Shown here: positions 1 through 64,000 of the stretch, one piece after another
Position numbering within the stretch: the stretch's first letter is position 1
Layout of the letters: the number at the start of each line of letters is the position of its first letter
Assembly (NCBI GenBank): GCA_021404565.1
Contig: JAAWWF010000003.1
Coordinates: forward strand, 186,001-250,000
Direction of reading: 5' to 3'
Source of the DNA: Roseivirga sp.
Lineage (GTDB): Bacteria; Bacteroidota; Bacteroidia; Cytophagales; Cyclobacteriaceae
Length of the DNA stretch: 64,000 nt
The notes under the pieces: generated by a model
What the model saw: only the letters and a program-made list of their open reading frames with translations
The model's database searches: none
What the model was told of the DNA's origin: nothing
Position numbers and translations under genes: made by a program

Positions 1-568
1 GTATAATAAAGGCCGTGCTTTGGTTTATTATACCTTTCAGATGTATTGCCATCGCATGCTGGAGAACCTGAAGGAACTGCATGCAATGGCATCAGAAAAA
101 GGTTACGTGCTGGGGGCAAAGCTGGTGAGGGGCGCCTACATGGAAAAAGAACGGGCTCGTTCTTTCGATCTACACTATGCCGATCCTATCCAGCCTGATA
201 AGCAGAGTACCGACAGAGATTTTGATGCGGGGCTTGAGTTCTGCGTGGAAAATGTAAAAGAAGTCAATCTCTTTGCCGGTTCGCATAATGAAGACAGTAA
301 CCTCAAACTCGCAAAGCTCATAGGTGATCATGGCCTGAGTGTCGATGATAAACGTGTAAGCTTTGGTCAGCTATTTGGTATGAGTGACAACATCTCATAC
401 AACCTGGCCAATGCAGGCTATAATGTGGCTAAGTATGTGCCATATGGCCCTATCAAGGCCTCGATGCCTTACCTCTTCAGAAGAGCGGAGGAAAATACTT
501 CTGTAAAGGGGCAAAGCAGCAGAGAACTCACCCTGATCGAGCGCGAAATAGCAAGAAGAAAATCCTAA
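1..568 (+). CDS. Proline dehydrogenase, C-terminal part (5' end outside window)
   Basis: FAD-dependent oxidation of proline to pyrroline-5-carboxylate, the first step of proline catabolism. The reading frame is open from base 2, so the true start lies upstream; the TTG at 20 is not a credible start. About 189 codons are visible. Recognisable family landmarks are KLVRGAYMEKER near the beginning (strand of the TIM barrel with the Arg/Tyr substrate contacts), FAGSHNEDS in the middle, and the FGQLFGMSDN and YVPYGPIKASMPYLFRRAEEN blocks near the C-terminus, whose paired arginines bind the proline carboxylate. It is the stand-alone type: no pyrroline-5-carboxylate dehydrogenase domain follows. It is convergent with the M56 protease gene that ends 2 bp downstream. 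Confidence 0.93.
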   Translation, partial: YNKGRALVYYTFQMYCHRMLENLKELHAMASEKGYVLGAKLVRGAYMEKERARSFDLHYADPIQPDKQSTDRDFDAGLEFCVENVKEVNLFAGSHNEDSNLKLAKLIGDHGLSVDDKRVSFGQLFGMSDNISYNLANAGYNVAKYVPYGPIKASMPYLFRRAEENTSVKGQSSRELTLIEREIARRKS

Positions 569-570
569 TC

Positions 571-1779
571 TTACCGCCTGGATTCCAGTTTAACGTTGTT
601 GGTTCTCCTATAGTCATTTCGAGCTATATCAAGGCTTTTATATCCAATGGCTTTATAGGTAACCAGGGTATCTTTGGGGGTTGAAGGCAGGCGGTAAAAT
701 CCTTCTTCATTGGGTGAGGTACTTTTTCCCGATGGCAATGACCAGATTTTTGCATTGATGATAGGTTCATTTGTTTTTGAATCTTTTAACCACCCCGTAA
801 CGTCCGAAACACTAGAGAAGCCGAAGTGAGAACTGACCACTTCCTTATTCTGTTTTTCCAGCATTTCTTTCAGTTCGTCAATGGAGATCTTGAGCTCTGC
901 TAGGGTGATTTCGTCAGAGGGTTCAGATATTGATGTGTCAGCGCAACTGACTGTTATAAATAAAATGGCAAAAAGAGGAATTGGAATAAGAATGGATCTG
1001 AGTTTTTTCATTTTTGTTGCTTTGGGATTATCAATCATTTTCAGTCTTTTTTCTACCGGGTGTGCTGAGAAGGAATGGGCGAATTGATACCCGGATTGTT
1101 TGAGGCTATACCGGACCAGTAAATCGGCATAAGAAGCTTTATCCCAGCTCCGAATAACTGCCTCATCAGCAATGTATTCGTGCTGTAACTTGAGCGCTTT
1201 ATGGTATAGGTAGATTATAGGGTTAAACCAGAATAGCGTTTTTACCAGTTCTAAGAGCAGAAGGTCCAGGCTATGCAGGCCTTTGATATGTGCCTTTTCA
1301 TGCTCAATGACGGATGTCCCCGATGTACTTTCTTTTACTTCTTTGTTTATAAAGACATAGTGAAAGAAACTAAAGGCCTGTCGGGAATTGATATAAACAA
1401 AGGTGAGCCCCTCTGCTTTCTCTTGTTGTCCGCTGCGGATGCACGACCTGATGGACTTGATTTTCATCAGAAACATGATTAGGGTCAGGGAGAGCCCTAT
1501 CCAGTATATAACCGAAAGCAGACTAACTCCCGTACCGGGAGCTTCTGTGCTCGCTGGTACTGATTCCGGCAGATTTTGGCTACTCCGCCAAACCTGCACT
1601 GTCTCCGGAATCTCCATCGATAAGGTGATGGTTATCAAAGGAAAAGCCAATGAGATTGTCACTGATATGAGCAAGTATAAACGATTGAGAGATAGTAATT
1701 TTTGCCGGGAGAGTACCAGCCAGTAAAAGAGGTACAGACAAACGAGGCAAACGGAAGCTTCCAGTAAATAATCAACCAT
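571..1779 (-). CDS. M56 (BlaR1-like) membrane metallopeptidase with carboxypeptidase-regulatory-like tail, orphan copy
   Basis: Predicted zinc protease of the BlaR1/MecR1 family, which in characterised systems senses a signal outside the membrane and triggers cleavage of a BlaI-type repressor. Visible: membrane segments near residues 5-22, 34-53 and 87-106; zinc motif HEKAH at 160-164; WFNP at 184-187; HEYIADE at 200-206 carrying the third ligand; then a fourth hydrophobic segment (258-278) beginning MKKL and ending in Cys279. The last ~75 residues form a carboxypeptidase-regulatory-like beta domain in place of the penicillin-binding sensor of BlaR1. Unlike the two upstream M56 genes, no BlaI gene is directly attached. 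The DNA around its HPVEKRLKMID motif closely matches the copy at 2347-3543, so the two are tandem paralogues. Signal and target are unknown. Confidence 0.85.
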   Translation of the reverse strand: MVDYLLEASVCLVCLYLFYWLVLSRQKLLSLNRLYLLISVTISLAFPLITITLSMEIPETVQVWRSSQNLPESVPASTEAPGTGVSLLSVIYWIGLSLTLIMFLMKIKSIRSCIRSGQQEKAEGLTFVYINSRQAFSFFHYVFINKEVKESTSGTSVIEHEKAHIKGLHSLDLLLLELVKTLFWFNPIIYLYHKALKLQHEYIADEAVIRSWDKASYADLLVRYSLKQSGYQFAHSFSAHPVEKRLKMIDNPKATKMKKLRSILIPIPLFAILFITVSCADTSISEPSDEITLAELKISIDELKEMLEKQNKEVVSSHFGFSSVSDVTGWLKDSKTNEPIINAKIWSLPSGKSTSPNEEGFYRLPSTPKDTLVTYKAIGYKSLDIARNDYRRTNNVKLESRR

Positions 1780-1866
1780 GTTTTTGAGGTTTACAGCGTA
1801 GGTACTCTGTTTAATCAGGTCAGCTTGTTCACGGATACTCTGATCGAGCGTGAAAAAAGGAGATGG

Positions 1867-2241
1867 TTACTGTTTATCAAAGACCGCACCTACCATCTCA
1901 TCATATGGTCTAAGAGGTGCGTGTACCTCTCCATAGCCTTTTTTAGTGAAAACAACAGTTGTATCTGTTTCAGGACGTTCAAAAGAGCATGTACCTTCTG
2001 CATTGGTAATACCTTTTGAACGTGATGGAAAACTCATGACCAGAACATCCTTTACTGGTTGTAAACTCTCACGGTCATTTACTCGGCTCATTAATGTCCT
2101 GGTATGTACGGTAGTGCTGGTTTCAGCTTCTGAATCAGACGGTGTTTCGTTATTTGGGGATGAGATTCTGTCTGAGCAACCGTAGGCTATGAATAGCATT
2201 GTAAGCAATGGTATGGCGATAATCAGCTTTGGTTTTTTCAT
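1867..2241 (-). CDS. Small lipoprotein resembling a detached M56 C-terminal module
   Basis: A 124-residue protein with a lipoprotein-like signal: MKKPKLIIAIPLL at the start and a lipobox-type cysteine at about residue 22 (IAYGC). After a Ser/Thr/Glu-rich linker comes a short carboxypeptidase-regulatory-like domain (VNDRESLQPVKDVLV ... GITNAEGTCSFERP ... VVFTKKGYGEV). The whole protein aligns by eye with the last ~145 residues of the neighbouring M56 protease at 571-1779, starting exactly at that protein's internal MKKLRSILIPIPL segment. It lies between two M56 genes on the same strand. Either it is a free-standing sensor or accessory lipoprotein of this locus, or the remnant of an M56 copy that lost its protease part. 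The intact frame, start and lipobox favour a functional gene. Confidence 0.65.
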   Translation of the reverse strand: MKKPKLIIAIPLLTMLFIAYGCSDRISSPNNETPSDSEAETSTTVHTRTLMSRVNDRESLQPVKDVLVMSFPSRSKGITNAEGTCSFERPETDTTVVFTKKGYGEVHAPLRPYDEMVGAVFDKQ

Positions 2242-2346
2242 GGGATTATAAGATTTTTTATGATTTTAAAGTGCTTATAGGTAACTGTATGTTCTGAGAA
2301 GCAGGGTATTTACCAGAGTCAGGAGAATTCAACATAAGCTGAGGTT

Positions 2347-3543
2347 CTAGTCATTGCCTTCTTTCTCGGGAACAGCCTTTTTGGTCAGTGCCACATTCAC
2401 TATATCTTGTCCTTTATAGGGAACAATCATGTCCTCATAACCTGTTTTGCGGAAGACAACCAGCGAATCTGTCTTATCCATTTGAAGAAGGTAATCACCT
2501 TTAGTATTGGTGAAAAGCCCCGAACGTCTGTGATAAGTTTTACCCCCTGCCTTTACGATTGTGTTTTCGCGTGAGTGGATGATAAAGACAGTCACCTTTT
2601 CCAATGCTTTTCCAGACTTTTCATCCATTACATGTCCCCGAAGTTTGGGCCCAGTCGGTTGGGTTAAATTGGCATTTTCTGTTTGAGAATAAACCTGCCG
2701 ATCAAAGCCGAATATGAGTATCAAGGTAAAAATCAGTGGTAATGACCACAGTAGTCTTAGCTTTTTCATGGTATTTGGGTTTAGTTTATCAATCATTTTC
2801 AATCTTTTTTCTACTGGGTGTTCTGAGAAGGAATGGGTAAGTGAAAACCCAGACTGTTTGAGACTAAAGCGAACCAGTAAATCGATATAGGAAGTTTTAT
2901 CACAACTGTGCACGACAGCCTCATCAGCAATGTATTCATGCTGCAATTTCAGGGCTTCGCGGTATAGGTACGTGACCGGATTGAACCACAGAATTACACT
3001 TATCAATTCCGTAAAAATCAGGTCAAGAGAATGCCAGTCGCAGGCATGCTTTCCTTCATGTGTAAGTATAGATTGTACCTCTGCTGATGCGATATCAAGA
3101 CTCTTTGGAATGAATACATATTGAAAGAAAGAGGAGACAGGGCGGTCGTCCGGAACATAGACAAGGCAAAGCCTGTCAAACTTCCTTACAGGGTGTTTTA
3201 AGATGGTCTGAATAATTCTGAAGATCCTCAGGAGTAAAATTACTGCCATAGTGCCTGCTCCGATGAGGTAAACTAAAAGCACCGGATTTATTCGTTGTAT
3301 TGGCTCAGGTTGTTCCGTGGCTCCGTCAGGTATTATGCTGACATAGTCAGGTATGTTAGTGTTAATATTTGATTCTAACTGGTAGAAGGAAATATCGAGT
3401 AATGGAATGACCAGACTCAGCAGCAGGGTCGCCAACAGGTAAGCCCGGTTAGAGTTCAGGAGTTTGAGCCTGGACAGACCGAGTCGATAGCAGGCGTAAA
3501 ATGCCGCCAGGCATACCGATACCTCAATCAAGTAGTTAATCAT
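2347..3543 (-). CDS. M56 (BlaR1-like) membrane metallopeptidase paired with BlaI-like repressor
   Basis: Predicted membrane zinc protease partner of the repressor at 3536-3895; the two frames overlap by 8 bp, so translation is probably coupled. Membrane segments near residues 5-22, 34-52 and 86-108; zinc motif HEGKH at 162-166; WFNP at 186-189; HEYIADE at 202-208; HPVEKRLKMID at 242-252. The last hydrophobic segment starts at Met259 (MKKLRLLW) and ends VYSQTE, which reads like a signal peptidase I site rather than a lipobox. A carboxypeptidase-regulatory-like domain follows (about 303-390: GHVMDEKSGKALEKV ... FTNTKGDYLLQM). BlaR1's beta-lactam sensor domain is absent, so a beta-lactam signal is not supported. 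Confidence 0.87.
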   Translation of the reverse strand: MINYLIEVSVCLAAFYACYRLGLSRLKLLNSNRAYLLATLLLSLVIPLLDISFYQLESNINTNIPDYVSIIPDGATEQPEPIQRINPVLLVYLIGAGTMAVILLLRIFRIIQTILKHPVRKFDRLCLVYVPDDRPVSSFFQYVFIPKSLDIASAEVQSILTHEGKHACDWHSLDLIFTELISVILWFNPVTYLYREALKLQHEYIADEAVVHSCDKTSYIDLLVRFSLKQSGFSLTHSFSEHPVEKRLKMIDKLNPNTMKKLRLLWSLPLIFTLILIFGFDRQVYSQTENANLTQPTGPKLRGHVMDEKSGKALEKVTVFIIHSRENTIVKAGGKTYHRRSGLFTNTKGDYLLQMDKTDSLVVFRKTGYEDMIVPYKGQDIVNVALTKKAVPEKEGND

Positions 3544-3895
3544 TTTTCTTCAGTTTTTTAAGGAGATTTTCCACCTGACTTACACTCAGCTCTTTCTCTT
3601 CCATCATAAATGAAAGCAGGTTTTCAGAAGAGCCGTTGAAGTACTTTGAGAGTAGATTGGTAATGTTTTTCTTACCGTAATCCCGCTTGGCTACGGAGGC
3701 GGTGTATATGAGTACATTACCAAGTTTCTTTCTTTCAACAAAGCCCTTGGTCTCCAGGATTTTTAGAAAAGTACCCACAGTGTTGTAGGCAGGTTTGGGT
3801 TCGGGAAGGTCTTCCACAATCTCTTTTATCAAACATTCTTTGAGTTTCCAGATTACTTGCATAATCTGTTCTTCAGCCTTTGTTAATTCCTTCAT
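3536..3895 (-). CDS. BlaI/MecI-family transcriptional repressor (copy 1)
   Basis: A 119-residue winged-helix repressor of the BlaI/MecI/CopY family (Penicillinase_R). The N-terminal half is the DNA-binding domain: LTKAEEQIMQVIWKLKECLIK, then the recognition-helix block PAYNTVGTFLKILETKGFV and the wing (ERKKLGNVLIYTA). The C-terminal half (KNITNLLSKYFNGSSENLLSFM onward) is the dimerisation region that is cut in the known systems. Its start lies about 10 bp from two 16-bp dyads (3906-3921 and 3926-3941), so it probably represses itself and the M56 gene that overlaps its end. Its recognition block is identical to that of the second copy at 5403-5762. Confidence 0.92.
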   Translation of the reverse strand: MKELTKAEEQIMQVIWKLKECLIKEIVEDLPEPKPAYNTVGTFLKILETKGFVERKKLGNVLIYTASVAKRDYGKKNITNLLSKYFNGSSENLLSFMMEEKELSVSQVENLLKKLKKND

Positions 3896-3904
3896 GTTTT
3901 AATA

Positions 3905-3942
3905 TTCCTAATTTTTTAGGATCATTCCTAAAAAATTAGGAA
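3905..3942 (-). promoter_or_regulatory. Probable BlaI-type operator, two 16-bp dyads at 20-bp period
   Basis: Two dyads, TCCTAATTTTTTAGGA (3906-3921) and TCCTAAAAAATTAGGA (3926-3941), with starts exactly 20 bp apart. Together they also form one perfect inverted repeat: the 18-base arms 3904-3921 and 3926-3943 flank a TCAT spacer. The element sits just upstream of the repressor start at 3895. The same dyad consensus, TCCTAA-N4-TTMGGA, recurs upstream of the other repressor gene. It differs from the TACA/TGTA half-sites of staphylococcal BlaI/MecI. Operator function is inferred. Confidence 0.75.
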
Positions 3943-4228
3943 TTACTTTTAGCAAAGACCGGAAAACGTTTTCAATTAACAACTGAAAGGCTTCTGGCAG
4001 AGTCCCCGTCATAACCTACTAATCAGGTTGATTGAAGTTGTGGTCTGAATAATGGTGGCGGATGTTGTGCGTCAGGGATTCTACTGTAAGGGTGATTTGT
4101 GTTTTTCTTCGACCACAATATTGCCGGGAGACGGGAGTGGGCTGGTCAGGATTTAGACCTGCGTTTTTGGAGAAGAAAATTCCCCGGTAAAAGAATCGGT
4201 AGGGCTTTGGTCGGGAAGTATTTTTAAT

Positions 4229-4268
4229 AGCAAAAGAGGAACTACGCACACGTAGTTCCTCTTTTGCT
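4229..4268 (-). terminator. Perfect 18-bp hairpin, probable terminator
   Basis: The arms AGCAAAAGAGGAACTACG (4229-4246) and their exact complement (4251-4268) surround a 4-base loop. The A-rich/T-rich ends would give a U-run on either strand. It begins 11 bp past the end of the M56 gene at 4280-5410, so it probably terminates that operon and insulates the next one. Confidence 0.75.
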
Positions 4269-4279
4269 GTCAGTTTGCT

Positions 4280-5410
4280 TTATTTCTGGTTACCGGACTC
4301 TCTTTCTTCATAGACAGCCCTGGCTGATGATGGACTTTCCTTTTGAGAGATATTGAGGGCATGTATTTCATGTTCCAATACTTCAATTACTTTTTCATTT
4401 GAACTGGCAGTGTACTTTCGTGGTGTACTTGATACACCAATCGCTATTTCATGGGGGGCGGAGGGGTTTTCATAAGTATAAATTATTATATCATGAGGTT
4501 CTGTGGTTACTTCAACTACAACTGGTAGTTCTGCAACTTCTGCTATTATTTCTTCCGGTACCTGATCAGAATCCGGGATAGGCGCTTCAGAGCAAGCAAA
4601 ACTAATGAAGAGAATTGCGAGAATGGGGATAGCGAATAATGGTTTTAACTTGTTCATAATATTTGAGTTTAATTTATTAATCATTTTTAACCGTTGTTGA
4701 ATAGGGTGCTGACCAAAGCCAGCGATGAGGCTATCGTCAATTTTGGATAGTGTAAACTGCAGTAATGACTGTTCGTAAGTCTCAACATCGGCAACTTCCA
4801 GCGCACATTGATCTGCTATATACTCATGTTGTAATTTGACTGCCCCGGAATAGAAATAGGAAAATGGATTGAACCAAAAGGCACATTTTACTAATTCAAA
4901 ATAGATCAGGTCTATAAAATGTAAGCCTTTTATATGAGCAGTTTCATGGGCCAGTATGTGTGCCTTCAGGTTCGGGTCCTGTGTCAGCCTCTTTCCAATG
5001 AAGATGGTGTTAAAGAAGCTATAAGCTTCATTCTCACTGACTTCGATAATGGCTGGGTTTCTCTGATAAGAAAAGCTGTTTCCGATACGCCTTTTGGCTT
5101 TTAGTAATCGAATAGTGAAGAGTATGAGAGAAATTACCAGACCTGTAAAGTAGATACTTTGTAATGGAAAGCTTTGTAAATCAATGAGGGTGCTGTCTGT
5201 CGTGGTGATTTCAGTACCAATATCCCTTAAAGGACTTACGGCTTGAGACTGATATTTAATGTCAAGCAGGGGAATCAGCATAGAGATAGTGCTGGTGACA
5301 ATCAGGTAAAACCTGTTAATAGAGAGGAGTTTTTCTCTGTGCAAAAAGATCCGATAAAAGCTGTAAAAAACAGCAAGACAAACCGATGATTGAATCAGGT
5401 AGCTAATCAT
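4280..5410 (-). CDS. M56 (BlaR1-like) membrane metallopeptidase, copy paired with second BlaI
   Basis: Third M56 protease of the locus (376 residues), overlapping its repressor gene by 8 bp. Membrane segments near residues 5-22, 35-52 and 84-103; zinc motif HETAH at 155-159; WFNP at 179-182; HEYIAD at 195-200; HPIQQRLKMIN at 235-245. The last hydrophobic segment begins at Met252 (MNKLKPLFAIPIL) and ends with Cys273 in a lipobox-like FISFAC context. Unlike its two paralogues, the tail after it (about 100 residues, acidic and Val/Thr-rich, then SSARAVYEERES) has no clear carboxypeptidase-regulatory repeat. The tail is probably the sensor part and has diverged fastest. Confidence 0.86.
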   Translation of the reverse strand: MISYLIQSSVCLAVFYSFYRIFLHREKLLSINRFYLIVTSTISMLIPLLDIKYQSQAVSPLRDIGTEITTTDSTLIDLQSFPLQSIYFTGLVISLILFTIRLLKAKRRIGNSFSYQRNPAIIEVSENEAYSFFNTIFIGKRLTQDPNLKAHILAHETAHIKGLHFIDLIYFELVKCAFWFNPFSYFYSGAVKLQHEYIADQCALEVADVETYEQSLLQFTLSKIDDSLIAGFGQHPIQQRLKMINKLNSNIMNKLKPLFAIPILAILFISFACSEAPIPDSDQVPEEIIAEVAELPVVVEVTTEPHDIIIYTYENPSAPHEIAIGVSSTPRKYTASSNEKVIEVLEHEIHALNISQKESPSSARAVYEERESGNQK

Positions 5411-5762
5411 TTTTTTTGAGTTTTTTCATGAGATCCTCAACCTGCTCGATGTTCAGGTCCTTTTCCCTGACCATAAATGAGAAGAGCTTTTCTGCCGACC
5501 CTTCAAAGTACTTACCCAGGAAGCCATTCATAGAAGCCCGGGTATAGGCCTTCTGACCGATTGCCGGCTTATACATATAGGTGTTTCCGAACTTCTTTCG
5601 ACTGACAAAACCTTTGGTTTCCAGTATCTTAAGAAATGTCCCAACGGTGTTATAGGCAGGTTTAGGTTCAGGCATTTCATCCACAATATCCTTGATAAAT
5701 GCCTTTTTCAGGTCCCACACAATCTGCATAATTTGCTCTTCGGCTTTTGTTAAGTCTTTCAT
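5403..5762 (-). CDS. BlaI/MecI-family transcriptional repressor (copy 2)
   Basis: A 119-residue winged-helix repressor, the same length as copy 1 and very similar throughout: LTKAEEQIMQIVWDLKKAFIK, the same PAYNTVGTFLKILETKGFV recognition block, then wing SRKKFGNTYMYKPA and dimerisation region KYFEGSAEKLFSFMV. Three 16-bp dyads at exact 20-bp spacing begin 5 bp upstream of its start. Because the recognition helix is unchanged, the two repressors are likely to bind each other's operators. It heads a two-gene operon with the M56 protease at 4280-5410. Confidence 0.92.
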   Translation of the reverse strand: MKDLTKAEEQIMQIVWDLKKAFIKDIVDEMPEPKPAYNTVGTFLKILETKGFVSRKKFGNTYMYKPAIGQKAYTRASMNGFLGKYFEGSAEKLFSFMVREKDLNIEQVEDLMKKLKKND

Positions 5763-5766
5763 TTAT

Positions 5767-5822
5767 TCCTAAGTGTTTCGGAAATCTCCTAAAGTATTCG
5801 GATATATCCTAAGACTTTAGGA
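5767..5822 (-). promoter_or_regulatory. Probable BlaI-type operator, three 16-bp dyads at 20-bp period
   Basis: TCCTAAGTGTTTCGGA (5767-5782), TCCTAAAGTATTCGGA (5787-5802) and TCCTAAGACTTTAGGA (5807-5822) are placed at an exact 20-bp period, about two helical turns, so bound dimers would lie on one face of the DNA. They lie immediately upstream of the repressor start at 5762. Half-site conservation (TCCTAA/TTMGGA) with variable centres is what a dimeric repressor site looks like. Binding by BlaI is inferred. Confidence 0.78.
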
Positions 5823-5920
5823 GTTATTTAAATGAAAGACCGTTTCTGATGTATGTCGTGTTGAGTGCTATGAGGGTCATATTATGCTTGATTTGCTGTT
5901 CTATAATGTTTTTGAATCAT

Positions 5921-5928
5921 TAACTTTG
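5921..5928 (+). promoter_or_regulatory. Candidate -7 box of the lysS promoter
   Basis: TAACTTTG matches the Bacteroidota sigma-70 consensus TAnnTTTG and lies 22 bp before the lysS start, leaving a short leader. A TTTG at 5892-5895 is a little too far upstream to be an ideal -33 element. Confidence 0.4.
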
Positions 5929-5950
5929 CGCTCTTAAATTTTAAAGCACA

Positions 5951-7657
5951 ATGCAGAAATTAAGCGAGCAGGAGATACAGCGCAGGGAGCAAAGACAGCA
6001 GCTTCTGGACCTGAACATCAATCCGTATCCATCTGAAACCTTTGGAGTAAGCCACTTCAGCAAGGAGATTAAGGAAGGATTCGAAGCCGATCCTGAACGC
6101 TATAAACAGGTAACTCTGGCAGGCAGACTTATGAGCAGACGTATTCAGGGCTCAGCTACCTTTGCTGAACTGCAGGATGCCCAGGGGCGTATTCAGCTTT
6201 ATCTGCGCAGAGATGATATCTGCCCTGGAGAGGATAAAACCCTTTACAATACGGTTTTTAAGAAAATTCTCGGTATCGGAGATATTATCGGAGTAGAAGG
6301 CTATGTCTTTAAAACTCAGGTAGGAGAAATCTCAGTACATGTCACCGGCTTAACGGTGCTGACCAAAGCTCTAAAACCACTACCTCTTCCAAAAACAGAT
6401 GGTGATGGTGTGGTTCATGATGCCTTTACCGATCCTGAAAAACGTTACCGTCAGCGCTATGCAGACCTGGTGGTAAATCCTCATGTAAAGGAGACTTTCG
6501 TAAAGCGTACTAAAATGGTTAACTCCATGCGCCAGTTTCTGGCAGACAGGGAGTACCTCGAAGTAGAAACACCCATTCTGCAGCCATTGTATGGTGGTGC
6601 TGCGGCACGTCCGTTTAAAACGCATCACAATACCCTGGACATGACGCTCTATATGCGTATTGCCAATGAGCTATACCTTAAAAGGTTGATCGTTGGTGGT
6701 TTTGATGGTGTTTTTGAGTTTTCAAAAGATTTCAGAAATGAGGGGATGTCTCGTTTCCACAACCCGGAGTTTACCCAGGTGGAGCTCTATGTAGCCTATA
6801 AAGACTATGATTGGATGATGAACCTGGTGGAGGAGATGATCGAAAAAGTAGCGATTGACCTTCATGGCACCACCAAGGTACAGGTAGGAGAGAATGTGAT
6901 TGATTTTCAGCGACCCTGGAAGCGTTTCACCATGTTTGAGGCGATTGAGCATTTTACGGGAATCGACATTTCTGAAATGAATGAAGAGGAGTTGCGGAAA
7001 ACTGCAAATGGCCTGAAAGTAGAAACGGATGATTCTATGGGCAAAGGCAAGCTCATCGATGAGATTTTCGGAGAGCACTGCGAGCATAAACTGATTCAGC
7101 CTACTTATATCACAGATTATCCTGTGGAGATGTCTCCTCTGGCTAAGAAGCACAGAGCCAAAGAAGGTTTGGTAGAGCGCTTTGAAGCTATCTGTAATGG
7201 TAAGGAAATATGTAATGCCTTCTCTGAGCTGAATGATCCTATAGATCAGCGTCAGCGCTTCGAAGAGCAGCTGGAGCTTGGCAAAAGAGGTGATGATGAA
7301 GCCATGATGCTGGACGAAGATTTCCTCCGGGCCCTCGAGTACGGTATGCCGCCTACTGCAGGTTTGGGTATTGGTATTGACAGACTCTCCATGATCATGA
7401 CCAATTCTAATTCCATCCAGGATGTGCTCTTCTTCCCTCAGATGAAGCCTGAGAAGAAGGAGGTAGAGTTGACAGAAGAGGCAGCTGGTGTTTTACAATC
7501 GCTGAAAAAAGTAGGACGAACAGATCTGGCTGACCTGAAAGGGCAAGCTGGCCTGTCTAATAAGAAATGGGATAAGTCCATCAAGGAGCTTACCCAAAAA
7601 GGCCTGGCCAAAGTAGAAAAGACTGATGAAGGACTTTTTGTGCAAATAACAGAATAA
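5951..7657 (+). CDS. lysS: Lysine--tRNA ligase (class II)
   Basis: Charges tRNA-Lys with lysine in the cytoplasm. The N-terminal OB-fold anticodon-binding domain covers roughly residues 50-165 ([14 protein letters not shown] ... [14 protein letters not shown]). The class II core follows: motif 2 [20 protein letters not shown] near residue 260 and motif 3 [12 protein letters not shown] near 471. FFPQMKPE near 495 marks the end of the usual bacterial enzyme; about 70 further residues form a helical, charged extension ([20 protein letters not shown] ...) that may be a small extra domain. The ATG at 5951 is supported by the -7 box just upstream. A strong hairpin terminator follows. Confidence 0.97.
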
Positions 7658-7684
7658 GGATCAATTGTGATCTGAAGAGATAGT

Positions 7685-7723
7685 GGCCTGATTAAACCAA
7701 TATGTGTTTATTCAGGCCTTTTT
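7685..7723 (+). terminator. Rho-independent terminator of lysS
   Basis: GGCCTGATTAAAC (7685-7697) pairs with GTTTATTCAGGCC (7706-7718) at 12 of 13 positions around an 8-base loop. A run of five T follows. Confidence 0.85.
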
Positions 7724-8256
7724 CATTTCAGAATTTTGAAGCCAATACCGGAGAGTGTCATCTGCCTGTTACCTTCCAGACTGGTCCATTTGGTTTCGGC
7801 AAATACAAAGAACTTCTTCAAAACATCCATTCTCAGGCCTGCCCCGATGTTTACACCGGTAGCTGATTTCTCCTCGGCCAGCCGTACAAATTGAATTGTA
7901 TAGCATATCTGATCCGGGTCGTTGGAAATCATGCGCCTGAACTCAACCAGTCCGTAAGCCTGGATTTTATTGTTAAGGAAATAGTACTTACTGCCGATAT
8001 TCAGGTTTCTGAATTTGTAGAAGCAATCAGCATTGGCAAAGGCATAACTGGTATTCACTGCTAGTCTGGGCAACAACCTGTATTCCATCTGAAGCTTAAA
8101 GCCGTTGGTCTTTGTATTCCAGGTGGTATTTTCGAGCTGATCATTTGCCCGGCCCAGGTTAAGGCCGACAGAAAAATCCAGCTGTCCTGCTTGCTGGGCA
8201 TGTAGACCTGAACTAATCAGTACAATTAGGAGTATAGCAAAAATGGAAAACCGCAT
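7723..8256 (-). CDS. Secreted outer-membrane beta-barrel-like protein
   Basis: Unidentified 177-residue protein. A clear signal peptide (MRFSIFAILLIVLISSGLHAQ) is followed by alternating amphipathic strands typical of small outer-membrane barrels (LDFSVGLNLGRA, FKLQMEYRLLPRLAVNTSYAF, LNIGSKYYFLNNKIQAYGLVEF, GVNIGAGLRMDVLKKFFVFAETKW) and a C-terminal strand ending GFKILK. It lies downstream of lptD on the same strand with a 69-bp gap that contains a CTGCCTTT/AAAGGCAG inverted repeat. No specific substrate or role can be assigned. Confidence 0.7.
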   Translation of the reverse strand: MRFSIFAILLIVLISSGLHAQQAGQLDFSVGLNLGRANDQLENTTWNTKTNGFKLQMEYRLLPRLAVNTSYAFANADCFYKFRNLNIGSKYYFLNNKIQAYGLVEFRRMISNDPDQICYTIQFVRLAEEKSATGVNIGAGLRMDVLKKFFVFAETKWTSLEGNRQMTLSGIGFKILK

Positions 8257-8325
8257 AGCTGCCTTTTTACTCTTTAGTCACAAAGGCAGGTAAAAAGGTT
8301 GTAGCCTTTGGCCGCAACACTGGCT

Positions 8326-11064
8326 TTAATTATCAAAGAAGCTTCTGCGCCTGCTGATTTTCAGGTCTTTCAATACGGAAGATTTGATCTGGATATCGAT
8401 GGTATAGGAAGTGAATCGACCGAAAGGAATCCAGTTGGCACGCATTTCCCAGCAACCCAGGTCACGGAAAATACCGACAGAGGTCTGGGTGATTTCCTTC
8501 ATATCTATATCATAGCCCGTATTGAGTGTTATCTGCCATTTTGGGGTCAGACTTACTTGTCCATAAAGCTTTACAGCCTGCCTTGTTGTGGTGCTGTTGA
8601 GCGAGCGGGAGAAGTTGTAGTCATAGCTGAATCGCAGGTTCCAGGGTATGTCCAGGTCCACGTAGGCATTGGGGTCATAAAAGTATTGTGTTTGCTGTCT
8701 GATCAGATTTTCTCCTCCATCATTGATAGAACCAAATTGCCCCTGGGGATCGTCAATGAAACCATCCTGAACACGCTGGTTGGGGTTAAAGTTTGGATTT
8801 CCATTATTGGCCGGGCCTGATGAGGCATCAGAATTCAGGTTCGTGCTAAGGGATAGCCTGGCACTGGTAAGTGTTCCCAGGCCTTGTCCGCCTTTCCAGG
8901 CAAATTGGTTTACCCGCCTGGTAGATGAGGTAAAAGACCCATCCTCATTTTCTGTAGTGGTAGTCAATCTCGTGTAAGGGTCCAGTAACATGCCCATGTT
9001 GACATTGAGCTTTCTGTCAAACAGCGTTGTTCGGGCTGTAAAATTAAGCGTAGAAAGGTTAAAAGAGTCTGCAAGAAAATTATAAGAACCGCTGAATGAC
9101 AGGTTCTCCAGTATGGGCACCTTTTTAGACTGCGCTGTATCGCTGCGAACCTTCGCCTCAACCTTATTGAGTATTGAGAAATTCATGGAAGCAGATTCTC
9201 CAAGGGTAGGTGCACCAAAAACGAAGCCATCGTAGATAGAAAGCAGTTGCGTGTCTTCGGGGTCTGTATCAGTTTGTACTGTCTGATAGAAACCGAATTT
9301 CTCCTGGCTGAAATCAGGGCGGTAGCTGAAAGAAATGGTTGGCGTTACGATATGCCTTATGGCCTCAAGCCTGCCCCTGTCTCCAAAATTAAACATACCA
9401 TAAAGCTGTGTCGAAACACCCACGCTCGCTCGGTAAGTATTCGCTCTGCTAAATCCTGAAAGCGTATCAATTCTTACTGCGTTCAGGTCGCTGTCATAGG
9501 CATAATCCAGTTCTTCGAGGTACCATAACTCCTGAAATTCTACTGATGGAGTCACGTTCAAATTCTTGAATATCGGAAAGGAGGTAGAAATAGGAATGGT
9601 GTGCCTCGCTCCGTTTTTGGCATTCTTTAACAACTCATTAAGGGTATTGAAGCGCACATTGATGGTGTCAGCCTCGCTGGAGCCATTGGCAATGTCGAAA
9701 CCAGCGGTAGCCGGTCTTACCAGGTTAGTGACACGGTTGCTCACATTAAAGTTCCAGCCTACATTCAATCTCTTTAATATTTCCGCTTTAGAGCCTTTAG
9801 CCGGATAAATGCGATTCATATTAACAGACAGCTCAGGCAGCGATACATCGACTATACCGGTTTGCACATTTTGATTGTGTCGTGCACTAAGAGAGTAGCT
9901 GATGGGGGTACCGGAAATACTCGAAGAATAAGATATATTCGATCTGAACTCAGAGCGGATATTGTTCTGGAAATTATTGAGCCTGAGGTTATTGCTGTTA
10001 AAGGTAGAGGTACCCACATTCACGCTTGCCGAAAAACGACCGTTTCCTCTTGATTCAGGCCTGTGTGCCCATTGAAACCAGAAATCCTTTGAGTCCAGTG
10101 GTACCTCTTCAAACTCCAGGTTCCTGTTGCGGTTAAACTCGAACCTGAAATCCCCTGAATATTTGTACCGCTTTCTATAGTTCGATTGGGCCTTTAGTCC
10201 CCAGCTGCCTTTAGAATAGATATCACCCGTAAGAGCTGTATGGATATATGGATTCCATACAAAGAAATAGCCGCCCTCGCGTAAAAAAAGTCCCCGGTTT
10301 TGCTCACTGCCATATTTAGGGAAAAGGATTCCCGATTTCTCAGCTGATTTGGGCTCCGGAAACATAAAGAAGGGCAATCCCAATGGTGTTGGTATATCTC
10401 CCACATAGACCAAAAAAGGCCCTGTGATAATCTTGTCGCCCGGAATCATCTTGATTTTCGTTGACTTGATATAGGTAGTTGCCAGCGGATCATCGCAGGG
10501 GATAAAGCGTCCACCAGCTATATAAGCACTGCCGTCTGTGTTTCTCTTTACCACCTCACCAGAGAGGTAACCGTCTTGCTGCTTGGTGGCAACACCCTTG
10601 ATACGTGCTCTATCAGAATTAAAGTTGTACCTTATTTCTCGGGTTTCAAACTCATCAGGGCCGTCCTTAAACAGGGGTAGTCCCTGCCAGGTCCCTGTGC
10701 TGTCCTGAACGCCATTGGCACGGAGTTCGTTTTTTTCGCGGTCTATGACTATTTCAGCAGCATCTAATCTTATATCACCATAAACGATATAAGCATTTCC
10801 GTAAAGGTACGTTACGTTGGTGAGTGTCTTGGTTATGATAGAATCTTCAGCATAATACTTAATGGTGGTTTCCACACCATCTTTGTTTATGATCAAAGAA
10901 TCTGTCGGGTCTGGTCTGGAATTTGTAGAATCACGTACAACTGGAGGTATCGTATCCGACTTAACCGGTAACTCGGCAGTCTTCAGTTTTATGTCCTGTG
11001 CATGAAGGCCCAGGGAAACTAAAGTGAGAATGATTATGGTAAAGACGGACTTTTTTGAAAGCAC
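8326..11064 (-). CDS. lptD: LPS-assembly protein LptD (Bacteroidota type)
   Basis: Outer-membrane barrel that inserts lipopolysaccharide into the outer leaflet. An N-terminal OstA-like periplasmic region (VTYLYGNAYIVYGDIRLDAAEIVIDREKNELRANG) is followed by a long beta-barrel rich in aromatic, alternating strands up to the C-terminus. The frame is open to an ATG at 11130, but the GTG at 11064 gives an ideal signal peptide (LSKKSVFTIIILTLVSLGLHAQ), while the longer start would add a charged 22-residue extension, so the GTG is preferred. Divergent from the amidase gene. About 910 residues, typical for the family. Confidence 0.88.
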   Translation of the reverse strand: MLSKKSVFTIIILTLVSLGLHAQDIKLKTAELPVKSDTIPPVVRDSTNSRPDPTDSLIINKDGVETTIKYYAEDSIITKTLTNVTYLYGNAYIVYGDIRLDAAEIVIDREKNELRANGVQDSTGTWQGLPLFKDGPDEFETREIRYNFNSDRARIKGVATKQQDGYLSGEVVKRNTDGSAYIAGGRFIPCDDPLATTYIKSTKIKMIPGDKIITGPFLVYVGDIPTPLGLPFFMFPEPKSAEKSGILFPKYGSEQNRGLFLREGGYFFVWNPYIHTALTGDIYSKGSWGLKAQSNYRKRYKYSGDFRFEFNRNRNLEFEEVPLDSKDFWFQWAHRPESRGNGRFSASVNVGTSTFNSNNLRLNNFQNNIRSEFRSNISYSSSISGTPISYSLSARHNQNVQTGIVDVSLPELSVNMNRIYPAKGSKAEILKRLNVGWNFNVSNRVTNLVRPATAGFDIANGSSEADTINVRFNTLNELLKNAKNGARHTIPISTSFPIFKNLNVTPSVEFQELWYLEELDYAYDSDLNAVRIDTLSGFSRANTYRASVGVSTQLYGMFNFGDRGRLEAIRHIVTPTISFSYRPDFSQEKFGFYQTVQTDTDPEDTQLLSIYDGFVFGAPTLGESASMNFSILNKVEAKVRSDTAQSKKVPILENLSFSGSYNFLADSFNLSTLNFTARTTLFDRKLNVNMGMLLDPYTRLTTTTENEDGSFTSSTRRVNQFAWKGGQGLGTLTSARLSLSTNLNSDASSGPANNGNPNFNPNQRVQDGFIDDPQGQFGSINDGGENLIRQQTQYFYDPNAYVDLDIPWNLRFSYDYNFSRSLNSTTTRQAVKLYGQVSLTPKWQITLNTGYDIDMKEITQTSVGIFRDLGCWEMRANWIPFGRFTSYTIDIQIKSSVLKDLKISRRRSFFDN

Positions 11065-11140
11065 TCGATTTTTCGGTTTTTCGGAAAAATTCAGATTTTT
11101 GCGTAAAGTTATTCCAATAACAGAATTCATAAGTAAAGAA

Positions 11141-11935
11141 GTGAAAAATAATCTGGCCCTTTATCTTGTTTTGTCGTTCGTTGTTATCTCACTAACATCG
11201 TTTCAGACAGTTCCTACCGAAAAAGCAAAGAAATTCAAAGTTGTAATCGATCCGGGGCATGGCGGGAAAGATCCCGGTACCCGTGGTTCGTACACACTTG
11301 AAAAAGACGTGGTGTTGAAGGTAGCACTGAAAGTAGGCAAATACCTTGAAGACCTGCTTGACGATGTGGAAGTCATTTATACACGAAAAACTGATTCCTA
11401 CAGTCACCCCAAAATTGATGCCGAAATTGCTAACAATGCGGAGGCCGATCTGTTTGTCTCCATCCATGCCAACGCTATGCCTCCCGGAAATGCCCATGTA
11501 CGTGGTACAGAAACCTTTGTGATGGGAACTAAAAATGAAGGAAGAAACTTTGAAGTAGCAAAGCGTGAGAACTCAGTGATATTGTTGGAGGAAGATTATA
11601 AGGAGGCCTATCAGGATTTTGATCCAACCTCTCCTGAGGTCAATATTATGTTTTCCATTATGCAAGAGGCTTATCAGGAGAATAGTATTATTTTGGCCAA
11701 TAATATTCAAACACAGTTTGAAAAGCGTGCCGGACGAAAAAACCTGGGGGTAAAGCAATCAAGCCTTTGGGTGCTTTGGAATACGGCAATGCCAAGTGTT
11801 TTAGTCGAATTAGGATATTTGACTAATCCGAAAGAAGAAAAAGAGTTAAATAGTGACGAAGTTCAGGACTATTTAGCTTCAGCGATTTTCAGAGGAATAA
11901 GGGATTACAAAAAATATTTAGAATCAACCAAGTAA
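11141..11935 (+). CDS. N-acetylmuramoyl-L-alanine amidase (Amidase_3)
   Basis: Exported zinc amidase that cleaves the amide between MurNAc and the stem peptide, probably during cell separation. Catalytic blocks: VVIDPGHGGKDPGTRG (zinc His) near residue 35, ADLFVSIHANAMP (second His) near 107, and PSVLVELGYLTNPKEE (catalytic Glu) near 225. The frame is open from 11024, but the GTG at 11141 starts a proper signal-peptide segment (KNNLALYLVLSFVVISLTSF). The upstream ATG would overlap the divergent lptD start. The MlaD-like gene follows 3 bp later, so they form an operon. Confidence 0.9.
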   Translation: MKNNLALYLVLSFVVISLTSFQTVPTEKAKKFKVVIDPGHGGKDPGTRGSYTLEKDVVLKVALKVGKYLEDLLDDVEVIYTRKTDSYSHPKIDAEIANNAEADLFVSIHANAMPPGNAHVRGTETFVMGTKNEGRNFEVAKRENSVILLEEDYKEAYQDFDPTSPEVNIMFSIMQEAYQENSIILANNIQTQFEKRAGRKNLGVKQSSLWVLWNTAMPSVLVELGYLTNPKEEKELNSDEVQDYLASAIFRGIRDYKKYLESTK

Positions 11936-11938
11936 GCG

Positions 11939-12907
11939 GTGGCTAGCAAAGGCAGAGAGATAAAAGTCGGAATATTTACAGTGCTCATGGCGTCTGCCCT
12001 GTATATAGGGTTTAACTACCTGAGGGGACTTGATGTTTTCTCTCCCGAGCAACCCTACTATGTAAAGTTCAACAGCATTAGTGGGCTCAATAAGGGCGAC
12101 AGGGTGATTCTGAATGGTCTTGATGTGGGGAGCGTGATTGAGCGTAAATTCAGCAATGCGGCTTATGATGAGATTATCGTCACGCTTTATATAGACAGAA
12201 CCATCTCCCTGACTGAAGGTTCAGTTGCGAAACTATCCCAAGACTTGCTGGGTACAGCCAAGATACAACTCATTGTCAATCATGAGACGGACCAGATACT
12301 GGCACCGAGTGATACACTGATAGGTGAAATTGATGAAGGACTCACAGAACGACTGACCGCTACGGGACTTGATGCTGCTGATCAATTGACAGCATTGGTC
12401 CGTACCATGCAGGATGTGCTGGAGCCCTTCGCTGAAAATAAGGCTGAGTTGGATTCCACAATCAAAAACTTTAAAGCCCTTTCAGAAAACCTGGTGGAGC
12501 TTACCGATGCGACAAAAAACTCGCTGGATCAATTTAACCTGAAAATGGAATTTGTTACTGATTCACTGGTGCATGCCATGGGAGGAATGAAGCCATTGCT
12601 GGCCGAATATCAAGCCTTGGGAGAAAAATTCAACGCGATAGACATTGAGTCAAGGTTGTTGAAGGTAGACTCTGTACTTCTGGGTACGCAAGAGCTGCTG
12701 ACAAGCCTGAACTCTGATGAAGGGATGCTGGGAGAGCTTAAAAACAACGATTCGCTTTACCATTCGCTGAACAAAACGATGGTGGATCTGGATAGTCTGT
12801 TTATGGATTTCAGAGAGAACCCGAAACGCTACGTGCACTTCTCGTTATTCGGTCGAAAAAACCGACCACCTGCAGACAAAAAGAAAAAGCGAAGGAAGGA
12901 CAAATAA
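11939..12907 (+). CDS. MlaD/MCE-domain protein (phospholipid transport)
   Basis: Substrate-binding component of an Mla-type lipid transporter, anchored in the inner membrane by one N-terminal segment (VGIFTVLMASALYIGFNYL). The MCE domain follows (YYVKFNSISGLNKGDRVILNG, about residues 40-118), then a long helical region (about 120-280) expected to form the periplasmic tube and a basic C-terminus (KKKKRRKDK). It starts at a GTG 3 bp after the amidase stop. The ATPase and permease partners are not in this window. Confidence 0.9.
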   Translation: MASKGREIKVGIFTVLMASALYIGFNYLRGLDVFSPEQPYYVKFNSISGLNKGDRVILNGLDVGSVIERKFSNAAYDEIIVTLYIDRTISLTEGSVAKLSQDLLGTAKIQLIVNHETDQILAPSDTLIGEIDEGLTERLTATGLDAADQLTALVRTMQDVLEPFAENKAELDSTIKNFKALSENLVELTDATKNSLDQFNLKMEFVTDSLVHAMGGMKPLLAEYQALGEKFNAIDIESRLLKVDSVLLGTQELLTSLNSDEGMLGELKNNDSLYHSLNKTMVDLDSLFMDFRENPKRYVHFSLFGRKNRPPADKKKKRRKDK

Positions 12908-13005
12908 ATTACCTCCCGGCCTTTCTTTTTTTGGCTTCTAAGGCTATCCCCTCTAATTTAGTCGCAAGTAAACTATATGCCTGTCCCCGGCTAAGGGAAA
13001 TTCCT

Positions 13006-14634
13006 ATGGACATAGAATTTAACAAGAATGACGATTCCATGCGTCAGCTGGTTTATCAGCTTAACCATAAGCTGAATCAGGTGAAAATGGGCGGTGGAGA
13101 AAAGAAAATTGCATCACAGCACAAGAAGGGGAAACTTACTGCCAGAGAGCGAATTGATTATCTGACTGATGATGGCTCTGACTTTTTGGAAGTAGCAGCT
13201 TTTGCCGGTGATGGTATGTATACCGAGCAGGGTGGTTGCCCTTCAGGAGGTGTGGTTACCGGCATTGGTAAAGTGAGCGGGCGTGATTGTGTAATAGTGG
13301 CCAATGATGCCACCGTAAAGGCAGGCGCCTGGTTTCCTATTACTGCTAAAAAGAATATGCGCGCCCAGGAGATCGCGATGGAAAACCGACTGCCGATTAT
13401 CTATTTGGTAGACAGTGCAGGTGTGTTTTTGCCCATGCAGGATGAAATTTTCCCCGACAAAGAGCATTTCGGCAGGCAGTTTCGTAACAATGCGAAAATG
13501 TCGTCTATGGGTATCATACAGGTAGCGGCTATCATGGGTAGCTGTGTCGCGGGCGGAGCCTATTTGCCCATTATGAGTGACGAGGCGATGATCGTGGACA
13601 AAACCGGCTCTATCTTTCTGGCGGGTTCTTACCTGGTAAAGGCAGCTATAGGCGAAGATGTAGATAACGAGACCCTGGGAGGGGCCACTACACAGTCAGA
13701 GATTTCAGGTGTGACAGACAACAAGTTCCCTAATGATGAGGCCTGTCTGGATTATATCAGAAGCATCTTTGATAAGATAGGAGACTACGAAAAAGCAGGC
13801 TTTGACCGGGCCGAACCCCAATTGCCCAAAGAGGCACTGGATAGTATCTACGGCACCATGCCGGCAGAGCGCACCAAGCCTTATGATACCATTGAAATCA
13901 TAAAACGATTGGTGGACAATTCAGAATTTGATGAGTACAAAGACCTATATGGCAAATCTATTATCTGTGGTTATGGCCGTATCGATGGCTGGGCTGTAGG
14001 GATTGTTGCTAACCAGCGCAAGACGGTGAAATCGAAGAAAGGCGAGATGCAAATGGGGGGGGTGATATATTCAGACTCTGCTGACAAGGCAGCTCGTTTT
14101 ATCATGAACTGCAACCAACGCAAGATTCCTTTGGTCTTCCTTCAGGACGTAAGCGGCTTTATGGTGGGTAGTAGGGCTGAGCACGGAGGCATTATCAAGG
14201 ACGGGGCAAAAATGGTGAATGCCATGGCCAATTCTGTCGTGCCTAAGTTTACTGTCATTACAGGAAACTCCTACGGGGCCGGAAATTATGCCATGTGTGG
14301 TAAAGCTTATGACCCCAGATTGATTGTGGCCTGGCCTACAGCTCAGCTGGCGGTAATGAGCGGTGCTGCTGCAGCCAAGACACTCCTTCAGATTAAGGTA
14401 GCCACGTTGAAGGCGCAGGGTAAAGAAATTACACCCGAAGCACAGGAAGAATTGCGGGAAGAGATAACAAATCGCTATAATGAACAGCTGAGTCCTTACT
14501 ATGCCGCTTCCAGAATCTGGGTGGACGCCATCATCGATCCGGTAGATACCAGGAAGGTGATTTCTAAAGGCATAGAAATGGCCAACCATGCACCGATAAC
14601 TGAAAAATTTAATGTTGGGGTGATACAGACCTGA
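13006..14634 (+). CDS. Acyl-CoA carboxylase, beta (carboxyltransferase) subunit
   Basis: Transfers the carboxyl group from carboxybiotin to an acyl-CoA. The two crotonase-like halves are visible: the N-terminal half with GGCPSGGVVTGIGKVSGRDC and MGSCVAGGAYLPIMSDE, the C-terminal half with FLQDVSGFMVG, GNSYGAGNYAMCGKAYDP and AWPTAQLAVMSGAAAA. The PTAQLAVMSG loop is closer to methylcrotonyl-CoA-type subunits than to propionyl-CoA ones, but the substrate is not certain. The ATG at 13006 is preferred over the TTG at 12931, because AAGGGA lies upstream and the family N-terminus starts here. No biotin-carboxylase subunit is adjacent. Confidence 0.93.
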   Translation: MDIEFNKNDDSMRQLVYQLNHKLNQVKMGGGEKKIASQHKKGKLTARERIDYLTDDGSDFLEVAAFAGDGMYTEQGGCPSGGVVTGIGKVSGRDCVIVANDATVKAGAWFPITAKKNMRAQEIAMENRLPIIYLVDSAGVFLPMQDEIFPDKEHFGRQFRNNAKMSSMGIIQVAAIMGSCVAGGAYLPIMSDEAMIVDKTGSIFLAGSYLVKAAIGEDVDNETLGGATTQSEISGVTDNKFPNDEACLDYIRSIFDKIGDYEKAGFDRAEPQLPKEALDSIYGTMPAERTKPYDTIEIIKRLVDNSEFDEYKDLYGKSIICGYGRIDGWAVGIVANQRKTVKSKKGEMQMGGVIYSDSADKAARFIMNCNQRKIPLVFLQDVSGFMVGSRAEHGGIIKDGAKMVNAMANSVVPKFTVITGNSYGAGNYAMCGKAYDPRLIVAWPTAQLAVMSGAAAAKTLLQIKVATLKAQGKEITPEAQEELREEITNRYNEQLSPYYAASRIWVDAIIDPVDTRKVISKGIEMANHAPITEKFNVGVIQT

Positions 14635-14637
14635 TAT

Positions 14638-15492
14638 ATGAGTGATAGTGATGCGATAAGTAATAAGGAGCTAAAGGCGCTGGTTTCATTGCTGGACGAT
14701 ACCGATACTGAGGTAGTGCAGCATGTAGAGAATAAGATCATGTCTTTAGGCACCTATATCATTCCCTATCTGGAGTTTGAGTGGGAGAGCAGCTTTAACC
14801 CCGTTCTTCAAAAACGGATTGAAGACCTGGTGCATACCCTACAGTTCGAGCTGTTGAAAGAAAAACTGACCGACTGGAAAGATCGGGGAGCAGAAGACCT
14901 GCTTTATGGGATGTGGCTCATCAATACCTACCAATATCCAGACCTGGAGTATGAAGACCTGAAGAAAGAGCTTGAGCAAATCTATTATGAAGCCTGGCTG
15001 GAGTTTAAGTCTGAAATTCATCCAGTTGACCAGGTAAAGATTCTAAACTCAGTACTCTTTGCCAAACTCAAATTCGGAGCCAATACCAAGAATTTCCACT
15101 CACCGGGTAATTCTATGCTCAGTGTGGTTTTGCAGACTAAAAAGGGAAATCCTATCTCGCTTTGTGTCATCTACATACTGGTAGCACAGAAGCTCAAATT
15201 GCCGGTTTATGGTGTGAACCTGCCCAACTTGTTCGTGCTTACCTATAAGCAGGGAGACAATCAGTTTTACATCAATGCCTTTAACAGGGGACTGATATTT
15301 ACACGCAAGGAGGTAGATGAGTATATCGCTAATCTGAACCTGTCACCTAGTGATATGTACTATGAGCCCTGCGAAAACATGGATATCGTTTTAAGGGTCT
15401 TGAGAAACCTGATCAATGCACATGAAAAGCTGGGCCATACAGATAAGGTGGAGGAACTGAATGAACTGTTTAAGTTACTCAATAAGAAATAA
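14638..15492 (+). CDS. Transglutaminase-like / SirB1-type protein
   Basis: Predicted cytoplasmic protein of the SirB1/transglutaminase-like family, 284 residues. A helical, HEAT-like N-terminal part (SLLDDTDTEVVQHVENKIMS) is followed by the domain with NSMLSVVLQTKKGNPISLCVIYILVAQKLKLPVYGVNLP. The usual Cys and following residues of the papain-like fold are visible in ISLCVIY. It starts 4 bp after the acyl-CoA carboxylase stop, so it is probably co-transcribed. Biological role unknown. Confidence 0.82.
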   Translation: MSDSDAISNKELKALVSLLDDTDTEVVQHVENKIMSLGTYIIPYLEFEWESSFNPVLQKRIEDLVHTLQFELLKEKLTDWKDRGAEDLLYGMWLINTYQYPDLEYEDLKKELEQIYYEAWLEFKSEIHPVDQVKILNSVLFAKLKFGANTKNFHSPGNSMLSVVLQTKKGNPISLCVIYILVAQKLKLPVYGVNLPNLFVLTYKQGDNQFYINAFNRGLIFTRKEVDEYIANLNLSPSDMYYEPCENMDIVLRVLRNLINAHEKLGHTDKVEELNELFKLLNKK

Positions 15493-15498
15493 CGGAGA

Positions 15499-16044
15499 TC
15501 AGATCAGACTTTTCCAGAAGCGCTTTTCAACCCTGGTGAAGTCATTTCTGTCTTTGATTATGTGTAAATAATCCTTCAGTTTTTTCAGCTCAAGATCTTC
15601 TCTGCCTCCTTCAAAATCCTGCACGTAAATGGCATTACCATAATTGGCCGATACTTTAGCAGGAGTATTATCGACAATAAGCATCCTTCTTAATGAAAAT
15701 CCCGTTCGCTTTATCTTCTTAAGGTTCTTCAGGTTGTATTGTCGGGAAGTTTCAGGGTCTGATTTTGGTGTGCATTTTGAATAACCCCATACAAACTCAA
15801 AAGCAAGATCCTCTGGTTTGATTTGATCTGCCACATAGGCTACATAATCATCTCCGGCACTGGACCAGATGGCTAATGAGTAATGCCTGGATAGACCTAT
15901 GAGAAACTCATTCAGATACGGTCTCTGATAAATATGATACTGATCAAAAGTAAAATCCGCTGGTCTGTTGAGCGCTTCTTTGCTGGCGAAGATCAAGGTC
16001 TCATCAAGATCAAATATCAATAGAGGTTTCTGAACAGTGCTCAT
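15499..16044 (-). CDS. HAD phosphatase of the FCP1/NLI-interacting-factor type
   Basis: A 181-residue HAD-superfamily phosphatase. The catalytic motif DLDETL is near residue 12. SSAGDDYVAYV gives the second (Ser) motif, KCTPKSD the lysine, and MLIVDNTPAKV the C-terminal Asp pair. The overall layout (RPYLNEFLIGLSRHYSLAIWSS) matches the NIF/FCP1 branch, mostly known as protein phosphatases in eukaryotes. The bacterial substrate is not known. It follows the acetolactate decarboxylase gene by 24 bp on the same strand. Confidence 0.85.
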   Translation of the reverse strand: MSTVQKPLLIFDLDETLIFASKEALNRPADFTFDQYHIYQRPYLNEFLIGLSRHYSLAIWSSAGDDYVAYVADQIKPEDLAFEFVWGYSKCTPKSDPETSRQYNLKNLKKIKRTGFSLRRMLIVDNTPAKVSANYGNAIYVQDFEGGREDLELKKLKDYLHIIKDRNDFTRVEKRFWKSLI

Positions 16045-16068
16045 TTTTTGAAGAGGAGGATAAAATAC

Positions 16069-16860
16069 TCAATTCCTCAGTTTTTCAACCTTGTCCAGGT
16101 CTTCTTCTCTGTCTTTGGTCAGATCCAGATTATGAAAATCACTATTCTCAGGCAGGGCAAGGTATAGGTTCGGAATATAGTCTATGGAAACCATGGCTGT
16201 GGCACTTTTGACAGCCAGTACATGACCGCCCTTTTTACGTTGATCATCAAGGTAGTGAAGGTGATAGCCGGGTACATTTATTTCCTTCGTGTATTCCGGA
16301 AAACGAAACCCCACCATACTACCCTCCGTGACTTCAAGCTGGAAAATGGATTGAGCTTCAACCACCTCCCCAAGTGGGCGATAAGGCCTGGTTTGGACAG
16401 GTACACTTCTCGTTTTGAGACCACTGAATTCACCATCGATACGGATGGCATAAAAGAGGTTCCTGGATTTTACAGACTCATCAAGGGTCGTAAGAAGCTC
16501 ATCATAGCTCATTTCACCGCTCAGCGCAAAGCTTGTGTCTGCCTCGAAATGAGTCAGCACGGCAAAAGGAGTTTTTGTGTCTGTGCCAGGCTCGTAGGCG
16601 AGGCCATCTGTTTTTATCTGGTACACTGTGCCATCCAGAACTACCATCTCCCCATCCAGCGCATTGAAGGTACCTATACCAAAATCTCCGTGCTGAGCCA
16701 GCTCACCCATGGTCATATCACCATCATAGCCTCCTTCCAGCAGTGCCTTTATGGTAGCATATTGATATACCTGGTTTTTACCAGGAGCAGTGTGCTCCTT
16801 TTGAGGAGTACAGGCAGATATAAGAAGCAGCACAAGGCCAGAAATTAAGAGTCGGTGCAT
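16069..16860 (-). CDS. budA: Alpha-acetolactate decarboxylase with lipoprotein signal
   Basis: Converts acetolactate to acetoin and CO2 using zinc. The family pattern is clear: MGELAQHGDFGIGTFNALDGEMVVLDG, then YAIRIDGEFSGLKTRSVP, and the metal site PGYHLHYLDDQRKKGGHVL (two His of the HLH pair plus a third). The N-terminus (HRLLISGLVLLLISACTPQ) is a standard lipoprotein signal with Cys17, so the enzyme should be anchored outside the cytoplasm, unlike the classical cytosolic BudA. No acetolactate synthase is nearby. Confidence 0.9.
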   Translation of the reverse strand: MHRLLISGLVLLLISACTPQKEHTAPGKNQVYQYATIKALLEGGYDGDMTMGELAQHGDFGIGTFNALDGEMVVLDGTVYQIKTDGLAYEPGTDTKTPFAVLTHFEADTSFALSGEMSYDELLTTLDESVKSRNLFYAIRIDGEFSGLKTRSVPVQTRPYRPLGEVVEAQSIFQLEVTEGSMVGFRFPEYTKEINVPGYHLHYLDDQRKKGGHVLAVKSATAMVSIDYIPNLYLALPENSDFHNLDLTKDREEDLDKVEKLRN

Positions 16861-17256
16861 TCTATCGGTAAAGGTACTAAGTCGAAAACTATGGTAAGGT
16901 GTTTAAGAGAGACAAAAGAGTGACGAGGTTGTATCCAGCATTCTGTTCTTCTAGTATGAATTACCTGAGTGGAAAGGACAATAACCCTTTCTGACATTTA
17001 GGCAATGAATAGCAGTTTTTCTTTTTTGGGGACAAAAAGAAACAACAACCCTTTCCGAAAATACCAAATCCAAGCTCAGCTTTACCGCTCTGGGCCCGCG
17101 CGTACCATCCCGATAGCCATCGGGACAACCGACTTGTATTTCACACTATTTTCGGTTGAGCCGCCCTCCTTTGGGAATAGAGTGGCTTATTCAAGTTGAT
17201 CCAGTCTGGGTACAAAGATTATGAATGAGTTAAGTGCTTGAAGTCAATACCTGATT
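16861..17256. other. Gene-free stretch with a short inverted repeat
   Basis: About 400 bp between two minus-strand genes. It holds a perfect inverted repeat, TCCCGAT-AGCC-ATCGGGA, at 17108-17125, and two imperfect direct copies of an ACAAYAACCCTTTCYGA motif near 16979-16994 and 17043-17058. A 64-codon plus-strand frame at 17005-17199 has no protein-like features and is not called. The stretch may be the remains of a small repeat element. Confidence 0.5.
17108..17125. repeat. Short palindromic hairpin (REP-like)
   Basis: TCCCGAT (17108-17114) and ATCGGGA (17119-17125) flank the loop AGCC. The self-complementary GC-rich form and intergenic position resemble short palindromes that recur in Cytophagales genomes, but only one copy is seen in this window. 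Confidence 0.4.
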
Positions 17257-17886
17257 CTAAAAAGCCAGGCAGACGACCAACCCATCGTGCTTATGATAAC
17301 TTAGCTCAAACTCATCTCGCTGTCCGTTTTCCATAATAGCTCCCTTTTTAGGGAAATGGGCCAAAGGTTCATGGATATAGAGCTGGGTGGCGAATGTGAG
17401 CTGAGTGCGACCGTGGAGTTTGTACAATGCCTCTTTAGCCGACCAAATCCAGGTTAGCTTTTCGATGTCCTCTTTTACCCATACCTTCTCGTCCTCATGC
17501 AGGAATTTATGTGCAATTCGCTGTATCTGATTTCTGGGGTATTCAATATCGATTCCGGCAGGCCTCTCAGTGTTGATAATGGCGGCCCCATAGTTTTTTG
17601 TATGGCTGATGGAAATACCAACATCACTTCCTGCCAGATGGGGTTTCCCAGATTCGTCCTTTACAATTTTAAAGGGGCTGAGGCCATGCGCATCCAGTAA
17701 GGTCTTGAGGGCCAGTCGTGCAGAAAGCCATTCCATTTTCCTTGATTCAACCTTTTGTTCGTTGAGCAGATCAGTATCGGCTTTCGAAAATGGATATAGT
17801 GCCATCAACTCTTCCAATGGCTCATCTATTTTCCAGAGGGCAAAAGATACGGAAGCGTTAAGAGTGGTTACCCGGGTGACTGGCAT
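17257..17886 (-). CDS. 4'-phosphopantetheinyl transferase superfamily protein
   Basis: Attaches the phosphopantetheine arm to acyl or peptidyl carrier proteins. The Sfp-type signature is present: ISISHTKNYGAAII followed by GIDIEYPRNQI (metal-binding Asp and Glu), and WSAKEALYKLHG (Glu/Lys of the second motif). The frame is open to an ATG at 17940, but the ATG at 17886 (MPVTRVTTLNASVSFALWKI) fits the family N-terminus better. It is monocistronic by appearance. The carrier protein it serves is not in the window. Confidence 0.9.
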   Translation of the reverse strand: MPVTRVTTLNASVSFALWKIDEPLEELMALYPFSKADTDLLNEQKVESRKMEWLSARLALKTLLDAHGLSPFKIVKDESGKPHLAGSDVGISISHTKNYGAAIINTERPAGIDIEYPRNQIQRIAHKFLHEDEKVWVKEDIEKLTWIWSAKEALYKLHGRTQLTFATQLYIHEPLAHFPKKGAIMENGQRDEFELSYHKHDGLVVCLAF

Positions 17887-17984
17887 GAAATCGAAATTAA
17901 AGATTCGCTCAAAGAATCCATACTGGTACTGAAAAAACAATCGTCTGCATATGAATTATTCATAGGTTGTCCCTGTTGATTGCT

Positions 17985-17992
17985 TAGTTTTG
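17985..17992 (+). promoter_or_regulatory. Candidate -7 box upstream of the WD40 gene
   Basis: TAGTTTTG matches TAnnTTTG and lies 67 bp before the start of the WD40 gene. No other start lies between them. The upstream -33 element is not clear. Confidence 0.35.
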
Positions 17993-18059
17993 TCTGTCTT
18001 TTGGTTATCCATTTGGAAAGGCCCGAAACGTAAGACAAATATGGTCTAAAGCTGTTTTT

Positions 18060-18971
18060 ATGTCAAAAGTAGAAGTTAACAAACTGCACACACTGGGAGG
18101 TCACAAAGACTGTGTCTATACACTGGCAAGCGGCCCTGAAAGCCATCAGTTTTTTTCTTCAGGGGCGGATGGTGTTGTGGCCTTATGGGACCTTAATGAC
18201 CCTGAGAACGGACGCATGATTGCCAAAGTGGAAAGCTCTGTTTATGCACTTCATTACCATGCACCGCGAAATGTGCTGATCATAGGGAAGAATTTTGAAG
18301 GGATTCACCTCATCGATATGGAGACCAGGAAAGAAGTAGGGTCCATTAAACTGTCACGGGCTGCAATATTTGACATCAAAGTGGTGCAGGATCATATTAT
18401 TATCGCTTTTGGTGATGGCATGGTGCGCATACTCAATCTCAGCACCCTGGAAACCATTCACGAATTTCAGGCTTCTGAAAAAAGCGCCCGAACCCTGGCA
18501 ATCAACGAAGAAGCAGGACATTTGTCAATAGGTTACAGCGATAATCATATCCGTGTTTACTCGCTGCACGACTGGAGTTTGGTGCAGGAAATTGATGCTC
18601 ATAAAATCTCCGTTTTCAGCATACAATATTCATCCGATTACCGTTATCTGGTTAGCGGAAGCAGAGATGCTCATATCAAAGTCTGGGACGTTAAGAATGG
18701 ATATTCCCTCAAAGAATCTATAGTCGCTCACATGTTCGCAATAAACCATTTGGATTATAGTCCCGATGGTAAACATTTTGTAACTTGTAGCATGGACAAG
18801 TCCATAAAAGTCTGGGATGCAGAGACTTTTCAACTACTCAAAGTGATTGATAAAGCGAGGCATGCAGGCCACGGGACCTCCGTCAATAAGTTGCACTGGA
18901 GCAGCTACAACAACCTATTAGTATCGGGCAGTGATGACCGCAGTATATCAATCTGGGATATCAATTTTTAA
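18060..18971 (+). CDS. WD40-repeat protein
   Basis: A 303-residue cytoplasmic beta-propeller. Repeats end in the typical WD pairs: VVALWDLND, IKVWDVKN, IKVWDAET and ISIWDINF, and several begin with GH-like dipeptides (LGGHKDCVYTLASG, IDAHKISVFSIQY, IVAHMFAINHLDY). About seven blades fit, enough for one closed propeller. There is no signal peptide and no fused enzymatic domain. It opens a tight plus-strand cluster with the DivIVA-like gene 11 bp downstream. Probable scaffold; partner unknown. Confidence 0.88.
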   Translation: MSKVEVNKLHTLGGHKDCVYTLASGPESHQFFSSGADGVVALWDLNDPENGRMIAKVESSVYALHYHAPRNVLIIGKNFEGIHLIDMETRKEVGSIKLSRAAIFDIKVVQDHIIIAFGDGMVRILNLSTLETIHEFQASEKSARTLAINEEAGHLSIGYSDNHIRVYSLHDWSLVQEIDAHKISVFSIQYSSDYRYLVSGSRDAHIKVWDVKNGYSLKESIVAHMFAINHLDYSPDGKHFVTCSMDKSIKVWDAETFQLLKVIDKARHAGHGTSVNKLHWSSYNNLLVSGSDDRSISIWDINF

Positions 18972-18982
18972 TCTTCCAATAA

Positions 18983-19870
18983 ATGAACATTACACCTTTA
19001 GAGATCAGACAAAAGGTTTTTGAAAAAGCTTTTCGCGGTTACGACAAAGAAGAGGTTGCGGCTTTCCTCAATTCACTATCAGTAGAGTGGGAAAGACTCA
19101 ATGATCAGAGCAAAGAGCTTAAATACAAGCTGGAAGCTTCGGAAAAAGAAGTGCAGAAACTGAGAGAGGTAGAGAATTCGCTATTTAAAACTCTCAAAAC
19201 AGCTGAAGATACTGGCGCGAACATGATTGAACAGGCTACTAAAACGGCCGAGCTTCATATGAAGGAAACTGAGATGAATGCTGATGCGCTGATGAGTGAA
19301 GCCAAGTCGAGAGCCAAATCTATCATAGAAGATGCCGAGAACCGCGCCAAGATGATCATTGAAGATATGGAAGATGAGATCAGGCAGCTGGAGCAGGTGT
19401 ACCGTGGGCTCGATGCCAATAAGGCCTCGCTGATGTCTGATTTGAAAAACCTGGCCACAGATATTTTTGATAAACTTGAGCGACATAGCGACTTTCCTAC
19501 TGACATTAAGCCTCACCTGAAAAAGGCGAAAGAACTTTCACGAGATGTGAATGAAAGCAATACCCAGGATGAGGCGGTAAAATCAATGCTCAAACAGTCG
19601 GCCACCGAGGCCGCTGCAGTTGAGCATGCTCCTGTTGAGGATTTGGAAGAACCTGCACCAGAGCCAATCGAAGAAGCACCTGAATCCGTTGCGGAAACAT
19701 CTGAGCCTGTCGTGGAATCAGCACCATTAGAAGCTACTGAGGCGCCTTTGTCACAGAACGAGACGAATGAGGAGGAGGAAACTCCGGCTTCAGATGAGCA
19801 AACCTCCGATACTAATGAGGAAGACTCTGAAGAAAAAAATAAAGGCTCCTTCTTTGATCAATTCGATTAA
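18983..19870 (+). CDS. DivIVA-domain protein
   Basis: The N-terminus MNITPLEIRQKVFEKAFRGYDKEEVAAFLNSL is the DivIVA/GpsB membrane-binding motif; a long coiled coil follows (about residues 35-190), with heptads through REVENSLFKTLKTAEDTG and AKSIIEDAENRAKMIIEDMEDEI. The last ~90 residues are acidic and low in complexity (Glu/Pro/Ala/Thr/Ser). In Gram-positive bacteria the family marks cell poles or septa; in Bacteroidota its role is largely untested. Its stop overlaps the folB start by one base. Confidence 0.88.
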   Translation: MNITPLEIRQKVFEKAFRGYDKEEVAAFLNSLSVEWERLNDQSKELKYKLEASEKEVQKLREVENSLFKTLKTAEDTGANMIEQATKTAELHMKETEMNADALMSEAKSRAKSIIEDAENRAKMIIEDMEDEIRQLEQVYRGLDANKASLMSDLKNLATDIFDKLERHSDFPTDIKPHLKKAKELSRDVNESNTQDEAVKSMLKQSATEAAAVEHAPVEDLEEPAPEPIEEAPESVAETSEPVVESAPLEATEAPLSQNETNEEEETPASDEQTSDTNEEDSEEKNKGSFFDQFD

Positions 19871-20232
19871 TGGACAACGGTATTGTGGCCCTGGAGGGCA
19901 TGGAATTCTTTGCCTATCACGGGTTTTATAAAGAAGAGCAGCAGATTGGAAATAAGTACTCTGTCGATCTTAAAATTGAGACTGACTTTTCAAAAGCGGC
20001 CAATGAAGATGACCTGACAGGTACCATTGATTATGAAGCCCTGTACAATCTGGTCAAACATGAAATGCTGCATCCCAATAAACTATTGGAGAGTATTGGT
20101 CAGAAGATCATAAAGGCAGTACTCGATGAGTTTCCAAGGGTTAAAGTGGTAGAAGTAAGCGTAGCCAAATTCAATCCGCCTATCGGAGGGGTTTGTGGTA
20201 AAGCCAGAGTGACTTTAAAAAGCGAACGCTGA
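19870..20232 (+). CDS. folB: Dihydroneopterin aldolase
   Basis: Folate biosynthesis: cleaves 7,8-dihydroneopterin to 6-hydroxymethyl-dihydropterin and glycolaldehyde. 120 residues, normal length. Landmarks are LEGMEFFAYHGFYKEEQQIGNKYSVDL at the start (catalytic Tyr and Glu region), TIDYEALYNLV in the middle and the C-terminal VSVAKFNPPIGGVCGKARV with the conserved lysine. Its start shares a base with the DivIVA stop, and its stop overlaps the next start, so all are translated from one message. Confidence 0.95.
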   Translation: MDNGIVALEGMEFFAYHGFYKEEQQIGNKYSVDLKIETDFSKAANEDDLTGTIDYEALYNLVKHEMLHPNKLLESIGQKIIKAVLDEFPRVKVVEVSVAKFNPPIGGVCGKARVTLKSER

Positions 20233-21092
20233 TGAAAAAGCTGCTGATAGTGATCTTTCTTTGCTGTGGAGTGGCTGCCCAGGCCCAGGAGCTGTCAGTA
20301 TATACCATTTTCAATAAAAAGGCGAAGTCGGTCAGTTTTGGAAAGATGTTCAGGCAGATGGAAGATGCTGATGTGATCCTTTTTGGAGAGCAGCACAATG
20401 ATGCAGTAGTGCATTGGCTCCAGCTCCAGTTGGTAAAGTCATTACACAATATATATCCCTTGGTTTTAGGGGCTGAAATGTTTGAGAGCGACAATCAGGT
20501 AATTCTCAACGAATACCTGGCTGGTCTGATCACTCATCAGCAATTTACCACCGAGGCCAAGGTGTGGAAGAACCATAAAACAGACTACCAGCCACTGCTT
20601 GACTTTGCGAAGGAAAACAACCTGTACTTTGTGGCAACGAACATTCCCAGAAGATATGCAAGCCTGGTAAACAGGCAGGGGCTTGAAGGACTTGATCAAC
20701 TCTCTTCAGAAGCTAAAAACTGGATAGCGCCTTTACCAATTGAGGTAGATCTGACGCTTTCCGGCTATGCCTGGATGATTGAAACAATGGGCGGGCATGC
20801 CCAGGGCGATCCTGCCAATATTGCTAAGGCCCAGGCTTCCAAAGATGCTACCATGGCCCATTTTATAGAGCAGAACCTACAGGAGGGAAAGAAATTTGTA
20901 CACTTTCATGGTACCTTTCACTCGAACAATTTTCAGGGCATCTACGACTACCTTAAAAAGAGTCGGCCGGACCTGAATATCATGACCATTGCCAGTGTCA
21001 ACCAAAAAGCGATTGATGACCTGGAAGAAGATAACAAGTCCCTGGCAGATTTTGTGGTGGTTACCCCGGCTGATGGCCCCAAGAGTTATTAA
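20232..21092 (+). CDS. ChaN/haem-uptake-like secreted protein
   Basis: A 286-residue exported protein of the ChaN family (iron-regulated lipoprotein proposed to bind haem). The signal peptide is KKLLIVIFLCCGVAAQAQ. The family core follows: DADVILFGEQHNDAVVHWLQ near residue 45, LGAEMFESDNQ near 80, and KFVHFHGTFHSNN near 225, all rich in His and Glu. No lipobox cysteine is seen, so it is probably periplasmic rather than anchored. The start codon shares a base with the folB stop. Confidence 0.85.
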   Translation: MKKLLIVIFLCCGVAAQAQELSVYTIFNKKAKSVSFGKMFRQMEDADVILFGEQHNDAVVHWLQLQLVKSLHNIYPLVLGAEMFESDNQVILNEYLAGLITHQQFTTEAKVWKNHKTDYQPLLDFAKENNLYFVATNIPRRYASLVNRQGLEGLDQLSSEAKNWIAPLPIEVDLTLSGYAWMIETMGGHAQGDPANIAKAQASKDATMAHFIEQNLQEGKKFVHFHGTFHSNNFQGIYDYLKKSRPDLNIMTIASVNQKAIDDLEEDNKSLADFVVVTPADGPKSY

Positions 21093-21100
21093 TACCCTCT

Positions 21101-22990
21101 ATGCCCAGTCCTTCCCAACAGGCGATTAATCATCTCATTGATCTTTTAAAGATTGAAAAAGATGAGGACTATGCTCAGTACCAGCGAAAAATGTTGGACA
21201 CCTCGGTAAAAGAACGCAAGAAGCAGGGAGTTACCTGGTACCCTGTGGAGCTGGTAAATCGCTATATCAGTACGGGAGAACGGTTTACGCTGGAGTTTGA
21301 GAGAACGACAGACCTGGATCAAAACCACTCCTTTCATTCCGGTGCTGTGGTCAGTGTATTTTCAGGTCATGGAGATGAGGCCGAAACGGTTTCAGGAGTG
21401 GTAAGCTACCAGCGCAAAGAAAAAATGAAGGTGGTGCTCAATAGCAGCGATTTACCTGAATGGATCAGAGATGGTAAGCTGGGTGTAAACCTGCTCTTTG
21501 ATGAAGGGAGCTATCGTGAAATGCATGCTGCTTTAAAAGTGGTGGCGGGAGCAGAGAAGGGCCGGGTGGCGGAATTACGTGAAACCCTCTATGGCTCAAG
21601 GGAAGCCCGGTTTAAAAACGGATTCGAGTATCAGTCTGTCAATCTCAATCAGAAGCAAAACCTGGCACTGACCAATATATTCAATGCCTCTGATGTGGCC
21701 ATCATCCATGGACCTCCAGGTACTGGCAAGACCACCACATTGGTAAACGCTATCAAGGAGGTGGTGAAAACGGAGCGGCAGGTGCTGGTATGTGCACAGA
21801 GCAATGCAGCGGTAGACCTGGTAGTGGAAAAGCTCGATGAGCTGGGCATGGAGGTGCTGCGGCTGGGGCATCCTGCCAGGGTAACCCCACAGGTGATTGA
21901 GAATAGCCTTGATGCGAAAATCGCTAAGCACAGCTTTTTCAAAGAGCTCAAAGACATCCGAAAGAAGTCTGAAGAGTACCGTAGAATGGGCCGCAAATAC
22001 AAGCGAAACTTTGGCCAGGAAGAGCGCCTGCAGCGAAAGCTGATTATGAAGGAGGCCCGTATGCTCAGGGAGGACGCTGATAGGATAGAGTCACAAATTA
22101 CAGAAGACCTGATGGACCGGGCACAGGTAATTGCCTGTACACTGGTGGGGTCTACACACACGCTGCTCAGAGACAGAGTTTTTAAATCAGTGTTTATTGA
22201 CGAGGCCTCTCAGGCTCTGGAACCTGCCTGCTGGATTCCAATTCTGAAATGCTATCGGGTGATTATGGCAGGAGATCATCTGCAACTACCCCCAACGGTT
22301 AAATCGGTGAAGGCAGGTAAGGCAGGACTGGAGCAAACACTTTTTGAAAAGGCCATCGCCCATACAAACTCAGATGTAATGCTGGAAAACCAGTATCGGA
22401 TGCATCCGCACATCATGGACTTCTCGAGTCAGCATTTTTATGAGGGTAAGCTCAAAACTGCTGATGAGGTGATGCAGAGAGATTGGGAAGATGAAGGAGT
22501 TAGATTTGAGTTTATTGACACGGCAGGTTGTGGCTACACAGAAAAGGTGAAAAAGGAAACCCGCAGCACCTATAATGAAGAGGAAGCAGCTTTGCTGGTA
22601 AAACATCTTTCTGAAAATGTGAAGGAAGGAAAATCAGTAGGAATCATCGCCCCTTACAAGGCACAGATTCAGCTCTTGGCAGAATTGGTGGCCAAAACAC
22701 CAGCCTTGGATGTAATCCGTGATTTGATCTCTGTCAATACCGTAGATGCTTTTCAGGGACAGGAGCGGGATATTATATATATCAGCCTTACCCGGTCGAA
22801 TGAGCAGAACGAGATCGGTTTCCTGAAAGAGTACAGGCGCATGAACGTAGCGCTTACCCGTGCTAAGTCAAAGCTTGTAGTATTGGGGGATTCGGCTACC
22901 CTGGGTAAGGACAGTTTTTATAATGCTGTATTGGATTATGTACAGTCCATAGGTGGTTATCGCAGTGCTTTTGAATTCCTCTACACATAA
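21101..22990 (+). CDS. Upf1-like superfamily 1B DNA/RNA helicase (IGHMBP2 type)
   Basis: A 629-residue helicase with all SF1 motifs: Walker A IHGPPGTGKTTTLVNAI near residue 200, motif Ia VLVCAQSNAAVDLV, motif II FIDEASQALEP (DEAS box) near 365, motif III MAGDHLQLPPTV, motif IV MLENQYRMHPHIMDF, motif V VNTVDAFQGQERDIIYISL and motif VI RRMNVALTRAKSKLVV. The inserted helical region (about 285-340) corresponds to the 1B/1C stalk. The N-terminal barrel segment (EFERTTDLD ... VSGVVSYQRKEKMKVVL) also fits. Substrate in bacteria is not known. Confidence 0.92.
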   Translation: MPSPSQQAINHLIDLLKIEKDEDYAQYQRKMLDTSVKERKKQGVTWYPVELVNRYISTGERFTLEFERTTDLDQNHSFHSGAVVSVFSGHGDEAETVSGVVSYQRKEKMKVVLNSSDLPEWIRDGKLGVNLLFDEGSYREMHAALKVVAGAEKGRVAELRETLYGSREARFKNGFEYQSVNLNQKQNLALTNIFNASDVAIIHGPPGTGKTTTLVNAIKEVVKTERQVLVCAQSNAAVDLVVEKLDELGMEVLRLGHPARVTPQVIENSLDAKIAKHSFFKELKDIRKKSEEYRRMGRKYKRNFGQEERLQRKLIMKEARMLREDADRIESQITEDLMDRAQVIACTLVGSTHTLLRDRVFKSVFIDEASQALEPACWIPILKCYRVIMAGDHLQLPPTVKSVKAGKAGLEQTLFEKAIAHTNSDVMLENQYRMHPHIMDFSSQHFYEGKLKTADEVMQRDWEDEGVRFEFIDTAGCGYTEKVKKETRSTYNEEEAALLVKHLSENVKEGKSVGIIAPYKAQIQLLAELVAKTPALDVIRDLISVNTVDAFQGQERDIIYISLTRSNEQNEIGFLKEYRRMNVALTRAKSKLVVLGDSATLGKDSFYNAVLDYVQSIGGYRSAFEFLYT

Positions 22991-23018
22991 AAAAGCCCCG
23001 AACTTACCGTTCGAGGCC
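22989..23018 (-). terminator. Terminator for the minus-strand membrane-protein gene
   Basis: GCCCCGAAC (22995-23003) pairs with GTTCGAGGC (23009-23017) with one internal mismatch, and six A on the plus strand give a U-run for minus-strand transcripts. It sits between two convergent genes and may serve both. Confidence 0.65.
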
Positions 23019-23040
23019 ATTCTATGCTATTCTTTCTGTC

Positions 23041-23763
23041 TTATGCAGGAGGATTCGGATCTGGTGCCGGGGCAGGATCAGGCTGTGGCGCAGGATCAGG
23101 ATCTGGTGCCGGAGCCGGTTTCTTTGATAGGTTCTCGTTGAACTTCAAAGCTACGTAAGTACCGGAGCTTATTCCTATCAATCCAAGTGTAGTAGAATCA
23201 AAAGTAGGCAACTCGATGACCTTTAGGATTTCCTCAGACGTTTTGCCAGCCATGCATGTACTACAAATGTAGTCTTGCATTTTTCCCATGAATTGGGTGA
23301 TAAAGGCAAAGCCAAATCCCACATTAAATAATACAGACTGAAATCTGTGAATGCTTACACCATCCTGATCTGAGAGGATATCCATCCAGAAGCCCTTAGA
23401 AGCCTCGTGTTGGTGTAATTTGAGGCTAGTGTCATTCGATTGAGAGTTATCAATAACACGGCCAGCTACAGAAGTACCGGCACCAATTCCAATCAGGGTG
23501 AGGGCTGTGGAACTCATGATTCCGTTCAGCGTGCCTGTGATACCATAGTCTACTAAAGCGCAGGTAATCACAATAAAGGTCCACCACACCAATTGTGTTC
23601 GGGAGTAGCTGTAAGAAGCATCACGGATTTTTTCCTGGGCACTTACATTCTTAATAAGCCTTTGCAAAGGGCTGTCCTTGTTCATCAGAAGGTTGGACAG
23701 GAGGATGAGCTCCATGAGTATCACAATACCTGCACCAGCCCACCTTACAATTTCATTAGTCAT
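23041..23763 (-). CDS. Unidentified membrane protein with Pro/Asp-rich tail
   Basis: A 240-residue protein I do not recognise. Membrane segments near residues 7-25, 58-78, 80-103 and 143-160, plus a weaker one near 195-210. A CSTC motif near 173 could bind a metal. The last ~25 residues are a low-complexity run of Pro, Asp and Ala (PAPDPDPAPQPDPAPAPDP), encoded by short DNA repeats and therefore prone to length changes. The tail is probably outside the membrane core. A single-gene unit with its own terminator. Confidence 0.7.
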   Translation of the reverse strand: MTNEIVRWAGAGIVILMELILLSNLLMNKDSPLQRLIKNVSAQEKIRDASYSYSRTQLVWWTFIVITCALVDYGITGTLNGIMSSTALTLIGIGAGTSVAGRVIDNSQSNDTSLKLHQHEASKGFWMDILSDQDGVSIHRFQSVLFNVGFGFAFITQFMGKMQDYICSTCMAGKTSEEILKVIELPTFDSTTLGLIGISSGTYVALKFNENLSKKPAPAPDPDPAPQPDPAPAPDPNPPA

Positions 23764-23946
23764 AAAAGTACGTTTTGGTTGATTTAAAAAGTCTTAGAAT
23801 TTAGTCAAAATCGTGTAGAAGCGAGAAGAAATATGATGAAATGTAGTGTATGACTGGAAATTGTTGTCAGTGGTGCAATTAAATCGCTTTTTAGATTACA
23901 ATAATTGTTCTGATGGTAACTGTCAGATATACAGGGTGTTGGGTGA

Positions 23947-24837
23947 CTAAGATGGGTTTGCTAAAAATCCGGCCAGTATATCTGCGGCTTCAGGTTTCAG
24001 CCTGAACCATAACTCCGGTTCTATTAGCTCTATTTCTATAAGGGCCAACTGATTACCGTTATCGCGGATAATATCCACGCGGGCATAGGCGGGTAGTGAA
24101 TCGCAGGCAGCCACAGCCTTTTCGGCAAAAGCCATTTCTTCACTGTTGGGTTCATACAGGCTTACGGAACCTCCAAAATTGTCTTGAACCCTGAAATCAC
24201 CAGTTTTGGCCTTTTTGATTACGGCATGCGTACAGGTACCACCAATTACAATGAGTGAAATTTCCCCATGTACCAGGATATTGTATTGAAAAGGTTGGAG
24301 CATCATGGCTTCACGACTGATTAACTCGTGAAATGTATTTTCATATTGCTCCAGGCGGTGTGACTCTAAGCGATAAGTATGTCTTGCCGACCCTGCCACA
24401 CAGGGCTTGAGAATGGTTTCGGTCCACCCTGTTTCCTGATGGAGTGTTGAGAGACTGGTTTTTTCGCCAATTTCTATATAGCGGGTTTCAGGAATGTTAA
24501 TTCCCTTTGTCTGCAAGTCCCGTAGGTAGTGTTTGTCCATGTTCCAATAAACCAACTCTGCCTGGTTGATAAGCCGGGTTTTGGTTGAGGCATGCTGTAA
24601 CCAGGCTTTCCATTCATCAAAACGATCGAAGTAATCCCAGGTAGTTCTGAAGATCACAGCTTTGGTGCTGGCCCAGTCAAAATCAGGATCCGACCATGAT
24701 TTTCTATCCACTTTAAATCCCTTATTCTCCAGGGCACCACGCAACATATTGTCCTCTTTCCAGCCTGTCTGCGTTTTCGCGTTGGGAGGCTGTATAAAGT
24801 TATCGTCTGTCAGAATTACAAAATCGAAGAGATCCAT
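23947..24837 (-). CDS. ATP-grasp family ligase-like protein
   Basis: A 296-residue ATP-grasp protein resembling the glutathione synthetase/RimK fold. The N-terminal part (VILTDDNFIQPPN ... VIFRTTWDYFDRFDEW) is the pre-ATP-grasp domain; the ATP-grasp core has TILKPCVAGSARHTYRLE, MLQPFQYNILVHGEISLIVIGG and, near the end, YARVDIIRDNGNQLALIEIELIEPELW, where the acidic residues bind magnesium. Such proteins join a carboxylate to an amine or thiol. The substrates here are unknown and the neighbours give no hint. Confidence 0.82.
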   Translation of the reverse strand: MDLFDFVILTDDNFIQPPNAKTQTGWKEDNMLRGALENKGFKVDRKSWSDPDFDWASTKAVIFRTTWDYFDRFDEWKAWLQHASTKTRLINQAELVYWNMDKHYLRDLQTKGINIPETRYIEIGEKTSLSTLHQETGWTETILKPCVAGSARHTYRLESHRLEQYENTFHELISREAMMLQPFQYNILVHGEISLIVIGGTCTHAVIKKAKTGDFRVQDNFGGSVSLYEPNSEEMAFAEKAVAACDSLPAYARVDIIRDNGNQLALIEIELIEPELWFRLKPEAADILAGFLANPS

Positions 24838-24855
24838 CGGCCGAAACTAAGATGT

Positions 24856-25368
24856 TTAATCTAAATCAAAAAGAGCTTTGGTTGAGGTGGGAGCCAGCTC
24901 ATTTACAAACAAGGTAATGCTGTGTTGTTGGGGTGATCTTCTGCTTCTTTTTCCCTCCTTTCTGTCGTACCATACAGCATCAAAAGCTCCCGTTGTGTTG
25001 ATTACTACTCTCCATTCCTGGTCCAGCAATGCTTCCTGTTCGTAGCTGGCCGTACCGGTGTTCCAGTCAATGCCAGAGAGTACCTGGGCCGGCAGGTGGG
25101 CAATTACCTCTTTCTGATCCACAATGGCCAGCCAGATCGGGTCGGCCAGATGTTCTATGCTCAGGTCTCTGCTTTCATTGTACCAGCCCCAGCCAATGCG
25201 TACGGTTTTACCCGCTCTGATGGCAGCGAAGAGCTGTTCTTTGCTACCCTCTAGAGCATTGCCGCTTTTATCATGTTTATAGGCTACCTCCCAGGAAGTT
25301 TCTGAGGGTGCAGAGCAGGCGCTTAGCATTAGTAATCCAATCGATATCAGGCAGATGGTGATTTTCAT
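24856..25368 (-). CDS. Unidentified lipoprotein
   Basis: A 170-residue lipoprotein: MKITICLISIGLLMLSAC gives a perfect lipobox cysteine. The frame is open six bases further to a GTG at 25374, but the ATG at 25368 is the natural start. The mature part has mixed beta-like segments (GKTVRIGWGWYNESRDLSIEHL, PIWLAIVDQKEVIAHLPAQV, EWRVVINTTGAFDAVWYDRKEGK). No known domain recognised. It precedes the ATP-grasp gene by 18 bp on the same strand and may be co-transcribed. Confidence 0.7.
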   Translation of the reverse strand: MKITICLISIGLLMLSACSAPSETSWEVAYKHDKSGNALEGSKEQLFAAIRAGKTVRIGWGWYNESRDLSIEHLADPIWLAIVDQKEVIAHLPAQVLSGIDWNTGTASYEQEALLDQEWRVVINTTGAFDAVWYDRKEGKRSRRSPQQHSITLFVNELAPTSTKALFDLD

Positions 25369-25478
25369 AGCCACAAACCTATCAAACCGACTGAGATATG
25401 AAAATCACATCGATCAACGCTTGTTATCAACTGATATAAAGTGGAAATCAGGAGCTTTTCCGATGGTAATCAGAATAA

Positions 25479-25967
25479 CTATTGAGCCAACCAGCGATGC
25501 ACTTTAGGGAAGATTTGTTGATCAGTCATTCCTTTCCATTCCAGATAAGGTAAGCCTATGTAAGTTCCGTTTTCAAACTGATCAATAAGCCATTGAGAAT
25601 TATTTTTATAGCCATTTTCATGAAAGACTATTTCTGGAGCAATGTTCAAATATGTCAGCGCGGCATAAGACCATAAGATTGCACCTAACTCATCGCTTTC
25701 CGAGGGTGTCTGGTAGTCGCGCAAATCTCCGGCAACTTTTTTCCGATCCTGTGGTGCTAGCACTGCGATATGCCCTGCTTCATGAAGTAAATCTCCGGGA
25801 TATTTCAACAATTGAGGATCATACTCAATAATGCCCTTATTAATGATAATACCGGGCAGGAAGGTGTCCTGGCTAATTTTTGTTTTCACCACAGAGATAC
25901 CAATACTGTCAAGAAATGCTATTATTTTTTCCGTTACCACTTTGGAACCGGTCAATTTCTGTTGCAC
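25479..25967 (-). CDS. Putative zinc-metallopeptidase-like protein (HEAGH motif)
   Basis: A 162-residue protein without a signal peptide. The segment DLLHEAGHIAVLAP near residues 64-77 contains an HExxH zinc-binding motif, and an acidic stretch follows (SESDELGAILWSYAALTYL) that could supply the third ligand. The last third is aromatic-rich (GTYIGLPYLEWKGM). The family is not identified, so catalytic activity is a guess from the motif alone. It lies 15 bp downstream of the IscA-like gene on the same strand, so they may form one operon. Confidence 0.62.
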   Translation of the reverse strand: MQQKLTGSKVVTEKIIAFLDSIGISVVKTKISQDTFLPGIIINKGIIEYDPQLLKYPGDLLHEAGHIAVLAPQDRKKVAGDLRDYQTPSESDELGAILWSYAALTYLNIAPEIVFHENGYKNNSQWLIDQFENGTYIGLPYLEWKGMTDQQIFPKVHRWLAQ

Positions 25968-25982
25968 TGTGTTATTGAGGGG

Positions 25983-26291
25983 TTAGAGGTTGGCTTCCTG
26001 TGGATTGATAAATGTAAAACCACGGGTTTCTGCATCTTCCACAAAATCTACTTCAAGCCCGATGAGATACATGGTCTGCTTTTTCTCTACGTGCACGGCA
26101 ATGCCCTCGACATCATAGCTGATGTCCCCTTCTTTTGGCTTATCAAAGCCCAGCATAAAGCCCATACCTCCACAGCCACTACCACCTTTTACGCCTATGC
26201 GCAGGCCATAGCCCTCAGGTATATTCTTGTGGATCATGATGTGCTTTACTTCGGTAATGGCTTTGGCAGAAAGGGTAACCGGCTCGATCAT
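25983..26291 (-). CDS. IscA/HesB-like iron-sulfur accessory protein lacking C-terminal cysteines
   Basis: A 102-residue protein of the A-type iron-sulfur carrier fold: VTLSAKAITEVKHIM, then GYGLRIGVKGGSGCGGMGFMLGFD with the first conserved cysteine near residue 40, and YLIGLEVDFVEDAETRGFTFINP. The usual C-terminal CxC pair after the FxNP strand is missing; the protein ends NPQEANL. Similar short forms are familiar in Bacteroidota. With one cysteine left, cluster binding would have to work differently, for example across a dimer. Annotators usually call it an iron-sulfur assembly accessory protein. Confidence 0.85.
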   Translation of the reverse strand: MIEPVTLSAKAITEVKHIMIHKNIPEGYGLRIGVKGGSGCGGMGFMLGFDKPKEGDISYDVEGIAVHVEKKQTMYLIGLEVDFVEDAETRGFTFINPQEANL

Positions 26292-26397
26292 TCAACTACT
26301 TTTAACTTGATTTCTGATGTAAACTTAACACCTGACAGATATTCTCACTATTTTCAGACGTTATTTTAACCGTAAACATTTTACGGTCTCATTCACT

Positions 26398-26919
26398 ATG
26401 GAATACTTAACTGACTTTCTACAATTATTGGTTCCGGCAGCGCTTGTTTTGTACGCGGTTTATCTCATCGTCCGGAATTTTCTACAAAAAGATTTCGATA
26501 AGAAGCTGGTCGAATTAAAGGTGAGTAACAACAGTACCATACTCCCTATCAGACTCCAGGCCTATGAGCGGATTTGCTTGCTGCTGGAGCGGATATCGCC
26601 CAATAACATGCTTTTGCGAATGAGTGATCCGTCTTACAATGCACTGCAATTTCAACAGCTGGTGTTGAAGGAGGTGAGGGAAGAGTTCAATCACAATTTG
26701 TCGCAGCAGGTGTACATGAGTGAAGAGGTTTGGGAAAAAATCAGAACTACGGTCAACGAGATCATTCAGGTGGTAAATGCCGCTGGTGAGGGTATGACGG
26801 CCGAGCACAGTTCTATTGACCTTTCTCAACGGGTATTTGAAGGAATGATCCAACTGGACCGTGACCCTATAGGGGAGGCACTGGCCACGACTAAAAAAGA
26901 GATTCAGACATTATTTTAA
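26398..26919 (+). CDS. Conserved membrane-anchored protein of unknown function
   Basis: A 173-residue protein with one N-terminal membrane segment (FLQLLVPAALVLYAVYLIV, residues 7-26), then a basic stretch and a mainly helical cytoplasmic part (LPIRLQAYERICLLLERISPNNML, LQFQQLVLKEVREEFNHNLSQQVYMSEEVW). I recognise it as a family conserved in Bacteroidota with no assigned function. It is followed 6 bp later by the YkvA-like gene; the pair is probably one operon. The C-terminus (GEALATTKKEIQTLF) is also typical of the family. Confidence 0.75.
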   Translation: MEYLTDFLQLLVPAALVLYAVYLIVRNFLQKDFDKKLVELKVSNNSTILPIRLQAYERICLLLERISPNNMLLRMSDPSYNALQFQQLVLKEVREEFNHNLSQQVYMSEEVWEKIRTTVNEIIQVVNAAGEGMTAEHSSIDLSQRVFEGMIQLDRDPIGEALATTKKEIQTLF

Positions 26920-26925
26920 TAAAGC

Positions 26926-27351
26926 ATGTCAGCAGAGAGAGAGCCTTCCGATAAAGAAATGCGCGTGCTGGGAAAGATGAAATCCCGGGCGAAGAAAATT
27001 GTCAACGACCATGAGGAGTTGAAAAATCTTCTGACCAAAACAAAAAAGAAGCTGGAAGACGCGCAGGAGGATGATTCCCTGATGAAAAAGATGGGTGATT
27101 ATATAAAGCTCATTATGAGAATGATCACAGGCTACCTCAATGGTAGTTACAATGATACTCCCTGGCAAACCATCGTATTGCTCGTAGCAGGCTTACTTTA
27201 TTTCATTACACCTATTGATGCCATACCCGATTTTATTCCCATTGCCGGACTCATTGATGATGCCACTGTGCTCGTTTGGTTAGGCAAATGTTTCCGTGAC
27301 GACCTCGCCCGTTTTAAAAATTGGGAAAATGTGAACGATTCCGAAGAATAG
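26926..27351 (+). CDS. YkvA/DUF1232-family membrane protein
   Basis: A 141-residue protein. A helical, highly charged N-terminal region (about 1-70, EELKNLLTKTKKKLEDAQED) precedes the DUF1232 domain: TPWQTIVLLVAGLLYFITPIDAIPDFIPIAGLIDDATVLVWL near residues 83-125, with the hallmark YFxxPxDxIPDxxPxxGxxDD pattern. One or two membrane helices. The biochemical role of the family is not established. It is probably co-expressed with the preceding membrane-anchored protein. Confidence 0.87.
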   Translation: MSAEREPSDKEMRVLGKMKSRAKKIVNDHEELKNLLTKTKKKLEDAQEDDSLMKKMGDYIKLIMRMITGYLNGSYNDTPWQTIVLLVAGLLYFITPIDAIPDFIPIAGLIDDATVLVWLGKCFRDDLARFKNWENVNDSEE

Positions 27352-27390
27352 TTGTTACTCTAAAAGTTACAATTATGAAGAATCGGCAAG

Positions 27391-28029
27391 ATGGAGCAGA
27401 TAATCACACAAGAGTTGATAAATAAGGCAATGACCTATGAGCAGTATCGCTCAATGATCAACGAACTTTTGGAGAAGGGACTTACGACTGGTCCTAAGCA
27501 GAATGAGACCATGCTGAACTATGGCAGACTCAATGCAAAACGCATGAAAAAGTGGGACAAGATCGCCAGGATTACTCCCGAGCTACACGAAAGACTGTTG
27601 GATATTAAAAAGCCTGTTACCTGGCTGGTACTCACTGAAGGCTGGTGTGGTGATGCCGCTCAGAACCTGCCTTTTATCAACAAAATGGCCGAGATCAATC
27701 CACTGATTAACCTGAAGCTTATTCTTCGCGATGAGAACCTTGAGGTGATGGATGAATACCTGACTGACGGTGGAAGATCTATTCCCAAGCTCATCGTATT
27801 AGATGCTGAAAATTTGTCTACACTCGGCACCTGGGGACCCAGACCCGCACCTATGCAGAAACTGGTGATGGATAATAAAGTAACTAAAGAAAAAAATTAC
27901 GGTGAGCTGAATGAAGTCATGCACCTGTGGTATGCCAAGGATAGAGGGATTACCCTTCAAAATGAAATTTTGGCTATTTTAGGTGTATGGAACAAAAAAC
28001 AGCAATCATTGCCGGTGCAAGCGGTCTGA
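27391..28029 (+). CDS. Thioredoxin-family protein with WCGD motif
   Basis: A 212-residue cytoplasmic thioredoxin-fold protein. The strand and active-site turn are VTWLVLTEGWCGDAAQNLPFI near residues 79-99; only one cysteine of the usual CxxC is present (WCGD), and the cis-proline loop is GGRSIPKLIVLDAE. An N-terminal helical extension (about 1-75) is typical of this Bacteroidota family. Dithiol exchange in the usual way is therefore unlikely. Its C-terminus overlaps the next gene by 43 bp in another frame. Confidence 0.85.
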   Translation: MEQIITQELINKAMTYEQYRSMINELLEKGLTTGPKQNETMLNYGRLNAKRMKKWDKIARITPELHERLLDIKKPVTWLVLTEGWCGDAAQNLPFINKMAEINPLINLKLILRDENLEVMDEYLTDGGRSIPKLIVLDAENLSTLGTWGPRPAPMQKLVMDNKVTKEKNYGELNEVMHLWYAKDRGITLQNEILAILGVWNKKQQSLPVQAV

Positions 28030-28637
28030 TTGGCCGGTCACTTACTCAACTATTATTGAAAAGCGATGACTATGGTCAGGTCATTGCACTGGTCAGGAAG
28101 CCCTTAGGAATTCAGCACGACAAACTGAAAGAGCACACAGTAGATTTTAATCAACTTAAGGACATGGAAGATTTCCCATCAGGAGATGATATTTTCTGTT
28201 GTCTGGGAACCACCATGAAGAAGGCGGGGTCTAAGGATGCCTTTTACAAGGTAGATTTTACCTACCCTTATGAACTTGCCAATCGAGCCCTGAGTGCAGG
28301 AGGGAAGCGATTCTTTCTGGTGAGTGCTCAGGGAGCCAATATGAAGTCCCGCGTATTTTATAATAAGGTAAAGGGAGAGTTAGAGGATAAAATCTCTTTT
28401 CTGAACTACCGGACCATTTACATCTTTAAGCCAAGTCTGCTCAGAGGAAAACGTAAGGAAAGTAGATTGGGTGAGAGCTTTGCTCAGGCCATTACACGCA
28501 TAATTCCCTTTATAGGTCCATGGAAGAAATACCATCCTATTCACGCAGATAAAGTGGCTGATGCCATGATGAAAGTGGCCAAGCAAGAAGATAAAGGCTG
28601 CTACTTCTATCAGTCAGAGATTATGAGGAAGATGTAG
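27987..28637 (+). CDS. NAD(P)-binding oxidoreductase (HTATIP2/YwnB-like atypical SDR)
   Basis: A 216-residue Rossmann-fold protein. The nucleotide-binding loop is AIIAGASGLIGRSLTQLLL near residue 6; DDIFCCLGTTMKKAGSKDAFYKVD and FFLVSAQGANMKSRVFYNKVKGELE (Ser...YxxxK arrangement) match the HTATIP2-type atypical short-chain dehydrogenases. The start overlaps the thioredoxin-like gene by 43 bp, so coupling is likely. Substrate unknown. A hairpin terminator follows 30 bp downstream. Confidence 0.85.
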   Translation: MEQKTAIIAGASGLIGRSLTQLLLKSDDYGQVIALVRKPLGIQHDKLKEHTVDFNQLKDMEDFPSGDDIFCCLGTTMKKAGSKDAFYKVDFTYPYELANRALSAGGKRFFLVSAQGANMKSRVFYNKVKGELEDKISFLNYRTIYIFKPSLLRGKRKESRLGESFAQAITRIIPFIGPWKKYHPIHADKVADAMMKVAKQEDKGCYFYQSEIMRKM

Positions 28638-28667
28638 ATTCAGAGAATAATTCTGAGTCAGAATTTG

Positions 28668-28695
28668 GGTTGAGGCAGCAGTCTCAACCTTTTTT
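28668..28695 (+). terminator. Rho-independent terminator after the oxidoreductase gene
   Basis: GGTTGAG (28668-28674) and CTCAACC (28683-28689) form a stem around an 8-base loop, followed by six T. Confidence 0.8.
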
Positions 28696-28711
28696 ATACC
28701 TTCCTAATAGC

Positions 28712-29767
28712 TTAGTTACTTCTGAGCCACTCCATGGCTGCTTTTATTTTTGCATCTTGATCAAGATGCTCAAAGTTATCTCCTTCTATCATGATTCTGT
28801 GAGGCATAATACTCATTGTCAGTTTTTCCTGACTATCAAGTTCATAACCTTCAGCCAGCAGTAAGAAGGTTTCGAAGGGCAGGCGATAAAGCTCATTTGA
28901 CGTCATAAATCCGGCTGTTTTTTCGCCTATAAAGAAAGTTTTTGGGCGGTTGAGAAAGGCCAGGGCAGTGATTTCTCCTGAGCTTCCGGTCATTTGGCTC
29001 GTGAGTACTACTACTTTGTCCTGGCTCAGATCAGGGAGACAGGGAGTGGCCAAAGCTGTGATTCTCTCTTCTGCCTGATAAATGCCATTTGCCTTTATAG
29101 ACCAGGGTAACGTGGTGCCATCTTTCTTCCGGATGCTACCAAAAACTCCTTCTCCAATGAGCTGTTGTATGCCGGCAATCATAGGATACATATTTCCTCC
29201 GGTATTCAATCGAAGGTCTATGATCCAGCCTTTGATATCTTCGCTATATATGTTACAAATGGCTTCCTGCAGTATTTGAGCAGATTGCTGCATATCGTCA
29301 AAATCATCGGAGGAGTTATCCGGAGGTACCAACACATAAGCGTAGCTACCTAAGCGACTGGCCGTCACAATCGCCTTACCATCGTTAAGAGCAGCAATCA
29401 ACGGTGTTCTTACATCTTCTTCGTTGAGTTGACCAAAATGAGATGCGTATTTATGATTGCGATGCCAGAAGAAGCTATGATTGTCTTCCATTTTGTCAAA
29501 GAGTAGCTGCCATTGAGGAAAAACATCCGAGAATGACTCCATGCTTTTGGCTTTTTTGATTAGATCAGATTTAGCCTCGGACCAGTTAATTTTATCAGCA
29601 TAAAGCGCTGAGGAAGGAACAATTGTAAAAACCGAATCCAGGAAGTGCTGAATGCTGTCTTTTACTGTCGGAAACGACTGAGATTTCAACCCGACCGGGC
29701 TTGTCAGGTATAGGCAAAACAAAAGGATCAAACGGAGTTTGGCGAAGTATGTGTTCAGGTTTCTCAT
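28712..29767 (-). CDS. S41-family (tail-specific-like) peptidase, secreted
   Basis: A 351-residue exported serine peptidase of clan SK. The start at 29767 gives a signal peptide (RNLNTYFAKLRLILLFCLYL ... GLKSQ); the open frame reaches 29812 but without family support. GWIIDLRLNTGGNMYPMIAGI near the middle and VVVLTSQMTGSSGEITALAFL (catalytic Ser in the GSSGE turn) followed by RPKTFFIGEKTAGFMTSNE match the S41 core. No PDZ domain is visible, so it is one of the small solitary members. Substrates unknown. Confidence 0.85.
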   Translation of the reverse strand: MRNLNTYFAKLRLILLFCLYLTSPVGLKSQSFPTVKDSIQHFLDSVFTIVPSSALYADKINWSEAKSDLIKKAKSMESFSDVFPQWQLLFDKMEDNHSFFWHRNHKYASHFGQLNEEDVRTPLIAALNDGKAIVTASRLGSYAYVLVPPDNSSDDFDDMQQSAQILQEAICNIYSEDIKGWIIDLRLNTGGNMYPMIAGIQQLIGEGVFGSIRKKDGTTLPWSIKANGIYQAEERITALATPCLPDLSQDKVVVLTSQMTGSSGEITALAFLNRPKTFFIGEKTAGFMTSNELYRLPFETFLLLAEGYELDSQEKLTMSIMPHRIMIEGDNFEHLDQDAKIKAAMEWLRSN

Positions 29768-29826
29768 GAATTTTCTTTTTATTAAGACAACACTTTGGAG
29801 AGAGCTTATCAATGTGATTCAAAGTT

Positions 29827-29834
29827 CAAACTTA
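29827..29834 (-). promoter_or_regulatory. Candidate -7 box of the S41 peptidase gene
   Basis: The plus-strand sequence CAAACTTA reads TAAGTTTG on the minus strand, a full match to TAnnTTTG, 60 bp upstream of the chosen start at 29767. Confidence 0.38.
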
Positions 29835-29876
29835 GCTGTTGAGGAGAGTTCTGAATGAATGATTGCCCATTGAGGA

Positions 29877-29899
29877 TGTCTCATTCGGGGAATGAGACA
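29877..29899. promoter_or_regulatory. 10-bp perfect inverted repeat just before the AraC-type gene
   Basis: TGTCTCATTC (29877-29886) and its complement GAATGAGACA (29890-29899) flank GGG, ending 8 bp before the ATG at 29908. It could be an operator for the AraC-type protein or a neighbour, or an RNA hairpin controlling translation of this gene. No T-run follows, so a terminator is unlikely. Confidence 0.5.
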
Positions 29900-29907
29900 A
29901 GTATAAA

Positions 29908-30951
29908 ATGGACTACTATCAGGTTTTTTTTGGTGCAGTTTTAGTGTTGACCCTTCAGTCCATCCCGGTGGGTATTGTAAACCTGCGTCAACCCCGTACA
30001 GCCAATAGACTTCTCGGCTGCTTCGTATTGCTCTTTATTTTTAGTAGTGTCAGAAATACGTTGATACATCCCCTGGCTGATCAGGAGTTCTTCAGATTTA
30101 TAGGAGGTACTTATTTTGGTTCCTATTATGACCCCTTGCTCTACTTGTATCTCTTGGCCCTTTTGAAGGAACAGAGTCTAAAGACAATTGGAAAACATAT
30201 GGTGGTTCCTACGGTCGTTTTGGTCATGTCTTTAATAGCATATCGAGCACCACAACTTCTTGGTAATAGCTGGTTTACAGGTTTTTTCAATTTCCTGATA
30301 TTGGGCACAACTTTATTCTATGCCTTTTTGGGTTTGCGATTGTTGCTGCGTAGTGGCTATTGGTCGAACATCCTGGCGAGGGTCAGGAGTCGGGTGAAAG
30401 GCTTTTATATTTTTGTGCTGATCTACTTTCTGTATGCTACTTTTCGGCAAGTAATAATAGTAAGCGGTGATACCTGGGTCGACTTACTTTATTACATAGA
30501 TTCAATCTATTACCTTATTATTTTTGCCATCATACCTGTTTATGGGTACACCGAAGTGACAAACCTTAAGAAACTGTTTGTACCCTCTAAGATGTCCATA
30601 GCCTCGAATGTGGATGTAAAGCATACGATAAGCGAACTGAATAAACTGATGGATCAAGAGCTGTTTCGTGACCCGTCATTGAAGCTTGATACTTTGGCAG
30701 CCATGCTGGATTTGAAGAAACAGGACCTTTCTTTGATCCTGCAAAATTCTTTCAATACCACCTTTCAGGATTACATCAATGAAAGACGAATCGAATGCTT
30801 TAAAAGAGAAGCTCGTAGGCCTGAGAACAGAAAACTCGATATAAGTGGCCTGGCCATGAATTGTGGCTTCTCTTCCCGTGCCAGCTTTTATCGGATCTAC
30901 AAAAGGTCAGAATCAGGGAGCCCTCAGGATTTAGTCAAACAGGCCCCATAA
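29908..30951 (+). CDS. Membrane-bound AraC-family transcriptional regulator
   Basis: A 347-residue regulator with an N-terminal block of about seven hydrophobic helices (residues 5-215: VFFGAVLVLTLQSIPVGIV, LLGCFVLLFIFSSV, LLYLYLLALL ... IIFAIIPVYGY) and a C-terminal AraC HTH domain (about 240-340: LDTLAAMLDLKKQDLSLILQ, then ISGLAMNCGFSSRASFYRIYKR). It therefore probably senses a membrane or lipid-soluble signal. It is divergent from the S41 peptidase gene, which may be its target. A 10-bp inverted repeat sits directly in front of the start. Confidence 0.9.
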   Translation: MDYYQVFFGAVLVLTLQSIPVGIVNLRQPRTANRLLGCFVLLFIFSSVRNTLIHPLADQEFFRFIGGTYFGSYYDPLLYLYLLALLKEQSLKTIGKHMVVPTVVLVMSLIAYRAPQLLGNSWFTGFFNFLILGTTLFYAFLGLRLLLRSGYWSNILARVRSRVKGFYIFVLIYFLYATFRQVIIVSGDTWVDLLYYIDSIYYLIIFAIIPVYGYTEVTNLKKLFVPSKMSIASNVDVKHTISELNKLMDQELFRDPSLKLDTLAAMLDLKKQDLSLILQNSFNTTFQDYINERRIECFKREARRPENRKLDISGLAMNCGFSSRASFYRIYKRSESGSPQDLVKQAP

Positions 30952-30964
30952 AGTATTAGATTAC

Positions 30965-31246
30965 TTACATACTGAAAACGAATTGGAGCAAAAGGATTCC
31001 TAACAAGGTCAATGTGATAAATGCTATGACCCGCAGGCAGATGCTTCTCCTTTTATCCCGGACTACTTTCTTTTTGAGCAGTAACATTTCTTCTGGCGTG
31101 GCCTGCTTGAAGGTGTATTCGATCTTATTAGTGCTGATGGGTGTATTTTCCTCCAGCAGTTGCTTCAGTGGCTTCCTCCTGTGTCCGAGATTTCTGTTAT
31201 CTCTGAGAGACTTTTGCATTTCAGCACCAGAACCACCTAAAGGCAT
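30965..31246 (-). CDS. Small conserved membrane protein of unknown function
   Basis: About 93 residues with the start chosen at 31246 (MPLGGSGAEMQKSLRDNRNL), which matches a short-protein family common in Cytophagales (GG...M..SL..NR pattern); the frame is open further to 31291. A basic middle and a C-terminal membrane segment (VIAFITLTLLGILLLQFVF) follow. It is convergent with the AraC-type gene, 14 bp apart. No function can be assigned. Confidence 0.65.
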   Translation of the reverse strand: MPLGGSGAEMQKSLRDNRNLGHRRKPLKQLLEENTPISTNKIEYTFKQATPEEMLLLKKKVVRDKRRSICLRVIAFITLTLLGILLLQFVFSM

Positions 31247-31349
31247 ATGTTTTACAGTTTGATTATCAAGAAGATAAGCAAGGATGACCATGAAACTGCC
31301 CGTTTAAAGTTTAAAGGTTGCTCACGCTAATAAGCGGAATCAGAACTCT

Positions 31350-32531
31350 TCAGGCCGATTGAGAAAGAGCCTTTCGATGCCAGGTGACAGCGGTAATGCA
31401 AATGACAAGGTATATCCCGAAATAGGCGATAGTCTCAACAGAAGCAAATTCAGGATACCAGTTTTGCCAGCGTTCCCATTCAAATGCCGGGTCAGGAATA
31501 GTTTTGATCAATAAGGTCATGGGCAGCGAAAGACATACCATCAGCCAGAGTGTTTTGCTGTTAAGCTCTCTGAATTCGTACATCAACCAGGTGGCGATGA
31601 AAGGAAAGCCCAGGTAAATGATACGGGTCATATCTCCTCCGGCAAGAATGCCAAAGGCCAGGTAGAGCCCTGAAAAAAGTATCAGGAGGTTTCTTCTGTT
31701 ATCATAATAGGGTCTTTTCACTACTCTGAAGATTCCTGCGAGGAGTAGGGGACCAAAGGCTACAAATGCAGCGATGATCCACCTCACCAGCTCAAAGGGG
31801 TGTAACAGTGCCTCTTTGGCATGATAAAGCAAGGTGATAATAGCCCCCTTGATTTGCTCCAGGGGTTGGAAATAGTAATTAACCAGTACCTTGATCAGGA
31901 TGGAAAGTGCAAGCCCTCCAAAAATCCATTTCAGATCGAAATAAGCATCCTGCTCCCGCCTGTTATGGTACCAACCATAGGCGGCTAGTATGACGAGCAG
32001 GGCTATAAAGGACTCTTTTTGCAATGTGGCCAGGGGGGCAAGGACCAGTAGCCAGGCAAATTTTCGCTTAAAGATTAACCAGATGAAAAGGGCCTGGAAA
32101 AAGAAGAGAGGCACGTCTACTGTGATTGGGTCAAAGGCATTGAGTCTGATCATACCTGTCCAGTGGAATAGTAACCAGCCAAAGCCAATAACAAACCACT
32201 TGAGCTCGAAGCCCAAAGTGCGCCAGAGCTGAAAGAGCATGAATACGGAGAGGAGAGAAAAGCCCAGGTTGATCCATTGAAAATCGCTGATGATGTTTCC
32301 GGTATTCAGCTGTGCAGCCAGCCAGGGTATCAATATACGTGAGTGAAAAGGGAAGGAAACCTCATATTCGGGGATGTTTCCTACAAAATAATCGTGTATA
32401 GCCCGATAGTCGTTGCCATCGAACTGCGGAGCAAAATCATAGCTCAGGGCAGGCTGATTTTGCTGGTAGAAAAAGAATAATCCGGCTGTGGCCAGTAAGA
32501 AAATGTAAAGCCAGTATTGCGGAATGCGCAT
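31350..32531 (-). CDS. Multi-spanning membrane protein, glycosyltransferase-like
   Basis: A 393-residue integral membrane protein with about ten hydrophobic segments (YWLYIFLLATAGLFFFY, LGFSLLSVFMLFQLW, WFVIGFGWLLFHW, LLVLAPLATL, and others). The first loop after the N-terminal segment is aromatic and acidic (DFAPQFDGNDYRAIHDYFVG), which resembles the lipid-linked-sugar glycosyltransferase (GT-C) layout, where an early loop carries catalytic acids. That comparison rests on topology only. No partner genes are adjacent. Confidence 0.72.
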   Translation of the reverse strand: MRIPQYWLYIFLLATAGLFFFYQQNQPALSYDFAPQFDGNDYRAIHDYFVGNIPEYEVSFPFHSRILIPWLAAQLNTGNIISDFQWINLGFSLLSVFMLFQLWRTLGFELKWFVIGFGWLLFHWTGMIRLNAFDPITVDVPLFFFQALFIWLIFKRKFAWLLVLAPLATLQKESFIALLVILAAYGWYHNRREQDAYFDLKWIFGGLALSILIKVLVNYYFQPLEQIKGAIITLLYHAKEALLHPFELVRWIIAAFVAFGPLLLAGIFRVVKRPYYDNRRNLLILFSGLYLAFGILAGGDMTRIIYLGFPFIATWLMYEFRELNSKTLWLMVCLSLPMTLLIKTIPDPAFEWERWQNWYPEFASVETIAYFGIYLVICITAVTWHRKALSQSA

Positions 32532-32668
32532 GACGCGAAATTTAACAATTATAGCTCAGTATTGCACCAGTGATGAAATCGACTGTACCTGTAGAGGTAT
32601 AATATTCACAGAGTAATAACAGTCCGGTACTTGAATTATCCGGTATTTATCAGGTCTTTTGCAACGAT

Positions 32669-33121
32669 ATGATTGCAGTAATTCAAAGGGTATCAGAAGC
32701 CTCCGTGAGTATATCAGGAGAAGTAAAAGCGGCTATCAAAACGGGCGTAATGGTGCTTCTGGGTATAGAAGAGGCTGATGTACAGGAGGACATTGCCTGG
32801 CTCAGCAGAAAAATCGCGAACATGCGAATCTTTCCTGATGAAGCAGGGGTCATGAACCGAAGTTTACTTGATATAGAGGGTGAGGCCCTGGTGATCAGCC
32901 AGTTTACTTTGCATGCGAGCACTAAAAAAGGTAACAGACCCTCTTATCTGAAAGCTGCTAAGCCAGATATCTCGATTCCACTTTATGAGGCTTTTAAAAA
33001 GCAATTGGCTGCCGATTTGGGAAAAGCCATAGGAAGCGGAGAATTCGGTGCTGATATGCAGGTAGCCCTGGTCAATGATGGACCGGTGACTATAATCGTA
33101 GATACAAAAGACAAGAAATAA
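32669..33121 (+). CDS. dtd: D-aminoacyl-tRNA deacylase
   Basis: Hydrolyses D-amino acids wrongly attached to tRNA, such as D-Tyr. 150 residues, the standard length. The two catalytic blocks are visible: ALVISQFTLHASTKKGNRPSY (SQFTL motif, with the conserved Thr) near residue 75 and LVNDGPVTIIVDT (NxGPVT motif) near 135. The MazG-like gene starts at the next codon, so the pair is co-translated. Confidence 0.96.
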   Translation: MIAVIQRVSEASVSISGEVKAAIKTGVMVLLGIEEADVQEDIAWLSRKIANMRIFPDEAGVMNRSLLDIEGEALVISQFTLHASTKKGNRPSYLKAAKPDISIPLYEAFKKQLAADLGKAIGSGEFGADMQVALVNDGPVTIIVDTKDKK

Positions 33122-33122
33122 A

Positions 33123-33473
33123 ATGAGTGAAGAAACAAAAGGACTCCGGTCAGTACAACTGGAAGTTGACGATTGGATCAAAGAGTTTGGAGTGCGTTAT
33201 TTTAATGAGTTGACCAACATGGCTCAGCTCACTGAAGAGGTAGGAGAGGTAGCGCGCATCATTGCCAGGCGCTACGGAGAACAATCAGAAAAAGAATCGG
33301 ACAAAGGTAAAGACCTGGGCGAAGAACTTGCCGATGTGATGTTTGTGGTGGTGTGTCTGGCCAACCAGACAGGAGTAGATCTGCAAAGTGCCTGGGAGGG
33401 TAGAATGGATCGAAAGACCTCTCGTGATAAAGACAGACATAAGAACAATAAGAAGTTGACTGACCAAAAATGA
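33123..33473 (+). CDS. MazG-like nucleotide pyrophosphohydrolase
   Basis: A 116-residue single-domain MazG-like protein that probably hydrolyses non-canonical nucleoside triphosphates. Metal-binding pattern: LTEEVGEVARIIARRYG near residue 38 followed by DLGEELADVMFVVVCLANQTG near 62, the ExxE...ExxD arrangement of the all-alpha NTP pyrophosphatase fold. It overlaps the start of the DUF6263-like gene by 4 bp. Length fits the single-domain type rather than full MazG. Confidence 0.9.
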   Translation: MSEETKGLRSVQLEVDDWIKEFGVRYFNELTNMAQLTEEVGEVARIIARRYGEQSEKESDKGKDLGEELADVMFVVVCLANQTGVDLQSAWEGRMDRKTSRDKDRHKNNKKLTDQK

Positions 33474-34324
33474 AAATGAGAAAACTAATACTACTGGCGC
33501 TGGGAGTGATGATTGTGGTTACGGCCGCGGCTCAAAAACCGAGATCGTACAGGCTGAAAGTGGGTGATAAGTTCACTACCACTGCTGAGATTACGCAGGC
33601 TATTGAGCAGGACTTGATGGGACAAAACCAATCTATCAATCAGACCATTTTAAATGTGGATGAATATGAAGTGGTGTTGTTTGAAGATGGTGTTTACCGA
33701 CTTAAATCAACAGGCATTAGACGTAAGGTAGAAATGTCGGGTGCTACGGCTATTGACATGGATTCCGATCTTGATGGTGTGGCTAATCTGGCACTGAGGG
33801 CCCTGACAGGCAAGTCCTTCTACATGAAAATGGATATTTATGGAAAGGTTTTAGAGCTGGAGGATTTTGATGATTATAAAAAGGAAGTAGGAGCAGACTT
33901 TGAGGGAACAATGCTCGAAAGCCAGAAGGAACCTATTTTAATGGCTCTTAATGAAGAGACCATTAAGACCTCCTTTGAAATCTTTTTCCATCTCTATGCT
34001 CCGGGTAAAAGAAAAACCTGGGAAGATGAATATGAGATGACGGTTAATAATCTTCCCATTGCGGTAGCTACCAACTATGTGAGGAATGGAAAGAAAATAT
34101 CAGCTACAGGTACAATGGCACTCACAGGGGAGGTGGATGTACAGGGCGCGACTATGACTGCGGACTTAAGTGGTACTCAGAAAACAGACTATCAACTCGA
34201 TAAAAAAACAGGTTTGCCAACTCTGGTTGAAACCAAACAGGACCTGTCAGGAGAGATGAACATTCAGAACATGACCATCCCCATGACTATAAAAACGATA
34301 TCGAAGGCAACCATTACCTGGTAA
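33470..34324 (+). CDS. Secreted DUF6263-like protein
   Basis: A 284-residue exported protein. The signal peptide is KLILLALGVMIVVTAAAQ; the mature protein is beta-rich (YRLKVGDKFTTTAEITQAIEQDL, EYEVVLFEDGVYRLKSTGIRR, TKQDLSGEMNIQNMTIPMTIKT). It matches the Bacteroidota-wide DUF6263 family, whose role is unknown. Its start overlaps the MazG-like stop by 4 bp. A hairpin terminator follows. Confidence 0.8.
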   Translation: MKMRKLILLALGVMIVVTAAAQKPRSYRLKVGDKFTTTAEITQAIEQDLMGQNQSINQTILNVDEYEVVLFEDGVYRLKSTGIRRKVEMSGATAIDMDSDLDGVANLALRALTGKSFYMKMDIYGKVLELEDFDDYKKEVGADFEGTMLESQKEPILMALNEETIKTSFEIFFHLYAPGKRKTWEDEYEMTVNNLPIAVATNYVRNGKKISATGTMALTGEVDVQGATMTADLSGTQKTDYQLDKKTGLPTLVETKQDLSGEMNIQNMTIPMTIKTISKATITW

Positions 34325-34346
34325 TTCTGAAGAGATACTGATGATT

Positions 34347-34374
34347 GAAAAGGGACTTAAAGTCCCCTTTTTTG
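34347..34374 (+). terminator. Terminator after the DUF6263-like gene
   Basis: GGGAC (34352-34356) and GTCCC (34362-34366) close a 5-base loop; A-run before and T-run after. It ends the dtd-MazG-DUF6263 unit. Confidence 0.7.
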
Positions 34375-34458
34375 ATATTATAAATAGTCCGGGATACCGG
34401 TAATAACGGCTGAGGTAAATATTACTTCGGTCACTTCTGGTTAGCTTTAATTTGAACA

Positions 34459-34908
34459 TCACTTTTCCATAGCCGCATAGACTTTCCGCCATTCAGAGGC
34501 ATCATAAATCAAATGCGATTCCTGAATGATCCCATCTTTGAGCTTAAACCACTCGGTTGCCATATTGCTCTCAAGCCCTGGTAATGATGATTTGAATTCA
34601 TAATTAACAGCGACCCATTCTCCATTTTCTGCAGTATGAAGAATATTAACCCTGGTCAATACCTGGCTGATACCCTGTGCAAGGGTGATAAACTCAGCTT
34701 TAGAATTGAGTTCCACCATGGGGTTTTTAAACTTATAGTCATCAGCCAGCAGGGCCAGCGATTCCTGGATTTTTTCAGGGTTGTTAAACCCATCTAAGAA
34801 CTTTTCAACGATTGCTTTATTGGTCATCTTACCTTGGTTTGTTTGTGAATAAATATTGCTCTGTAATAGCAGCAGTGCTGTGAAGAGCAGGACGCTTAGT
34901 GTTTTCAT
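34459..34908 (-). CDS. Exported NTF2-like (SnoaL-type) protein
   Basis: A 149-residue protein with a signal peptide (KTLSVLLFTALLLLQSNIYSQ). The mature part is an NTF2-like cone fold: KAIVEKFLDGFNNPEKIQESLALLADDYKFKNPMVE, then EWVAVNYEFKSS and ATEWFKLKDGIIQESHLIYD. This family includes many small-molecule isomerases and cyclases, and also catalytically inactive binders. Substrate unknown. It is probably its own unit; the Crp/Fnr regulator lies upstream on the same strand. Confidence 0.82.
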   Translation of the reverse strand: MKTLSVLLFTALLLLQSNIYSQTNQGKMTNKAIVEKFLDGFNNPEKIQESLALLADDYKFKNPMVELNSKAEFITLAQGISQVLTRVNILHTAENGEWVAVNYEFKSSLPGLESNMATEWFKLKDGIIQESHLIYDASEWRKVYAAMEK

Positions 34909-34991
34909 AAATTAAGTTTTGTTGATCATTTGTAATTGATGATCAAAACTCGGTCAGTAATTCACAATACTTCTTGGTACAGACCAAGATG

Positions 34992-35561
34992 TCAAATCTG
35001 GATTCGGTTTATCAGCTTACTGAAGTTGGTGGGGTCAATCCGAAGGTAGGAGGCAATGTCTTTTTGGGGTAGCAGTTGTAACAAATGGGAGCTTCTTTTT
35101 ACGAAGACTTTAAAACGACTTTCCATATCCAGAGCCATTATTTCGTGCTGCCGCTGAATTACACCATTCAGGAAGAATTCGGTGATTTTGCGGAATAACG
35201 TTTCAATCTCCCGGTGATCCGTCATGAATTGCAGGTGCTGCTCGTAGCTAACTCTTAAAAGCCGGGTATCTGTGATCGATTCCAGGTAGTAGCGCGATGG
35301 CGTCTGAGTGAAGAAGGATTCGGGAATACCGCTGAAAGACGGAGGGTAGGCAAAGGCGATAATGTGTTCCTTATTGCCATGCAGGTAATAGGACTTTTGA
35401 ATGCCTTCTATAACAAAGTACAGATGCTTTTCTACCTGTCCGGGTACCGTCAGAGTTTGCTTTTTGGCAACCTTCACCTTTTTCCAAAGTGAAATGTATT
35501 CATCAAGGACAGATTCATTGATAGTATGAAACTTGCCGAGAAATATTTTAAATGATTCCAT
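34992..35561 (-). CDS. Crp/Fnr-family transcriptional regulator
   Basis: A 189-residue regulator with a cyclic-nucleotide-binding-like N-terminal domain (LTVPGQVEKHLYFVIEGIQKSYYLHGNKE ... IAFAYPPSFSGIPESFFTQTPSRYYLESI) and a short C-terminal HTH (LLPQKDIASYLRIDPTNFSKLINRI). The cAMP-binding arginine signature is not obvious, so the ligand is unknown. The start at 35561 (MESFKIFLGKF) is preferred over 35624. It stands before the SnoaL-like gene on the same strand, a possible target. Confidence 0.87.
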   Translation of the reverse strand: MESFKIFLGKFHTINESVLDEYISLWKKVKVAKKQTLTVPGQVEKHLYFVIEGIQKSYYLHGNKEHIIAFAYPPSFSGIPESFFTQTPSRYYLESITDTRLLRVSYEQHLQFMTDHREIETLFRKITEFFLNGVIQRQHEIMALDMESRFKVFVKRSSHLLQLLPQKDIASYLRIDPTNFSKLINRIQI

Positions 35562-35768
35562 CTTGTAAATATCAGCGAACGGACATGCCAGAAGGAAGTT
35601 CCCCAAACCCTTCACAATTGCCAATTCATCAGAAATATCCGGTAGTAAATCGGGCCTTATGCTCCATTCATAGAATTCAGACTCAGGGGAACCTCATCCC
35701 TGTCAGCTTCTCCTTAATTATGTGTAAATTAATGGGATTAACCAGTAATTGAAATCAAGACAAAACTT

Positions 35769-36224
35769 ATGGCAAGCTTTGAATTAAATATAAACGGGCA
35801 GCAGAAAACAGTTGATGTTGACCCGACTACCCCCTTACTCTGGGTGTTGCGAGATCATCTGGATCTGGTAGGAACAAAATTTGGCTGTGGTATCGCTCAG
35901 TGTGGTGCTTGTACAGTACACCTGAATGGCACAGCCGTCAGGTCTTGTTCTTTACCTGTTTCGGCTGTTACCGGGCAAGCAGTCACGACTATCGAAGGCT
36001 TGTCTGAAAAAGGAGACCACCCGGTGCAGAAAGCATGGCTGGAGGCAGATGTGCCTCAGTGTGGATACTGCCAGGCCGGTCAGATCATGAGTGCAGCAGC
36101 ACTGCTGGATAACAATGCCAATCCTTCCGATCAGGACATTGATGCGGCCATGAGCGGCAACCTTTGTCGATGTGGTACTTATGTACGAATCAAGAAAGCC
36201 ATCAAAACTGCTGCTCAACTTTAA
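35769..36224 (+). CDS. (2Fe-2S)-binding subunit of a molybdenum hydroxylase
   Basis: A 151-residue small subunit of an aldehyde-oxidoreductase or isoquinoline-1-oxidoreductase-type enzyme. The plant-type ferredoxin cluster motif [16 protein letters not shown] lies near residue 40, and the second cluster's [11 protein letters not shown] ... [10 protein letters not shown] motif near 100-140. It passes electrons from the molybdopterin subunit encoded next to it. No FAD subunit is present, which fits the isoquinoline-oxidoreductase subtype. Confidence 0.93.
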
Positions 36225-36235
36225 AAGAACCTATC

Positions 36236-38437
36236 ATGACTGTAATAAAAACAAAAGTAGGAAGAAGGTCATTTCTGAAAACCTCAGCAGCTGCCGGAGG
36301 CGGTATGCTCATAGGCTTTAGCTGGCTTACCAGCTGTTCTTCATTAGAGGATGGGGCAGACGAGCTCGCTGTTCCAAAGGAGTGGTTTGAGATCAATGGT
36401 TATATCAAGATTGGTGATACCGGTATGGTGACTATTTATTCGCCTAATCCGGAGATTGGTCAGAATGTAATGACATCTATGCCCATGATTGTGGCAGAGG
36501 AACTGGATGTGCCCTGGAAACACGTAGTGGTAGAACAAGGAGCTCTGGACGAAGATGCCTTTAAGAACCCACAGTTTGCCGGAGGTAGCCTTTCCATCAT
36601 GTATGGCTGGGAGCCGTTGAGAATGGCGGGAGCAGCGGGAAAGTACATGCTGCTGGAGGCTGCTGCGAAAGAATGGGGCGTAGCTTCTTCAGACCTGGTG
36701 GCCAGCCAGGGGGTAATCAAAGAAGTAAATGGAAGTCGATCAATTGGCTATGGTGAAATAGCCTCTAAGGCTGTGGGTATTGAGGTGCCGGAAAAACTTG
36801 AGCTGAAAGAACCAAAGGATTATACACTGATTGGTACTTCCCAGAAAAATGTGGAGGGTTCAAAAGTGGTAACAGGCAAGCCGTTGTTTGGTATTGATTT
36901 CAAAAGGGAGGGCATGATGCTGGCCATGATTGAGCACCCACCGGCATTTGGCATGAAAGTAAAAGATTTCAATGTAGCCGAGATTAAGGCCATGTCGGGT
37001 GTAAAAGATGCTTTTATCATTGATACTACCATTCCCGACCCGGCCTGGGCCGATGTAAATGCTTTTAACCACCTGATTGCCATTGTAGGAGATACTACCT
37101 GGCAGCTGATGCAGGCCAAGAAGGCGCTGAAAGTTAACTGGGAAAATGAAAGTCAGCTGGAAAATTCTGATATGCACCAGCAGCGTATGATCCGCGACCT
37201 TGCTACCGGTACCGTTGGGGGAAGTAGGAAGGATGGAAATGCCAAAGCCGCTTTTGCCAAGGCTGAGAAAGTAATAGAAAGGACTTATACATCACCATTC
37301 ATGGCGCACAATACCATGGAGCCTATGAACTTCTTTGCTGATGTGAAGGACAATTCTGCCGAGCTGATAGGGCCTACACAAATGCCTAAGATGATGGAGG
37401 ATGCCGCAGCCAAATTACTGGGGATTCCTGTTGAAAATATTTCTGTGGATATGACCCGTATCGGAGGTGGGTTTGGCAGAAGGCTCTATGGACACTTTGG
37501 CTTGGAGGCTGCAGCCATCTCAAAGAAAATGGGAGCGCCCATCAAAATGATCTATACCCGTGAGGATGATATGACTCAGGGCACTTACAGACCAGCTTAT
37601 CGCTCTACATACAAAGCCGGACTGGATAAAAACAATAACCTCGTGGCCTTTTCAGTAAGGGGAGTAGGTTTACCGGAAGGTCCTGTTTTCCCTAACAGGT
37701 TCCCTGCCGGGGCAGTTGATAATTATCTGGCAGAGAGTATTGGTTCAAAAACCAATGTATCTACCGGAGCCTGGAGAGCGCCAAGATCACACTTTACAGC
37801 CGGGGCAGAGCAATCTTTCCTTGATGAGGTGGCTGAGCTGGCAGGTAAAGATCCTATTGATTTCAGACTGGAGCTTTTCGACAAAGCCATCAGCAGTCCG
37901 GTAGGAGAGAAATATGAATATGATGCAGAGCGATATGCGGGAGTACTGAAGCTGGTGAAAGAAAAAGCCAACTGGGGTACCGAAACAGCAGGCGTACACC
38001 GCGGTGTGGCTGCTTATTTTTGTCATAACTCCTATGTGGCCCAGGTAATGGATGTAGTGATAGAAAATAACCAGCCTAAGGTGAAAAAGGTCTGGTGTGC
38101 TGTTGACTGTGGTATCGTCATCAACAAGGAGGGTGCTACCAACATTATTCAGGGAGGGGTAGTGGATGGCATAGGCCATTCTATGTACAGTGAGCTGAAG
38201 TTCGAAAACGGTGCTTCGATTCATAAGAACTTCAACACCTATAAGCTGATCAGGCATAATCAGGCTCCTGAGGATATCGAAGTATTCTTTGTGGAAAATG
38301 AGATTTCACCTACCGGCCTTGGTGAGCCAGGCTTACCACCGGCAACGGGAGCTTTAGCCAGTGCACTGTATAAGGCAACCGGTAAAAGACTGTATAATCA
38401 GCCATTTAGCAGCCAGCCAGAGATTTCACTGGGATAG
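36236..38437 (+). CDS. Molybdopterin-binding subunit of an aldehyde/isoquinoline-type oxidoreductase, Tat-exported
   Basis: A 733-residue large subunit of the xanthine-oxidase family. The start at 36236 gives a twin-arginine signal (VGRRSFLKTSAAAGGG) followed by SWLTSCSS, so the enzyme is probably periplasmic. Family landmarks: NPEIGQNVMTSMPMIVAEELDVPW, ERTYTSPFMAHNTMEPMNF, TRIGGGFGRRLYG, GAWRAPRSHFTAGAEQSFLDE and GLGEPGLPPATGALASALY (with the catalytic Glu). The small subunit gene precedes it by 11 bp. Substrate is unknown. Confidence 0.92.
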   Translation: MTVIKTKVGRRSFLKTSAAAGGGMLIGFSWLTSCSSLEDGADELAVPKEWFEINGYIKIGDTGMVTIYSPNPEIGQNVMTSMPMIVAEELDVPWKHVVVEQGALDEDAFKNPQFAGGSLSIMYGWEPLRMAGAAGKYMLLEAAAKEWGVASSDLVASQGVIKEVNGSRSIGYGEIASKAVGIEVPEKLELKEPKDYTLIGTSQKNVEGSKVVTGKPLFGIDFKREGMMLAMIEHPPAFGMKVKDFNVAEIKAMSGVKDAFIIDTTIPDPAWADVNAFNHLIAIVGDTTWQLMQAKKALKVNWENESQLENSDMHQQRMIRDLATGTVGGSRKDGNAKAAFAKAEKVIERTYTSPFMAHNTMEPMNFFADVKDNSAELIGPTQMPKMMEDAAAKLLGIPVENISVDMTRIGGGFGRRLYGHFGLEAAAISKKMGAPIKMIYTREDDMTQGTYRPAYRSTYKAGLDKNNNLVAFSVRGVGLPEGPVFPNRFPAGAVDNYLAESIGSKTNVSTGAWRAPRSHFTAGAEQSFLDEVAELAGKDPIDFRLELFDKAISSPVGEKYEYDAERYAGVLKLVKEKANWGTETAGVHRGVAAYFCHNSYVAQVMDVVIENNQPKVKKVWCAVDCGIVINKEGATNIIQGGVVDGIGHSMYSELKFENGASIHKNFNTYKLIRHNQAPEDIEVFFVENEISPTGLGEPGLPPATGALASALYKATGKRLYNQPFSSQPEISLG

Positions 38438-38462
38438 ATTAGTAATTAAGAACTGATAATTG

Positions 38463-38496
38463 AAAAGAGGCTTGTGATTGATCACAAGCCTCTTTT
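38463..38496. terminator. Perfect 16-bp hairpin, bidirectional terminator
   Basis: AAAAGAGGCTTGTGAT (38463-38478) and its exact complement (38481-38496) are separated by two bases. The A/T ends provide U-runs on either strand. It separates the convergent oxidoreductase and comB genes. Confidence 0.8.
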
Positions 38497-38523
38497 GTTA
38501 TCTCTTGAAAGTATCTGTCTTTC

Positions 38524-39225
38524 TTATTTTACCACCAGTTCTTTCCCTTGCAAAACAGGCACAATGTCAAACTCATCTACCTTGCTGCAGTACTCTATGT
38601 CTTTGAGTATACCAAATTTTGAGAGCCTGGAGGCATGATTGCTTCGGCTGATGTAATAGTAAATATCTTTGCACATAGACTCGTAAAGGTAGAAGGCCGC
38701 TATGCTGGCATCAGTATCAAAGCTCGCCTGTTTCTTAAGTCCGTCAATCACAGCTCCTGCAAAAAGGCTGTCTTCCAGGTTGTACTTTCCCTTCCAGCCC
38801 GCACATAGTAGTAAGATATCCCTGCTCTGCTTTGATAGGTGTTCTACGACAGCTTTCAGATTCAGAAAGGCTCCTACAATTACCTCCGGAGCTTCTTTGG
38901 CCAGCTCCAGAGCCCTGGTACCATTAGTCGTGGTGGTGGCAATTTTGGTGCCTTTAAACTCAGGCTGCATGTATTCAAAAGGGGAGTTTCCCAGCTGAAA
39001 CTGCTCCAGCTTTTTACCACCACGTTCCCCTGCCATGATATAGCCTGCTTCACCCAATGCCTCGCATTCTTCTACTGTAGCCACAGGGGTGATGCTCTTG
39101 ACACCACTACCCAGCCCGGCCACCATACAAGAGGTCGCTCTTAATATATCAATGACCACCACCGTCTTGTCAGTTACATCAAACTGATGAATGAGATCGG
39201 GGGTATAACAAACGTCTATTTGCAT
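38524..39225 (-). CDS. comB: 2-phosphosulfolactate phosphatase
   Basis: A 233-residue ComB-family phosphatase. The signature blocks are VVVIDILRATSCMVAGLGSGVKSI near residue 22, YIMAGERGGKKLEQFQLGNSPFEYM near 60, and TNGTRALELA near 97. The family removes phosphate from 2-phosphosulfolactate, a coenzyme M precursor in methanogens; in bacteria it is found with sulfolactate or sulfopyruvate metabolism, or alone. No other coenzyme M gene is present, so the bacterial role stays open. Confidence 0.9.
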   Translation of the reverse strand: MQIDVCYTPDLIHQFDVTDKTVVVIDILRATSCMVAGLGSGVKSITPVATVEECEALGEAGYIMAGERGGKKLEQFQLGNSPFEYMQPEFKGTKIATTTTNGTRALELAKEAPEVIVGAFLNLKAVVEHLSKQSRDILLLCAGWKGKYNLEDSLFAGAVIDGLKKQASFDTDASIAAFYLYESMCKDIYYYISRSNHASRLSKFGILKDIEYCSKVDEFDIVPVLQGKELVVK

Positions 39226-39228
39226 AAA

Positions 39229-39253
39229 ATAAAAAGCCCCTGATCGGGGCCAA
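39229..39253 (-). terminator. Terminator of gcvT
   Basis: GCCCC (39236-39240) and GGGGC (39246-39250) form a short stem. On the minus strand it is followed by five U, 15 bp past the gcvT stop. Confidence 0.65.
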
Positions 39254-39264
39254 TTTTAAATGAA

Positions 39265-40353
39265 TTATACCTTGTAAAAGGGAGGTCTTGCTACTTCAGC
39301 TTTGATCCGTCTTTTACGTACCGCTATGAGGATTTCAGTGCTGGCTTTGCTGAATTCTTTTTTCACATAGCCCATACCCACACCGTAACCCAGTGATGGT
39401 CCCATGGTTCCCGAGGTAACTTCTCCTATCACATTCTCATCCAGGTCCATTATTTCATAATGACCACGTGGAATGCCTTTCTCTATCATTTTGAAGCCAA
39501 TCAATCTACGAGTTACACCTTCTTCTTTCTGCTTTTTCAGGTTTTCAGAATTGGTAAACTCCTTGGTGAACTTGGTTACCCAGCCCAATCCGGCTTCCAA
39601 CGGTGAAGTCTCGTCTGTGATGTCATTACCATAGAGGCAGTAACCCATCTCCAGGCGTAATGTATCCCTGGCACCCAAGCCGATAGGCTTAATGTCAAGA
39701 TCTTTTCCGGCTTCGAAAATAGCGTTCCATACCTGCTCAGCATATTGGTTGTTGACATACAGCTCAAAACCACCCGACCCGGTATAGCCAGTTGCAGAAA
39801 TGATGACATGATCTACTCCGGCAAAAGGGCCCACTACAAAGGTGTAGAATTTGATGTCCGACAGGTTCACACTGGTCAAAGATTGCAGTGCTTCAGTGGC
39901 CTTGGGGCCTTGTACGGCAAACAATGAATGGTTGTCAGAAACGTCCATCATTTTCACCCCTTTGGTGTTGTATTTGCTGATCCAGTTCCAGTCTTTTTCT
40001 ATGTTGGAGGCATTGACTACCAGCATGTATTGCTCCTCCTTAAGTCGGTATACCAACAGGTCATCAACAATGCCGCCATCCTCGTTGGGCAGACATGAAT
40101 ACTGTGCTTGTCCGTCAACCAACTTAGAGGCGTCATTACTTGTAACTCTTTGAATTAAATCCAATGCATCGGGGCCTTCGAGGACAAACTCGCCCATATG
40201 AGATACATCAAATACACCCACACCATTACGCACTGTGTTGTGTTCTTCCAGGTCAGAGGAGTATCGTACAGGCATATTATAACCTGCAAAGGGTACCATC
40301 TTGGCGCCAAGGCCTTCATGGATGTCGTTAAGGGCTACTTTCTTTAATTCCAT
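39265..40353 (-). CDS. gcvT: Glycine cleavage system aminomethyltransferase (T protein)
   Basis: Transfers the methylene group from lipoyl-bound aminomethyl to tetrahydrofolate and releases ammonia. 362 residues from the ATG at 40353 ([19 protein letters not shown]); the open frame extends to 40374 but the family N-terminus begins here. Landmarks: [38 protein letters not shown], then [15 protein letters not shown] and [21 protein letters not shown]. The other glycine-cleavage genes are not in this window, and no glycine riboswitch is seen upstream. Confidence 0.96.
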
Positions 40354-40607
40354 AGGTCGGTTATTTGTGGGCAAAACTAATCAGTATTAAGAAGAAAAAT
40401 AGACCTCCGATAAAAAGTTTCAATCGTTTCCATGAGCCCATTTCCAGAAGATGGGTTTTCTACCCCTCAGGAAGGCTTTGCTGATGACGGAGAATTGAGT
40501 GTTGGATAGAAAGTATCTGTAACTTTAACTTAAATGCAACCCGTCAATGAGAAATGACATCTACTGCATATAATCACTCAAACAACAACTAATTAAGGTC
40601 AAATATC

Positions 40608-42989
40608 ATGTTTAAGAATTTTTTTAAAGTAACCGTCAGGAGTTTGCTCAAGAGTAAGCTCTTTGTATTTGTTAATATCATCGGTTTGGGGCTGGCACTC
40701 GCATGTTGTGTGGTAGCCTATCTCAATTACAATTTCAACTCATCTTTTGATAAGCAGCACGAGAATTTTGACGAGCTCTATCAAATTTCGATGATGCGGG
40801 ATTACAACGGTGCCAAATACCCCTTGGGTATTGCTCCTATGGCCCTGGCCCCGCGATTCGATGATGACTTACCCGGGATCAAAGGCTATTCACGTTTTAA
40901 ACCGTCAGGAGTAACGGTTAAGAAGGATAATAATATTTTTAGCAGGAGAATCGCTTTTGTAGATAACGACTTCCTCTCCATGTTTACTTTTCCTTTAAAG
41001 CATGGAACAAAAGAGAACCTGAAGGAGCTATCAAGTGTTATGATTTCTGACCGCACCGCCATATCGCTTTTCGGCAAGGAAGATGTGGTTGGAGAAACGC
41101 TCGAAATCCTGGTCAGTGGCAAGCCGAGCTTGCTGCTAAGCGTGGGAGGTGTGTTCGAAGAGCCCGGGTCTCAGAGCTCCATGCAGTTTCAAATGCTCTC
41201 TCATTTTGAGAATTATCACAGATATCTTGATGTAGAAAAAGGTGACTGGTCAAAGTTTGTAGAAGGCCTTTTTGTTCAAAGTGATGATCCGGCCATCGTG
41301 AATACCGCACCGCGCGTTTTTGAAAAGTATAAAGATCTTCAGAATGAAGCGAGAAAAGATGTGGTCGTTGCATCTGTCTGGTTGGCACCCATGGCAGATG
41401 TTGCTTCCAATCAGCGCGATATAAGCTCTACCAACCTGGGGGCAGAGGCACTCAATGTGGCTCAAATCATCGCGCCTAACATCATGGCGATTATGATTTT
41501 GCTTCTGGCTTGCTTCAACTTTACCAATACAGCCATAGCCATGTCCAACAAAAGACTGAAGGAGATTGGGATACGCAAAACAGTTGGTGGAAGCCGTCAG
41601 CAGTTGGTATTTCAGTTTTTAGGTGAGAATCTGCTATTATGCTTTTTATCACTCGTGCTAGGGCTTCTGTTTGCCAATTGGCTTGTGCCTAAGTATTCTG
41701 ATATGTGGCCAAACATGGACCTTTTAATGACGCTCAAAGGAAACCCGGAGCTGGTAATCTTTTTAAGTTCTGTACTACTGGGAACAGCCCTGCTGGCCGG
41801 AGGTTATCCTGCACTTTTTGTTAGTCGCTTCAAGCCGGTAGCTATTCTCAGAGGAACCTTAAGGGTTGGTAGTTCCAGCATTCTATCTAAGATTTTACTC
41901 AGTTTTCAATTTATGATTTCTGTAGCAGCCTTGATTTTTGGTTTTTCTTTTCTTCAAAACTCGGCTTACCAGACCAATCTGGACCAGGGCTATGATAAGG
42001 AGAGTATGATTCTGATGCCTATGCAAAGCGCCTCTGAGGCCATGACGATGAAAGCAGCCATTGCGCAGAATCCTTCTATCCGTAATATCTCGTTGTCCAA
42101 CGACCACATCGGCTGGGGCGGTGGCGGAGCTACGGTAAAAAGCGAAGATCAGGAACTTGAGGTAACCGTAATGGATGTTGGAATGGGTTACACGGAGACA
42201 TCGGGGGTAAGCGTAGTAGAGGGGAGACTCTTCAACGAACAGAATCGCGAAACCGATCGTCAGGGAGGTGTGTTGATCAATGAGAAAATGGCCGCACAGT
42301 TTGGCTGGACTGACCCTATTGGTAAGCAGGTTACCCGATTTGACAGTATTCGCTATACGGTAGTGGGAGTGCTGAAGGACTTCTACGTTTTCGGCTTTTG
42401 GGGTGAAATCGACCCCGTAATGATGAGGCTGAGAAATGATGACGAGTTGAGTATGGTCATAGCGAGCGTAGACCCTGAAAAGCTGGGTGAGTTTGATGAC
42501 TTTATGGCCGCTAAATGGTCAGAGGTGATTCCCGACAGGCCTAGTAATGTAATCATCCACAAGCAAGATATACTGGGAGAGGCCAAAGAGGTGAATGATC
42601 ATATCGTTACCATCTTTATGTTCCTTTCAATCATTGCGGTGATTTTATCCGCCATAGGTCTCTTCACGTTGGTGTCTATCAATATCCAGAGCCGTACCAA
42701 AGAGATAGGTGTGAGGAAAGTATTGGGGGCGTCTATTCCCAAGATTACGGCACTGATCAACAGGCCATTTCTGATCATTGTGGGCATTGGGTCCATATTA
42801 GGAGCAGCCCTGGCCTATGCGTTTACCGGGTCCTTGATGGACGAAATATGGACCTACCATATGCAGGTGAATGCGCTGAGCCTGATAATTCCCATTGCGC
42901 TGATTTTGCTTATTTCCTTCTTGTCTATATCTGGCAAGGTGGTAAGAGCAGCCAAAAGAAATCCTGTTGAATCTCTCAGATATGAGTAG
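40608..42989 (+). CDS. FtsX-like ABC transporter permease
   Basis: A 793-residue permease with the MacB-type plan: an N-terminal helix (LFVFVNIIGLGLALACCVVAYL), a periplasmic region (about 45-280), an FtsX domain (about 290-430: ALNVAQIIAPNIMAIMILLLACFNFTNTAIA), a second periplasmic region, and a second FtsX domain (about 660-790: TIFMFLSIIAVILSAIGLFTLVSIN). The cytoplasmic ends carry RTKEIGVRKVLGAS and RNPVESLRYE, standard for FtsX permeases. The family exports lipoproteins, peptides or antibiotics. A MacB-type ATPase is not adjacent. Confidence 0.88.
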   Translation: MFKNFFKVTVRSLLKSKLFVFVNIIGLGLALACCVVAYLNYNFNSSFDKQHENFDELYQISMMRDYNGAKYPLGIAPMALAPRFDDDLPGIKGYSRFKPSGVTVKKDNNIFSRRIAFVDNDFLSMFTFPLKHGTKENLKELSSVMISDRTAISLFGKEDVVGETLEILVSGKPSLLLSVGGVFEEPGSQSSMQFQMLSHFENYHRYLDVEKGDWSKFVEGLFVQSDDPAIVNTAPRVFEKYKDLQNEARKDVVVASVWLAPMADVASNQRDISSTNLGAEALNVAQIIAPNIMAIMILLLACFNFTNTAIAMSNKRLKEIGIRKTVGGSRQQLVFQFLGENLLLCFLSLVLGLLFANWLVPKYSDMWPNMDLLMTLKGNPELVIFLSSVLLGTALLAGGYPALFVSRFKPVAILRGTLRVGSSSILSKILLSFQFMISVAALIFGFSFLQNSAYQTNLDQGYDKESMILMPMQSASEAMTMKAAIAQNPSIRNISLSNDHIGWGGGGATVKSEDQELEVTVMDVGMGYTETSGVSVVEGRLFNEQNRETDRQGGVLINEKMAAQFGWTDPIGKQVTRFDSIRYTVVGVLKDFYVFGFWGEIDPVMMRLRNDDELSMVIASVDPEKLGEFDDFMAAKWSEVIPDRPSNVIIHKQDILGEAKEVNDHIVTIFMFLSIIAVILSAIGLFTLVSINIQSRTKEIGVRKVLGASIPKITALINRPFLIIVGIGSILGAALAYAFTGSLMDEIWTYHMQVNALSLIIPIALILLISFLSISGKVVRAAKRNPVESLRYE

Positions 42990-42991
42990 AT

Positions 42992-43030
42992 AAAAAAATG
43001 GCCTGGAGTTTTACTCCAGGCCATTTTTTT
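42992..43030. terminator. Perfect 17-bp hairpin, bidirectional terminator
   Basis: AAAAAAATGGCCTGGAG (42992-43008) and its exact complement (43014-43030) surround TTTTA. The long A- and T-runs allow termination on both strands, between the permease and the DUF4412-like gene. Confidence 0.85.
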
Positions 43031-43048
43031 ATCATCGTCTTACAGCAA

Positions 43049-43702
43049 TTAGTTACCTCCCATCATCTCTGTCAACTCATCCATGGTCATCTGCTGATAG
43101 CCGTCAGGTACTTCAAAGTGCGATGCAGGCAGCTTCTTTTTGGTGATCTCGATAACGGTCATTTTAAGCTTCATACCCTGCTGGCTTGTTTGGTATTCAA
43201 GTGGAAAACCCTTTAGTGATTTGAAATCTTTGTGCTCTATTTCGAGCTTTTCGGTATAGAAGACCCTTTGAGTATCTCCAGTATCCGGGTTGGTAATAAG
43301 TGCCTCCTTACATTTGTAGCCCAATATAGTTTTACCACCATCGAGCTCTTCTATTTTCATTTCAGGATTTTCTTTTTCCGCGGCTTCTATTTCTTCCCTG
43401 GAGAGAAAAACATCCAGTTTCTGTCCCATCATATCCATAAGAATATGTGATTCCTTTTTTTTATTATCAACGATAACAATTTGGCTCCCTCCCATTACCT
43501 CTTGTTCCACTTTTACCAGGTCACGGCTGATGCTCATGCTGGTTGTTTGCGGAAGCATTGATTCCATTCCCTTTACTCCATCCGGTACCTCTATATATTC
43601 AATACTATACACGACTGTTCCTTCGAATGGCCTGTGAATCTCGCTGGTGCTGAATGGACCTGAAATAAAAATCAGGGAGAGGAGTAATGCAGAAAGCTTC
43701 AT
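43049..43702 (-). CDS. Secreted DUF4412-like protein
   Basis: A 217-residue exported protein. The start at 43702 gives a signal peptide (KLSALLLSLIFISGP); the frame is open to 43747. The mature protein is beta-rich: FEGTVVYSIEYIEVP near the start, SMSISRDLVKVEQEVMGGSQIVIVDNKKKESHILMDMMGQ in the middle, and GKTILGYKCKEALITNPDTGDTQRVFYTEKL towards the end. This matches the DUF4412/GLPGLI-like group, seemingly widespread in Bacteroidota and without a known role. Confidence 0.75.
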   Translation of the reverse strand: MKLSALLLSLIFISGPFSTSEIHRPFEGTVVYSIEYIEVPDGVKGMESMLPQTTSMSISRDLVKVEQEVMGGSQIVIVDNKKKESHILMDMMGQKLDVFLSREEIEAAEKENPEMKIEELDGGKTILGYKCKEALITNPDTGDTQRVFYTEKLEIEHKDFKSLKGFPLEYQTSQQGMKLKMTVIEITKKKLPASHFEVPDGYQQMTMDELTEMMGGN

Positions 43703-43806
43703 AAGATTGGTTGTTTTAGTCGATACAATAACGTTGGTATATGCCAATTATTCAAAAAAGGTCATCGCAGACAGTCTTTCCCGTCACGAACCTTCAATTC
43801 CATAAC

Positions 43807-44838
43807 CTACACCTGGGACCACTGAATATAGCCTTCAATGGTTACGCCCTGTTGTTGGAAAAAGGTAAGCGCGTCTTTGCCAATGTCGCCAGTGTCATGG
43901 TAATAGCTGGCTGAAACCAAACTTGGAACAATGGCTGGCTTTGCTCCTTTGTATAAATCCCAGGTTACGCCACCCGTTGTGGCATAGTCGTTCGCTGCTT
44001 CCTTGCCGGTAGTATAAAGCTGGGGCGACAGGTAATTGATATTGGTATCTGCGAAAAATGTGGTCATCAGCTCAGACCTGTCGCTAATGCCATAAGGAGC
44101 TGAATGGCTGATGGTAACTAACACCTCCAGCCCGGCATTTCTGGCCGTGGCAAAAGAGGTAGAAAAAGCCGCAGCGAGACCGCTGTCTCCTACCTCAACA
44201 TCGTAGGCCACGCCATCATAGCCGCTAAGCTTACCAGCCGTGATGGCAGTGTTAAGGCCGGTCAGAACTGTGGTAGAAAAGGCTCCATTGGAATTGCCTC
44301 CTCCAATACTTAAGAATTTTTTTCCGGCCAGCTGACCCAGTTTAGCAGCACTGTCTGCAAGAGCAGTGTCCACATTGGCCCAGCCGCTGAAGGCGGTGCC
44401 TATGTTAGCCCCTGGCAGCGGGTCGCCTGAGGAATAGGTCCAGAGCCAATAACCCATATAAGTAGCTGGTACTACCGGTGGAAGTGGGGCTATACTGACA
44501 GTTGAAGGAATGTTTAATACCTGTCCGACCCGAATGTAATTCGGGTCCATAGAAGGGTTGGCTGTTTCCAGGTCGGATAAGCTTAGTCCATGACATTTAT
44601 TCAACTCAGAAGCAATTTTGGAATAGCTGTCGCCCGATCGGATGGTATAGCGGAAACCTGTACCCGAAGCGGTAGCTGGTATGGTAATGACCTGACCAAC
44701 CTGAAGTCCGGATGCAGGAATGTCAGGGTTGGCAGTCTCAATTTTTGGGTATGATATACCTGCGGCACTGGCGATTCTGCTGGCGATGCCACTCAAAGTA
44801 TCTCCTGCTATAACAGTGTATTTCAGTACTATGCTCAT
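43807..44838 (-). CDS. LysM protein with a degenerate GH18-like domain, no signal peptide
   Basis: A 343-residue protein. Two LysM repeats occupy about residues 6-50 (YTVIAGDTLSGIASRIA ... NPDIPASGLQVGQVITIP) and 63-113 (YTIRSGDSYSKIASEL ... LRVGQVLNIP-like end). From about 128 on lies a TIM-barrel-like GH18 domain: YMGYWLWTYSSGDPLPG, KKFLSIGGGNSNGAF, YDGVAYDVEVGD, LEVLVTISHSAPYG, INYLSPQLYTTG and IEGYIQWSQV. The catalytic strand normally reads DGxDxDxE; here the second Asp is Ala (DGVAYDVE), while the third Asp and the Glu remain. The N-terminus starts directly with LysM, with no export signal. It may bind or modify chitin or peptidoglycan-like sugars by an unusual route, or be non-catalytic. 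Confidence 0.8.
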   Translation of the reverse strand: MSIVLKYTVIAGDTLSGIASRIASAAGISYPKIETANPDIPASGLQVGQVITIPATASGTGFRYTIRSGDSYSKIASELNKCHGLSLSDLETANPSMDPNYIRVGQVLNIPSTVSIAPLPPVVPATYMGYWLWTYSSGDPLPGANIGTAFSGWANVDTALADSAAKLGQLAGKKFLSIGGGNSNGAFSTTVLTGLNTAITAGKLSGYDGVAYDVEVGDSGLAAAFSTSFATARNAGLEVLVTISHSAPYGISDRSELMTTFFADTNINYLSPQLYTTGKEAANDYATTGGVTWDLYKGAKPAIVPSLVSASYYHDTGDIGKDALTFFQQQGVTIEGYIQWSQV

Positions 44839-44867
44839 CGTTTAAATCTTGGTTGATTTCAGTTTGA

Positions 44868-45464
44868 TTAAAAAAGCTCCATTTGCTCAGGTAAAAGCCT
44901 GAATGACTTTCTATGGAGTGGTGTAACGCCCAATTCTCTGATGGCATCTCTGTGCTTTTTGGTGGGATAGCCCGCATTGGATTCCCAGCCATAGCCTGGG
45001 TATTTCTGTGCTGCCGCTTCCATGATGGCATCACGGTGGGTTTTGGCCAGAATAGAGGCCGCAGCAATGGACATGTATTTGCCATCTCCCTTCACCACAC
45101 ATTGGTGGGGTAGGTCCTGGTATTTTTTAAAACGATTACCATCGATCAAGAGTAATTCCGGAGTAGTCTTCAGCTGATCGATAGCACGATGCATGGCCAG
45201 AAAAGAAGCATTAAGGATATTGATCTCATCGATTTCCTCATGACTTACTTCCGCAACGGCCCAGGCAATAGCGTCTCTTTTGATAATCTGCTCCAGCTGA
45301 TCCCTGTCTTTTTTCTTAAGCTTCTTGGAATCATTGAGTAGTTCATTTTGATAATCAGTGGGCATGATGGCGGCTGCGGCTACCACAGGTCCGGCCAGGG
45401 GACCTCGCCCGGCTTCGTCACAACCTGCCTCTATTTTTCCAGATCCGAAAGTGGCCAGTAGCAT
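44868..45464 (-). CDS. rnhB: Ribonuclease HII
   Basis: Cuts RNA in RNA-DNA hybrids, including single ribonucleotides in DNA. 198 residues from the ATG at 45464 ([27 protein letters not shown]), just upstream of the catalytic block CDEAGRG; the longer frame to 45545 would overlap the divergent NUDIX start. Further landmarks: [22 protein letters not shown] and [17 protein letters not shown] with the remaining acidic metal ligands. Confidence 0.95.
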
Positions 45465-45523
45465 AGTAATGATAAACTTAGGATATAGCCGGAACAAATA
45501 AAACGAATCTCTATTTTTGAGCC

Positions 45524-46072
45524 ATGAATCCCGAAGAAAACCCATGGCAAACCCTGAAGGGAAAAATGATCTACGATAATCCCTGGATTCGTGTAGATGA
45601 ATATGATGTAATCAACCCTAAAGGAGGGAAAGGGATTTATGGGAAGGTTTCCTTTAAAGGACTGGCCATCGGTATTATTCCGGTGGATGAGGCCGGGAAC
45701 ACCTGGCTTGTCGGGCAGTACCGATATACGCTGAGCGAGTATAGTTGGGAGATTCCGATGGGAGGTGTTCCTTTTGACGAGGATGTTGAGCAGGGAGCAC
45801 TCAGAGAGTTGAGAGAAGAAACCGGATTGATGGCAAGCAGCCTGGAATATCTGAGTAAAATTCACACTTCAAATTCGGTGACGGATGAGGTAGGCCATAT
45901 TTATGTGGCCAAAGGGCTTACAGTGGGTAAAACTGACTTTGATGAGACGGAAGACCTGTCGGTGCGCAAGTTATCTTTCAAAACCGCCCTGAAAATGGTG
46001 ATGGATGGGGAAATTACTGATAGCCTGAGTGTAGCAGGTATTCTTAAATATGCACGTGTATTGGGGATATGA
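45524..46072 (+). CDS. NUDIX hydrolase
   Basis: A 182-residue NUDIX hydrolase. The Nudix box is [24 protein letters not shown] near residues 86-110 (the REETGL end is intact). The N-terminal part ([22 protein letters not shown] ... [25 protein letters not shown]) resembles ADP-ribose or ADP-sugar pyrophosphatases. Divergent from rnhB and overlapping the MATE gene start by 4 bp. Confidence 0.93.
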
Positions 46073-47451
46073 CAGAGCTACTTAGCTATAAGGATAACTT
46101 TTCTAAAACGCTGAAGATTGCCTATCCGGTGATGTTGAGCCAGATCGGCCATATCCTGGTAGGAATCATTGATAGTCTGATGGTAGGGCAGCTGGGACCG
46201 GAACCTCTTGCAGCTTCTTCCTTTGCCAACAGCGTGTTCAGTGTTTTCCTGATGTTTGGTATCGGGCTCTCTTTTGGTATCACACCGCTGGTAGCCCAGG
46301 CCGATGGCAAGGAGGATGAGGGAACCATAACACGGATATTAAGGCAGGGGATCATTCTCTGTGTCGTGGCAGGTTTTATACTGTTTCTGGGCCTGTGGCT
46401 GGTTTATTATGCCCTGCCATACCTGGGGCAAACAGAACAGGTGGTCAGTCTTGGTGAACCCTATTATCTGATCATAGCCGGTTCTATTATCCCCTTTATG
46501 ATCTTTCAGAATTTCAAGCAGTTTGCTGAAGGACTTTCGGTCACTAAGCAAATGATGTTCATTACCATAGGAGCCAACCTGATCAATGTGGCATTTAACT
46601 ACCTGCTGATCTTCGGTCATATGGGTTTTCCTGCGCTGGGGCTTAATGGTGCGGGGTGGGCCACGTTGATTTCGCGTATTTTCATGATGGTTGCTGCTTG
46701 CTGGTTTGTATTCAGAGGCAGACCCTTTATCAGGTTCAGGGAGGGCTTTAAGTTATTGAAGGCAAAGGCTGGTTATTTCAGACCCATGTTACAGATTGGA
46801 ATCCCGGCAGGTACGCAGTTCCTATTCGAAGTAGGAGCTTTCAGTATGGCAGCCGTAATGATGGGCTGGCTCGGAGATAAAGAGCTGGCAGCTCACCAGA
46901 TAGCGATCGGACTGGTAGCCCTGAGTTATATGGCTGCAACGGGAATCTCTGCCGCCTCCACTGTGAGAATAGGCAACCTTATTGGCCGATCAGATGGAAA
47001 AAACCTTTTTCGTACAGGGAATGCCAATTTTGCACTTTCTCTTTTTGTGATGTCTACCTGCGCTGTGATTTTCGTCCTGGTCCATGATATCGTACCTGGT
47101 TTTTATATAGATGACGAAGAGGTGATTCGTATTGCCGCTTCTCTCATTGTCATAGCAGGTTTCTTTCAACTTTCTGATGGGGTACAGGTCGTAGGGCTTG
47201 GCAATCTCAGGGGTATGTCTGATGTAAAGGTGCCGACAGTCATTACATTAGTGGCCTATTGGGGGCTGGCGATGCCTGTGAGCTATGTATTTGGTTTTGT
47301 GCTTGATTTTGGCCCTGAAGGTATCTGGTATGGTTTGCTTACCGGGCTGACCACCGCGGCCATATTGCTTTATTTCAGGTTCAGGCGACTTTCAAAAAAG
47401 AAGGCTGCCGATTTTCAAAAAAATGAGGTTGAAAGCAACCCTTCTGCTTGA
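46069..47451 (+). CDS. MATE-family efflux transporter
   Basis: A 460-residue integral membrane transporter with twelve hydrophobic segments in two MatE repeats. The first repeat includes LKIAYPVMLSQIGHILVGIIDSLMVGQLGPEPLAASS near residue 15; the second includes LQIGIPAGTQFLFEVGAFSMAAVMMGWLGDKELAAHQIAIGL near 240. Such proteins export cationic drugs or dyes against Na+ or H+. Its start overlaps the NUDIX stop by 4 bp. Confidence 0.93.
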   Translation: MTELLSYKDNFSKTLKIAYPVMLSQIGHILVGIIDSLMVGQLGPEPLAASSFANSVFSVFLMFGIGLSFGITPLVAQADGKEDEGTITRILRQGIILCVVAGFILFLGLWLVYYALPYLGQTEQVVSLGEPYYLIIAGSIIPFMIFQNFKQFAEGLSVTKQMMFITIGANLINVAFNYLLIFGHMGFPALGLNGAGWATLISRIFMMVAACWFVFRGRPFIRFREGFKLLKAKAGYFRPMLQIGIPAGTQFLFEVGAFSMAAVMMGWLGDKELAAHQIAIGLVALSYMAATGISAASTVRIGNLIGRSDGKNLFRTGNANFALSLFVMSTCAVIFVLVHDIVPGFYIDDEEVIRIAASLIVIAGFFQLSDGVQVVGLGNLRGMSDVKVPTVITLVAYWGLAMPVSYVFGFVLDFGPEGIWYGLLTGLTTAAILLYFRFRRLSKKKAADFQKNEVESNPSA

Positions 47452-47498
47452 ACTGAGTCTTTAATACAAAACATTTAGATCATACTCAAACTACCGTT

Positions 47499-48194
47499 AT
47501 GAGGACATTATTGACAATACTTTTTATAGCCTCTTTTAGCCTTACTACGCTGGCTCAGAATAAGGAGACACGTGATGTACGTGATTTTGACGAAGTGGCG
47601 ATGAGGGTGGCCGGCAAAGTGCTGATTACTCAGGGAAATAAAAACGAGGTTATCCTGGAAGGAGATCCTGATTTGCTTGAGGAGATTGAGACTGAAGTAA
47701 GAGGTGGCAGACTGAATATCAAAAACAAAAGAGAACGCTGGTGGAGAAGTAACAATCGAAGAAACAGATTGACGGTGTACATCACTGTTAAAAAACTGAG
47801 AGGAGCCTATGTAAGCGGATCGGGAGATATTATCAGTCAAAACACCTTGAAGACGGATGACTTTACAGCTTCTATTGCAGGTTCGGGTGATATAGAGATT
47901 GATATTGAGGCAGAATATGTACAGTCGAAGATTTCCGGATCAGGCAACATTGAGCTTCAGGGAAAATCCGACAGGGCAAAGCTTTCCATTAGTGGTTCAG
48001 GTAAGTACCTGGCAGAAAAACTGACCGTAGGTGACTATCAGATCAGTATGAGTGGCTCGGGCCGCGGATCGATTAATGTCGATGGCGACCTTGACGTGAG
48101 AATCTCAGGAAGCGGCAAAATCTATTATATGGGAAGGCCTACCAGTGTCAACTCAAGCGTATCGGGCAGCGGCTCGGTAAGAAAAATCAACTAG
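47499..48194 (+). CDS. Secreted head-GIN domain protein (putative auto-transporter adhesin)
   Basis: A 231-residue exported protein with signal peptide RTLLTILFIASFSLTTLAQ. The mature part is a DUF2807 beta-helix with regularly repeated SGSGDI/SGSGNI-type turns (GAYVSGSGDIISQN, TASIAGSGDIEIDI, SKISGSGNIELQG, SISGSGKYLAEK, ISGSGKIYYMG, SSVSGSGSVRKIN). The family was named for its position before GIN domains; its role is not established. Confidence 0.88.
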   Translation: MRTLLTILFIASFSLTTLAQNKETRDVRDFDEVAMRVAGKVLITQGNKNEVILEGDPDLLEEIETEVRGGRLNIKNKRERWWRSNNRRNRLTVYITVKKLRGAYVSGSGDIISQNTLKTDDFTASIAGSGDIEIDIEAEYVQSKISGSGNIELQGKSDRAKLSISGSGKYLAEKLTVGDYQISMSGSGRGSINVDGDLDVRISGSGKIYYMGRPTSVNSSVSGSGSVRKIN

Positions 48195-48218
48195 AGACAA
48201 CCAACTCAAAATAAAACA

Positions 48219-48905
48219 TCAAGATCCGGCTTCCAGTCGGATTTTTTTTATGAAGACAATCAAACCCTGGATAATCAAAAACTGAGCTACCAAATAGGTG
48301 CTCATGACCAGTAGGTCTGCCTGGGGTAGCGGTTCCATGAATTTGTTAATCGCCAGTAAACTATCGCTGGTAAGAAAGAAAAGAGCTCCACTCATTACCA
48401 GCCAAAAACTGGTCGTGCCTGTTCGTTTCCATCGCTTGCGTGCAGTCATCGACATAATGCAAATAATTACAGTATAGCCAAGAGCCGGGAAATACATGTC
48501 TCCAAGGTCTTTCTTTACAATGCTGAAAATGATCAGCCCGAAGAGGAAAAAGGGTATGTCTTGCCACTGCAACCTGAAACCCTTACCGGCTTCGTCAACC
48601 GCATTCATATTGATGATGATATAAACGAGGTGAGCGAGTAAAAAGGTGGCCAGGCCAATTGTGAAAAACAGACTGCTGTAATCGCTGAACATCAGCAACG
48701 TGTCTCCTAAAAAAGAAAAGAACAGAGCTGCCATCACAAAGCGATTCAGCGGTGTGTTGGGTACACTCTGATAGAAATAAAAGGCCAGCGCTGGCATGAG
48801 CAATGGCTTTGTAAACATCTGAATGTCACTCTGTCCTGAGGCACAGGCGATCAGGTTGAGCAAACCAATGAAAAGGTAGGGTAACAGGTGTTTTGGTGCA
48901 CGCAT
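48219..48905 (-). CDS. YhhN-family lysoplasmalogenase-like membrane protein
   Basis: A 228-residue protein with about eight membrane helices and the family pattern: PLLMPALAFYFYQSV near residue 33, FFSFLGDTLLMFSDYSSLFFTIGLATFLLAHLVYI in the middle, and SGALFFLTSDSLLAINKF near 170. The paired acidic residues in LGDTLLM and TSDSLLA belong to the active site of the eukaryotic homologue, which hydrolyses the vinyl-ether bond of lysoplasmalogens. The 3' end overlaps the terminator of the convergent head-GIN gene. Confidence 0.88.
   Translation of the reverse strand: MRAPKHLLPYLFIGLLNLIACASGQSDIQMFTKPLLMPALAFYFYQSVPNTPLNRFVMAALFFSFLGDTLLMFSDYSSLFFTIGLATFLLAHLVYIIINMNAVDEAGKGFRLQWQDIPFFLFGLIIFSIVKKDLGDMYFPALGYTVIICIMSMTARKRWKRTGTTSFWLVMSGALFFLTSDSLLAINKFMEPLPQADLLVMSTYLVAQFLIIQGLIVFIKKIRLEAGS
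48224..48249 (+). terminator. Terminator after the head-GIN gene
   Basis: ATCCG (48224-48228) and CGGAT (48238-48242) make a short stem followed by eight T. It lies inside the 3' end of the convergent lysoplasmalogenase-like gene. Confidence 0.6.
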
Positions 48906-49025
48906 AATAAATAGTGATTAAGCAAGGAGTTGCCTCCTTTGCCTTTGTTTCCTGAGGAGCGTCCTGGGGAATCAAAGGGTAATACTCGCGTTAGCCGAAG
49001 CCGTCACGAAGGCAGATTTAAAAAA

Positions 49026-50213
49026 TCAGGCCGGCTCTTTTATCAAACCGCGCATCCAATTTAACCCAAAATTTAGAAATAGAAATGCCGTGGCCGCCAG
49101 CACTGCATTTACAATGAAGACATATTTTATATTTTGTATCTCGTTGCTGTAGATATAGCCTGCTGTAAAAGCACCTAAACCAATACCTATTTCCAGCGCA
49201 ATGTACATGGTGGCGAGTCCCTTTCCCCGGGCATGATCCAGACTAAGATCAATGGTCCAGGCATAAATGGTAGGAGTATTCATACCCACTGCCAGTCCAA
49301 ACACAATGGAGCTGGCAATGAACATTTCCTGGGTCTGGGTGAAGGCAACCATGAGGTCAGCCATGATTATGGCAATGGCCGCATATTTGAGTACGATGAC
49401 TCTTCCGTACTTATCAGAAGTTTTACCGGCTAAGATTCTGGCGGCAAGTGATGCCAAAACAAAGATGGTAAAGAAAATACCTTTATCGCCTTGGTCATAA
49501 CCTACCTCAATGGCAAGATCGGGCATAACGGTAAGAGCGGCCCCAAAGGAAAAAGAGGTGAGTAGAAAGAGGAGGGAAGGGTTGAATACCCGGGGTTCCA
49601 GTATTTCGTTCCGACTTACCTTCAGCAGGGCAGGCCTGAATCTTTCCTTGTCTTTCAGAGTTTCTTTCATACCAATCAGTATTAGTACTGAAAGCAAGGC
49701 CACCACTGATGAGGTATAGAACATAATATCGATACCAAAGGCTTCGGTAATTTTAGGACCAAGACCAGGGCCTGCTGCCATACCAAGACTGCCGAAAAAT
49801 CCGGCATAGCCCATGGCCTCACCTCGTCTGTGTGCTGGAATAATGTCTGCTATATAAGCTGCTGTGCCGGTAGGTTTAAAGCCTGTGGAAAAGCCATGAA
49901 AAAAACGGAGTAGCAAAAGAGCCCAGACAGAACCCAACACAGGATAAATAAAGCCCATTACAAAACAAACCCCGGCACCAATAATCATGACCGGAACACG
50001 CCCGATGGTATCAGAGAGCTTGCCACTGAAAGGGCGGGAGAGACCTGCGGTAATGGTGAAGAGCGAAATGATATAACCCTTGTATTCGCCTCCTCCCATA
50101 GAGTCGAGGTAATCGTACAAATCGGGTACGATCATGTTAAAGCTGCTGAAGAATAGGAATGAGCTCAGGCAGAGTAAACCGAATTGAAGGGTGTATATTT
50201 TTTGTTTCGCCAT
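49026..50213 (-). CDS. Major facilitator superfamily transporter
   Basis: A 395-residue MFS transporter with twelve membrane helices. The start is at 50213 (MAKQKIYTLQFGLLCLSSF); the frame to 50255 would run through the prfB terminator. Typical MFS loops: GLSRPFSGKLSDTIGRVPVMI near residue 60 and RILAGKTSDKYGRVIVLKY near 270 (both GxxSDxxGR-type). The substrate is unknown; the layout is closest to sugar/drug exporters of the DHA1-like group. Confidence 0.9.
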   Translation of the reverse strand: MAKQKIYTLQFGLLCLSSFLFFSSFNMIVPDLYDYLDSMGGGEYKGYIISLFTITAGLSRPFSGKLSDTIGRVPVMIIGAGVCFVMGFIYPVLGSVWALLLLRFFHGFSTGFKPTGTAAYIADIIPAHRRGEAMGYAGFFGSLGMAAGPGLGPKITEAFGIDIMFYTSSVVALLSVLILIGMKETLKDKERFRPALLKVSRNEILEPRVFNPSLLFLLTSFSFGAALTVMPDLAIEVGYDQGDKGIFFTIFVLASLAARILAGKTSDKYGRVIVLKYAAIAIIMADLMVAFTQTQEMFIASSIVFGLAVGMNTPTIYAWTIDLSLDHARGKGLATMYIALEIGIGLGAFTAGYIYSNEIQNIKYVFIVNAVLAATAFLFLNFGLNWMRGLIKEPA

Positions 50214-50225
50214 ATAGTCCTTAAT

Positions 50226-50250
50226 AAAAAAATGGGGCGCTGGGCCCCAT
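50226..50250 (-). terminator. Terminator of prfB
   Basis: ATGGGGC (50232-50238) and GCCCCAT (50244-50250) close a 5-base loop; seven T follow on the minus strand, starting 7 bp after the prfB stop. Confidence 0.85.
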
Positions 50251-50256
50251 CTCAAT

Positions 50257-51334
50257 TTATTGCTGCATTAAGTATGCCTTTATAAAATCGTCAAGGTCTC
50301 CGTCCAACACATTCTGGACATCGGTCCGTTCCACACTTGTACGATTATCTTTAATCAACTTGTAGGGGTGGAGCACATAGTTCCTGATTTGGGAGCCAAA
50401 ATCGACTCTCATCTTATCTCCTTCAACTTTATCCCGTTCAGCATTTCTTCTATCTACCTCCATCTGATACAATCGTGACTTCAGCATGGCCATGGCTTTT
50501 TCCTTATTACCCAGCTGTGATCGCGATTCTGTGTTTTCAATGGTAATGCCTGTAGGGGCGTGCTTAATCCTGACCCCGGTCTCTACCTTGTTTACATTCT
50601 GACCACCTGCACCGCCCGAACGGAAAGTGTCCCAGCTAATATCTGCCGGATTGATGTGGACATCGATGGTATCGTCAACTACCGGGTAGGCAAATACTGA
50701 AGCAAAAGAGGTGTGTCTTCTTCCACCTGAATCGAAAGGCGAAATACGAACGAGTCGGTGTACTCCCGTTTCGGACTTAAGCTGACCATAGGCAAAGTCT
50801 CCTTCAAACTCTATAGTGGCCGATTTTATGCCGGCTACTTCACCAGGCTGGTAGTTAACCTGCTTTACTTTGAAGCCCTTACTTTCTCCCCACATCACAT
50901 ACATGCGGTAGAGAATTTCGGCCCAGTCGTTGCTTTCGGTACCACCGGCTCCCGGATTGATCTCGATCATGGCATTCAGCTGGTCTTCTTCACCGCTGAG
51001 CATTTTCTTGAACTCAACCTCCTCGAGTATGGTAAGTGCTTTTTGAAATTCAGTTTCTACTTCCTCATCATCCACTTCTCCCATTTCGCGAAACTCTTGC
51101 AGGGTTTCCACATCTTCCAGGGCTGTGTTGACCTTTTCAAAACTGTCTGTCCAGACTTTTTTAGTCCTGATGGCTTTCAGGAATTTTTCTGCTTCTTTGG
51201 GATCGTTCCAGAAGTCAGGTTGGACGGTAACCGCCTCTTCTTCCTCTACTTCTCTTTTCTTAATATCGTAGTCAAAGGTACCCCCTCAAGGCAGAAACGC
51301 GCGCCTTTAAATCTTTCAGTTGGTCTGAAGTCAT
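50257..51334 (-). CDS. prfB: Peptide chain release factor 2 with programmed +1 frameshift
   Basis: Recognises UAA and UGA stop codons and releases the finished peptide. Frame 1 starts at the ATG at 51334 and runs 20 codons (MTSDQLKDLKARVSALRGYL) to an in-frame TGA at 51272-51274. Skipping one base there continues in the next frame as DYDIKKREVEEEE... to the stop at 50257. The expected product is about 358 residues, near the usual 365. The GGQ loop is in RSGGAGGQNVNKVETG and the SPF-type codon-recognition loop in RISPFDSGGRRHTSF. Automatic gene callers that ignore the shift would start the gene internally at 51111. Confidence 0.96.
51272..51286 (-). promoter_or_regulatory. Programmed frameshift site of prfB
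   Basis: On the minus strand: AGGGGG TAC CTT TGA C. This is the classical arrangement of an internal Shine-Dalgarno-like sequence, slippery CTT and in-frame UGA used for autoregulation of release factor 2: low RF2 favours the shift. Confidence 0.95.
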
Positions 51335-51396
51335 AGTTCAAATTTTTGAAGCAGCAAAGGTGGCGAAAGGGGATGGGATTTTCAAACTTTCGCAGG

Positions 51397-51900
51397 CTAT
51401 AAGCCCACGATATAAGCTTCAAATTTCGGGTTGTGCAGCTTGATGAATTTTCTACGCATAATGCGCAATGCATAGCCGGTGGTAACCAACACAGCGGAGG
51501 TGGTGGTGACACCTCTGTCTAAGGAAAACTCATTCCTGTCAATGACACTATGGTTGAAGATATCCAGTGCCAGGAGGCCAATACCGATGGTGGGCAGGGC
51601 CGTTTCGCCTGCATTCCAGATTGCTGGTCTGTTGCTTGCGGCATTGCGAACATCTACCTCATACAACTGATCTATAAGGATGATATTATTCTCGAGAATG
51701 ATGGTGCTATCGGCAAAGTCAGTGATCCTGTCAGTAAAGAACCGGTCGTAGCCTTCCATTTTATAGGTGATCTTATTCCCCTTGAAATACTGGTATTTCC
51801 TGGTAGAACCCTTTTTTCGGAGCGTCAGATATACCTGGGCATCGGCAGATGCCATGATCATTGAAAACGCTGCCAGCAGGAAGATAAGTCTGACCTTCAT
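51397..51900 (-). CDS. Secreted protein of unknown function
   Basis: A 167-residue exported protein with signal peptide KVRLIFLLAAFSMIMASADAQ. The mature part begins with a basic beta-like region (VYLTLRKKGSTRKYQYFKGNKITYKMEGYDRFFTDRITDF), followed by a central strand-rich part (DSTIILENNIILIDQLYEVDV) and a hydrophobic stretch (LPTIGIGLLALDIF). It ends RRKFIKLHNPKFEAYIVGL. It resembles small proteins conserved across Bacteroidota without a known role. Confidence 0.7.
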   Translation of the reverse strand: MKVRLIFLLAAFSMIMASADAQVYLTLRKKGSTRKYQYFKGNKITYKMEGYDRFFTDRITDFADSTIILENNIILIDQLYEVDVRNAASNRPAIWNAGETALPTIGIGLLALDIFNHSVIDRNEFSLDRGVTTTSAVLVTTGYALRIMRRKFIKLHNPKFEAYIVGL

Positions 51901-51938
51901 ATGCCCTGCAAGAACGTAAAAAAGATTGTTAAGTTTGG

Positions 51939-53003
51939 TTAAACTTTGAGCGTCCAGCCAAATTTGTCCTCTACTTTTCCCGTCTTTATCTCGTCCAGTG
52001 TTTGCAATACCTTATGAGAGAATTTGCGGTTAGCCACTTCAGATAATTCGAAAACCTCATCTTCAAAGCCAATGGCGGAAATCTGTGCGATGGTGGCAGC
52101 CGTACCTACTCCAAAAGCCTCCTGGATTCGGTTTTGTCTCGCGGCCTCTACAATTTCAGCAACCCGTACAGGTCTTTCATCTACAGTAACTCCCCACTCT
52201 TTGGCTAATGTCAATACACTGTCTCTGGTAATGCCGTTGAGGATAGTACCACTGGTAGGAGCTGTGATAAGCACATTGTCAATGATGAACATCACATTCA
52301 TGGTACCCGATTCTTCAATGTATTCGTGTGTCTTTCCGTCCGTCCAGACCAACTGATCGAAGCCTTGCTCCTTAGCCAGCTTGGCAGGGTAGAGAGAAGC
52401 GGCATAATTGCCGGCAGTTTTGGCATAACCCGTTCCGCCTTCTACAGCTCTTACAAAGGAGGTTTCAATTTTAACTTTTACCGGAGCAGAGTAATAGGCA
52501 CCTACCGGGCAGGTAATGATCATAAAACGGAATCTTTCAGGAGCCTTAATGCCAATGTATTCGTCAGTGGCGAATACTACCGGGCGAATGTAGAGTGAAG
52601 TGTTTGGTTTTGAGGGTACCCATTGGCTGTCCAGCCCAACCAAATCGGTCAGTGCCTGCATGAACAAATCCTCAGGAATCTCAGGAATGCACATCCTTTC
52701 AGCGGAGATGTTCAGGCGTTGCGCATTGCGTTCAGGTCTGAAAAGAATTACCTCACCATCTTCGCTTTTATGGGCTTTCATCCCCTCGAAAATCGAAACG
52801 CCATAGTGAATGGCCATGTTGGCCGGGCTCATAGGAAGGCTTTGATAAGGAATTATTCTCAGGTCTTGCCATGCACCATCGTAGTAGTCGGCTACAAACA
52901 TATGGTCGGAGTAAATCCGGGCAAATGGAATATTATTTTCGTCTAACTCTGAGATCCTCGATTGGGCTACCTTTTGAACTTCTATCGCTACAGTGTCTAT
53001 CAT
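51939..53003 (-). CDS. ilvE: Branched-chain amino acid aminotransferase
   Basis: Transfers amino groups between glutamate and the keto acids of Leu, Ile and Val. The start at 53003 (MIDTVAIEVQKVAQSRISEL) is preferred to 53075, giving 354 residues. Landmarks: SMPANMAIHYG-like SIFEGMKAHK near residue 70, FRPERNAQRLNISAERMCIP, then YAKTAGNYAASLYPAKLAKEQGFDQLVWTDG with the PLP lysine, and EESGTMNVMFII. It is the BCAT2-type class IV fold. The terminator upstream separates it from pduO. Confidence 0.93.
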   Translation of the reverse strand: MIDTVAIEVQKVAQSRISELDENNIPFARIYSDHMFVADYYDGAWQDLRIIPYQSLPMSPANMAIHYGVSIFEGMKAHKSEDGEVILFRPERNAQRLNISAERMCIPEIPEDLFMQALTDLVGLDSQWVPSKPNTSLYIRPVVFATDEYIGIKAPERFRFMIITCPVGAYYSAPVKVKIETSFVRAVEGGTGYAKTAGNYAASLYPAKLAKEQGFDQLVWTDGKTHEYIEESGTMNVMFIIDNVLITAPTSGTILNGITRDSVLTLAKEWGVTVDERPVRVAEIVEAARQNRIQEAFGVGTAATIAQISAIGFEDEVFELSEVANRKFSHKVLQTLDEIKTGKVEDKFGWTLKV

Positions 53004-53121
53004 AATCGGAATGTTAAATAGGTGAGAAAGGGCGCGCAATTTACGCAAAACCCTTGCCATTTCAAACGTTTGCACAGGCCTGAAGGGTTACGATCAGGCC
53101 GGACGCAATCTTATAATACCA

Positions 53122-53158
53122 AATAAAAAATCCTAAACTAAGCGGTGCTTAGGAGGAT
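53122..53158 (-). terminator. Terminator of the cobalamin adenosyltransferase gene
   Basis: CTAAGC (53138-53143) and GCTTAG (53147-53152) around GGT, extended by ATCCT/AGGAT at the outside, with six T following on the minus strand. It lies about 100 bp past the gene's stop. The TCCTAA/TTAGGA ends resemble the repressor dyads, but the 12-base spacing and T-run fit a terminator. Confidence 0.7.
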
Positions 53159-53255
53159 GTTTTGCCAAATTGAAAATTTCAATCGATTGCAAGGTTTAGT
53201 GTCTTAATGGCCGAATCAAAAAAACATGAAAACTGTCGTTTCCTGTCCCTGAAAT

Positions 53256-53804
53256 TTAACCTCGAGGTTGCCACTTCACCTCTTCTGAACCTAATTCAGC
53301 TGCCATTTTTCTACCCAGAATAAAGAGGTAGTCTGATAGCCTGTTAAGGTATTTGATGGAGAGTGAGTCCACAGGTTCCTGATCATTCAGCGCAATGGCT
53401 ATTCGTTCCGCCCTGCGGCAAACACAGCGGGCGAGATGGGCGAAGGAAACGGACTGGTGACCTCCGGGAAGTACGAAGTTTTTCAAAGGCTCAAGGTCCT
53501 GGTCCATGGTGTCCATGGCTTGTTCCAGCAGTGCTACGTCTGATTCAAGCATGCTGGGTTTTACTACCTTATCTTTACCCGGTTCGGTGGCCAGTTCGGC
53601 ACCCAGGGTGAAGAGGCGGTCCTGTATCTCTTTCAGGAAATCTTTTCGTACGGCATTGACCTGCTGATCTCGCAAAAGCCCTATGTAGGAGTTGAGTTCG
53701 TCTACCGTACCATAGGCTTCGATACGGATATGTGCCTTGGAAACACGAGCACCACCCAATAAAGAGGTGGTGCCGGAATCTCCTGTTTTGGTATATATCT
53801 TCAC
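53256..53804 (-). CDS. PduO-type cob(I)alamin adenosyltransferase
   Basis: Adds the 5'-deoxyadenosyl group to reduced cobalamin to make coenzyme B12. 182 residues with the family blocks: KTGDSGTTSLLGGARVSKAHIRIEAYGTVDELNSYIG near the start (ATP-binding) and RRAERIAIALN with the following NRLSDYLFILGRKM. It is 6 bp downstream of the ABC ATPase gene on the same strand. A B12-dependent enzyme is not in the window. Confidence 0.94.
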   Translation of the reverse strand: MKIYTKTGDSGTTSLLGGARVSKAHIRIEAYGTVDELNSYIGLLRDQQVNAVRKDFLKEIQDRLFTLGAELATEPGKDKVVKPSMLESDVALLEQAMDTMDQDLEPLKNFVLPGGHQSVSFAHLARCVCRRAERIAIALNDQEPVDSLSIKYLNRLSDYLFILGRKMAAELGSEEVKWQPRG

Positions 53805-53810
53805 GCTTTC

Positions 53811-54542
53811 TTAAGCTTCTTCCTGTTCTAATTTGTAAGGATTGCCACGGGTGGGGTTGTCATTTTTCACATCTGTTTCAATCTCTCCATCTCTTAGTCT
53901 CACAATCCTGTGTGAGTAGTGGGCAATGTCATCTTCATGAGTTACCATAATGATGGTGTTCCCCTTGTCATGCAAGTCGGCAAAGAGGTCCATGATATCA
54001 TAAGAAGTCTTGGAGTCCAGGTTACCGGTAGGTTCATCCGCCAGAATAATAGAAGGGTCGTTTACCAAAGCCCTGGCAATTGCTACTCTTTGTCTTTGTC
54101 CACCTGAGAGTTCGTTGGGTTTGTGATGATATCTGTCGCCTAAGCCAACACCCTCAAGAGCCTTCATCGCTTTTTCTTCTCTCTCGGCCTTTCCATAACC
54201 AGCATAGATCAGCGGTAGTGCCACATTTTCTAAAGAACTCGCCCTTGGTAAAAGGTTAAAGGTCTGGAATACAAAGCCAATTTCTTTATTCCGGATTTCA
54301 GCCAATTCGTTTTCTGTCATATCACTCACATCGCTGCCATTGAGCACATACTGACCACCCGAAGGGGTGTCCAGACAACCTATCAGGTTCATCAGAGTAG
54401 ATTTACCCGAGCCCGAAGGGCCCATGAATGAAACATACTCTCCCTGGTGAATATCAATGCTGACCGATCTTAGGGCCCGGATAGTTTCGCTACCCATTTG
54501 ATATGTTCTGGAGATATTTGTTGTTTTTATAATTGAGCTCAT
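53811..54542 (-). CDS. ABC transporter ATP-binding protein (MacB/LolD type)
   Basis: A 243-residue ABC ATPase. Walker [11 protein letters not shown] near residue 40, Q-loop [18 protein letters not shown], signature [18 protein letters not shown] near 142, Walker [14 protein letters not shown] and the H-loop in [11 protein letters not shown]. It is closest to the MacB/LolD group that works with FtsX-type permeases. Such a permease lies at 40608-42989, but too far away for an operon; no permease is adjacent. Confidence 0.93.
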
Positions 54543-54766
54543 AAGCGTATGACGATTCTGAATCGACTAAAGTTTAATAGAATACTAAATAATTCAGCAA
54601 ATGTTTAAACCGTTTTGCCAGTCGGGTACTTTTAAGACCCCGGAAGATGCGATCACTTGCCCGAGACTAACCTTCGGTAAAAAGAACGAATTCTGTATTG
54701 GAGGGCAAAACTTATTCCTTAAACGGAGAGGCTTACGGATTGAAGGCTCAGAAAGCCTGTTACAAA

Positions 54767-57334
54767 TTACACATCTCCGAGAGGACGATTACGCCAGGCA
54801 TCAGCACGCTGATCAAACTCTGCCAAAACCTCTTGTAGTGCTTCCTCATTTACAAAACCTGTTAATGCTATCAGTGCCGACTTTCCAAAAGCAGCCAGAC
54901 CCGATTCAATAGACTGAAAAGCATATGCTTCCGTCAGTTCCAGGCTGTATCGATTGATCGAAACGGCCTGTCTCAACAGCTCATATAGCTCCTGAGTGGC
55001 AACGCCTTCCTCTTTTAGTGTCTCAATGGCTTTAAGGGTGAGCGGAATATTAAAGGTATTTTTAACGGCATGTCGTTTTAACTCCGCTATTTTCTCTTCC
55101 TTACTCAAGGCAGACATCTCTGAGTCTTGCCAGCCTGTGGCTCGCGGTGCTGTAGGCACTCTGCCATTGGCAATCAGTTCTTTTAGCATGGCCACCGACT
55201 CTGGTGCAAAGCCCGAAGATTCGACATCATTCAGGTACTGAAGAGCATCGGTAAGTGCGCCCTGTTGTGCGGCCCAGAGTCCCATTAAATAAACGTACTG
55301 CCCTCTGTTGTTACTGTAGAGCGCAGCCAATTGGTTTAGGTCTGTAAATGCCTTATTGACCTCACCACCCTGATAATGACGAATAGCACGCCCCAGCATC
55401 AGAAAATCCCTGATATCACTATTTCTGGTAGAAGATAAGTAGTAGTCCAGGCTCTCGATAATCTGCTCATGGTTGGTGGATGGTCGCAGGCTTTGGTTGT
55501 AGAGAAAGAATAAATTCTCCCGCAGCAATATGGTATCTTTTGAGAGCGCAATGTCCTTATTCAATGACAGGTCGAGTTTGTTAGCAATTGCCTGTACGTT
55601 CGCTAATACCCTGAGATCGTTTTCTTCCCTGACTGTAGGAAGGGCCCTGTCTCCGCTGTTGAGTGTGAAGTAGTCCATGGCTCTGAGATTGGCCTCAGTT
55701 ACTGCTGAAGACTGATCGGCATTGCCGAAAGCCAAAAAGGCACTGTCATATTGCTGGAATTCATAATGGGCGACCCCCAGGTTATTGCTTACGCGTTGAT
55801 TGCCCGAATTGTCCTCTTTAAGAGTGAGGAGTTTATTAAAGAGTTGATTTTGTTCTGAATGAAAATTGGCCAGGGCTACCCTTGCTTTTCCCTGATCGTC
55901 TCTGGTCAATGCGCTGCTCAGTTTTTTCACTACTTCCAGGCGATTGTAATCAGCTTTGTCGGCCATGGCCAGGGCATAGTTAGACCGGAAACCGTAAAAG
56001 TCATAAAACTGTGATTGCTTGTAATATTGCAGTGTCAGCACCTCGTTGTCCAGCGACTCGCTCAGGGTAGCCAAAGCATTATAACGGGCCGCTTTGGCCT
56101 GGAAATAGGGTTGCTTGTCGAGGTAGTAGAACAGGGCCACGATAGCCACGACATGCAGTACCCTGCCGGTCAATAAGGGAGCCCGAACCCCATGAAAGAA
56201 ACGCCCTGCGACAGATTCATTGGTAAGCAAAGAGGGAGCAAAGTTAATACAGGCATAAACATAAAATACGGCACCACCACCCAACTGCGTAAGCAGGATT
56301 GCTTTTTGCAGAAGCTCGCTCAGGGAGTCATTACCCGACAACTCAGCATAGCCAATTATGATCAGCGATAAACCAGCCAGTGAGGGGTATAGCCACTTTT
56401 TAATCAGGTCAACAGGCAGTGGTTCTTCCACGGCTCCCAACTTGTCGCTGAGACAGTAATAACCACTGACTATGGCCAGGACAAAAACGAGATAGGAATC
56501 TACCAGATAGAGGTCGAGATTAACCCGGCCTATCTTATGAAGAAATAAAAGTGCCAGTACAGCGATATAAATGAGCCCGATGCTCATAAAGTGAATTAGT
56601 CCGTTTTTTCCATTAGGAGCATTTTTGGTGGCAATGTTGAAGAGGCTGTAGATATTATCTGCTCCCACAAAAAACATAAACAAAACGCACAGCAGTAAAG
56701 GGGTGTATAGCCCAAATGAAAGTGTAATGGATACCGGTGCAACGACACCCGAAAACAGACCAATTGTCCCCGCAAAGGCCGCATAAATAACCAGAATGGA
56801 AATGCTCCTGATAAAGAGCGAATAATGGGGTTTGATATTTTGAAAAAAGTAAGTGCTACCTCCGAAAACCAATAGCAGGGCATAAGAGATATATTCAGTA
56901 AAAAAGCCCAGCTCATTAATCTTTAGCTGCATTAGAATAAAGAGCATAAGGCTAGTGCAGAGCAGGTACCAGAATCTGCTGAGATATGTCAGCGTAACTG
57001 AAATGATGACAAGACTTATAAATAGTCCCCAAAAAAGAAGGGAGTTGAGCCAGGGAAGCTCCTGGTACTCATTCCCGGTTTGGTAGTGCTGCCAGGTAAT
57101 CACCTGGTCCAGGTTGATACCATAGGGCTGACCATCGACCTGGAAATATTCCAGGAATAAGGGTGATTTTAGGTGGGTGGGAACAATATGCCATGGCAGT
57201 ACCCAATCATCACCTACAATGGCGCCTGTTACATAAAGAGCCAAACCGGCAATCATAAGCACTGCCACCAGGGTGAAACCGATACGGAAAGTTTTATGAG
57301 ATAGGGTGGCGGTCAAGAACTTTGGTTGTGTCAA
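54767..57334 (-). CDS. Large TPR-containing membrane protein
   Basis: An 855-residue protein. Roughly residues 15-430 hold about ten membrane helices; the first periplasmic loop (about 40-90) is soluble and aromatic-rich. Residues 430-800 are helical hairpins typical of tetratricopeptide repeats (NLGVAHYEFQQYDSAFLAFGNAD, YVYLMGLWAAQQGALTDALQYL). It likely builds a membrane-bound scaffold. The product follows gatC by 11 bp on the same strand, but no function in tRNA amidation is implied. Confidence 0.75.
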   Translation of the reverse strand: MTQPKFLTATLSHKTFRIGFTLVAVLMIAGLALYVTGAIVGDDWVLPWHIVPTHLKSPLFLEYFQVDGQPYGINLDQVITWQHYQTGNEYQELPWLNSLLFWGLFISLVIISVTLTYLSRFWYLLCTSLMLFILMQLKINELGFFTEYISYALLLVFGGSTYFFQNIKPHYSLFIRSISILVIYAAFAGTIGLFSGVVAPVSITLSFGLYTPLLLCVLFMFFVGADNIYSLFNIATKNAPNGKNGLIHFMSIGLIYIAVLALLFLHKIGRVNLDLYLVDSYLVFVLAIVSGYYCLSDKLGAVEEPLPVDLIKKWLYPSLAGLSLIIIGYAELSGNDSLSELLQKAILLTQLGGGAVFYVYACINFAPSLLTNESVAGRFFHGVRAPLLTGRVLHVVAIVALFYYLDKQPYFQAKAARYNALATLSESLDNEVLTLQYYKQSQFYDFYGFRSNYALAMADKADYNRLEVVKKLSSALTRDDQGKARVALANFHSEQNQLFNKLLTLKEDNSGNQRVSNNLGVAHYEFQQYDSAFLAFGNADQSSAVTEANLRAMDYFTLNSGDRALPTVREENDLRVLANVQAIANKLDLSLNKDIALSKDTILLRENLFFLYNQSLRPSTNHEQIIESLDYYLSSTRNSDIRDFLMLGRAIRHYQGGEVNKAFTDLNQLAALYSNNRGQYVYLMGLWAAQQGALTDALQYLNDVESSGFAPESVAMLKELIANGRVPTAPRATGWQDSEMSALSKEEKIAELKRHAVKNTFNIPLTLKAIETLKEEGVATQELYELLRQAVSINRYSLELTEAYAFQSIESGLAAFGKSALIALTGFVNEEALQEVLAEFDQRADAWRNRPLGDV

Positions 57335-57345
57335 TCTGTATGAGT

Positions 57346-57633
57346 TTACTTAAGCACCTTGGGTACTTTAAAAAACTTGTCATCCTTTTCAGGCGCATTC
57401 TTTAGGGCATCTTTTCTACTGATGGTTTCAGCAGCTTCGTCTGGGCGCATAGCGTTTACCTCCGCAGACATATGAGTCAAAGGCGCTACTCCCTCGGTAT
57501 CTACCTCCTCCAGTTTATTTACCCAGGTCAGAATTTCGCTCATATCACTGAGTAGCTTCGTTTCCTCTTCAGGTTTAATGTTCAACCTGGCCAGGTGGGC
57601 TACTTTGTGTAATGTTTCTTTATCTACCTGCAT
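57346..57633 (-). CDS. gatC: Asp-tRNA(Asn)/Glu-tRNA(Gln) amidotransferase subunit C
   Basis: Small chaperone-like subunit that helps fold GatA in the GatCAB complex. 95 residues with the family pattern VDKETLHKVAHLARLNIKPEEETKLLSDMSEILTWVNKLEEVDTEGVAPLTHM near the N-terminus and the C-terminal DDKFFKVPKVL. GatA and GatB are not in this window. It lies 7 bp after the acyltransferase gene. Confidence 0.95.
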   Translation of the reverse strand: MQVDKETLHKVAHLARLNIKPEEETKLLSDMSEILTWVNKLEEVDTEGVAPLTHMSAEVNAMRPDEAAETISRKDALKNAPEKDDKFFKVPKVLK

Positions 57634-57640
57634 GTTGGTT

Positions 57641-58375
57641 TCAGTTAGTGCTTTGTAACTCAGCTTCCAGTATTCGCCTCACCTCGGTCTTTAGCTTCTT
57701 TATGGCCTCCTCATCGCTACCATCTGGCCAAATGGGGGCGTGTACCTTCAAAGATACCCTGCCTGTACGAATCACCAACGGCTTTTCGTCTGGCAAAATT
57801 ATATGATTGCGATGAATAGTGACGGGTAACACAGGTATTTGTTCTTCTATCGCCAACTTAAAGCTGCCTTCCTTAAACCTCGCCATCTCCGGTGGGTTTT
57901 GGCTAAGAATACCTCCTTCAGCGAAAAAAACAATGCTAAAGCCCGCTTTCAATGCTTCCCTGGCCTGTGCCCAACTGGCATAGCGACCTTTCAGGCTTTC
58001 CCTGTTTACCAGAATATGCAGCTTGCTATACATATAGCCCCAGACAGGTATTTTACGAAGAGAGCTCTTGCCAATAAACTTGAAGTTGTGGCGGATGAGT
58101 CCCATGGTAGGAATGTCCAGATAAGAAAAGTGGTTGGCACAAAGAATATAGGATTGTTTTTTGTCCAGTTTCTGCTCATAGCTGATTTGAGTGCTGTTAC
58201 AGAACATAAGAAAGAAGAAAGCCCTCGCCCAGATCCAGTTAAGAGTAGAGGCCATTTTTTCCAATGGTTTTACAAACATGGAGAGTAGGAAGAATGGCAA
58301 TAAAATCAGGAAGATTAATGCGAAAATGATGAGCCCGTAAGCTGAATAGATTTTGAGGAGTATTCGCATGACCAC
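57641..58375 (-). CDS. 1-acyl-sn-glycerol-3-phosphate acyltransferase (PlsC-like)
   Basis: Membrane-associated acyltransferase of phospholipid synthesis. The N-terminal hydrophobic segment is IFALIFLILLPFFLLSMF (about residues 16-33). The catalytic motif CANHFSYLDIPT (NHxxxxD form) is near 80-91, and the glycerolipid-binding motif FFAEGGILSQNP near 153. 244 residues, normal length. A nearby alternative ATG at 58369 is equally plausible. Upstream of gatC in the same transcription unit. Confidence 0.9.
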   Translation of the reverse strand: MVMRILLKIYSAYGLIIFALIFLILLPFFLLSMFVKPLEKMASTLNWIWARAFFFLMFCNSTQISYEQKLDKKQSYILCANHFSYLDIPTMGLIRHNFKFIGKSSLRKIPVWGYMYSKLHILVNRESLKGRYASWAQAREALKAGFSIVFFAEGGILSQNPPEMARFKEGSFKLAIEEQIPVLPVTIHRNHIILPDEKPLVIRTGRVSLKVHAPIWPDGSDEEAIKKLKTEVRRILEAELQSTN

Positions 58376-58538
58376 TTAATGGGGCGAAGATAAGGAATTT
58401 GACTTTTGATGTTGATCAATCCGTTTTATTTTAAAGCAAAGTTGATGACATGTAAGATCATAGAGAACAACATTAAAAGATATCTGCCTGTGATTTCCTC
58501 AAAGAATCAGGTGTTTCTATTGCGACAAACAAATTTTA

Positions 58539-58955
58539 ATGAGAAAATTCTTTAGCCAGGGTTATTGGTTGTTGGTACTGGCGGTAGCCGGAGGTTTGTG
58601 GCTTCTCTACGCGATCCGCGAAGATACAGCCAGCTATTTAGAGGAAGGACGTGTGACTGTTGGAAGGGTCGTGGACTATGGTACTGACGTGGACCAGACT
58701 CAGGTCACTTATGCTTTCTATGTCAATGGAGAACTATTCAGAGAAAAAGGTGGGACCTCCAGGGTCTACAAAAAAGGTCAATATGTGTATGTACTCTATC
58801 TGGAATCTGATCCTGAAGCGAATGTTATTCTCAACAATAGAAGGTTCGCCAAAAGCGATACAATTCTTAATATTGAGATCATTCGTTTTGACTTTTCAAA
58901 ACAGGAAATTCGTGATGCAGTATCTGGTAAAATAAGAAAGAACAGTTATAAATAG
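58539..58955 (+). CDS. Small membrane-anchored protein of unknown function (DUF3592-like)
   Basis: A 138-residue protein. One N-terminal membrane segment (YWLLVLAVAGGLWLLYAI) is followed by a beta-like domain: VTVGRVVDYGTDVDQTQVTYAFYVNGELFREKGG ... GQYVYVLYLESDPEANVIL. The pattern of a short strand-rich domain after one helix is similar to DUF3592 proteins. No partner or function is suggested by the neighbours. Confidence 0.65.
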   Translation: MRKFFSQGYWLLVLAVAGGLWLLYAIREDTASYLEEGRVTVGRVVDYGTDVDQTQVTYAFYVNGELFREKGGTSRVYKKGQYVYVLYLESDPEANVILNNRRFAKSDTILNIEIIRFDFSKQEIRDAVSGKIRKNSYK

Positions 58956-59013
58956 CGCTCACAATGCACTAGTAGAAAGAGAATACATACTTCCGAAGTT
59001 GTATCTGGTGCAT

Positions 59014-59838
59014 TCAAAAAACCACAAAGTCAGTAATCTCTCCTGGCAGGCGCTGAAATAATTCTTTGGGAGATAAGCCTGTGAGCTTACGACTGGCCTT
59101 TACAAAATGCGACTGGTCGTAATACCCGCTGCCTAAGGCCTCCAGCAAGTCACCGTGATGATAATGGCCATTCGCGTGGATGGAGCTGGTCGTCTTCTGA
59201 AACCTGACCAGATCCCGGTACATCTTGATGGTGAGTCCGGTATAGTTTTTAAACTGACGCTCCAGCGTTTTTATGCTTACTCCAGAATCGCTTGCCAGTG
59301 TGGCTAAAGATACTGTCTCATTCGTATCGGACTCCACAAAGGAGAACACCTGATTGAGTAGTGCATTAGGAGTGCTTTTGTTCAGGAGATGTTCTTCAAA
59401 AAAAGAATCCAGTTGAGCTTTGAGGCTGTCAGGTCTTGGGCTCAGGGTGGGGGACACCAGGCTGCTAATAGGGAAATCTTTTCCAAAGACGGTGTTGAAA
59501 TCCAGCGATTTCTGCAAGCTCAGACCATCAAAGCAGGAAGATGCCAATACATGAGGATAAAGCTTGATGTTGATCAATCGCGTACCCGCTTCCAGGTGTA
59601 CTCTGGTGGCGCCACTTCTGGTAAAGGGGAAAAAACTACAATCGGGAAGGGGAGTAAATGAATCTTCTTCTGAATCAGAGGTTTCTATCTTGCCGTTGAG
59701 CACAATCACAGCATCCATACGGGCATTGGCAACGGTCTCTCCGTAAATTTCATCCATCACTTCTACCAATCGATAAATTTCGATCTGACTGCGGAGCACA
59801 GGGGGTGACGGATAGAAACTGTAGGTTTTTGGCTGCAT
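59014..59838 (-). CDS. AraC-family transcriptional regulator
   Basis: A 274-residue regulator. The N-terminal half resembles DUF6597-type sensor domains (FYPSPPVLRSQIEIYRLVE ... VIVLNGKIE); the C-terminal AraC HTH starts with VSLATLASDSGVSIKTLERQFKNYTGLTIKMYRDLVRFQ and continues GYYDQSHFVKASRKLTGLSPKELFQR. Divergent from the alpha/beta hydrolase with 72 bp between the starts, so it probably controls that gene. Confidence 0.9.
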   Translation of the reverse strand: MQPKTYSFYPSPPVLRSQIEIYRLVEVMDEIYGETVANARMDAVIVLNGKIETSDSEEDSFTPLPDCSFFPFTRSGATRVHLEAGTRLINIKLYPHVLASSCFDGLSLQKSLDFNTVFGKDFPISSLVSPTLSPRPDSLKAQLDSFFEEHLLNKSTPNALLNQVFSFVESDTNETVSLATLASDSGVSIKTLERQFKNYTGLTIKMYRDLVRFQKTTSSIHANGHYHHGDLLEALGSGYYDQSHFVKASRKLTGLSPKELFQRLPGEITDFVVF

Positions 59839-59910
59839 ACTTTCTGGCTGTCCTGATTTTACAATTATCTGAGCCGTAAAATTAAGTACTTCACATCAAA
59901 GAACTTATTA

Positions 59911-60753
59911 ATGAAACGCCACCTCATCTTTGGTATCCTCTTTATTGCACTTAGTTTTCAACTTCACGCTCAGACTCCTTTCGGGCAAAACCCTGAGGTA
60001 GGCAAGAAAGTGAAGGTTAATGACATTGATCTCTACTATGAGATGTATGGGCAGGGAGAACCACTCGTGATTTTACATGGTAACGGAGGCTACAGCGGCT
60101 CCAGGGCCAATATAATGCCAGCGCTTATTAAAAAGTATAGGGTGATTACGGTGGACCATCGCTGCCATGGCCAAAGTGGATGCTCTGAAGAACTGAACTA
60201 CAGGCTTATGGCCAGTGATATCAATGCACTGCTGGAATATCTGAGTGTAGACTCTGCCTATGTTTACGGGCATAGCGATGGAGGTATTCTTGGTCTGATC
60301 ATGGGCTTTGAATACCCTGACAAGGTAAAGAAGCTTGTGGTAAGCGGAGCGAATGTAAAGCATGACAGCACAGCGCTGCAGCCATACATCGTAGAAATGA
60401 TGAAACATTACAAAGAAGTGCCTGGCCCGATGATGCAAAAGCATCTTAAATTGATGGTAGAGCATCCGGATATTGCCATGGCGGCATTACAAAAGATCAA
60501 GGCACCGACACTGATTATTTCGGGAGATAGAGATGCGGTAAAGCTGAGTCATACTTTGGAGATTTTTAAGAGCATTCCCAATGCCAATCTGAGTGTTTGG
60601 CCGGGTAGCACCCACTTTGTCGGAGAAGAAAATCCCGTACAACTTCTCAAAATGATCACTGAGTTTTTTGAAAACCCTTTCAGAAAACCGTCTACCGTTG
60701 ACTGGGCAAAGGAGGTGGCAAAGCAAATTATGCCAAATGTGAAGCAGAATTGA
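59911..60753 (+). CDS. Exported alpha/beta hydrolase
   Basis: A 280-residue hydrolase with signal peptide KRHLIFGILFIALSFQLHAQ. The nucleophile elbow is VYGHSDGGILGL (Ser near residue 122), the oxyanion region ILHGNGGYSGS near 54, the acid ISGDRDAV near 208 and the His in GSTHFVGEEN near 230. The family layout points to an esterase or lactonase; the substrate is unknown. The divergent AraC gene is a likely regulator. Confidence 0.9.
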   Translation: MKRHLIFGILFIALSFQLHAQTPFGQNPEVGKKVKVNDIDLYYEMYGQGEPLVILHGNGGYSGSRANIMPALIKKYRVITVDHRCHGQSGCSEELNYRLMASDINALLEYLSVDSAYVYGHSDGGILGLIMGFEYPDKVKKLVVSGANVKHDSTALQPYIVEMMKHYKEVPGPMMQKHLKLMVEHPDIAMAALQKIKAPTLIISGDRDAVKLSHTLEIFKSIPNANLSVWPGSTHFVGEENPVQLLKMITEFFENPFRKPSTVDWAKEVAKQIMPNVKQN

Positions 60754-60771
60754 GTTGGGGGGGCTTAGTGA

Positions 60772-60785
60772 TTAATCATGATTAA
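60772..60785. repeat. 14-bp perfect palindrome
   Basis: TTAATCATGATTAA is fully self-complementary and lies 19 bp past the alpha/beta hydrolase stop in a 176-bp intergenic stretch. It could be a binding site for a dimeric regulator. No second copy was noticed. Confidence 0.35.
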
Positions 60786-60929
60786 ACCTGCCTCAGACTC
60801 AAAACCTCAGAATTCATGCATTTCACATGACAGGTGAAGAAATGGTGTGACCTAAGCGCGAGATTGAATAGCCCGGGTCAAAACTATTCTAAATTCACTT
60901 ATTGCTTATCTTTATTAAAACTGTTTTAT

Positions 60930-61127
60930 ATGTTTTCTTTTGATCGATCAACTTTTGAAGCTACCAAGGCGGAAGATCATAAAAATGATCTCGATTTTTG
61001 GAAACAAAAGACTGTTTTGGAAAGGCTTCGAGCAGCATATTATCTTAATTCGATAGCCTTTGGCTTCGATGCGGAAAACGAGCCCGGAATGGACAGGACG
61101 TACTTCCAGGCCCGGAAAAGAGAGTAA
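60930..61127 (+). CDS. Small conserved protein of unknown function
   Basis: The start at 60930 (MFSFDRSTFEATKAEDH) gives 65 residues; the frame is open to 60834, but the extra segment looks like translated intergenic DNA. The pattern (charged N-terminus, KTVLERLRAAYYLNSIAFGFD, ending DRTYFQARKRE) matches a family of short proteins common in Bacteroidota. No function is known, and it does not sit in an operon. Confidence 0.62.
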   Translation: MFSFDRSTFEATKAEDHKNDLDFWKQKTVLERLRAAYYLNSIAFGFDAENEPGMDRTYFQARKRE

Positions 61128-61202
61128 TGGGTAATGCTCATCACCTGATTTTTACGTACAGGAGAATTTCTGAAGAATTTAGGGCCTTTCGAGAGGGTTA
61201 AT

Positions 61203-61571
61203 TTACTGATTAATCATATGCAGGGCCGCCTTGTACACATAATCCCAAAACTCATTCTTTTCTTTCTCTGCAAAGGTGGCTTTTTCGAGAGCAGCATGCA
61301 TATGTTGAAGCCAATGGGTAGCTTCTTTCTCCCCGATTTTCCATTGAAAATGCCTGCGTCTGAGCATCGGATGTCCGCGCTCATCAGTATAGGTTCGGCT
61401 GCCCCCTAAAGCCTGAATCAGAAAAAGCTTGAGCCTGTTTTTGGCAGGGAGCAAATCTTTTGGATAAAGCTTTCTGATCACCTGATCTCCTTCCACACCT
61501 TCGTAAAAGTCATCAACAAGCTTAAGAATATGTGCTTCGCCAATGCGATCGTATAAGGTTGTTCCTTCCAT
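61203..61571 (-). CDS. Truncated haemoglobin (group II-like)
   Basis: A 122-residue 2-on-2 globin. It starts LYDRIGEAHILKLVDDFYEGV, has the aromatic CD region (KLYPKDLLPAKNRLKLFLIQALGGSRTY), the haem-proximal segment RGHPMLRRRHFQWKIGEKE with a conserved histidine, and the C-terminal EKNEFWDYVYKAALHMI. The distal Trp in the G helix (HWLQHMH) suggests the group II type, known from O2 or NO binding. It overlaps the trans-sulfuration gene stop by one base. Confidence 0.88.
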   Translation of the reverse strand: MEGTTLYDRIGEAHILKLVDDFYEGVEGDQVIRKLYPKDLLPAKNRLKLFLIQALGGSRTYTDERGHPMLRRRHFQWKIGEKEATHWLQHMHAALEKATFAEKEKNEFWDYVYKAALHMINQ

Positions 61572-62821
61572 CAGACTTTTTCCAGGGCCTGGGTAAAGTC
61601 CTTCACCAGATCGTCAGCGTTTTCGATGCCGGTGGAAACACGAATCATGGCCGGAGTAATGCCTACGGTTGCCCTGTCTTCCAGACTCATATTAGAGGCG
61701 CTCATGGTAAAGGGATGGGATGTAAGTGTTTCCGTACTGCCAAGGCTCACTGCAAGGCATGCCAACTGTAAAGCATTCAGAAACCTGAAAGCCTCGGTTT
61801 CACCTCCTTTAATATCAAAAGCCAGCATGGCACCGCCAGAAGTATATTGCTTTTGGTAAAGCTCATAATAAGCATCTCCCGGTTTTAGCGAGCCCACATA
61901 AAAAACCTTATTCACCTTGGGGTGATCTTCTAACAGTTTGGCCAATATGGCAGCGTTAACCGCCTGTTTTTCCATGCGCAATGTTAGAGTCTCCAAACTG
62001 CGTGAAAGCAGCCAGGAGGTCCAGGGAGAAGCCATACAACCCAACTTGCTGCGCATACCTTTGATATGATAAATGAGCTCACCCTTACCGGAACAAGCCC
62101 CGGCAATAATATCGCTGTGCCCGCCTATGTACTTGGTAGCCGAATAAAGAACCAGGTCAGCCCCATGCTGCAGAGGTTTTTGCCAAAGGGGTCCCATATA
62201 GGTATTGTCTACAGAGAGAATCACCTTTTTGTCAGGAGTTGAAAATGTTCTTGCCACCTCACTCAGCATTTCAATATCTATCAGCGAGTTGGTGGGATTG
62301 GCGGGAGTTTCCAGGTAGATATAAGCGAGATTTTTCGCTCTTGGATGCGAGTTAATCAGCGCTATGATTTCGGCCTTGCTCATTTCCGGAGTAAACGCAA
62401 TATGCTCTATGTCGAAACCGGGCAGTGTCTTCTTAATAAATGAATCGGAACCCCCGTACAATGGAAATGACATCAGGATTAAATCTCCTGCCTTGCAAAA
62501 TTCCAGAAGGGTGGTAGTGATGGCGGCCATACCACTCTCAAAAAAAGCCGCATCATCTGCTCCGTCCAGCAGGGCCAGCCTTTTTTCTACTGTGGCCAGG
62601 TTGGGATGATTCAGCCGGGTATAGATCAGGCTGTTGTTTTTCTCCTCCGTATCACCATCGCCATATACCTTTTCGAAATAGGCCTTGCCCTCTTCGGCCG
62701 TATCGAAAACAAAGGTGGAGGTTTGGAAAATGGGGTTTTTGATTGAATTCCTGACCAGGGAGGGATCGTGTCCCGCACTCATCATCAGGCTTTCAGGGCT
62801 GAAATCATCACTTTGGCTCAT
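61571..62821 (-). CDS. PLP-dependent trans-sulfuration enzyme (cystathionine/methionine gamma-lyase family)
   Basis: A 416-residue enzyme of the Cys/Met metabolism family. The PLP lysine is in LYSATKYIGGHSDIIAG near residue 210; YTRLNHPNLATVEKRLALLDGADDAAFFESGMAAI near 68 and LAYIYLETPANPTNSLIDI near 157 are standard. It resembles methionine gamma-lyase and O-acetylhomoserine sulfhydrylase alike, so the exact reaction is open. Its stop and start overlap the neighbours by 1 and 4 bp, which makes one operon with NfeD and the truncated haemoglobin. Confidence 0.9.
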   Translation of the reverse strand: MSQSDDFSPESLMMSAGHDPSLVRNSIKNPIFQTSTFVFDTAEEGKAYFEKVYGDGDTEEKNNSLIYTRLNHPNLATVEKRLALLDGADDAAFFESGMAAITTTLLEFCKAGDLILMSFPLYGGSDSFIKKTLPGFDIEHIAFTPEMSKAEIIALINSHPRAKNLAYIYLETPANPTNSLIDIEMLSEVARTFSTPDKKVILSVDNTYMGPLWQKPLQHGADLVLYSATKYIGGHSDIIAGACSGKGELIYHIKGMRSKLGCMASPWTSWLLSRSLETLTLRMEKQAVNAAILAKLLEDHPKVNKVFYVGSLKPGDAYYELYQKQYTSGGAMLAFDIKGGETEAFRFLNALQLACLAVSLGSTETLTSHPFTMSASNMSLEDRATVGITPAMIRVSTGIENADDLVKDFTQALEKV

Positions 62822-64000
62822 TCTTTCTTTGATCTGACTTTCAGGGAGGTGCCTTCCTGGCTGATCACCACAATGGTTTCTCCCTTCTCTACGTATTCGC
62901 CACGAGTATAGGCATCGTAAATGGTATCGCCAATCTCAACTCTGCCGCTCGGTCTTAAAATAGTAAATGCCGTGCCTTCTTTGCCGATGAGCGGTTCGGA
63001 ATAAAAAGAGGAGGTATATCCTTCTTCGCGTTTTTGGGTGTCTTCGAGTGCTACTTTTTTGAACATGTTACTGTTCGTAAACCGGTAACCTATCACAAAG
63101 AGCAATACCACAGAACCCAGCATACCGGCAAAGACTACCGTGGCGGCTGTAACCACCTCTCCGGAGCCTACATAGTCAAAGTTGAAGAGATCATTGGCCA
63201 GCATCATAAATATCAGTGAGCCCACAGTACAAATGATGCCCAGAATGCCAGCTACACCAAAGCCAGGGATTACAAATACCTCCAGGGCAATGAGCGCTAT
63301 CCCCACTACAAATACAGCAATCTCCCAGCTTTCTGCCAGCCCATTGAGGTAATAGGGCACGAGATAGAGTACCAGGGCTACGCCTGCTGCTGCTATGGGG
63401 AAACCCACTCCGGGAGTTTGCAATTCAAAGAAGATACCTCCGGTAATCACCAGAATGAGCAGGCTGCTCACCATTGGGTTCAGAAAAAATGCGATAATAT
63501 GCTCTACTGCAGAAAGTGTATAGGGTGTGATTTCATAATCATCGATATTGTTTTTTGCCAGAATCTCTTCAACGCTGTTTACTTCTCCCTCAGCGTATCC
63601 ATGGGTAATGGCCTCAGAGGTAGTAAAGGTGATGATTTTGCCATCTTCCGTAATTCCATCTATTTCTACCCTGTCATCTACCATGCCCTCTGCAATCAGC
63701 GGATCACGACCGTTTTCTTCAGCCGTTGAACGCATGATCGATCGCATATAAGACTGGTACTTATCCGGAGCAGCCTCACCCTCTCCGGTGACGACCGTAG
63801 CTGCACCAATGTTGGAACCCGGTGCCATATAAATACTGTCGCATGCAATTGAAATCAGCGCACCAGCCGATGCTGCATCATTATTGATAAATACCCAAAC
63901 CGGCTTATCGTATTCGAGAATCCTCGTGCGTATATCATTGGCATCTGTTACAGCACCGCCATAAGTGTCCATATCAATGATCACTATGTCAGCATCAATA
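62818..64000 (-). CDS. NfeD-like membrane serine protease (N-terminus outside window)
   Basis: The visible ~394 residues begin inside the ClpP-like protease domain (VIIDMDTYGGAVTDAN), so the start lies beyond the window. ASAGALISIACDSIYMAPGSNIGAATVV carries the catalytic Ser, and the Lys should be in the DKYQSYMRSIM region. Four or five membrane helices follow (about 140-290), then the OB-fold NfeD domain (GKEGTAFTILRPSGRVEIGDTIYDAYTRGEYVEKGETIVVI). The long family form is known to cleave stomatin-like partners. Overlaps the trans-sulfuration start by 4 bp. Confidence 0.88.
   Translation of the reverse strand, partial: IDADIVIIDMDTYGGAVTDANDIRTRILEYDKPVWVFINNDAASAGALISIACDSIYMAPGSNIGAATVVTGEGEAAPDKYQSYMRSIMRSTAEENGRDPLIAEGMVDDRVEIDGITEDGKIITFTTSEAITHGYAEGEVNSVEEILAKNNIDDYEITPYTLSAVEHIIAFFLNPMVSSLLILVITGGIFFELQTPGVGFPIAAAGVALVLYLVPYYLNGLAESWEIAVFVVGIALIALEVFVIPGFGVAGILGIICTVGSLIFMMLANDLFNFDYVGSGEVVTAATVVFAGMLGSVVLLFVIGYRFTNSNMFKKVALEDTQKREEGYTSSFYSEPLIGKEGTAFTILRPSGRVEIGDTIYDAYTRGEYVEKGETIVVISQEGTSLKVRSKKE

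Follow-up and report, generated by a model that had tools for sequence, protein, structure and literature searches.

The window, a stretch of 64,000 nucleotides from a Roseivirga sp. contig, carries two genes for BlaI/MecI/CopY-type repressors, blaI-A and blaI-B, and the end of each overlaps with a following M56 protease gene (Table 1). Upstream of blaI-A lie three inverted repeats, TCCTAAGTGTTTCGGA (5767-5782), TCCTAAAGTATTCGGA (5787-5802) and TCCTAAGACTTTAGGA (5807-5822). The original prediction had placed three dyads at 5767, 5787 and 5807 with an exact 20-bp period, and they are present letter for letter as it quoted them; in the direction of blaI they read TCCTAAAGTCTTAGGA, TCCGAATACTTTAGGA and TCCGAAACACTTAGGA. 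Since neighbouring dyads are separated by 4 bp, the same length as the spacer within a dyad, half-sites alternate in orientation every 10 bp. The same alternating pattern appears among relatives, where the 222-gene set described below contained 54 cases of two perfect dyads offset by 10 bp. The earlier description had missed the second paralogue, blaI-B, and a second array directly upstream of it, composed of TCCTAATTTTTTAGGA (3906-3921) and TCCTAAAAAATTAGGA (3926-3941), both perfect and in a 20-bp step.

Table 1. Predicted operator dyads, genes and recognition-helix codons at the two blaI loci of the window.
Feature	Position	Strand	Basis
Operator dyad 1, TCCTAA-N4-TTAGGA, perfect, farthest from blaI-A ATG	5807..5822	-	sequence
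Operator dyad 2, TCCGAA-N4-TTAGGA (blaI direction), 20 bp from dyad 1	5787..5802	-	sequence
Operator dyad 3, TCCGAA-N4-TTAGGA (blaI direction), ends 4 bp before blaI-A ATG	5767..5782	-	sequence
blaI-A, 119 aa, BlaI/MecI/CopY-type repressor (PF03965)	5403..5762	-	PF03965 E 4.4e-30, structure-model match
Recognition helix alpha3 codons, residues 37-50, YNTVGTFLKILETK	5613..5654	-	AlphaFold2 helix 37-50
M56 (BlaR1-type) membrane protease, HETAH, overlaps blaI-A end	4280..5410	-	profile match
lysS, lysine--tRNA ligase, divergent beyond blaI-A array	5951-7657		
Second array dyad 1, TCCTAATTTTTTAGGA in blaI-B direction	3926..3941	-	sequence
Second array dyad 2 (10 bp before ATG), TCCTAAAAAATTAGGA in blaI-B direction, in 20-bp step with dyad 1	3906..3921	-	
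blaI-B, 119 aa, 62% identity to blaI-A, recognition helix identical, YNTVGTFLKILETK	3536..3895	-	
Second M56 protease, HEGKH	2347..3543	-	profile match

Two further reading frames continue on this strand, neither immediately preceded by a blaI gene: one for a third M56 protein (571-1779) and a 124-aa lipoprotein-like ORF (1867-2241) that by eye looks like the C-terminal portion of an M56 protein. Both may belong to the blaI-B operon. The C end of the second M56 protease gave a weak, below-cut-off match to a carboxypeptidase-regulatory-like domain.

The exact motif TCCTAA-N4-TTMGGA occurs in only five places, both in the window and in the whole 8.57-Mb genome (98% complete), all of them in the two arrays. 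Allowing up to two mismatches gave 17 matches of the 16-mer in the window against 10.15 expected, a number reached by 8 of 100 shuffles, so that a lone 16-mer of this looseness is no rarity. Across the genome, up to one mismatch gave 37 strand-hits and the backward control pattern 115, so loose matches elsewhere in the genome carry no meaning. A genome-wide regulon was considered and rejected: the one-mismatch sites outside the arrays are lone, the full set of hits falls below the control and exact sites are confined to the two arrays, and a wider regulon is therefore not claimed.

The Penicillinase_R profile PF03965 matched blaI-A over profile positions 1-114 of 115 with 104.8 bits (cut-off 22.6). 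An AlphaFold2 model (mean pLDDT 80; residues 81-119 at 58-66 only) found MecI or BlaI in all of its best 12 PDB matches (query TM 0.71-0.81), among them the operator complexes 1sax, 2d45 and 1xsd, and predicts a winged-helix N domain and a helical dimerisation domain as in MecI/BlaI. A predicted operator in the form of an inverted repeat of ~16 bp precedes the repressor's own operon, as in that family. The protein stayed below the curated cut-offs of the NCBIfam models CopY_TcrY (48.3/121.95), BlaI_of_BCL (37.3/180) and MecI_of_mecA (37.1/250).

PF05569 (M56) was found in three proteins here, with the HEXXH motifs HETAH, HEGKH and HEKAH. Profile searches matched no penicillin-binding sensor domain in any of the three, the blaR1_generic model aligned with the protease part only (18.8-35.8 bits, cut-off 400), and among the ORFs of window positions 1-12000 no beta-lactamase or resistant PBP gene was recognised by eye. 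As the three M56 proteins show no penicillin-binding domain, nothing here points to a beta-lactam signal. BlaR1 is reported to cut BlaI directly (PMC9834060); the blaI-A residues aligned with the MecI cut at Asn101-Phe102 are Phe96-Met97, so cleavage of BlaI-A is not assured.

To follow the array in relatives, we assembled a first set of loci from searches of the own genome, the genus, the family and the class and from two operator-pattern searches. From 234 matching ORFs, 222 unique BlaI genes were kept (loci L022-L256) after dropping duplicates and genes without a usable start; 12 of them had been fetched by operator pattern, and 208 of the others have a full 200 bp upstream. Within those 200 bp, 156 of the 208 genes carry a CTA-N6-TAG dyad (40.2 in shuffles), and 85 carry at least two dyads in an exact 20-bp step, against 0.10 in shuffles (maximum 1 in 50). 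With the operator-fetched genes included, the exact step with two or more dyads is present in 98 of 222 genes and a single dyad in 70. The distances between dyads in the 220 full-length regions were dominated by 20 bp (126) and 40 bp (33), the next being 18 bp (10). Neither the 20 sites in the initial 200 coding bases of these 220 genes nor the 11 sites in the -400 to -200 stretch of 149 genes included a 20-bp pair. The triple pattern with free outer bases was present in 8 of 296 genomes of the phylum, and its backward control in none.

No CTA-N6-TAG site was found in 52 of the 220 upstream regions; a core-agnostic search of these recovered two convincing 20-bp arrays (L027, AACTTA three times; L168, AACTGA three times) and beyond them mostly noise. 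When the spacer was varied from N1 to N8, sites peaked at N4 (154 of 222 genes, 20-bp period), with N5 sites in 22 genes. Four genes of the type PH[FY]NTLSTIVR[GS] (L159, L179, L187, L195) have 6-N5-6 dyads with a 21-bp period, so the gap between dyads stays constant at 4 bp.

A second set (loci L262-L369) contributed 105 new unique genes, none of them of the VGTF type introduced below. Here the 20-bp step was found in 18 of 45 ordinary-type BlaI genes (0 in shuffles) and in none of 60 MT-type BlaI genes of the phylum; it thus marks a large part of the family, not all of it. The MT-type genes listed (45 of 60) came from genomes of the same phylum and another class, and their commonest distance was 14 bp (18 pairs). 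Genes with the MT-type helix AYTT[VI]MT[VI]MK (L266, L270, L298, L311 and others) are preceded by TACTATTATATTAGTA-like dyads at overlapping 14-bp spacings, a different array geometry.

For the letters of the half-site, we used genes with a confident operator, defined as two or more dyads or one perfect dyad, which retained 144 of the 222 first-set genes (78 left out) and 48 of the second set (57 left out); bases -6 to -4 could not vary, because the site definition requires the CTA...TAG core. Among the 144 genes, AACTAA was found in 89, TCCTAA in 18, AACTAT in 14, TACTAT in 11, TACTAA in 5, TTCTAC in 4 and three other words in one gene each. Other subtypes keep the same frame with AACTAA, TACTAA, TACTAT, TTCTACA or AACTTA, and some relatives have TACA-type sites. 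The TCC...GGA dyad is linked to a single subtype, whose recognition helix contains VGTF[LI]K: it precedes 17 of 17 such genes and 0 of 205 other blaI genes. The original prediction would have fallen had the dyad not been enriched upstream of blaI-like genes in relatives, and the enrichment is present for the VGTF[LI]K genes fetched by protein (12 of 12, against none of the 205 other blaI genes). A lone TCC or GGA half-site was seen in four other genes (L135, L152, L205, L251).

A scan for the operator alone gave the same association. The tandem pattern TCCKAW-N4-WTMGGA was found in six stretches among 84,980 species genomes, a collection that may omit records very near the window's genome, and all six precede a VGTFLK blaI (L078 among them). 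Of 291 genomes of the order, 3 carried a stricter tandem pattern; all three belong to the window's genus, and the backward control gave 0. Contigs that carry the TCC operator together with the gene are named Roseivirga, Cyclobacteriaceae and Cytophagia, which points to Bacteroidota as the phylum. The word had been proposed as the code of a Bacteroidota BlaI; it turns out to be used by one narrow BlaI subtype and is not the code of the phylum, AACTAA being commonest among relatives. The own genome has 12 BlaI genes, nine of them with a clear dyad, and these nine show eight different half-site words. The comparison with relatives suggests that the version of the site varies with the repressor subtype, in accord with a few residues of the recognition helix.

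The covariation between helix and operator was measured as mutual information, with similar sequences weighted, between 119 protein columns and the operator bases. The best of the 119 columns were 41 and 45 for base -8, 43 and 41 for -7, and 46 for -3. Helix alpha3, with 13 of the 119 columns, supplied three of the top five for each of these bases, and for -2 and -1 no alpha3 column was among the top five; outside alpha3, residues 23, 57, 62 and 94 also reached the top five for some positions. We therefore regard G41, F43, K45 and I46 of alpha3 as specificity candidates.

Residue 46 aligns with Arg51 of MecI and BlaI and is Ile in blaI-A. In the five structure alignments compared (a sixth match, 2g9w, was left out), MecI, both BlaI and CopR (2k4b) have Arg at this place. 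TACA/TGTA is the operator given for BlaI, MecI and CopR (PMC7253601), and Tyr46 and Arg51 of PadR alpha3 are reported to match sequence-specific DNA-binding residues of RTP or BlaI (PMC3506622); we infer that the Arg of that comparison is BlaI Arg51. The classical KACA-N2-YGTM core is absent from the window dyads, which have TAA at -5 to -3 and a repressor with Ile46, not Arg. In the first set, C at -3 was found in 6 of 7 Arg46 genes and in 0 of 137 with other residues, and in the second set in 4 of 4 and 2 of 44, respectively. Arg46, as in MecI/BlaI, is thus the residue that goes with classical TACA in these sequences.

The rule that Arg45 goes with A at -8 and any other residue with T fits 140 of the 144 first-set genes (the misses are two A and two C) and 45 of the 48 second-set genes, where the three exceptions carry Met41. 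A refined rule (Ser41 and Arg45 with A, otherwise T) fits all 48 second-set genes and was devised after seeing them. When the helix was excluded from tree building, the tree showed four changes at -8, two at -7 and two for C at -3, so the covariation rests on few independent events; these changes are too few for a tree sign test to reach 0.05, and the Fisher p of 2.7e-10 in this context takes no account of relatedness.

The system shares much with staphylococcal BlaI/MecI, namely PF03965, the fold, a blaI gene adjoining an M56 protease gene, and an inverted-repeat operator with TA at -5/-4 in a common frame. The bla/mec operators are single or wider-spaced dyads. Here, in contrast, we find a 20-bp tandem array, TCCTAA instead of TACA (the original prediction had rightly called the half-site unlike the published TACA/TGTA), Ile46 instead of Arg51 and M56 proteins in which no penicillin-binding sensor domain was matched. 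The partner of CopY/CopR is a P-type copper exporter, not an M56 protease. CopY/CopR also differ in their TACA core, in the Arg at the equivalent of residue 46 (2k4b) and in their C-terminal CxC metal motifs, whereas blaI-A has no Cys; CopY_TcrY is nevertheless the best-scoring NCBIfam model for blaI-A, though below its cut-off. The family and the 16-bp operator frame of RNYKACANNYGTMRNY are common to both (PMC7253601), and the mec/bla consensus is reported to share that frame (PMC5341023). Measured against the CopY consensus RNYKACANNYGTMRNY, TCCTAA agrees from -7 to -4 and differs at -8, -3 and -2. The operator code proposed as distinct is therefore not an entirely separate one, since the frame is kept.

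In E. hirae and pneumococcus, CopY is described as having a pair of operators ahead of the operon (PMC7253601). In Clostridium thermocellum, BlaI_0696 and BlaI_1845 are reported to bind GTCTAT/GACTAT half-sites in ordered sets of four before their own operon (PMC8457756). That system resembles ours in having BlaI with BlaR1 genes and non-TACA half-sites and differs in the word and in the five-nucleotide spacing of BlaI_0696; the parts of the study covered give neither a period between dyads nor a helix-operator comparison (PMC8457756). Non-TACA BlaI words are thus already known from C. thermocellum. Among the matches listed, the open-licence PMC literature gave no description of a TCCTAA operator or of a BlaI helix code; as far as that literature was searched, the new elements are TCCTAA as an operator word, the rule of 20-bp (or 21-bp) arrays in the phylum and the helix-operator link.

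We consider it highly probable that the 56-bp stretch serves the blaI-A/M56 operon as its autoregulatory operator array, a prediction made from sequence; its three dyads are very probably the repressor's own docking sites. Starting from what was observed directly (the sites, their spacing, their strict link with a blaI subtype and the helix-operator covariation), the best reading is that a known repressor family here uses a new variant of its operator, with a proposed helix-operator code. BlaI-A dimers would bind each TCCTAA-N4-TTAGGA dyad, and BlaI-B and mixed dimers probably bind too, because their recognition helix is identical. Lined up along the same face of the DNA, two or three dimers would span the start region and probably also the promoter, and occupancy of the array, possibly cooperative, would repress the operon. 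By analogy with BlaR1, the M56 protease would cut BlaI on sensing its signal, and the array would empty. TCCTAA would be read by alpha3 through G41, F43 and K45, plus I46 in place of the Arg of MecI, BlaI and CopR. Such reading would separate the blaI-A/blaI-B pair from the other BlaI paralogues of the cell, an insulation suggested by the eight half-site words among the nine clear dyads of the genome.

An array lying between two divergent genes might instead serve lysS or another regulator, its place beside blaI being incidental. An ORF with the lysS N-terminal sequence does lie divergently beyond the array in 11 of 16 other VGTF[LI]K loci (at L076 the stretch ends before any upstream neighbour). 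The array is, however, kept with other upstream neighbours at L024, L036/L078, L037, L253 and the window's own blaI-B, and in other relatives the arrays lie ahead of blaI genes, with letters that follow the BlaI helix, which makes this explanation very improbable. We give even less credence to the dyads being 5' untranslated RNA hairpins for translation control or attenuation, not DNA operators. As inverted repeats near the ATG that pair mostly at -8 to -3, they do look as an RNA stem would, but -2 and -1 are mostly unpaired in the dyads of arrays, and -5/+5 in 44 VGTF dyads (one of them a far, probably spurious site) reads T:A in 26, G:A in 15, T:C in 3 and G:C in none, so stems are broken and not compensated. 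RNA stems would also leave the exact 20-bp period and the covariation with the protein helix unexplained. After these tests, both explanations are weak.

Somewhat more weight, although it too appears unlikely, goes to an operator for a single dimer, in which just one dyad is functional, the remaining copies having arisen as by-products of duplication, and binding is not cooperative. The 70 of 222 genes with one dyad only would agree with it, as would the report that CopY binding to two operators close together is not cooperative (PMC7253601). Against it, two or more dyads at exactly 20 bp precede the 98 genes counted above (12 of the 222 having been operator-fetched), neighbouring dyads differ in their spacer letters and yet keep the period, and the period of the N5 subtype moves to 21 bp, as if the 4-bp gap were selected.

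Descriptions of BlaI/MecI repressors usually give a single operator word, TACA/TGTA, taken from a few Gram-positive resistance and copper operons. For the phylum as a whole, we see about an even chance that the BlaI paralogues are mutually insulated switches with an alpha3-operator code, and that the fixed 4-bp gap makes BlaI form a row on DNA. Under such a code, residues 41, 43 and 45 would set bases -8 and -7 and residue 46 would set -3, which would allow many BlaI-M56 systems to operate in parallel within a single cell; the 4-bp distance separating dimers, preserved even in dyads that are one base longer, would have BlaI assemble as a short row. If true, the BlaI family has many operator words, predictable from a handful of residues in a single helix; sequence would then be enough to call the operators and regulons of BlaI-M56 systems not yet studied, and orthogonal repressors could be selected for use in the laboratory; and a dozen BlaI paralogues per genome without cross-talk would be explained.

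Two minor patterns were seen in the half-sites. At -5/+5 of the VGTFLK arrays, 16 of 17 genes show T:A in their first listed dyad (the exception, L234, with one detected dyad, has T:C), and 15 of the 27 other dyads have a left-half G (TCCGAA) that is never compensated. TCCGAA is a conserved weak half-site at fixed places, at 5767-5802 of the window and upstream of L074, L076, L079 and L232, for which graded occupancy or an overlapping promoter element are possible reasons. A single TACGAA-N4-TTCGTA dyad precedes BlaI-like genes with a YTT(T/I)LK helix (L190, L191, L192, L197, L198), and by eye Lys42 might go with G at -5 in this group.
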